From: a virus
Virus record (IMG/VR): IMGVR_UViG_3300036806_000210
Coordinates: 1-20,763 of that record
DNA: 20,763 nucleotides
Direction: 5' to 3' (one strand)
A program made the position numbers and the translations under genes. A model generated the notes under the pieces. The model saw only the letters and a program-made list of their open reading frames with translations. It did not search any database and was not told the origin of the DNA. Positions 1 through 20,763 of this stretch are shown here, piece by piece. How positions within the stretch are numbered: position 1 is the stretch's first letter; the number at the start of each line of letters is the position of its first letter.

Positions 1-494
1 CCATCACGCACAACGGCAATGTGGTTAATGCGGATATCCCGCTGCGCGTAATCATCGGTGCCTGGCATGGCATCGTATTCGGCGGTATATCCGACAGAGA
101 CTTCACGAAACTGATCGTGAAGAACTTTTGAAATCAGACTGGCGTCCTTGATCAGTAAATCGCCAATCAGCGCCTCCACCCCATCTGGGGCAAAGCCGCG
201 GCGCAGATTTTGGGCATGTCCGCGATGGAAAGCCCCTTCATTATCAGCGCTGACAAATTGGCCGGGGTGCTGATCGGTAACCGTTTTACCTTCACCGCTG
301 GCAATCGCGGCTGCCGAAAACACTTCTTCCGGCGATCGGTATACTTTTACTCGGTCCCGCTCCGGCAAGTCCAACTCACGGCCCAGATATTCCTGGTATC
401 CCGTGCGTGCTAGCGGTACGCCCAGGCATACGATGTAGCCTTCCGGCGTACGGGCGATGTTGTCGGAAATCCGATCAGCGTAAAAAGAGCGCAT
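1..494 (-). CDS. DUF2213-family prohead protease-like protein (N-terminal part, truncated by window edge)
   Basis: The frame is open from an ATG at 494 to the left edge, giving 164 complete codons and no stop. The opening (MRSFYADRISDNIARTPEGY) and the text LGVPLARTGYQEYLGREL are characteristic of the phage DUF2213 family, which resembles S78-type prohead proteases. Candidate catalytic residues are H76 (DQHPGQ) and S133 (REVSVGY), matching the His/Ser pattern of those proteases. Proteins of this kind process or scaffold the capsid precursor, and the major capsid gene would be expected just beyond the left edge. The gene follows the portal gene and a small acidic gene in the same direction, the usual portal-protease order. 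A weak GGAG lies 12 bases before the ATG. Family assignment is confident; protease activity is inferred from the motifs. Confidence 0.82.
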   Translation of the reverse strand, partial: MRSFYADRISDNIARTPEGYIVCLGVPLARTGYQEYLGRELDLPERDRVKVYRSPEEVFSAAAIASGEGKTVTDQHPGQFVSADNEGAFHRGHAQNLRRGFAPDGVEALIGDLLIKDASLISKVLHDQFREVSVGYTAEYDAMPGTDDYAQRDIRINHIAVVRD

Positions 495-572
495 AGATTA
501 TGCCTGCTCCGTTCGTTTCGGTGGGCACGCAGGAAGATAAAAAGGGGGGTCTTGGACTACGAAAACAACTAG

Positions 573-734
573 CTAGGCTTCTTCATCGAGCGGATCGAAG
601 CCCAGCAGTGAAACAACGTCGGCGGGAGTTTCTGCTAATTCGCTATCGTCATCGAGATCGTCATCGTCTGCAATCGCGCGCCAATCAATCGCTGGCGTAT
701 CCACGCTTCCAAACTGGATATCAGGCAGTGGCAT
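573..734 (-). CDS. Small acidic protein downstream of portal, function unknown
   Basis: A 53-residue protein whose ATG at 734 overlaps the last 14 bases of the portal gene in another frame. GAGGGG lies just upstream of this ATG, so I prefer it to an in-frame start at 767. It is very acidic (a DDDDLDDD run near residues 23-30) and ends with the motif DVVSLLGFDPLDEE. The overlap implies translational coupling to the portal gene. I do not recognise the family. The acidic character and the place between portal and protease would fit a small head-assembly or scaffold-like role, but this is a guess from position. Confidence 0.6.
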   Translation of the reverse strand: MPLPDIQFGSVDTPAIDWRAIADDDDLDDDSELAETPADVVSLLGFDPLDEEA

Positions 735-3261
735 GTTGCCCCTCGATACCATTGCGCCATGATGCAAACACTACCGGGCTGATATAGCTTTGCAACGCCA
801 CTGTGGGAGTATTGCCGAGTTTGCCAGAGACATGCTTAGCCACTTCCATCACGGCCTTTTTATAGCCAGTCTCATTGGTTGGAGCCGGGATGCTTTCCAT
901 CTTCTGCATCGCTTCCCGTGTGCCGAGCAATGTCCGAAAGTCTTTCGTCTTGAACTTGCCACCATTGAGAGTATGCGTGTATTCAAGAAGTGATTTGTCA
1001 CTCACTCCCGGAAACAGTTTTCCGTCTGCGCCGGCCTTTTGAGAACGCTCTCGCAAGATTGCAGCTAGGTTCTTGTCGGCCACTTTCAGATTCAGGGCCA
1101 CTCCCTTTTTCCCAGTGAAGCGCAAATACGTTTCGTCTCCTTCGGTTACTACATGGCGGCCTTCTAGCGTTGTAGCGCCGTATGCCTTCTGTTTCGCCTT
1201 GGTGTCGGTGTCGCTTCCCGGCCGTATGCCCATGCTCATCACAAGCTGAGATACTTGGGCGTTTTCCCGTACTTTGGCATCGGTCGATGACTGGAGCCGC
1301 TCTTCATTCTGTTTCCGCACTTTGTCAAACTTGGCATCTAGTTCTTTGATCCGTGCGAACTTCACGGCTGACTGACTCTTAGCGAACCGCTCGGAATACA
1401 CGTACTGCGCACGGCCCTTGGCGTCTTTGCCGATAGCCATCAGATCACCAGATGGATCGGGGTTGATCCTGACTTCATTCCATGCCGGTGGCAGCTTCAA
1501 CGCCTTGATGTGTTGTGGCCACTGTTCACGATTCGATGGAGCCGCTATTAGCGATGGCTTATTAGTGCTCTTGCTTGTCGTGAGGGCGGCTCCGCTATTG
1601 GGGCTGCTGGCTGCTGAGGATGCGCCACCACCGGGGCCTGACGTAAACTCACCACCGCCCGGACTGCCTGCTGACTCTCGCGGATGATCCGCTTCGCTCC
1701 ACTCGTCCTTAGTGGGCTTCTTTGATTTCGCCTGGGGATTATCGGCCTTAGCCTCTTCCTTCGGCGTCGCTTTCTTGGACTCTGTTTCTACCTGTTTAGC
1801 GGCGGCCTTGCTTTTTGTTTTACTGCCGCCGATATCCCCAAGCTCGTCATCGTTTAACGAATCCGGGCTTTCCGACTCCGCTTCTCCCAATTGCAGCGTG
1901 GTGTCGTCGCTTGCTGCTTCGATCTGCTCATCCGTGATGTTGGTCCACAATCCCGTGGCGTCGGACTGTTGGCGAAGTTCTTTCAGGCTTGTTTGCTGAC
2001 CAATAATGCCGCTGTTAAATACGCTCACCACCGCATCGGTGTTGGCTTTTCCTAGCTCGGCGCGTTCCTTTTCTGTCAATACCCGGGATGGCGCAAAACG
2101 ATAATCGAAATCCCGAGGCACATTGCCGAACGTGCTCATGGCAATCACGGGGAACAGTCTGTCTAAATTAGGCTGGAGGTCGTTCACCTGCTTCTGCGAC
2201 ACCATTTCGTCGTAGTTGTGTTCGTCGCCCTCGTTCGATTGGCCTAACCCAGTTTTGGTATCACCGTACAACTTGGTCATGGGGATGCCGGCAGCGCCGC
2301 ATACATCCAGCATGATCTTTTCGTATACATCCGCTAGTCCACCAAAACTATAGGCGTGATTCTCCATCCCTCCGGTATCGGGCAGAGCTAGCAGTCCCTG
2401 GCTGGTCATTAACTCGCTTTGGGCCGATAGCACGTTATAGGCCTGCTGTGCCAATACGCCGCCCGTGGCCAGCATCTGGTCCATGTTCTTGAACTTCAGC
2501 GCCATGATGTTGGCGCGAAACACGAGCGATGCGATATTCCAGCTGGTGTTGTCTCGCTTGCGAAGTTCGTCAAAGATCAGTTCATATTCACTGATGCCCC
2601 AGCGCATTTCCGCTTGCCATTCCCACATCGGCAGCGGCCGCCCGACAAAGCGCAACACACGGGAGCTATGCACCTTATACGCCCCGCCGTGTTCTGTGGT
2701 GATAATGTAATTGGCTGGTAGGCCGAAGTCCCGCGGATTGTTGAGATCCGTGTTCACTTCTTCACTGGGAGTGATGCCGCTCCAGCGGTCAAACACCAAC
2801 AGTCCCCGATAAGAATCTAGTTCAACGTCTTCGAGATCCAGCGGCTGATCCAGGATGCCTTCGTGGCCCTTAATCATCATCACCGCGCCGGCGCCGCCGA
2901 ACAATCTTCCCCAACGGATGCCTTCTAGTAATTTGCCGCGTGTTCCGGTGTGACGAACTACGCGATCGAATTCATCGATCTGCTTGGGCTTGACCTGGGA
3001 GTTGATGATCACCCAGTTCTTCATCATGTCTTCGGCTATGCAATCGATAACCCGCCTGGCTATCCAGTGGGACCGATACAGCGAAAGGCACAGAATATAA
3101 TTGCGTGTGAGGCGAGTAAGCGGATACGCCGTGGATTCCAGCAGATTCGGCGTGCCGTGCCCAGTCCTGGCGAGCGGATTAGAAAAAGCATCCTGCACAG
3201 CACGGTCCATCGTATATGGCCCGGTTAGCCGCTGCTGTTTGACCTTGCAGTTAAACTGCAT
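721..3261 (-). CDS. Portal protein (DUF1073-like) fused to a C-terminal type IB DNA topoisomerase
   Basis: An 846-residue protein with two parts. Residues about 18-450 form a DUF1073-type portal (for example GTPNLLESTAYPLTRLTRNY, SHWIARRVIDCIAEDM, IPMTKLYGDTKTGLGQSNEG), the dodecameric ring through which DNA is packaged and ejected. Residues about 455-575 are a low-complexity Lys/Glu/Ser/Gly linker with a PGGGEFTSGPGGG stretch. Residues about 583-835 match a poxvirus/bacterial-type topoisomerase IB: LPPAWNEVRINPDP, GRAQYVYSERF, R680 (SMGIRPGS), ATTLEGRHV, K718 (FTGKKG), R776 (KDFRT), N817 (LGNTP) and nucleophile Y826 (SYISP). The full pentad is present, with Asn replacing the His of vaccinia enzyme. 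The frame is continuous. The first ATG at 3261 has only weak SD-like sequence (AGG about 10 bases upstream); the ATG at 3210 (MDRAVQDAF) fits portal starts better. Both domains are confident; relaxation activity inside the virion is inferred. Confidence 0.9.
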   Translation of the reverse strand: MQFNCKVKQQRLTGPYTMDRAVQDAFSNPLARTGHGTPNLLESTAYPLTRLTRNYILCLSLYRSHWIARRVIDCIAEDMMKNWVIINSQVKPKQIDEFDRVVRHTGTRGKLLEGIRWGRLFGGAGAVMMIKGHEGILDQPLDLEDVELDSYRGLLVFDRWSGITPSEEVNTDLNNPRDFGLPANYIITTEHGGAYKVHSSRVLRFVGRPLPMWEWQAEMRWGISEYELIFDELRKRDNTSWNIASLVFRANIMALKFKNMDQMLATGGVLAQQAYNVLSAQSELMTSQGLLALPDTGGMENHAYSFGGLADVYEKIMLDVCGAAGIPMTKLYGDTKTGLGQSNEGDEHNYDEMVSQKQVNDLQPNLDRLFPVIAMSTFGNVPRDFDYRFAPSRVLTEKERAELGKANTDAVVSVFNSGIIGQQTSLKELRQQSDATGLWTNITDEQIEAASDDTTLQLGEAESESPDSLNDDELGDIGGSKTKSKAAAKQVETESKKATPKEEAKADNPQAKSKKPTKDEWSEADHPRESAGSPGGGEFTSGPGGGASSAASSPNSGAALTTSKSTNKPSLIAAPSNREQWPQHIKALKLPPAWNEVRINPDPSGDLMAIGKDAKGRAQYVYSERFAKSQSAVKFARIKELDAKFDKVRKQNEERLQSSTDAKVRENAQVSQLVMSMGIRPGSDTDTKAKQKAYGATTLEGRHVVTEGDETYLRFTGKKGVALNLKVADKNLAAILRERSQKAGADGKLFPGVSDKSLLEYTHTLNGGKFKTKDFRTLLGTREAMQKMESIPAPTNETGYKKAVMEVAKHVSGKLGNTPTVALQSYISPVVFASWRNGIEGQHATA

Positions 3262-3279
3262 AGAAGCGCCTGAACACTC

Positions 3280-5790
3280 TTAGAAACAATTGAACCACCA
3301 CTTGTATGCTGTGCTCGTGGCTAATGCCGTAGTTGCTGTAGTGACCGTAAACGTTGTCGTAGAGGTAGCCGACACGTAGGGCTTGGCCGCGACCGCCAGG
3401 ACACTAGCTGCGGAATTTGCCGGTTCAATCACGCATGCTCCCGGCGCTTGCGGCAGTGCTGGAACAAATGTCACAGTGGCGAGTGTTGCAGCCGTAGCAG
3501 GCGAACCGGTTCCCGTTGTGATATTTAGGATGCCGGCATTCGCATGACCACCTGTTGTTACGGTCGGTGATGTTCCCGCTCCCGTTCCGGCCGCGATAGT
3601 AGTTGCCGAGCCGGAAGAAATAAAGGCCGGTGTCGCCGCTATCGTTCCGTCCGTGTTCTGGTTGCAGACCAGCGTGCTTGAGTTGACCTGATTTAGCCAT
3701 ACGCCAGTGCCAGAGCCCGCCAGCGTTCCTCCTGGACATTTGCCGTCTGGCACAAAGAAGTGGCTACCGGTGGCGAATGCAGACGCCGCAACTACGGAGT
3801 AGGGGATATCGGTATCTTGCACGCGATCATAGGCACCAAGCCCAGCAAACGGAGCGCTCGTGTTGTTGTTCCAGAGCGCGTTTGTAAAGCCCGTGCCGGA
3901 CGTGTAAGTGCTGTAGGTCGTGGTATTGAGGTTCAATGTCATCGTGCTGCCAGCTACGGCTGTGATTGCTGGGCATTGTCCGTTTATCTGCGTCATGCCC
4001 TGAACCTGCCAGAAACAAATTCTCGCACCCACGATAAATTGGCTGGGCACTGAACCACTAACTACGTAATGCGCACTCGTCGCCTTACTGATCGAAGTGA
4101 TTCCGGCTGAATTATTTACGCCCAGGATCGCTACCGGTAGCTGGTACGCCGCTGTGCCGTAATTTAACCCCAGATCGTTATTGTAAATCTGCTCTTGGTA
4201 AATGCTCGATGTTCCAGCATCTACGATGACGCAAGTGCTCATGGGCTGGCCGCTACCGTAAGTAGAGCCAGCTCCGGCAAACGTCGTTACATTCGCTAGA
4301 CAGTGGTTATTGAAAAACCGATCCCCGCCCGTAGTGGAACCCGCACCGAGCGTGTATCCCACTGCGGAATTGAGAACGTAATTGTCATGGATAATCGTGC
4401 CTTCACCGTGAATTCCGAAGTACATTGTTCCGTAGATGAAATTGTTGTCTACCTCGTCGGGCAAATCCACCAGTCGCGATCCTTGATTCGTTGAAGTGAT
4501 GCCTGAGTCGCCGCCGTAGATGTGATTATGATGGCAATGATTAGCGAACCCACCCTCTTCCCCGCAATACATACTCTGTTCGCCCGAATTGATAATAGTG
4601 TTATCGTGCGCGTTGTTCATGGCTGCGTTTACTCCCAGCCGGATACCGCTCCACGCCTGATTGTTGAGGTAATTGTCGGCAATCGTGGTTCCCCAGCATT
4701 GATACACCAGAATCCCATTGCCATTGCCGCCCGCGCTGCCACCCGATTCGTAATCGGTGGTGTTTTGGATATTGTTCCCCGCTACCTGCCCGTTGCAGAA
4801 ATCAGAACTGCCTGTGCCGCCTGAATGCTCAAAGAATATTGCATTGTCGCTCTGGCCGTAAATAATGTTGTTTGTGACCTGGACCGCATTGGTAGCGTTT
4901 CCAAAGTCGATTGTCGCAAACGATCCGTATGACTGCCACAGAGCCGTGTTATGGTCGATCTGCACGCCATCGCTGTTGTAGACCTGTATCTCCTCGACGT
5001 TATGGGAAGAATCGCCTGAGGACTCAAACTCATTGCCTTTAATCAAAACGATTGCGCTGTTGTTGATGCTGATAAGCGGCGCGCTTGTATTCACAGAGTT
5101 ACCGTCGATCAGGCAATTCTCAATCGAGATATTGTTGGTGAAACTGCTGGTAATGATCGATGCCGTTGTTGAGCCTGCGACCAGCCGAACCCCGGCAAGA
5201 ATCCCATCGCAAACTAGGTGTCCATTTGTGGGGATCGCGATGTTCTTCATGGCGCAGATTTTGCCGCTGCGAATGTGGATCGTGCCATAGGCAGCCCACG
5301 CAGCATTCATGTGGGACGAGTCGTCAGTGCTCCCGTCGCATACCGCGCCGAAATCCTGAAGATAATGCGGTCGAAATATGGCCGATGCGACGGTTTGACT
5401 CGCCCCGCCCGTAGCTGGTTCGGTGACTGTCAGGGTGGAAAAGTCCAGGGTGCCGGATATGTCGCTGTAGGCTGGCTGCGATTTTGAGATTACTCCTGCC
5501 GCCGAAATCGCGTTAATCCATTGATGCGACGTGGACGAGGCGGGGACGACGCCCACCGACACGGTTCCGCTTTCGTTTTTTGCTGAGAAATTCTTGCTAG
5601 TGCTGTCCAGATACGTTTTAATGAAGCCCGCCGCGGGGGTAGACGGCGCGCTTATGGCCGCATACGTTTCGCTCCCCGTTACCACCACGGACTGATTGGC
5701 GACTCCGTTACTGGTCACTTGGCCGTTGCAGGCAAGAGCCATGCACAGGAAGCTAAAGAGATACGCGGCAACTGTTCTGCTCATTGACAT
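3280..5790 (-). CDS. Tailspike or tail fibre with right-handed beta-helix and signal-peptide-like N-terminus
   Basis: An 836-residue protein. Residues 1-24 are hydrophobic with a Sec-type signal-peptide look (AYLFSFLCMALACNGQ); the Cys context is not a good lipobox. Residues about 35-115 form a module seen at the start of phage fibres (KNESGTVSVG, HQWINAISAAGVISKSQPAY). At about 146 the text DFGAVCDGSTDD marks the entry to a pectate-lyase-like beta-helix, followed by many helix rungs rich in N-x-I patterns (NNISIENCLIDGN, DNYLNN, HDNYVLN) to about 560. The last 90 residues (HANAGILNITTGTGSPATAAT through STAYKWWFNCF) form a beta module common at the C-termini of phage fibres. It likely binds or degrades host surface glycan. 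It starts 9 bases after the preceding fibre gene with no clear ribosome binding site, so coupling is likely. Confidence 0.85.
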   Translation of the reverse strand: MSMSRTVAAYLFSFLCMALACNGQVTSNGVANQSVVVTGSETYAAISAPSTPAAGFIKTYLDSTSKNFSAKNESGTVSVGVVPASSTSHQWINAISAAGVISKSQPAYSDISGTLDFSTLTVTEPATGGASQTVASAIFRPHYLQDFGAVCDGSTDDSSHMNAAWAAYGTIHIRSGKICAMKNIAIPTNGHLVCDGILAGVRLVAGSTTASIITSSFTNNISIENCLIDGNSVNTSAPLISINNSAIVLIKGNEFESSGDSSHNVEEIQVYNSDGVQIDHNTALWQSYGSFATIDFGNATNAVQVTNNIIYGQSDNAIFFEHSGGTGSSDFCNGQVAGNNIQNTTDYESGGSAGGNGNGILVYQCWGTTIADNYLNNQAWSGIRLGVNAAMNNAHDNTIINSGEQSMYCGEEGGFANHCHHNHIYGGDSGITSTNQGSRLVDLPDEVDNNFIYGTMYFGIHGEGTIIHDNYVLNSAVGYTLGAGSTTGGDRFFNNHCLANVTTFAGAGSTYGSGQPMSTCVIVDAGTSSIYQEQIYNNDLGLNYGTAAYQLPVAILGVNNSAGITSISKATSAHYVVSGSVPSQFIVGARICFWQVQGMTQINGQCPAITAVAGSTMTLNLNTTTYSTYTSGTGFTNALWNNNTSAPFAGLGAYDRVQDTDIPYSVVAASAFATGSHFFVPDGKCPGGTLAGSGTGVWLNQVNSSTLVCNQNTDGTIAATPAFISSGSATTIAAGTGAGTSPTVTTGGHANAGILNITTGTGSPATAATLATVTFVPALPQAPGACVIEPANSAASVLAVAAKPYVSATSTTTFTVTTATTALATSTAYKWWFNCF

Positions 5791-5798
5791 GGTGGTTA

Positions 5799-7178
5799 TT
5801 ATTGATTGATCACGGGCGCCGATATGGCGTATAGATTGGAGCCATCAAAACTGGCAAATTCCTGTACACCGCATTTACTGGCCGTCATGATGGACGGGTC
5901 AAAGGCGCCCTTAATGGCGGTCGGCCATACGAACGTGCGCCCGGCTGTAGCGTCCTCACAGACTTGGATCATGGCCGTTTGGCCCTGCACTACTCCGGTT
6001 ACTGAGCTGCTGGTGACGTTACCCGTCAGCGTGATAGTCTGCAGCACTATGCCGTTACCGCCAAGCGCGAAAGTAGGAGTGCTCGAGAACGTAACCGTTG
6101 TGGCTATTCCGATCGTTGGTGACGCCCAAGTGCCATCGCCGCGGAAGAACGTGGAACTGGACGCACTCGTTCCGCTATTCATCTGCGATGTAGCTATGTT
6201 TCCCTTTAGATTGGTAAACGATGACTGTAATGCGTAAGCCGTCGACGTGCTGTTGGCGTGGAACGTCGTGGCTAGACATGTACTAGCTGTCGCCGTTCCG
6301 GCCGCCGTGCTAATCGTGGGTGCATTACTGACGGTGGTGGGCCATACAAACGTGCGTCCGCCAGTCCCGTCCTGACAAATCAGAAACGTTAAGTGCTGCC
6401 CTGACAGCATGTTGGTAATCGTTGAACTGGTTACGTTTCCTGTTAGCGTGATCACCTGAAGATCCGACAGAGATGCATCAAACGCTGGGGTGGACGAGAA
6501 GCTGACTGTATTGATTGGCGTAACGTTGCGCCCTGTGATCAAGGTCCCCGGAGCGGCTGTTCCGGTATTCACTTGCACTTGGCCGGCGCTAGCTCTTGAG
6601 AAGTACGTATCTGCTGAAACATCGGCCGTAGTGCTGCTGCTTGACCAACCAAGTACTCCCCCCGAAGTGGTGTTGACTACTGGATTTGCGCCTCCGTTGA
6701 TGATGGCTAACGGATTTATGCTGTTGGTGGTGTCCTTTATGCTTAGAGTGCCAGCCGATTCGTTAAGCCGAAATGTATGGTGGGAGCTTTCCGTTCCGGT
6801 CAGGCTGAAGTACGGAGTTGAGCCTGTAAGATCCACGACTCCATCCGTGACGGTGAACTTCGAGTTGCCATTATTAGGCCACACACTAAACGGCTTTGTA
6901 GTACTCCCGGCTCCCTGGAGGATCTTGAATAGATAGCCCGTTCCGCTGTTACTTGTGCCATCTTGCAGAACAAACAAATCTCCTGAACTGGTAGTGGTAT
7001 TCCATGTGCGTGTTTCGGAATTAGCCGCCATGGTGAGGCTTGTGTTTCCGCTTGGGTTAGTGATTAAATTCCACGGAAGATGAATATTCTCTGGTGTTCC
7101 ATTGATGTCCTGGGCAATAAGTCTGCCCATGACAACGCACGCACACAGGCATACCGCGACTGCAATTGGTTTCAGCAT
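5799..7178 (-). CDS. Tail fibre or adhesin with signal peptide and two copies of a beta module
   Basis: A 459-residue protein. Residues 1-22 look like a Sec signal peptide (MLKPIAVAVCLCACVVMGRL). Residues about 35-160 form a fibre-type beta region. Residues about 224-316 and 361-454 are two copies of one module with the shared pattern FSSTPxF, ITLTGNVTSS, GQ, and GRTFVWP. They are joined by a linker of the kind seen in phage fibres (MNSGTSASSSTFFRGDGTWA). A third copy lies in the protein at 12656-13270. The role is probably receptor binding or fibre structure next to the tailspike encoded immediately downstream. No Shine-Dalgarno is visible before the ATG. Since fibres are normally assembled in the cytoplasm, the signal peptide is odd; an alternative is a phage-encoded protein displayed on the host surface. 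Confidence 0.75.
   Translation of the reverse strand: MLKPIAVAVCLCACVVMGRLIAQDINGTPENIHLPWNLITNPSGNTSLTMAANSETRTWNTTTSSGDLFVLQDGTSNSGTGYLFKILQGAGSTTKPFSVWPNNGNSKFTVTDGVVDLTGSTPYFSLTGTESSHHTFRLNESAGTLSIKDTTNSINPLAIINGGANPVVNTTSGGVLGWSSSSTTADVSADTYFSRASAGQVQVNTGTAAPGTLITGRNVTPINTVSFSSTPAFDASLSDLQVITLTGNVTSSTITNMLSGQHLTFLICQDGTGGRTFVWPTTVSNAPTISTAAGTATASTCLATTFHANSTSTAYALQSSFTNLKGNIATSQMNSGTSASSSTFFRGDGTWASPTIGIATTVTFSSTPTFALGGNGIVLQTITLTGNVTSSSVTGVVQGQTAMIQVCEDATAGRTFVWPTAIKGAFDPSIMTASKCGVQEFASFDGSNLYAISAPVINQ
5817..6098 (-). repeat. Adhesin module, copy 2 (residues about 361-454 of the fibre)
   Basis: Protein-level repeat of about 92 residues with the signature FSSTPTF ... ITLTGNVTSS ... GQ ... 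GRTFVWPT. It is clearly diverged at the nucleotide level from the other two copies, so it is an old duplication or shuffled domain rather than a recent repeat. Confidence 0.75.
6231..6509 (-). repeat. Adhesin module, copy 1 (residues about 224-316 of the fibre)
   Basis: Same module as at 5817-6098 and 12680-12952. This copy carries NTVSFSSTPAFDASL, ITLTGNVTSSTI and TGGRTFVWP, and is closer in wording to the copy at 12680-12952 (NTVSFSTTPTFDASL) than to its neighbour in the same protein. Confidence 0.75.
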
Positions 7179-7208
7179 GGAGAGGGTAATAGGTATACGG
7201 CGCGGATG

Positions 7209-7286
7209 TTAATCGAGTTTGCCGCCCTTGCGGGCTATGCCAAACAGCACGCAGACGAGATCTATAACTAGGCGAATGAAATACAT
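7209..7286 (-). CDS. Possible 25-residue small membrane peptide
   Basis: A short frame from ATG 7286 to TAA 7209 reads MYFIRLVIDLVCVLFGIARK followed by GGKLD: a hydrophobic stretch of about 15 residues and a basic end. It fills the gap between the Ig-like gene and the fibre gene. No good Shine-Dalgarno is visible and nothing is recognised, so this may be chance. The rest of the gap 7179-7364 shows no other feature I can support. Confidence 0.25.
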   Translation of the reverse strand: MYFIRLVIDLVCVLFGIARKGGKLD

Positions 7287-7364
7287 GAAATGCTTACTGT
7301 GCTGGACGTTTGTCCGGGCCTTGCGTGTCTCTTGTCGTTTTTGCTACCGGGAAAGCGCCCGCGC

Positions 7365-7420
7365 CTACTTGCCATATCCGTTCTGACCGTAGCCGCCTGG
7401 CCCGTAACCGCTCCCCGGGA
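7365..7420 (-). other. -1 frame Gly/Tyr-rich extension of the Ig-like protein
   Basis: Directly past the stop of the Ig-like gene (TAG 7421-7423) the -1 frame reads LVPGSGYGPGGYGQNGYGK and stops with TAG at 7365-7367. This frame has no ATG upstream before a stop at 7596-7598. The junction is ACC CCT TAG: tRNA-Pro on CCT can slip back one base to CCC with a stop in the A site. Either a programmed -1 frameshift or a one-base indel in the CCCC run would attach this 19-residue tail. The composition looks selected rather than random. Confidence 0.4.
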
Positions 7421-7744
7421 CTAAGGGGTCGGCGTGCCGAAGGTGACCACTAGCTGGGAGGCAACGCCGGCTTTCAGCGTAATTGCCACGGATGCCGAAA
7501 GAACTTCCGTTTTAGTGTCTGCCTCGGTTGCTGTTGCCGTGATGCTCAACGTCGCCTGCCCCACCGCAACGCCAGTGATGATTCCGCCCAGCAGGTTATT
7601 AGGATCAGTAGCTACGGTAAAGACCGCGGGATTGTCAGACGATACGCCTACAGCCGATAGCACCGCGCTACTGGGATGGCCGGCGCTATCCGTGGGTGCT
7701 ATCGAGAACTTCACCACTTGGTCATATGCCATCGAAAATTGCAT
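7421..7744 (-). CDS. Bacterial Ig-like (Big_2 type) domain virion protein
   Basis: A 107-residue protein made almost entirely of one Ig-like beta-sandwich domain (FSIAPTDSAGHPSSA, SDNPAVFTVATDP, GIITGVAVGQATLSITATA). Such domains decorate phage capsids, tails and fibres and give weak adhesion to surfaces. I chose the ATG at 7744 because AAGAGG lies nine bases upstream. The same frame stays open to an ATG at 7870, which would add 42 Trp-rich residues (FWRNLWRFYWNGRW) with only poor ribosome binding sequence; that longer form cannot be excluded. The frame ends at ACC CCT TAG, where a -1 slip would add a Gly/Tyr-rich tail (7365-7420). It lies between a glycosyltransferase gene and the fibre gene. 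Confidence 0.7.
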   Translation of the reverse strand: MQFSMAYDQVVKFSIAPTDSAGHPSSAVLSAVGVSSDNPAVFTVATDPNNLLGGIITGVAVGQATLSITATATEADTKTEVLSASVAITLKAGVASQLVVTFGTPTP

Positions 7745-7753
7745 GTTAATTAA

Positions 7754-7759
7754 CCTCTT
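7754..7759 (-). promoter_or_regulatory. Ribosome binding site deciding the start of the Ig-like gene
   Basis: AAGAGG on the minus strand, nine bases before ATG 7744. It is one of the best Shine-Dalgarno matches in the window and favours the shorter protein over the start at 7870. Confidence 0.65.
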
Positions 7760-7899
7760 GTGATCGATCGAAATATTCAGTTTCGTGATTGGGGGATGCC
7801 AGCGCCCATTCCAATAGAAACGCCAGAGATTCCGCCAGAAATCACCCAATGAGAGATTCTTTGATTCCATTTCTATTTCGCTGGCGGGTCGGGCTTTGT

Positions 7900-7973
7900 C
7901 CTCGGTGGAAGAACGCAGCCGGAGTGTCTACATTACTTGTCGGAAGAACCGGGATTCTTCCTATCCACCGAGG
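7900..7973 (-). repeat. Long inverted repeat enclosing a second hairpin
   Basis: A perfect 10-base inverted repeat, CCTCGGTGGA (7973-7964) and TCCACCGAGG (7909-7900). Inside it GGAAGAA and TTCTTCC (7961-7955 and 7948-7942) form a 7-bp hairpin with a 6-base loop. A further TTCTTCC at the base of the right arm could pair alternatively with GGAAGAA. No U-run follows, so it is not a standard terminator. It could be a structured RNA, an operator, or a recombination site remnant. Confidence 0.6.
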
Positions 7974-8040
7974 TCTTGAAGTGGCGGCGCCTGCTCTGCG
8001 TGGCGCCCTACTGTCAGCGGGACGTGTTTAATGGTCGAGG

Positions 8041-8057
8041 TTCACGGAATTCGTGAA
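8041..8057 (-). repeat. Short inverted repeat just past the glycosyltransferase gene
   Basis: TTCACG and CGTGAA are separated by five bases, about ten bases after the glycosyltransferase stop. No T-run follows on the minus strand, so it is at most a weak RNA 3' structure or a protein-binding palindrome. Confidence 0.45.
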
Positions 8058-8066
8058 GCAGCACGA

Positions 8067-9128
8067 CTATTTCACTTCAGTAGAATCTTCATCGCGCAAG
8101 CCAAAATAATCCCGCACTGCGTATTGCAGTTTTGGGTTACGGCCGGTCCATTGCCATAGCCCCTGCACGTCATATTTGATATCCCGCAGAGAGTCGAAGC
8201 CGTTTTCGGTAAGCACGGCCCACTTGCTCACATACCTACGATTTGCCTTGGCCCCGTGCCAGTAATGGATGATCGTTCCTGGTACAAATCCAACATTACG
8301 TTTGATGTGCTGCTCGGCCCGCTCTTGCCAGATTCCCCAGTACTGCTTATACGTCTGGTGGATCGCTCGAGGATACGACTTATCGACATTGCCGATTAAT
8401 GCCGACGCCATGTGGTGATCGCCACTGCCTAAGATGGCGATATCGCCTAAGCCGCCGAGATCACTTAATGCGCTGCGGCGCGCCGCCCAGGCGTATCCGG
8501 GATGGTACAGCGGCTTTCCGTTATCGTCTCCATAATAATAACGGCTTTCCCTGTTCGGTTCCCGATCCTCAAAGAGAGGATTGCCCATCTTCGGATGACC
8601 GTTCTGGCAGTAATGCGCCATGAAGCCGTTAAACAGTTTCAGGGGCTCAGAATTAGGCCCCAAATCGAGAGCGTGCGAAAACAACTGCACTACTTGGTAA
8701 TGCTGTAATTGATGCACCGTCTCGGCGGCCCAGTCTGGTCGGGCAAACTGAACGTCTGCATCAATCCAGGCAACATATTCCCAATCGGACGGCAATCGGC
8801 TGATTCCAGCGTTGGTCAGATTCTCCTTGTAGAAGATCTCATTGGGCGATCGTAGTTGAATATGTCGGGGGTTGTTCGCCTGGGTGACTTCGAAATGCCT
8901 GTCTCGTAGCGCGACCTCGACCGTATACAGGATGGCGCCTGCATCGGCGCACATCTTCTCGAACGCCCGATACAGTTTGTACCGTGAATAGTACCTCTTG
9001 GGGTTGAATATGGTGGTTACCACGTACAGCGGTGACGAAACCGGGTGAATGTGGTGCTGATGCTGTGAAGGATGATAGGATGGCGTTCCTTCCAGTGCCG
9101 CGTCAGCTGCGGGTGTAATATACTTCAA
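8067..9128 (-). CDS. Glycosyltransferase with GT-A-like fold
   Basis: A 353-residue protein. After a short His/Pro-rich N-terminus (HPSQHQHHIHPV), residues 34-160 read as a nucleotide-sugar GT-A domain: LYVVTTIFNPKRY opens the fold and WEYVAWIDADVQFARPDW holds the metal-binding DxD (D123, D125). The later text HPGYAWAARRSAL, GSGDHHMASALIG and IIHYWHGAKANRRY resembles the acceptor half of phage-encoded family-2-like enzymes. The start is TTG at 9128, supported by GGGAG seven bases upstream. The acceptor is unknown: virion fibres, host surface sugar, or hydroxymethylated DNA bases are all possible. It lies within the adhesion block, which leans towards protein or surface glycan, but the genome also encodes a TET-TAGT enzyme. 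Confidence 0.72.
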   Translation of the reverse strand: MKYITPAADAALEGTPSYHPSQHQHHIHPVSSPLYVVTTIFNPKRYYSRYKLYRAFEKMCADAGAILYTVEVALRDRHFEVTQANNPRHIQLRSPNEIFYKENLTNAGISRLPSDWEYVAWIDADVQFARPDWAAETVHQLQHYQVVQLFSHALDLGPNSEPLKLFNGFMAHYCQNGHPKMGNPLFEDREPNRESRYYYGDDNGKPLYHPGYAWAARRSALSDLGGLGDIAILGSGDHHMASALIGNVDKSYPRAIHQTYKQYWGIWQERAEQHIKRNVGFVPGTIIHYWHGAKANRRYVSKWAVLTENGFDSLRDIKYDVQGLWQWTGRNPKLQYAVRDYFGLRDEDSTEVK

Positions 9129-9135
9129 CGCATGT

Positions 9136-9140
9136 CTCCC
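9136..9140 (-). promoter_or_regulatory. Ribosome binding site for a TTG start
   Basis: GGGAG on the minus strand, seven bases before TTG 9128. The nearest ATG (9133) runs straight into a stop, so this site identifies TTG as the start of the glycosyltransferase. Confidence 0.6.
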
Positions 9141-9165
9141 GGTGCCGATCGACCCAGATAACGCT

Positions 9166-9666
9166 TCACCCTTCTTTTAGATTCTTTACATTTGTTCCAC
9201 TGAATCGCTTGAACCAACGGATTCGCTTAGTGTCTTCCGGCGGCCGTTCCCAATCGTGATCCTTCATCGGGTAGATAGGCATGGCGCTTTGATATGAATC
9301 TGTCCATTGGCCCCAAGCGTGATGATGATGATCAATTTGCTTTGTGGCTTGATCGAAGCTGGCTACATGCTCGTAGATGATATATGCCTCACCGGCTGCT
9401 ACTGGCATGGTGGCCAGTTCCGCGAGGCTATTAATCTCGTGCCGCTCGTACCACCGTAGGGTGATCTGGAACTGCTGCCCATCTAAGCGGCTCCAGGGCT
9501 GGATCGATTCATCGGAGTCCTGCTGCTGTGCCCATTTACGGTGCTGGTCTACACGGCTGGCCGCTTCATAGCTCGCCGCTGGAGTGAATACGACATAACG
9601 CTTTTCGTGATGGGTGGCGGGAGCCATGAACGCGATCGCGCAAACGATGTAGGGTAAGAGAATCAT
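9166..9666 (-). CDS. Predicted exported or membrane-anchored protein, function unknown
   Basis: A 166-residue protein with a hydrophobic N-terminus (MILLPYIVCAIAFMAPA) resembling a signal peptide, then a polar domain rich in His, Trp and Gln (KRYVVFTPAASYEAASRV, QFQITLRWYERHE, IDHHHHAWGQWTDSY). No enzyme motif is recognised. It begins seven bases after the MuF stop with no visible Shine-Dalgarno, so it is probably coupled to MuF. The lack of a lipobox Cys argues for a cleaved or simple membrane-anchored protein. The His cluster might bind metal, but nothing in the sequence proves this. Confidence 0.6.
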   Translation of the reverse strand: MILLPYIVCAIAFMAPATHHEKRYVVFTPAASYEAASRVDQHRKWAQQQDSDESIQPWSRLDGQQFQITLRWYERHEINSLAELATMPVAAGEAYIIYEHVASFDQATKQIDHHHHAWGQWTDSYQSAMPIYPMKDHDWERPPEDTKRIRWFKRFSGTNVKNLKEG

Positions 9667-9673
9667 AAAATAC

Positions 9674-10495
9674 TTATGCAGCCCGTGGAATGCCGTTTAT
9701 TTTCAGGAATTGGCTCCGAGTCATTCTCGTCACGGCGCCATTGCCATAGACTCGAGCGGGCCAGCTAATCTCTTCCGTGTCGATGAGTGGTTGGCTATCA
9801 CAGCGGCATCCGGGAGATTCCCCCGGACCGTAATGCCCTAGCGTGCTGGCTTCCCCGATCAATGCTTCCGGGGCTGGATCGTCATCAAACGGGCAGATCA
9901 CTTGATCCATGTACCGATGACTTTTGCGTACTCTCGAGTCCCGAGATGTACTCCAGATATAGAACCCCGCACCCACCGCCTCGGCCCGAGCCCGCGTCAG
10001 AGCTGTGATCGACTTCATCGTCTCCGTACGCGCAATCAGGCTGATTCTGCTTTCGCTTAACTGGGAGAGATGCGGCCTCAATTCCTGAGCGATGGTAGCA
10101 GCGCGGGCGCCTTGAATCTGCCGTTTCGATACATATCGTGTAGCCTTCTCAGCCAGCCACTCCGGGAGTGATTGAATCAGCGCCGCGTTTTGCGTCACTA
10201 GCCGGCGCATCTCGACACCAACGCTGCCGTGCAACTCGCTCTGTAGAGCATTGAATACTTCCCTGCCCCGCATGCTTTTCGATGCTGCGGCACGCCAACT
10301 GCGAGCGTTGCGAACGTTTTGCTGAGCGATCATCCGCTTTGCGGTTTCTTCTGATAGTCGAAGAAACTTGGGTGATTGGGCGATGCTTTGGAGCCGTTCC
10401 TGTGTCAGTGGGCCTTTAAGCATGGCTCCAAACAGTTTGCGCAGTTCGGCCGCATATTCCGTGAACGCCCGCTGAGGGGGGCGCCACGTTGTCAT
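9674..10495 (-). CDS. MuF-like minor head protein (SPP1 gp7 / Mu gpF family)
   Basis: A 273-residue protein. Residues about 1-150 are helical and charged. Residues about 150-235 carry the MuF core: ARTETMKSITALTRARAEAV, then YIWSTSRDSRVRKSHRYMD, and PGESPGCRCDSQPLI with the conserved Cys pair at 230 and 232. MuF proteins sit inside the procapsid near the portal and aid head assembly and DNA delivery. The start codon overlaps the stop of the preceding gene by four bases (ATGA), a sign of coupled translation. MuF usually follows the portal gene directly; here it lies upstream, with adhesion genes in between. Confidence 0.88.
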   Translation of the reverse strand: MTTWRPPQRAFTEYAAELRKLFGAMLKGPLTQERLQSIAQSPKFLRLSEETAKRMIAQQNVRNARSWRAAASKSMRGREVFNALQSELHGSVGVEMRRLVTQNAALIQSLPEWLAEKATRYVSKRQIQGARAATIAQELRPHLSQLSESRISLIARTETMKSITALTRARAEAVGAGFYIWSTSRDSRVRKSHRYMDQVICPFDDDPAPEALIGEASTLGHYGPGESPGCRCDSQPLIDTEEISWPARVYGNGAVTRMTRSQFLKINGIPRAA

Positions 10496-10722
10496 ATCTT
10501 AGCGGGACCAGGCAACAATGGCGCACTTGCCGTCGCGGCAGCTTTGGCTTCTTTCGGCTTAATGACTGGACGATAGTAGTCGGCAATTTCCAATATTTCG
10601 AGGTAGGCCTTGGCTAGATCTTCCCACTGCTTCGCAAACCGGCCCATCGGGATATCGCCATCAAACACTTCCCAAACTTCAAACTTTTCGTTGAACGAAA
10701 TACTAAAGCGTTCTGTGGGCAT
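10492..10722 (-). CDS. Small protein coupled to MuF, function unknown
   Basis: A 76-residue protein. It has a beta-rich start (RFSISFNEKFEVWEVFDGD), a predicted helix (QWEDLAKAYLEILEIADYY) and an Ala/Pro/Lys-rich end. It begins nine bases after the Ala-rich fibre gene, with AAAGGA and AGGAGG stretches upstream of the ATG, and ends in a four-base overlap with MuF. I do not recognise the family. The tight coupling suggests a virion or head-assembly partner. Confidence 0.65.
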   Translation of the reverse strand: MPTERFSISFNEKFEVWEVFDGDIPMGRFAKQWEDLAKAYLEILEIADYYRPVIKPKEAKAAATASAPLLPGPAKI

Positions 10723-10731
10723 ATCCTTTCG

Positions 10732-12648
10732 TTAGACCTCCTGGACGGTGATCAATAGATGCCGCACTTTGACCTGACCACTCGCCAACGTAACTGTGTT
10801 GAATACATCGTACACGCCATTAACAGATCCGCCTGAAAGCCTGACCGTTGCGGATGTGTCGCTAAATGTTTCCGTCCCCATCGTTAGTCCTGGCGGCACA
10901 GTCCACGCGCTGGCGTTGATTAAATCCGCGGTGCCCAGTACCGGAGTCCAGTCGAACGCAAAATCTTCCATCGCCCCGGGGTCCTTGACAGTGATAAGCA
11001 TTTCTTCGCTATCGATGATCCACAGCCGCTGCTGATACAGTGCCTCGAACGTGCGGACAGCTACAGCGCCGATCCTTACAAAGTGGATCAGCGCTTTCCA
11101 TACTGCTCCAAACGCTCGGATGGCTACTTGGCGTCCGGCAAAACCAGTATTGCCTGAACTTGCTACTGAAGCGGCCTGCGTTGCGGCCGCCACCGCTCTG
11201 CCCAATTGCTGTAGTTGGCCTAGTCCGCTCCTGGCTGCGGTATGCAGTAAAGCCACGCCCTGATTGATTGCATGGGTGGCAGCGCTTCCAGAATTGGACA
11301 GCGCCGCAATGGCTCGCCCGATTACCGGTATGGCTGTGGGCTGCTGTTGCGCCGTCCGTCCAATGGCGAACATGCGGATAGCCCCGTTAAGGATTCCAGC
11401 GGACGCCTTTGTTGCCGCTACAACGGTACTTTTGACGCTCAGTGTTTTCGCAGCGCTTTGCGTCTTGCCTCTGGCCGCTGTGGCTAATATGGCTTTCCTT
11501 GCGCTATCAACCGTGCCTGTTTGCGCTTTTGCCGCCTCGCCGATGAAGGCCATCAGTATGGCGACCGGTCTAATCGCTGCGCTTGCCGAAGTTATAAGGC
11601 CGGCGCGTAGCGCAACTGAACCCTGTAATAATCTCTGAGTGGCTGAGGTCGATGTGCGGACCCCAACCAGAATACGGCCAACACCTAACCTGGCCACTGC
11701 CGAGATAGATGCCACTATATTGCCGATGGTCATCCACGCATCGGACCCGGCTGATTTTCTAGACGCTGCACCGATTGCCAGCAGCGCTGTCGCTCTGCTA
11801 ACAGCGGTATTGATAATCGCTTTAGCCGCTGTACTGAGTACACCTGTGGGTGCCGCGTTCGCCGCCCACGCTCGCTCCTTAGAGGCAATACCGGTAGTGA
11901 CCGCTTTCGTGTTGCTGGTCGACGGCAGGGTAGGCGCCGAACCTACGGTAAAGAACCGTGTGATCGATTGATTCTGCCCTAATACCTCATTGGCTAATCT
12001 GCTCTTTACGTCGCCCAGTAGGGAGGTAAATGCTGTCCCTAGTACCGCGAAGGTCTGGACGGTGACGCTGACGGTTGCTGCCAGCGTTCGCGCCGCAATC
12101 GCCCCCAGGGCGATACCGATCCCGTTTATTTGCCCGGCCGCTTGTTTCGCTGCCGCGGCAATTTGCAGAGCTATCAGATTCGTTCGGCTTGTAGTGCCAA
12201 CCGCCGTACTGGATGCGACTACCAGTAGTGCCTTGGCCGCTTTACTGGCCGACGCTAAGGCAGTCGACGCAGAGCGTACAGCGGAAACCAATGAGCCGGT
12301 TAGCGCATGGCTTCCGCCCGACATCGCTGCTTTGATAACAGCTACGCTTGTCGTTGTGCCTATCGATGATAGTCGGGCAGATGCCGCTTCGGTATAATTT
12401 GCCTTTGTGGTTTTACTGGCCGAAATCTTGGCGATGAATGCCGCGATTTGCGCTGCGGCCGTGCTGCCGAAGGACCCCCGAAGACTAGCCTCGTTTGACG
12501 CCTTTGTAACGCTGACCGCGCCGGTAGCTTGTGGGGCAAGTCGCGCCATGATAGCCGCCAGTGTCGCGAATACCGTGGTTTGGTTTACCCCTAGTGTTTC
12601 GTTGGCTAAACGGCTGTTCGGCTGCCCGATGAGTGATGTGAAAGCCAT
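10732..12648 (-). CDS. Ala/Ser/Thr-rich fibre protein with C-terminal fibre-tail adaptor domain
   Basis: A 638-residue protein in two parts. Residues 1-545 are low complexity, dominated by Ala, Ser, Thr, Val, Ile and regularly spaced Arg or Lys, like a worn version of the short repeats of some phage fibres. A motif of the form AFTSLxGxxxSRLANExLG occurs at residues 2-20 and again at 206-224, so the shaft may be an old duplication of about 204 residues. Residues about 550-638 (MLITVKDPGAMEDFAFDW, ASAWTVPPGLT, ATVRLSGGSVNGVYDV, TLASGQVKVRHLLITV) match the phage fibre-tail adaptor domain that tethers a fibre to the tail. It starts seven bases after the preceding adhesin gene. The adaptor call is fairly sure; the shaft fold is not. 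Confidence 0.75.
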   Translation of the reverse strand: MAFTSLIGQPNSRLANETLGVNQTTVFATLAAIMARLAPQATGAVSVTKASNEASLRGSFGSTAAAQIAAFIAKISASKTTKANYTEAASARLSSIGTTTSVAVIKAAMSGGSHALTGSLVSAVRSASTALASASKAAKALLVVASSTAVGTTSRTNLIALQIAAAAKQAAGQINGIGIALGAIAARTLAATVSVTVQTFAVLGTAFTSLLGDVKSRLANEVLGQNQSITRFFTVGSAPTLPSTSNTKAVTTGIASKERAWAANAAPTGVLSTAAKAIINTAVSRATALLAIGAASRKSAGSDAWMTIGNIVASISAVARLGVGRILVGVRTSTSATQRLLQGSVALRAGLITSASAAIRPVAILMAFIGEAAKAQTGTVDSARKAILATAARGKTQSAAKTLSVKSTVVAATKASAGILNGAIRMFAIGRTAQQQPTAIPVIGRAIAALSNSGSAATHAINQGVALLHTAARSGLGQLQQLGRAVAAATQAASVASSGNTGFAGRQVAIRAFGAVWKALIHFVRIGAVAVRTFEALYQQRLWIIDSEEMLITVKDPGAMEDFAFDWTPVLGTADLINASAWTVPPGLTMGTETFSDTSATVRLSGGSVNGVYDVFNTVTLASGQVKVRHLLITVQEV

Positions 12649-12655
12649 TCATGCG

Positions 12656-13270
12656 TTACTTGTTTATGGTTCCGTCTGTCAATGGCACGAGATCACTGGC
12701 GCTTGTGCTTAGAGCCAAGAACGCCTGGATATTGCGCTTGCTGGCTGTCGAGCCGATGGTCATTCCCGTCACGCCTGCAGGCCAAACAAACGTACGGCCC
12801 CCGGTAGCGTCTTGGGTAATCACAAATAACAGTGTTTGTCCGGCTATGATGTTGCTAATGGTGGAACTCGTTACATTAGCCGTCAGTGTGATGGCTTGGA
12901 TCTTGCCTAGTGAGGCGTCAAACGTCGGGGTAGTTGAGAACGAAACCGTATTAACCTGAACGCCAACGCGGTCATTGACTACATCTACTTCCTGTTGAGC
13001 CAATGAACCGGCCGTCAGGATCGCTGTTACATTCGCTCCATTGCTGTGTGTAGCGGCAGTGGTTCCTTCCACACTGCTACCGGTGAGCGACGTACCGCTG
13101 ATTGTGGTGATCAGTAGTAATTCATTGTCAATGATGACTCGGAATCCGCCCGTCGCCGCTAGGCCCGCAGCGCTGGCAACGGTGAACGTGACTGGTCGAG
13201 TAGCCGAGGAAATGGCACCGTTTAGTGTGGTGCCGGGATGATTTGACCATACTTCAGGTTGATAAGACAC
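12656..13270 (-). CDS. Two-module virion adhesin or fibre protein
   Basis: A 204-residue protein. Residues about 8-90 form a module common in phage tail and adaptor proteins (GTTLNGAISS, FTVASAAGLAATGGFRVIID, SVEGTTAATHSNGA, ILTAGSL). Residues about 107-197 are the third copy of the module found twice in the fibre at 5799-7178 (NTVSFSTTPTFDASL, ITLTANVTSSTI, TGGRTFVWP). The start is GTG at 13270, supported by GAGG ten bases upstream. It is likely a component of the tail tip or fibre, working with the adaptor-bearing fibre encoded immediately downstream. Confidence 0.75.
   Translation of the reverse strand: MSYQPEVWSNHPGTTLNGAISSATRPVTFTVASAAGLAATGGFRVIIDNELLLITTISGTSLTGSSVEGTTAATHSNGANVTAILTAGSLAQQEVDVVNDRVGVQVNTVSFSTTPTFDASLGKIQAITLTANVTSSTISNIIAGQTLLFVITQDATGGRTFVWPAGVTGMTIGSTASKRNIQAFLALSTSASDLVPLTDGTINK
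12680..12952 (-). repeat. Adhesin module, copy 3
   Basis: Residues about 107-197 of the two-module adhesin. It aligns over its whole length with the modules at 6231-6509 and 5817-6098, sharing FSxTPxF, ITLTxNVTSS, GQ and GRTFVWP. Confidence 0.75.
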
Positions 13271-13280
13271 TCAGGATTTT

Positions 13281-13284
13281 CCTC
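13281..13284 (-). promoter_or_regulatory. Ribosome binding site for a GTG start
   Basis: GAGG on the minus strand ten bases before GTG 13270; it supports this start for the two-module adhesin. Confidence 0.5.
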
Positions 13285-13340
13285 GGCGCTTTTTTGGTAA
13301 GAAGTAGCTAGCGTTTAGCTTTCTCTGTCCTAACGGTGTC

Positions 13341-14288
13341 TTACGAACCACCAGAAGCCAAAGTCAGGGTATAGGTCATACTGATGCTCATGCCGTTGAC
13401 CACGTTAATCGTGGCTGCCGTCAGCGCGCCGGTTGCCGTAACAGCAGGAGAGTTGAGATTGTTTAGCCAGCGCCGATCGTAGAGTGTACCCGAGGATGCG
13501 GCTGTGAATAGACCCCACTCTACAATCGCCAACGAGCTTGTGAAACTTACCGTTGCCACGCTTTGGTATACGCCGCTCGAGGGATTAGTTTGCGTACCAG
13601 CAACGCGCGCCGTACCAGCAGCCGTGGTGAGTGCTGTATCCGCGGCGCCGTTTACGAGTTGACCTGTTGCCGAGGATGCCGTGTATGATCCTGACGCGGT
13701 GAATCCTACCAAGGCTAGGACGGTTGCGGAGATCACCGTCACCTGCCAGGTCGTCGGGCTAGTAAGTCCCGTGCCTGTTACGCCGGTGATCAGCCAAATA
13801 TCATTACTGGTTGCGCCATGCGCGGAGCCGAATGTCAGTTGTAGCTGGCTGCCAACGTTAGATGCCGACGAAATACTGGGCGATGATCCGTGTGCCCCGC
13901 CAGTTCCAAAATCGTGATAATTGATCGCGCTAACGTGCGGAGACGCGCCACCGCTGGCGAAATCGGCCGCTACATACGTTTGGCCGGTAGTGGTGACAAG
14001 CGCCAGCATGCCGGGCAACTGATACAGTGGGTGACCCAGATGTCCAGTGTAATTCTGGAGTTCGTACGCAATGAACGCAGTTAACCCCATTGTTAGCGGG
14101 ATCTTGCCTTCGGCGCGCAGAAGCGTCCAGAGCCGCTCGTACCAGGGCGCCTTTCGGGCCGGATCTTTGGCAACTACCAGTTCACCGAGCGGACGGCCGG
14201 ACACGATGCCAAGGTCTACGATTGAGCCATCGACCTGTGTAACTTTGGCCGAGAGCACCCCATTAAAGATTAGGGTTTGTGCTTGCAT
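13341..14288 (-). CDS. Phage structural protein, probably tail or fibre associated
   Basis: A 315-residue protein that opens the structural block after the terminator. The N-terminal third (residues 1-75) is distinct and charged (KDPARKAPWYERLWTLLRAEGK). Residues about 110-315 match a module widespread in phage structural proteins: INYHDFGTGG, NDIWLITGVTG, ADTALTTAAGTARVAGTQTN, YQSVATVSFTSSLAIVEWGL, TAASSGTLYDRRW and NVVNGMSISMTYTLTLASGG. AAAGGA lies nine bases before the ATG. The middle (residues about 135-205) looks like an inserted beta domain. It may form a tail fibre base or surface decoration; the exact place in the virion is not certain. Confidence 0.7.
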   Translation of the reverse strand: MQAQTLIFNGVLSAKVTQVDGSIVDLGIVSGRPLGELVVAKDPARKAPWYERLWTLLRAEGKIPLTMGLTAFIAYELQNYTGHLGHPLYQLPGMLALVTTTGQTYVAADFASGGASPHVSAINYHDFGTGGAHGSSPSISSASNVGSQLQLTFGSAHGATSNDIWLITGVTGTGLTSPTTWQVTVISATVLALVGFTASGSYTASSATGQLVNGAADTALTTAAGTARVAGTQTNPSSGVYQSVATVSFTSSLAIVEWGLFTAASSGTLYDRRWLNNLNSPAVTATGALTAATINVVNGMSISMTYTLTLASGGS

Positions 14289-14326
14289 TTAGTTTTTTCC
14301 TTTCGATTTGGGGGGTGTCCGCCACT

Positions 14327-14373
14327 AAAAAAGCCCCGGCTAATGCGTCAGGGGGGGTAACGCACGCCAGGGC
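14327..14373 (-). terminator. Strong intrinsic (rho-independent) terminator
   Basis: On the minus strand GCCCTGGC (14373-14366) pairs with GCCGGGGC (14340-14333) through one G-U pair. Inside, TGCGTTA and TGACGCA form a 7-bp inner stem closed by a C7 loop. A run of six T follows at 14332-14327. It lies between the lipoprotein gene (ends 14400) and the structural gene (starts 14288), so it separates the packaging block from the virion block. Confidence 0.85.
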
Positions 14374-14399
14374 CTAGTCGAGGAACAATGGAGGTCAGG

Positions 14400-14834
14400 T
14401 TATTTCAAATTGGTGGAAGTCGTTGGAGGCTGAAGATTTTCGGTAGGTGGAAACACGTCGGGAATGATTGCGTCTTTAGGGGCGGTGGCTAGTCTCCACA
14501 CTTGGAAGTAGTCTTTTGTTGCCCACGCTACCGGAATCTTGACGATGTATCTATTACCCACGCTGCCCCGTGTCACATACGGTATGTAGTCGGGGGCGTT
14601 CTCTTCTAATTCGCTGTCGAAGAAAATGAACGGTGTGCCGTCTTCCGCGAACCACACCCTGACGCGGCCCGTTTCGCCAACCGCTAGATCACTAACGGAA
14701 CGTGGGGTGATTTTCGGGAAAAACTTACCGTTCTCGCCGGATGAGTAGTGAATCTGTGATGGTGCTTGGATCTTGCGCGGCCGAGAGCACCCGACTATCA
14801 GCAAGGCCGCCAGCACTACGGTGAACCATTTCAC
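14400..14834 (-). CDS. Predicted phage lipoprotein, function unknown
   Basis: A 144-residue protein from GTG 14834, four bases after the stop of the gene before it. The N-terminus is a typical lipoprotein signal (KWFTVVLAALLIVGC) with lipobox I-V-G-C, followed by a polar linker. The rest is a small beta-rich domain (VGETGRVRVWFAEDGTPFIF, GNRYIVKIPVAWATKDYF) with a Pro/Thr-rich tail. An upstream ATG at 14897 would give a 165-residue form whose start lies inside the preceding gene and would bury the signal peptide, so I prefer GTG. Possible roles are superinfection exclusion at the membrane, lysis, or host surface change; none is proven. Confidence 0.65.
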   Translation of the reverse strand: MKWFTVVLAALLIVGCSRPRKIQAPSQIHYSSGENGKFFPKITPRSVSDLAVGETGRVRVWFAEDGTPFIFFDSELEENAPDYIPYVTRGSVGNRYIVKIPVAWATKDYFQVWRLATAPKDAIIPDVFPPTENLQPPTTSTNLK

Positions 14835-14838
14835 CGGT

Positions 14839-15126
14839 TTATTGCTTGCGCCGCGCCGCGCCCATGGCGTTAAACCCGTCGAGCACCGCGCGCACATACT
14901 CTTTCGCTATCTTCTTTGCCTGCAAATAAGGACAGCGCGTTTCTGGAACGGGAGTATTGCCGGGCTGGATCGTCAAATGGTTTCCGTGGATAGACAGATT
15001 CAGGCCATTCGATTTCACTATCGAGATCCGAACATGGCTAAACGATTCCGCGGTGATGTCTCGACACGACTCGTGTTCTGAGATTTTGAATACGCCGTGA
15101 GATGGTTGCTGTTTTGCCGGATTCAT
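14839..15126 (-). CDS. Small protein of unknown function
   Basis: A 95-residue protein from ATG 15126, one base past the stop of the 67-residue gene, with AGAG just upstream. The middle is beta-like (HVRISIVKSNGLNLSIHGNH) and the end is a basic helix (LQAKKIAKEYVRAVLDGFNAM). The same frame is open to an ATG at 15318, but that region is occupied by the 67-residue gene in another frame, so the shorter start is preferred. Not recognised. Confidence 0.6.
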   Translation of the reverse strand: MNPAKQQPSHGVFKISEHESCRDITAESFSHVRISIVKSNGLNLSIHGNHLTIQPGNTPVPETRCPYLQAKKIAKEYVRAVLDGFNAMGAARRKQ

Positions 15127-15127
15127 T

Positions 15128-15331
15128 TTACTCTGGTCGGCTTTCAATTCTGTAGCTGCCTGGATAATGCACTCGGATATGCTGTGCCAGTTCCGCTTCC
15201 GTCCGCGCCACCATGTGAGCCCTGCCGGCAATCGGCATAACTCTCGGTGTCTCCGGCCCGTAATCGGTGAACAGTACAGGCACTTCCCGTCTTTTGTCGC
15301 AACAGCCTGATGGAACAAGTACAGTTAACAT
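15128..15331 (-). CDS. Small protein downstream of terL, function unknown
   Basis: A 67-residue protein from ATG 15331, chosen because AGAGGGA lies about eight bases upstream; an in-frame start at 15379 would overlap terL. It has a Cys pair near the start (VPSGCCDKRREVPVLFTDYG), which could bind metal or be chance, and a helical end (RTEAELAQHIRVHYPG). It sits 29 bases after terL and is followed directly by another small gene. Not recognised. Confidence 0.6.
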   Translation of the reverse strand: MLTVLVPSGCCDKRREVPVLFTDYGPETPRVMPIAGRAHMVARTEAELAQHIRVHYPGSYRIESRPE

Positions 15332-15360
15332 GGTATGTCCCTCTATTGCTATTGTATTCT

Positions 15361-16614
15361 TTAATCGGCCAAACGCCAAGGATTTATTGTCGTACGCACG
15401 ATATAGCGGCCGCTGTCCGGGTAATGATTTCGCTGGTTGATTGGCTCATCTATACCTATGCGCTTCGTGTTCCAGGCGTAGGTTTGCAATTCCCGGATGG
15501 CGTCTTCGCTATAAGGGCTCGAGCGATTAATCTTTATCAGATTCCGACTGAGCATGGTCGACATCATGCGGATGCCTTCCATTACCTCGTTGTCGGCGTC
15601 GATTACATAGATGCCGCGGCTCATCAGCTCCACCCGGAAACTAGCAGCACTTGGGTCCAACACGACCGTAGCCTGGGCTGGCGACCGATCGATGAACGCC
15701 TTCATGTCGTCGGCGTACTCGGAATCTGTTTTCTGACGGGCTTCCTTTACTGAGTCCCAGTAATAAACTCGATCCCACCACAAACATTTGCCATCATCGT
15801 AACTGTCAATGAAGACGCACGGATTATGTGTCCCATAATCGACACCGATTACCCTTCGCTCATGACCGCCTGGCTGAATCAATCCGGGAGGGGCTTGATC
15901 ATCAGTGTAGTAATTCTCTTCGCTTAGCGAATCGCGGTAAATCGCCCCATCGGCCGTTACCCAAAGCCCGTCAATATAGCGAAGCTTGAATACTCCGGTG
16001 TACTGCCTATGCAGAAACGCCTTGGTCTTTTCGGTTATGTTCGGGTTATTGTCCAGGGGGAAACAGCAACTCCAGAAATCTCCATTCGCTTGCTTTACCA
16101 AGTCGTCTATGTAGTCAGTCTTGAGATAGTGGTGGGGATTATCAGGATTCGTGCTGCCATACATCCGGGATTCCGGCAACGACAGGCGGCTAATCGCCAT
16201 GTCCCAAAACGATCTCGGATACAGCGTTAATTCGTCACCAATCCAGACCCCTACCGTCGCGCCGCGAATCGCCTTCCAGCTACTTTCATCGCTGGCACCG
16301 ATTACCAGGAATGGCCGCTTGAGAAGCCATAACTCGCCACTGTTACTGTTGTACCGATAGCCATCCTCGCCCACCATGGCGAAAATGTCGTTCAGCATAT
16401 TCGTCTTGGCCGCTTGCTTGCTGCGAGCAGTGATCAGGCCAATGCCACCAGGCCACCAGCCATCGCTTAGCCAGCCCACCAACTTCGCGTTAATGGCCCA
16501 TGTTTTGGCCGATCGCACCGGCCCCCATAAAACATTGATCTTGGCGTCATCGCGAGGATGGCGCCGAATGAATCGCCTGGCCTTCTTGCTGAACGGCTTA
16601 ATGGTGGTGCTCAA
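15361..16614 (-). CDS. terL: Terminase large subunit
   Basis: A 417-residue packaging motor and nuclease of the PBSX/SPP1-like type. The ATPase half has Walker A WGPVRSAKT (31-38, K37; Ala replaces the usual Gly before Lys), Walker B VGVWIGDE (D127, E128) and the coupling motif GSTNPDNP (153-160). The nuclease half has the RuvC-like acidic residues D259 (GVDYG), D320 (VLDPSA) and D400 (HYPDSGRY). Length is normal for the family. The start is TTG at 16614, five bases after the LuxR-like gene, with no clear Shine-Dalgarno, so coupling is likely. terS lies about 950 bases upstream, separated by small membrane genes and the regulator. Confidence 0.95.
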   Translation of the reverse strand: MSTTIKPFSKKARRFIRRHPRDDAKINVLWGPVRSAKTWAINAKLVGWLSDGWWPGGIGLITARSKQAAKTNMLNDIFAMVGEDGYRYNSNSGELWLLKRPFLVIGASDESSWKAIRGATVGVWIGDELTLYPRSFWDMAISRLSLPESRMYGSTNPDNPHHYLKTDYIDDLVKQANGDFWSCCFPLDNNPNITEKTKAFLHRQYTGVFKLRYIDGLWVTADGAIYRDSLSEENYYTDDQAPPGLIQPGGHERRVIGVDYGTHNPCVFIDSYDDGKCLWWDRVYYWDSVKEARQKTDSEYADDMKAFIDRSPAQATVVLDPSAASFRVELMSRGIYVIDADNEVMEGIRMMSTMLSRNLIKINRSSPYSEDAIRELQTYAWNTKRIGIDEPINQRNHYPDSGRYIVRTTINPWRLAD

Positions 16615-16619
16615 GCCGC

Positions 16620-17039
16620 TTACACCAGCTTGCTATACACGAGAGCCATGCCGAGCTGGCACGAATTTCGCACGCCTAACGTTCTCATCGCAGTGTTCTT
16701 GTGTTCACTCACTGTCCTGAAATTCAAGTTAAGCTTTGCGGCGATCTCGATCCCCGTTAGGCCATTCGCGTATTCCATCATGATCTCTACTTGGCTTGGG
16801 GTTAATGTCGCGTACGATCTAGTGGGATCAGGGTGATTAAGTGCCACCTTCATCCCTAACTGCACTTCGTTCCTGCAATCGTGATAAAGCAGTGTCTTTT
16901 GATGCAGCGCACGCACATACTGTGCGGTTAGCTGGAGGTCACCGCCAATTTCCTTACAAGTGCGGCCCTGAATGAGATGCATCACCAACTGGGAGCATCG
17001 CGCATAGCCTGGCAGCGTATTACCTGCCCTTGCGCTCAC
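16620..17039 (-). CDS. Regulator with two tandem LuxR-type helix-turn-helix units
   Basis: A 139-residue protein. The C-terminal unit (residues about 78-136) is a clear LuxR/GerE HTH: LTPSQVEIMMEYANGLTG, IEIAAKLNLNFRTVSEH and LGVRNSCQLGM. The N-terminal unit (about 12-66) aligns with it: LIQGRTCKEIGGDLQLTAQY followed by KTLLYHDCRNEVQLGMKVAL. So the protein is two DNA-binding units with no sensor domain. It lies directly before terL and overlaps the end of the membrane gene at 17020 by 20 bases. It may control late transcription or bind DNA during packaging. The C-terminal call is sure; the N-terminal copy is from my own alignment. Confidence 0.85.
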   Translation of the reverse strand: MSARAGNTLPGYARCSQLVMHLIQGRTCKEIGGDLQLTAQYVRALHQKTLLYHDCRNEVQLGMKVALNHPDPTRSYATLTPSQVEIMMEYANGLTGIEIAAKLNLNFRTVSEHKNTAMRTLGVRNSCQLGMALVYSKLV

Positions 17040-17220
17040 TACTCTTCTCTGGTTTGTCTATCGCAGTGAGCAGTTTTTTTAAGGGCCGATCGCCATGGGT
17101 AAGCATGTTGATGTACGCCCGCTGCATGTCCCGATAGCGTTTTTCGGCTTCGCGTCGCGATACCAGTTGCCAGATATTGGCTCCGGCGAGCAGGAAGATT
17201 GCGATGCAAGCCAATTCCAT
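17020..17220 (-). CDS. Small membrane protein with helical tail; possible inner-membrane spanin (Rz-like)
   Basis: A 66-residue protein. Residues about 2-21 form one membrane segment (ELACIAIFLLAGANIWQLV), followed by a charged helix that could coil (REAEKRYRDMQRAYINML) and a basic end. The layout is like an Rz-type inner-membrane spanin or other small phage lysis protein, though it is short. It lies in a cluster of three small membrane genes between terS and terL, the place where T7 carries its spanin genes. A second frame (17039-17239) overlaps it fully but looks random. Confidence 0.6.
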   Translation of the reverse strand: MELACIAIFLLAGANIWQLVSRREAEKRYRDMQRAYINMLTHGDRPLKKLLTAIDKPEKSSERKGR

Positions 17221-17235
17221 ATATCAATTGTCCGC

Positions 17236-17352
17236 TCAACGCTTCTTACGATATTTCCTGAGAAGCCATCTGGTCAGATCGATAGTCATTAAAACCAAGA
17301 CGCAGAAACAAGACAGTACGATGACCCAAGCCGCCGCCGCTATAAATCCCAA
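17236..17352 (-). CDS. Possible holin-like small membrane protein (start uncertain)
   Basis: The frame between the lipoprotein stop (17374-17376) and TGA 17236-17238 encodes one hydrophobic segment, GFIAAAAWVIVLSCFCVLVL, then an amphipathic basic tail ending WLLRKYRKKR. This is what a small holin or membrane lysis regulator looks like. There is no ATG before the membrane segment; TTG 17352 is the only likely start and gives 38 residues. An ATG at 17289 would give only the 17-residue basic tail. The frame is the same as that of the lipoprotein just upstream, so stop readthrough is another possibility. Confidence 0.45.
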   Translation of the reverse strand: MGFIAAAAWVIVLSCFCVLVLMTIDLTRWLLRKYRKKR

Positions 17353-17373
17353 ACCTAGGCCACTACCTGTCTT

Positions 17374-17559
17374 TTAGATGTGACGCGCAAGTGCTCGCTC
17401 ATTTGGACCAATGTACTTATGGTAACCGCTATACTGCGCACTCACCACAACATTGTAATGTTTCACGTGGAACACTCGCCATGCACATGCCGACACTACC
17501 AGCACGAGGGATGCCGCGGCTATTGAAAGCCTAAGAAATATAATGCCTCGGGACAGCAT
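17374..17559 (-). CDS. Small lipoprotein; possible outer-membrane spanin (Rz1-like)
   Basis: A 61-residue protein with a basic start, a hydrophobic segment (IAAASLVLVVSAC) and a lipobox V-S-A-C at Cys25. The mature part would be about 37 residues. The ATG at 17559 is preceded by GAAGAG nine bases away, inside the end of terS, and the gene begins six bases after terS stops. Rz1-type spanins are short lipoproteins of this size but are often Pro-rich, which this one is not, so the assignment rests mainly on size, lipobox and place. Confidence 0.6.
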   Translation of the reverse strand: MLSRGIIFLRLSIAAASLVLVVSACAWRVFHVKHYNVVVSAQYSGYHKYIGPNERALARHI

Positions 17560-17565
17560 CGAGAC

Positions 17566-18093
17566 TCACTCTTCGGGGGGATCTACCGGCACGACATTTA
17601 CTGATCCGCTGGGTATGGGATCATTCGCAGCGTCTTCATCGTCATCGTCTTCGCTGGAACTTCTAAGCGACTCGGCCAATTCTCGCATCAGCCCTTCGGT
17701 GCCTGTCGATTCATTGCGCTGCGGCCCCCATTTGCTACGTTCCTTCACTTCCAGCCAGAACCGCGCCGCCCTGAAATCCGGCAGTACATCCTCTTCGTAC
17801 TCGTGTTCAATAACTTTCCCTTGATCCTTGTCGTAGAAAAATTTCTTGGTTTTGTGCCGGTAGCCCAAGGCCATTCGATGGAGCGAGGCCGCAACCTTAG
17901 CCGTTGCCGGTTGATTCCCCCTACGAATCGCTTCGGAAAAATCGGCATACTGCTTCTTCCATTCGATCAGTGTGTCGACGTGAATGGAGAGCTGTTCGGC
18001 TATTTCCGCTTGTGTGTAACCGGCTAATGCAAGGTCGTAAGCGATGCCTACGAAGGAGGGGTCATATTTAGTGGGACGCCCCACGTTGGCCAT
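17566..18093 (-). CDS. terS: Terminase small subunit
   Basis: A 175-residue DNA-recognition subunit of the packaging terminase. It opens GRPTKYDPSFVGIAYDLALA, then a helix-turn-helix (YTQAEIAEQLSIHVDTLIEW, about 26-45) typical of TerS. The middle (ATAKVAASLHRMALGYRHKT, FRAARFWLEVKERSKWG) fits the oligomerisation region and the family's usual R-x-WLE-x-K pattern. The C-terminus is acidic and disordered (SSSEDDDDED), probably for contact with TerL. It starts 20 bases after the TET-TAGT gene with no good Shine-Dalgarno. Confidence 0.88.
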   Translation of the reverse strand: MANVGRPTKYDPSFVGIAYDLALAGYTQAEIAEQLSIHVDTLIEWKKQYADFSEAIRRGNQPATAKVAASLHRMALGYRHKTKKFFYDKDQGKVIEHEYEEDVLPDFRAARFWLEVKERSKWGPQRNESTGTEGLMRELAESLRSSSEDDDDEDAANDPIPSGSVNVVPVDPPEE

Positions 18094-18113
18094 AGGTACG
18101 GTGCGTCATTTCT

Positions 18114-19823
18114 TTACGAATTGGAACTTCGGAAGGATTGCCAGTTGATCCGGACATCCATGCCGCCCGGCTTTGTTACAAGCTTGCTAACTTTCGGCCA
18201 AAGCGCATGCACACACTTTGCGGCCACTAGGTGCCTCCCGGACTTATAAGCGTTACTGAGACCGCCTGCCACGTTAGCTCCCATCTTGGGTTTAGCCATT
18301 GCGAAGCGGTGAGATAGGAGTGTTTGCCACCCTGCGGTTAAATGCTGCACAGTAAAGTCGACATCTTCCTTCGTCTCTGTTTCGTTGCGGTAATTTATAT
18401 CCGTGTGAGTATCTGTCAGCACACAGCAGTAGGCTCGGTTGTTTAGGCTATATGGTTTTTTCTTAGCTGCGAAACAAGCAAATTGGACATAATCCGCCGC
18501 CGCCAGTGCAACTCTTCCGTGAATGCCGCGCACTTGATTCTCTATGCCGCGGAGGGCGACGGATGCTGGTATTTTGTCTTGTTTACCTTCTTCATTTACA
18601 CGTAGAAACTGCCGAATATTGTCGTCTATCTGCCAATACCTTTTCAGTTTCTGATGCCGTGCGTGCTCCAATATAAACTGCCGCACAAAGGTTATGCCTC
18701 GATTGCCTTGGGGAAGGATTAACAGTGTAGCGTTCGGGTGTTGACGACGATACGCGCCTTCTTCCTGCGGCTCAACCACAGCGGTATACGGCAGCCCGCT
18801 GGCCTCTAGTTGCGAGAATAATGCAGCGTTGGGGCGACCCTTTGAAGGGACGAATATAGGAAACGTGACGACCTTTTCACTATCGTCAAAAGCGGCGAGT
18901 TCTAGCCCCTTTTTTATGGGCCTCGGCCCAACTATAGTCTTGGCGCGCTCGAGTTCCTTCTCTGGCGTTTCGCACTCCTGTATCTTCTCGCGGTAATAGA
19001 ACACGCAAGCGATGCGCTCATATTTGGGCGTGATGCCAACAATCGGAGTATTGCCGTGCCACTCGTGTACATCCGCTAGCAGCACGTCGCTGGTGCGCAT
19101 GTCCACAGCCACCCGGAATTCAGGGAATACCGTGTATCCACCGCTGTACTTACCGCCCTGTACAACGCTCATTACGCCGAAGCCTTGCTTTAGGTCGCCG
19201 GCATCCTGGTGTGCGAGAGTGCGAAAATTTTTGTTTACTGTAATTGTTGTGAAAGCGGTGCCGTGTATTACAAACGAAGGCTCCGTTCTCTTAACTACAT
19301 CCAGTTGTGCAGAGTGCCTAGCTGGGTTGACGCTCTTGAAGTGTTGATCCACAAGCCGGATGTAATCCATACACTCGGCAAACAACTCCGGGTGATTCAG
19401 GCTGAACGCTGTTTTGCGGCAATACGGGAAGCGCGTACCGGTGCGGTCGCGGTTCATAAATCCGATAAGCCCGCTGCCAACGCCCTTAAGTTCTGGATAT
19501 TTACTGATTCTTATTCTGGTCTGTTTGGATAGTGTGCCGTCAGGATACCTGGCGCTCTCGGAACGGCCCAGCGCTGCCGTGGGACGATTGCTAGGGTCTC
19601 CACCGACAACACGTAAGGCTTTGTATGCTCGTGAGCAAACTTCTTGAGCGATGATGTTCTTGCGGAACTGGAGAAGAATCTCTCCGTTCGGCTTAATAAC
19701 GTCGGCATCCTCAGTTACCAGGACATCGATATTCTTTTCGGTGAGCGGCTTCCCTTTCCACGCCTCTCCCTGCTCCGCGGCGCTGCGAACCGGACCATTT
19801 AGCCGGATAACTTTCACAGCCAT
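18114..19823 (-). CDS. TET/JBP dioxygenase fused to TET-associated glycosyltransferase (DNA hypermodification)
   Basis: A 569-residue protein with two enzymes in one chain. Residues about 33-285 are a TET/JBP 2-oxoglutarate/Fe(II) dioxygenase: DVIKPNGEILLQFRK, iron ligands H205-x-D207 (TLAHQDAGD), the distal His in DVHEWHGNTP (H253 or H256), and an Arg for 2-oxoglutarate in YERIACVFYYR (R270 or R278). Such phage enzymes oxidise 5-methylcytosine to 5-hydroxymethylcytosine. Residues about 320-560 are a TAGT glycosyltransferase: PIFVPSKGR, VVEPQEE, LPQGNRGITFVR, and the DDN of YWQIDDNI (400-402), with a later TKEDVDF. It would add sugar to the hydroxymethyl group. It starts six bases after the ParB-like gene and precedes terS. 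Domain calls are strong; the exact base and sugar cannot be read from sequence. Confidence 0.9.
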   Translation of the reverse strand: MAVKVIRLNGPVRSAAEQGEAWKGKPLTEKNIDVLVTEDADVIKPNGEILLQFRKNIIAQEVCSRAYKALRVVGGDPSNRPTAALGRSESARYPDGTLSKQTRIRISKYPELKGVGSGLIGFMNRDRTGTRFPYCRKTAFSLNHPELFAECMDYIRLVDQHFKSVNPARHSAQLDVVKRTEPSFVIHGTAFTTITVNKNFRTLAHQDAGDLKQGFGVMSVVQGGKYSGGYTVFPEFRVAVDMRTSDVLLADVHEWHGNTPIVGITPKYERIACVFYYREKIQECETPEKELERAKTIVGPRPIKKGLELAAFDDSEKVVTFPIFVPSKGRPNAALFSQLEASGLPYTAVVEPQEEGAYRRQHPNATLLILPQGNRGITFVRQFILEHARHQKLKRYWQIDDNIRQFLRVNEEGKQDKIPASVALRGIENQVRGIHGRVALAAADYVQFACFAAKKKPYSLNNRAYCCVLTDTHTDINYRNETETKEDVDFTVQHLTAGWQTLLSHRFAMAKPKMGANVAGGLSNAYKSGRHLVAAKCVHALWPKVSKLVTKPGGMDVRINWQSFRSSNS

Positions 19824-19829
19824 ACGCTT

Positions 19830-20648
19830 TTACGCTGTTACCTCTTCGGGGTCTTCGCTATTGTCAGTTGGAACATTCTCCACTGCAAACTGGACTGCTT
19901 TAATCACGGCATCGGTAGCCGTTTTCACCGCAAAGCGTCGCTCGAGAATATCTAGGTTTCCCTTGAAGCGCTCCCAGTCAGATTCCGGGCAGAACACTTG
20001 GAGCATTCTGATATGGCTTGTTATCTCATCAGAAGGCGGGGTGTCACCTTCGGTCGCAGCCCTGTTCCCTATGAGTTCTCCCGTAGCCTTTTCAGCGCTG
20101 TTCGTTGCTGGTACATCGAACCCATCGGCCATTAAACTTGCCAACTCGCCGGGGTCGAATGCGGTCAACTCAAGGTCGTAGCCGAGTTCATGCAGTTCGC
20201 TGATCTCGAATGCTATCAGTTCCGAACTGCGCTCTACCTCTTCCGCTATCCGGTTGTCTGCGAGACGATACGCCTTACATTGCGCCGCGGTTAAGTCTGA
20301 GGCTACATGCACGGGAATGTGCGTGAAGCCGAGTTTGCGAGCAGCCGCGCGCCGCAGATGGCCGGCAACGATTACCTCTTCTTTGTCGACTACAACGGCC
20401 TGGCGCCATCCGAATTCTTTGAGAATAGCCGCCATCTTGGCGACATTCTCATCGGTGATCTGACTCGCATTGCGCGCGTAATCGATCGGCTGCTCAACCG
20501 GCCACCATTCGATTGCTAACTCGGGATGCACTGGGCCGGCCGGAACCGAAGCAATCCTGACAGCCTGCTTCTTGACTACCGCCTTCTTTTTAGTAGCCGT
20601 CTTCTTTTTCGTGTGGGGGATAGGCACTGTGGAATTCAGCGAGCGCAA
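19830..20648 (-). CDS. ParB/Srx-domain protein (phage ParB-like)
   Basis: A 272-residue protein. The N-terminal 35 residues are Lys-rich and probably disordered. Residues about 47-170 form the ParB/sulfiredoxin-like domain: WWPVEQPIDYARNASQITD, VVVDKEEVIVAGHLRRAAAR (with the GHLRR motif at 96-100), and AYRLADNRIAEEVE. In phages this domain is often fused to or beside a DNA methyltransferase and occurs in base-modification loci. No methyltransferase follows here; the last 90 residues are unrecognised. The first possible start is TTG 20648, overlapping the upstream gene by 59 bases; a GTG at 20627 is an alternative. Its role may be targeting the neighbouring TET-TAGT enzyme to DNA or preparing DNA for packaging. 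Confidence 0.8.
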   Translation of the reverse strand: MRSLNSTVPIPHTKKKTATKKKAVVKKQAVRIASVPAGPVHPELAIEWWPVEQPIDYARNASQITDENVAKMAAILKEFGWRQAVVVDKEEVIVAGHLRRAAARKLGFTHIPVHVASDLTAAQCKAYRLADNRIAEEVERSSELIAFEISELHELGYDLELTAFDPGELASLMADGFDVPATNSAEKATGELIGNRAATEGDTPPSDEITSHIRMLQVFCPESDWERFKGNLDILERRFAVKTATDAVIKAVQFAVENVPTDNSEDPEEVTA

Positions 20649-20763
20649 GCTCTAAGCATCGGCCTTCTGAAATTGTGGGATCATTTTCGATGCGGCGCAC
20701 CGTGGCAATCGCCATCTCGACCGTTGCCAATTGGTCGGCGGTGAGAAAGATGCGCTTTCGTTT
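20590..20763 (-). CDS. C-terminal end of an unknown small protein (cut by window edge)
   Basis: An open frame enters from the right edge and ends at TAA 20590-20592, giving 57 residues: FLTADQLATVEMAIATVRRI then ENDPTISEGRCLELALAEF. It appears helical and may be a small DNA-associated or regulatory phage protein. It overlaps the start of the ParB-like gene by about 59 bases. No family recognised. Confidence 0.5.
   Translation of the reverse strand, partial: KRKRIFLTADQLATVEMAIATVRRIENDPTISEGRCLELALAEFHSAYPPHEKEDGY

Follow-up and report, generated by a model that had tools for sequence, protein, structure and literature searches.

A type IB topoisomerase joined to phage portal and other head proteins beside a small acidic partner, possibly carried as head cargo

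The window, which is the whole 20,763-nucleotide stretch analysed here, is a 20.8-kb virus fragment in which a portal gene sits in a terminase–portal–MuF–protease head module (Table 1). The gene consists of 846 codons and a stop in one unbroken minus-strand frame (3261 to 721) and encodes a DUF1073-type portal, a linker and a type IB topoisomerase (TopIB). The initial annotation had read it as a single uninterrupted portal frame with a complete TopIB, which the open reading frame, Pfam and PDB matches bear out; its span of 757–3210 lies inside the true frame, position 3210 being the in-frame ATG at codon 18. The portal-domain match covers positions 4–355 of the 357 in the Phage_portal_3 profile and is accompanied by a match to PHROG 146 (E = 7e-109). 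When the single fusion protein is compared with PDB sequences, it matches both the portal of Pam3 (PDB entry 8hds, E = 1e-41) and the TopIB of Deinococcus radiodurans (PDB entry 2f4q, E = 3e-28). By analogy with relatives such as Pam3, the fusion portal would form a dodecameric ring.

Table 1. Features of the window and the evidence for each
Feature	Position	Strand	Evidence
DUF2213 head maturation protease, cut off by contig end	3..494	-	Pfam E 2e-36, PHROG 530
Small acidic partner, 53 aa, 17 D/E, 1 K/R	573..734	-	consensus LPDvHFG..dWR..DDD..L.eTPeDVi.mLGFDP
Portal-TopIB fusion gene, 846 aa	721..3261	-	ORF, Pfam, PDB sequence matches
Type IB topoisomerase domain, residues 572-839; R680 K718 R776 N817 Y826	745..1548	-	Pfam, PDB, AF2/Foldseek
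Disordered Lys/Gly/Ser-rich linker, about residues 454-568	1558..1902	-	pLDDT <50
Junction motif W521-S-E-A-D-HPR-ESAGSPGG-G-E-F539, candidate head-protease site after E523	1645..1701	-	consensus [FW]xE(S)xHPR...Gx[FW]
DUF1073 (Phage_portal_3) portal domain, residues 59-411	2029..3087	-	Pfam E 7e-92
MuF head morphogenesis protein	9674..10495	-	
Terminase large subunit	15361..16614	-	
Terminase small subunit	17566..18093	-	
TET/JBP oxygenase (PF12851) + TET-associated glycosyltransferase (PF20691), one ORF	18114..19823	-	
ParB-like / methyltransferase-associated protein	19830..20648	-	

In the full-length AlphaFold2 model a linker of some 115 residues, predicted with very low confidence, separates the portal from the TopIB; the TopIB domain modelled by itself has a pLDDT of 95. 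Pfam places Top1B_N_bact at residues 584–613 (E = 3e-8) and Topoisom_I at residues 628–822 (E = 1e-18). Pfam, the model and Foldseek agree that the N-terminal and the catalytic folds of a TopIB are both present. The structural comparison suggested earlier gave matches of the predicted C-terminal domain to the D. radiodurans, variola and human TopIB folds (Foldseek E = 1e-14 to 1e-9), and the five active-site residues previously assigned occupy exactly the positions claimed. The domain is basic, with 45 Lys/Arg against 29 Asp/Glu, and type IB topoisomerases need neither ATP nor metal. Separate translation of the TopIB from within the portal gene was considered and rejected, as the linker of the window contains no ATG; none occurs before codon 608, which is already within the TopIB and has no ribosome-binding match.

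A small acidic protein that is absent from the initial annotation is encoded directly behind the TopIB. Its ATG has GAGGGG upstream and gives a 14-nt overlap with the TopIB stop. Homologues are found in 59 of 71 fetched TopIB loci, compared with none in 108 loci that lack TopIB. In the reverse direction, IMG/VR was scanned with only the peptide's end (TPxDVxx[LMIV]LGFDP). This returned 72 stretches, all recognised by the profile of the acidic protein; a control pattern spaced one codon short gave two chance matches. A TopIB is present in 68 of these 72 stretches and in 64 of the 68 it ends within 182 nt; in three of the other four the acidic gene starts no more than 160 nt from where the stored sequence ends. 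The partner start precedes the TopIB stop in 56 of 66 cases with separate genes, and in L011, L045, L049 and L050 the partner is fused in frame behind the TopIB. Co-occurrence in both directions indicates that the two genes travel together whatever the carrier, and the acidic protein appears, from these sequences, to be a new small protein family tied to TopIB. The partner was not found beside the most divergent TopIBs (L052, L054–L056 and L126), so that it is dispensable for some members. The sole acidic-peptide locus with room upstream yet without TopIB (L247, 1–2500) has an upstream ORF that contains an HPR motif and an HExxH-like stretch.

Relatives were collected from IMG/VR using the TopIB domain and its alignment, and loci obtained with two short motifs were added. 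This yielded 122 TopIB copies of at least 190 residues in 85 clusters at 95% identity, a set that is biased towards the clade of the query and whose counts are lower bounds because the scans use short exact patterns. The initial annotation had proposed looking for the same fusion in metagenomes, and portal–TopIB fusions make up at least 32 of the 85 clusters, from many metagenomes. The catalytic Arg, Lys, Arg and Tyr are kept in all 85 viral clusters and the Asn in 84. Identity to the TopIB domain of the window is 35–66% in an alignment of 40 sequences, so that the active site has been kept over a long divergence. The same architecture occurs in independent contigs (for example L005, L006, L011–L014, L018 and L026), which rules out an assembly chimera of two genes. 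The whole fusion protein used as a single query returned no relatives, its patterns having fallen on variable parts. Among cultured phages, 942 have the portal and none has the fusion; only two TopIBs occur there, both distant. Two short peptide patterns run against 84,980 species genomes found only stand-alone bacterial TopIBs (29–35% identity) and no prophage copy. In 396 genomes of one phylum, 45 have a TopIB, none of which scores above 160 bits, and no host was found in either set of genomes. Our literature search found no paper on a portal–TopIB protein.

As the contigs are fragmentary and some architectures are cut, carriers were counted in the 76 clusters with an uncut 5' end. A DUF1073-type portal is detected by a local profile in 24 of these, and in at least eight further clusters a portal is detected only by PHROG profiles (phrog_146, phrog_21 of the lambda type, phrog_2662/12 and phrog_113). 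The DUF2213 prohead protease is joined to TopIB in three clusters, a NUDIX domain in L008 and an Alt-like ART domain in L266. In L050, L052 and L055 the TopIB forms part of long multi-domain proteins with ART-PolyVal, 2H/Acb1-like, NUDIX or ADPrib_exo_Tox domains, and in L011, L012 and L016 InPase, portal and TopIB share one ORF. About 27 TopIBs are separate ORFs of roughly 300–425 residues, mostly beside portal, MuF or protease genes. On the TopIB tree the portal fusion changes state at least eight times (bootstrap range 8–10), and at least five of these changes are forced by well-supported branches. The viral TopIBs form one clade against the sampled Acidobacteriota and Myxococcota enzymes (support 100/100), which are a separate clade at 29–35% identity; this bacterial sample of 13 copies is small and pattern-selected and allows nothing firm to be said on the donor.

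Three loci depart from these architectures. Inside the 1303-residue portal–TopIB of L015 (2905–6816), PHROG profiles match pieces of thymidylate synthase, RNR, PhoH and terminase, as would be expected if the portal contained an intein. In L051 (3653–6014) the TopIB that follows a phrog_113 portal is divided between two frames that overlap, through sequencing error, frameshift or decay. A rubrerythrin/ferritin-like stretch (residues 509–567) separates portal from TopIB in L044 (4129–6786).

The TopIB is preceded in most proteins by a short motif that lies within the linker of the window and also separates other cargo domains, with five copies in L050 and two each in L045 and L049. In 50 peptides selected solely by HPR...Gx[FW], position -5 is Phe or Trp in 46 and position -3 is Glu in 46, while Ser is the commonest residue at position -2 (26 of 50). 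A stricter DNA version of the motif gave at least 120 matches in IMG/VR, where a rough hand estimate of the chance expectation is a few matches only. Among the matches listed, 80 loci (96 DNA matches) have the motif in frame in ORFs, with 103 peptide matches of which a few have Trp, and many of these ORFs are portals, proteases, MuF proteins or long proteins. The form [FW]xExxHPR[DE]xxGx[FW] occurs in head-module proteins far beyond those with TopIB, often between domains (for example in L050, L142, L172 and L178), and several head-module proteins have two to five copies. Among cultured phages, weak matches over 20 residues make Pseudomonas phage Orimi01 (a hypothetical protein) and Faecalibacterium phage FP_Brigit (the portal) candidate carriers of the motif.

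The head proteases of T4, phiKZ and SPN3US cleave after Glu (PMC5694885), that of SPN3US after A-x-E with Ser preferred at P1' (PMC10052503). The [FW]xE followed by Ser at the junction resembles such an [A/L/S]xE-type site, a likeness that is one of resemblance only. Judged by this pattern, [FW]xE|S may be the cut site of the DUF2213 protease. Stand-alone cargo also has the motif close to its N-terminus, and there it could serve as a packaging tag or docking peptide instead of being cut.

The same TopIB occurs in dozens of related viruses, on the portal or on other head proteins and nearly always beside the acidic partner, which suggests that it is cargo of the particle and not a component of the packaging machinery. 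Since the domain has been swapped among portal, protease and cargo proteins and is nearly always found in the head module, head cargo is the simpler account. We therefore favour, with a probability of roughly 0.58, an active enzyme that is carried in the head on a disordered linker, is perhaps freed by the protease, is delivered along with the phage DNA and is regulated by the acidic partner. In this phage the TopIB, translated in one chain with the portal and C-terminal to it, would enter the prohead with the portal ring, with the approximately 115 disordered residues as a tether. The neighbouring DUF2213 protease may then free it at [FW]xE-x-x-HPR...G-x-[FW]. A basic enzyme that requires neither ATP nor metal would be active once made, which makes an acidic protein produced together with it a plausible brake. 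This role is a guess; as a dedicated partner, the 53-residue protein would most likely act in the manner of a DNA mimic and keep the DNA-binding face blocked until the TopIB is required. The freed TopIB could act without ATP on the phage DNA or on the host chromosome as infection starts and relax supercoils, broadly in parallel to poxvirus virions that carry their own TopIB. More tentatively, the whole could be a mobile two-part module of tailed phages, made up of head-borne TopIB and small acidic inhibitor, that is swapped among portals, protease and cargo proteins at the conserved head-protease junction and delivered to reset DNA topology once a new cell is infected.

One role first envisaged for the fusion was that of up to twelve TopIBs surrounding the channel; on this reading they would sit inside the capsid and relieve torsion as DNA enters or leaves. 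Portals of several families carry at least 32 of the 76 copies whose 5' end is intact, and a long flexible linker could bring the enzyme to the channel DNA. We nevertheless consider this unlikely and do not favour relief of packaging torsion by such a ring: portal attachment changes at least eight times on the tree, the same clade is found on the protease, on NUDIX/ART polyproteins or as stand-alone copies, and a linear DNA with a free end can lose twist without an enzyme. Knot removal, also put forward initially, is mechanistically unlikely, since type IB enzymes do not pass one duplex through another and so cannot unknot duplex DNA. The suggestion in the same annotation that the protease releases the domain for delivery fits better than the ring, given the [FW]xE|S-like motif at the junction and neighbouring domains that are known or predicted to be virion-delivered. 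As many fusions are portal-borne, the enzyme may have a portal-linked role in some members of the clade.

Other accounts differ from the favoured head-cargo reading in what the acidic protein or the enzyme does. Instead of inhibiting the enzyme, the acidic protein might be an adaptor for packaging or assembly that brings the TopIB into the prohead, and the TopIB would otherwise act as in the favoured reading. Its conserved, short and helix-like TPxDVixxLGFDP end is typical of a docking peptide and it is tied to TopIB whatever the carrier; however, a portal-fused TopIB enters the head without an adaptor and yet the gene is retained, and head cargo without TopIB has no acidic gene (0 of 108). 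This alternative is doubtful, though less so than the ring. An effector and immunity pair, in which the delivered TopIB harms the nucleoid or the gene expression of the host while the acidic gene shields the cell that produces the phage, seems improbable. A small overlapping gene directly downstream is what toxin–immunity pairs have, and ART and 2H cargo domains lie within the same proteins. On the other hand, an immunity gene is separate and its product undelivered, whereas in the four loci with the in-frame fusion the acidic peptide shares one polypeptide with the TopIB and would travel with it; moreover, TopIB reseals its own cuts and is also a normal bacterial gene. That the domain is vestigial or structural without catalysis, or that the fusion is an artefact, has nothing but the oddness of the fusion in its favour, and an active site kept in 85 lineages at 35–66% identity on many independent contigs makes it barely credible; the artefact part is already refuted.

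Portal–enzyme fusions as such are already known. In polyvalent proteins a portal or MuF protein is joined to PBECR, 2H or InPase domains, and Iyer et al. (2017, PMC5512222) argue that the products are packaged into the particle and injected. InPase, ART-PolyVal and 2H domains together with portal fusions are hallmarks of these proteins. The first three share ORFs with TopIB in our set, and the fusion likewise joins an enzymatic domain to a head protein in a terminase–portal phage. In the text of PMC5512222 a topoisomerase appears only in the title of a reference, so TopIB is not among the domains discussed, and neither an acidic partner nor the HPR junction motif is found in the passages considered here. 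We found no report of TopIB or the acidic partner among known portal–enzyme fusions. Phage P23-45 offers a further parallel, with a virion RNA polymerase fused to the tail tape protein (PMC10770324); a nucleic-acid enzyme is built into a virion structural protein in both cases, although there it is tape measure and RNA polymerase and here portal and topoisomerase.

Among the TopIBs themselves, the D. radiodurans enzyme 2f4q is the closest solved relative by sequence and has the same N-terminal and catalytic domains, but it is a stand-alone chromosomal enzyme, unlike the portal-fused copy. The topoisomerase I of phage NCTB and jumbo phages is presumably PHROG 23460. It is also a phage TopIB (PMC7824862), although distant (28% identity), not portal-fused and with no acidic partner seen. 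The poxvirus TopIBs (vaccinia H6R, variola) have the same fold as the phage domain but are free enzymes of eukaryotic viruses, not joined to a portal. TopIB of the vaccinia virion is linked to early transcription, and we know of no acidic partner for a poxvirus TopIB. A dedicated small partner of a viral type IB topoisomerase would be, to our knowledge, the first example. Vaccinia TopIB is listed as a known virion enzyme, though it was undetected in that study (PMC1540416). If the enzyme is head cargo as proposed, DNA topology would be added to the phage functions that are run by particle-borne enzymes, in parallel with poxviruses. The junction motif, which well over 100 head-module proteins of diverse types contain, offers a simple way to find unknown cargo domains and makes cargo release inside phage heads directly testable.

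At the other end of the window, one ORF combines a TET/JBP oxygenase with a TET-associated glycosyltransferase, for which no homologue was found in the other fetched viral loci. Its presence makes it probable that the phage DNA is hypermodified. The gene for the ParB-like or methyltransferase-associated protein adjoins it.

Follow-up and report, generated by a model that had tools for sequence, protein, structure and literature searches.

The phage TET cytosine pathway of Burke et al. 2021 comprises a C5-methyltransferase (C5-MTase), a TET dioxygenase and glycosyltransferases, reportedly as separate enzymes, and yields a TET-made hydroxymethyl base that is then glycosylated. Kinetoplastid base J synthesis (JBP1/2 and JGT) likewise couples a TET/JBP dioxygenase to a subsequent glycosyltransferase, but it is a eukaryotic route with separate proteins and thymine as substrate, and JGT is a different glycosyltransferase from TAGT. 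In phage T6, beta-glucosyl-HMC-alpha-glucosyltransferase (PF20691, PHROG 842) adds a second sugar to a base whose hydroxymethyl group was introduced at the nucleotide level. Human LH3 (PLOD3), which hydroxylates and glycosylates collagen lysine, joins a 2-oxoglutarate dioxygenase to a GT-A glycosyltransferase in one chain. Nonlabens phage P12024L encodes both phage families as two proteins (gp26-gp27), with the TET and TAGT frames the same and a single TAA between them.

We analysed a complete IMG/VR record, a 20,763-nt linear fragment of metagenomic DNA (hereafter the window), in which a TET/JBP dioxygenase and a TAGT glycosyltransferase form one 569-aa protein (Table 1). The gene order is that of P12024L, and identity to gp26-gp27 over the whole length is 34%; however, the window has one protein where that phage has two, and the ParB gene immediately upstream in the window has no detected counterpart at that place in P12024L. 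The C-terminal half shares its family with the T6 enzyme, which is not fused, and no C5-MTase was seen with the window gene, in contrast to the phage TET cytosine pathway. LH3 was among the structural matches of the fused-protein model, but its domain order is opposite to that in the window and its substrate is collagen; the likeness is one of analogy only. The initial annotation had placed the fused gene at 18144-19727; the open reading frame was confirmed, although that extent fell short by ~100 nt upstream and 30 nt downstream.

Table 1. Positions of the fused gene, its parts and its immediate neighbours in the window.
Feature	Position (nt)	Strand	Remarks
ParB-like protein, 272 aa	19830..20648	-	PHROG 620, E 1.1e-35; directly upstream, 6 nt from the TET start
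Fused TET/JBP dioxygenase-TAGT glycosyltransferase, 569 aa	18114..19823	-	ATG 19821-19823, stop 18114-18116
TET/JBP half, residues 1-298	18930..19823	-	PF12851; structural match to TET2 and NgTet1
HxD iron motif H205-Q206-D207	19203..19211	-	H and D invariant in 71/71 TET homologues
Distal iron ligand H256	19056..19058	-	Invariant in 71/71; aligns with distal His of TET2
2-oxoglutarate-binding R270	19014..19016	-	Invariant in 71/71; aligns with Arg of the TET2 R-I-S-L-V motif
Linker, residues 299-319	18867..18929	-	No in-frame start codon; disorder predicted at 300-311
TAGT glycosyltransferase half, residues 320-569, GT-A fold (predicted)	18117..18866	-	PF20691; GT-A matches at Z about 15
TAGT metal/sugar-nucleotide motif D400-D401 (IDDN)	18621..18626	-	Invariant in 74/74 non-redundant TAGTs
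TAGT E-D-x-D motif, D487...D489	18357..18365	-	D487 in 74/74, D489 in 70/74
Terminase small subunit, next gene downstream	17566..18093	-	PHROG 309, E 3.8e-32

Pfam profile search matched both PF12851 and PF20691 within the one 569-aa chain. Tet_JBP (PF12851) covered residues 133-279 (E 1.1e-23, 83.7 bits against a cut-off of 34.9), in accord with a PHROGs match to phrog_24024 at residues 106-296, and TAGT (PF20691) covered residues 321-517 (E 6.5e-30, 105 bits against a cut-off of 27.5), with phrog_842 (beta-glucosyl-HMC-alpha-glucosyltransferase) matched at residues 321-562. The earlier claim that the two enzymes share a single polypeptide was thus borne out by one minus-strand open reading frame in which both Pfam matches lie far over their cut-offs, as was the claim that both active sites are intact, since H205-Q-D207, the distal H256 and I399-D400-D401-N402 were all present. 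A profile of the TET clade aligned H205, D207, H256 and R270 with the HxD motif, distal His and Arg of human TET2, and all residues invariant in 74 non-redundant TAGTs (R330, Y358, R381, D400, D401, D487, G520 and G521) were found in the window protein. PDB sequence searches gave no match, either with the single fused protein as query, where TET2 was found by the profile instead, or with the TAGT half. When the TAGT half by itself was the query of a viral scan, no relative turned up; an alignment-based scan did find relatives. From these sequence features, the first half would oxidise 5-methylcytosine (5mC) or thymine in DNA, and the second would transfer a sugar onto the resulting hydroxymethyl base.

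An AlphaFold model of the fused protein was built from 68 aligned sequences of the window and the loci, of which five were same-frame pairs read through a single TAA. Its mean pLDDT was 90.8; two domains were modelled with confidence, whereas confidence was low at residues 300-311. The pTM was 0.59, and the model therefore does not give the placement of the two domains relative to each other. In a structural search, the first domain matched TET2 (Z 22.1 over 263 residues), NgTet1 (Z 19.5), CMD1 (18.8) and CcTet (18.5), and the second matched the GT-A glycosyltransferases GalNAc-T2 (Z 15.7) and PcManGT (Z 15.6), as well as TarP. As modelled, the first domain is a TET2/NgTet1-like double-stranded beta-helix fold and the second is a GT-A fold. 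With a linker predicted to be disordered and this low pTM, the model lends no support to the direct passage of the oxidised base from one site to the other that the initial annotation had suggested.

We compared the fused gene with loci collected by two IMG/VR scans with TET queries and one with TAGT, together with annotated phages, for totals of 177 TET and 96 TAGT loci (counted per locus, overlaps included). TET and TAGT were both present in ~50 loci, mostly adjoining and in the order TET then TAGT, a pairing that is nothing unusual in viral contigs. Only in the window did they form one open reading frame, in agreement with the initial annotation, which had described them as separate genes in its best-known examples. 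No fusion appeared in the annotation of any match among 50,697 phage records, and a search of plasmids gave no match. A scan of GTDB found one relative, a contig of a Spirulina MAG with the order ParB-TET-TAGT-terminase-like, in which TET and TAGT are separate genes with a 16-nt overlap and the last gene is a 493-aa open reading frame that we take to be a terminase. The fusion is unique among the loci compared, and the original TAGT and phage-TET papers or their supplements may describe one.

As all other TET/TAGT pairs are separate, often overlapping or one stop codon apart, and as the fused gene comes from a single metagenomic contig, it is possible that a missed base or misassembly joined what are separate genes in the phage genome. 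We consider such an artefact improbable. There is no in-frame ATG, GTG or TTG between residues 274 and 349, so that the TAGT half cannot start by itself and the fusion looks genuine. Moreover, when single indels were simulated through the junction, no homopolymer indel gave a normal two-gene layout, and a frameshift or missed stop was set aside as an unlikely origin of the fusion. With one base more in the AAAA run close to where TAGT begins, the genes would overlap by 116 nt, against at most 50 nt in most relatives; a wrong length of the AAAAAAGGGG run would leave TAGT without a start; and a neat gene pair would result only from a base missing in a non-repetitive stretch immediately ahead of the TAGT domain. 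A simple path to a genuine fusion is suggested by five loci (L001, L082, L090, L120 and L125) in which TET and TAGT share a reading frame, are separated by one TAA and have the TAGT ATG just before the domain, since in such pairs fusion would result from one lost stop codon.

The Pfam matches, the invariant catalytic residues, the two-domain model and the conserved gene context together suggest, with a probability that we put at about 0.8, that the fused gene encodes a bifunctional phage DNA-hypermodification enzyme. Acting on phage DNA once it has been replicated or while it is being copied, the TET/JBP half would use Fe(II), 2-oxoglutarate and O2 to hydroxylate a pyrimidine at its 5-methyl group. 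The TAGT half, with its predicted GT-A fold, a metal and a nucleotide-sugar, would add a sugar to the new hydroxyl. The ParB-like protein encoded upstream may help to bring this module to DNA. Two adjacent co-oriented genes, often found as ParB-TET-TAGT, would have merged here through a flexible linker of ~20 residues, which would fix the two activities at a 1:1 ratio and keep the second enzyme near newly oxidised bases. The product would be glycosyl-5-hydroxymethylcytosine (glycosyl-5hmC) made from 5mC, or glycosyl-5-hydroxymethyluracil (glycosyl-5hmU), like base J, made from thymine. It is also conceivable that one of the halves is a passenger or has another role, the TET half only binding DNA or the TAGT half adding a second sugar as in T2/T6, and the T6 member of PF20691 does glucosylate a base that is already glucosylated (PMC13216743). 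However, the catalytic residues of both halves are intact, a glycosyltransferase fused to a hydroxylase is more simply read as making the first transfer, and no other DNA glycosyltransferase was found in the 20.8-kb fragment by Pfam and PHROG searches; we regard these alternative roles as quite unlikely.

It is established that phages with glycosylated bases resist restriction and many Cas nucleases (PMC13216743, PMC11404850), and by analogy the fused gene may confer such nuclease resistance. The DNA of DLP6, a phage with distant TET and TAGT, has been described as restriction-enzyme resistant (PMC8228603), but those data come without per-enzyme results and so do not decide between cytosine and thymine. 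If the bifunctional reading is correct, this one-gene route to sugar-modified DNA could serve as a tool in which one protein sugar-tags a methylated or unmethylated pyrimidine, and it would allow a direct test of whether modification becomes denser when the two steps are linked.

The initial annotation had named sugar-modified cytosine as the product. Its two enzymes and their probable joint role held up, but cytosine as the base was not established, since the fragment has no C5-MTase, most relatives are without one, and sister TETs lie beside 5hmU-type kinase/ADDT genes. Base-J-like glycosyl-5hmU and glycosyl-5hmC appear about as plausible, and thymine is a serious candidate for the substrate of this TET clade, which occurs with ParB and mostly without a C5-MTase; its substrate would show whether phages make base J. 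If cytosine is the base, a C5-MTase encoded beyond the fragment end or by the host would produce 5mC, TET would convert this to 5hmC and TAGT would add the sugar, a course of events to which we would give nearly an even chance. C5-MTase genes were found within 4.5 kb of TET in 5/91 non-redundant loci (L073, L088, L095, L097 and L219), and their presence within about 4.5 kb of TET in L088, L095, L097, L219 and Melnitz-3 is consistent with this route. Residue D210 (HxD+3) aligns with what we take, from the NgTet1 numbering, to be D234 of that enzyme. Mutation of D234 inactivates NgTet1 (PMC11404850), and cytosine is the route characterised for phage TETs, as the work of Burke 2021 is cited in PMC12730594 and PMC11404850. 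We rejected D210 as a marker of cytosine versus thymine, as D stands at this position in 69/71 TETs, including the C5-MTase-linked one, and a residue conserved in nearly all TETs whatever their neighbours does not discriminate between the two bases. Against the cytosine route, Pfam and PHROG searches of the 20.8-kb fragment, which is incomplete, showed no C5-MTase, and only 1/38 TET-related and 3/28 TET+TAGT records have one. Whole-record searches with PF00145, in which many records are fragments, were positive in that one of 38 TET-related records and in 2/6 and 5/50 related records, the last five comprising three with TET (L088, L092 and L104) and two without TET. Furthermore, no C5-MTase was found in six of seven complete TET phages (P12024L, HTVC112P, DLP6, Cr30, S-CBWM1 and C48C1), whereas the same search readily found one directly before TET in Melnitz-3 (2.2e-56). 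With no C5-MTase visible in most relatives, a phage route from 5mC to 5hmC would be without a visible source of 5mC in most of the clade.

If instead the TET half acts like kinetoplastid JBP, it would convert thymine to 5hmU, and TAGT would make a base-J-like glycosyl-5hmU with no need of a methyltransferase; we judge this a real possibility that falls somewhat short of even odds. The near absence from relatives of both C5-MTase and a thymidylate-synthase-type hydroxymethylase is in its favour, the latter being undetected in 37/38 TET-related records, so that TET is the likely source of the hydroxyl. Sister TETs adjoin a set consisting of a P-loop nucleotide kinase, ADDT, GATase and radical SAM genes, and such kinase/amino-acid-transferase sets are known from thymine hypermodification. 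A characterised phage kinase like those beside the sister TETs acts on 5hmdU in phage DNA (PMC6449724), although the kinases of the sister loci could act on 5hmC. Among the 91 non-redundant TET loci, TAGT was nearby in 29 and kinase/ADDT in 35, with no overlap (Fisher p 4e-7 on 81 tree rows, a count that ignores kinship and in which TAGT loci come partly from a TAGT-directed scan); such exclusivity would be expected of enzymes that share one hydroxymethyl base as substrate. In this respect TAGT and the kinase/ADDT set resemble two options for a second step on a single base. A C5-MTase does occur in some relatives, however, and 5mC might be host-made. The still more specific proposal that the window encodes a single bifunctional phage enzyme acting on thymine to give base-J-like glycosyl-5hmU, and thereby the first one-chain DNA hydroxylase-glycosyltransferase, is tentative, and we would sooner bet against it than for it.

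The ParB gene upstream of TET is shared by 65/91 of the non-redundant TET loci. Other recognisable genes in the window, the small and large terminase, portal and head morphogenesis genes, have packaging or structural roles. A second unusual fusion was observed at 721-3261 on the minus strand, where an 846-aa open reading frame joins a portal protein (PF06381, 6.7e-92, residues 59-411) to a topoisomerase IB core (PF01028, 1.1e-18, residues 628-822; also PF21338). The C-terminal part of this protein also matches phrog_23460, of unknown function, and an IMG/VR scan with the whole 846-aa protein gave no match.

The closest TET to that of the window, in L005, is 63-64% identical and grouped with it at full tree support, but the gene adjoining it encodes a diverged TAGT that shares only 17% identity with the window TAGT. 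The nearest TAGT (41%) was instead found in L066, a record in which TET was not detected. The TAGT partner was therefore probably exchanged after the window and L005 TETs diverged, as judged from these identities. In the L005 TAGT-like gene (1864-2601), LSDD replaces IDD(N/D), with D400 changed to S, so that its activity may differ or be lost; this suggests that the partner changes quickly, which counts against the bifunctional reading. The L066 contig, of 61 kb, carries two TAGT genes in tandem (7013-8741). The TAGTs of Vibrio phages 1.076.O and 1.124.O (L074:5719-6885 and L075:5767-6927) have an N-terminal extension of ~100 residues of unknown identity. In public records, the TET/JBP proteins of DLP6, Cr30, S-CBWM1 and HTVC112P (L003, L070, L071 and L002) are mislabelled 'SNF2 DNA repair protein' or 'DnaJ chaperone', which conceals their identity. 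Finally, a 726-aa protein of L068 (7782-9959) combines TET/JBP with a C-terminal domain that has a weak P-loop kinase match (PF18751, below cut-off); it may be a hydroxylase-kinase fusion, a counterpart to the joining of hydroxylase and glycosyltransferase in the window.
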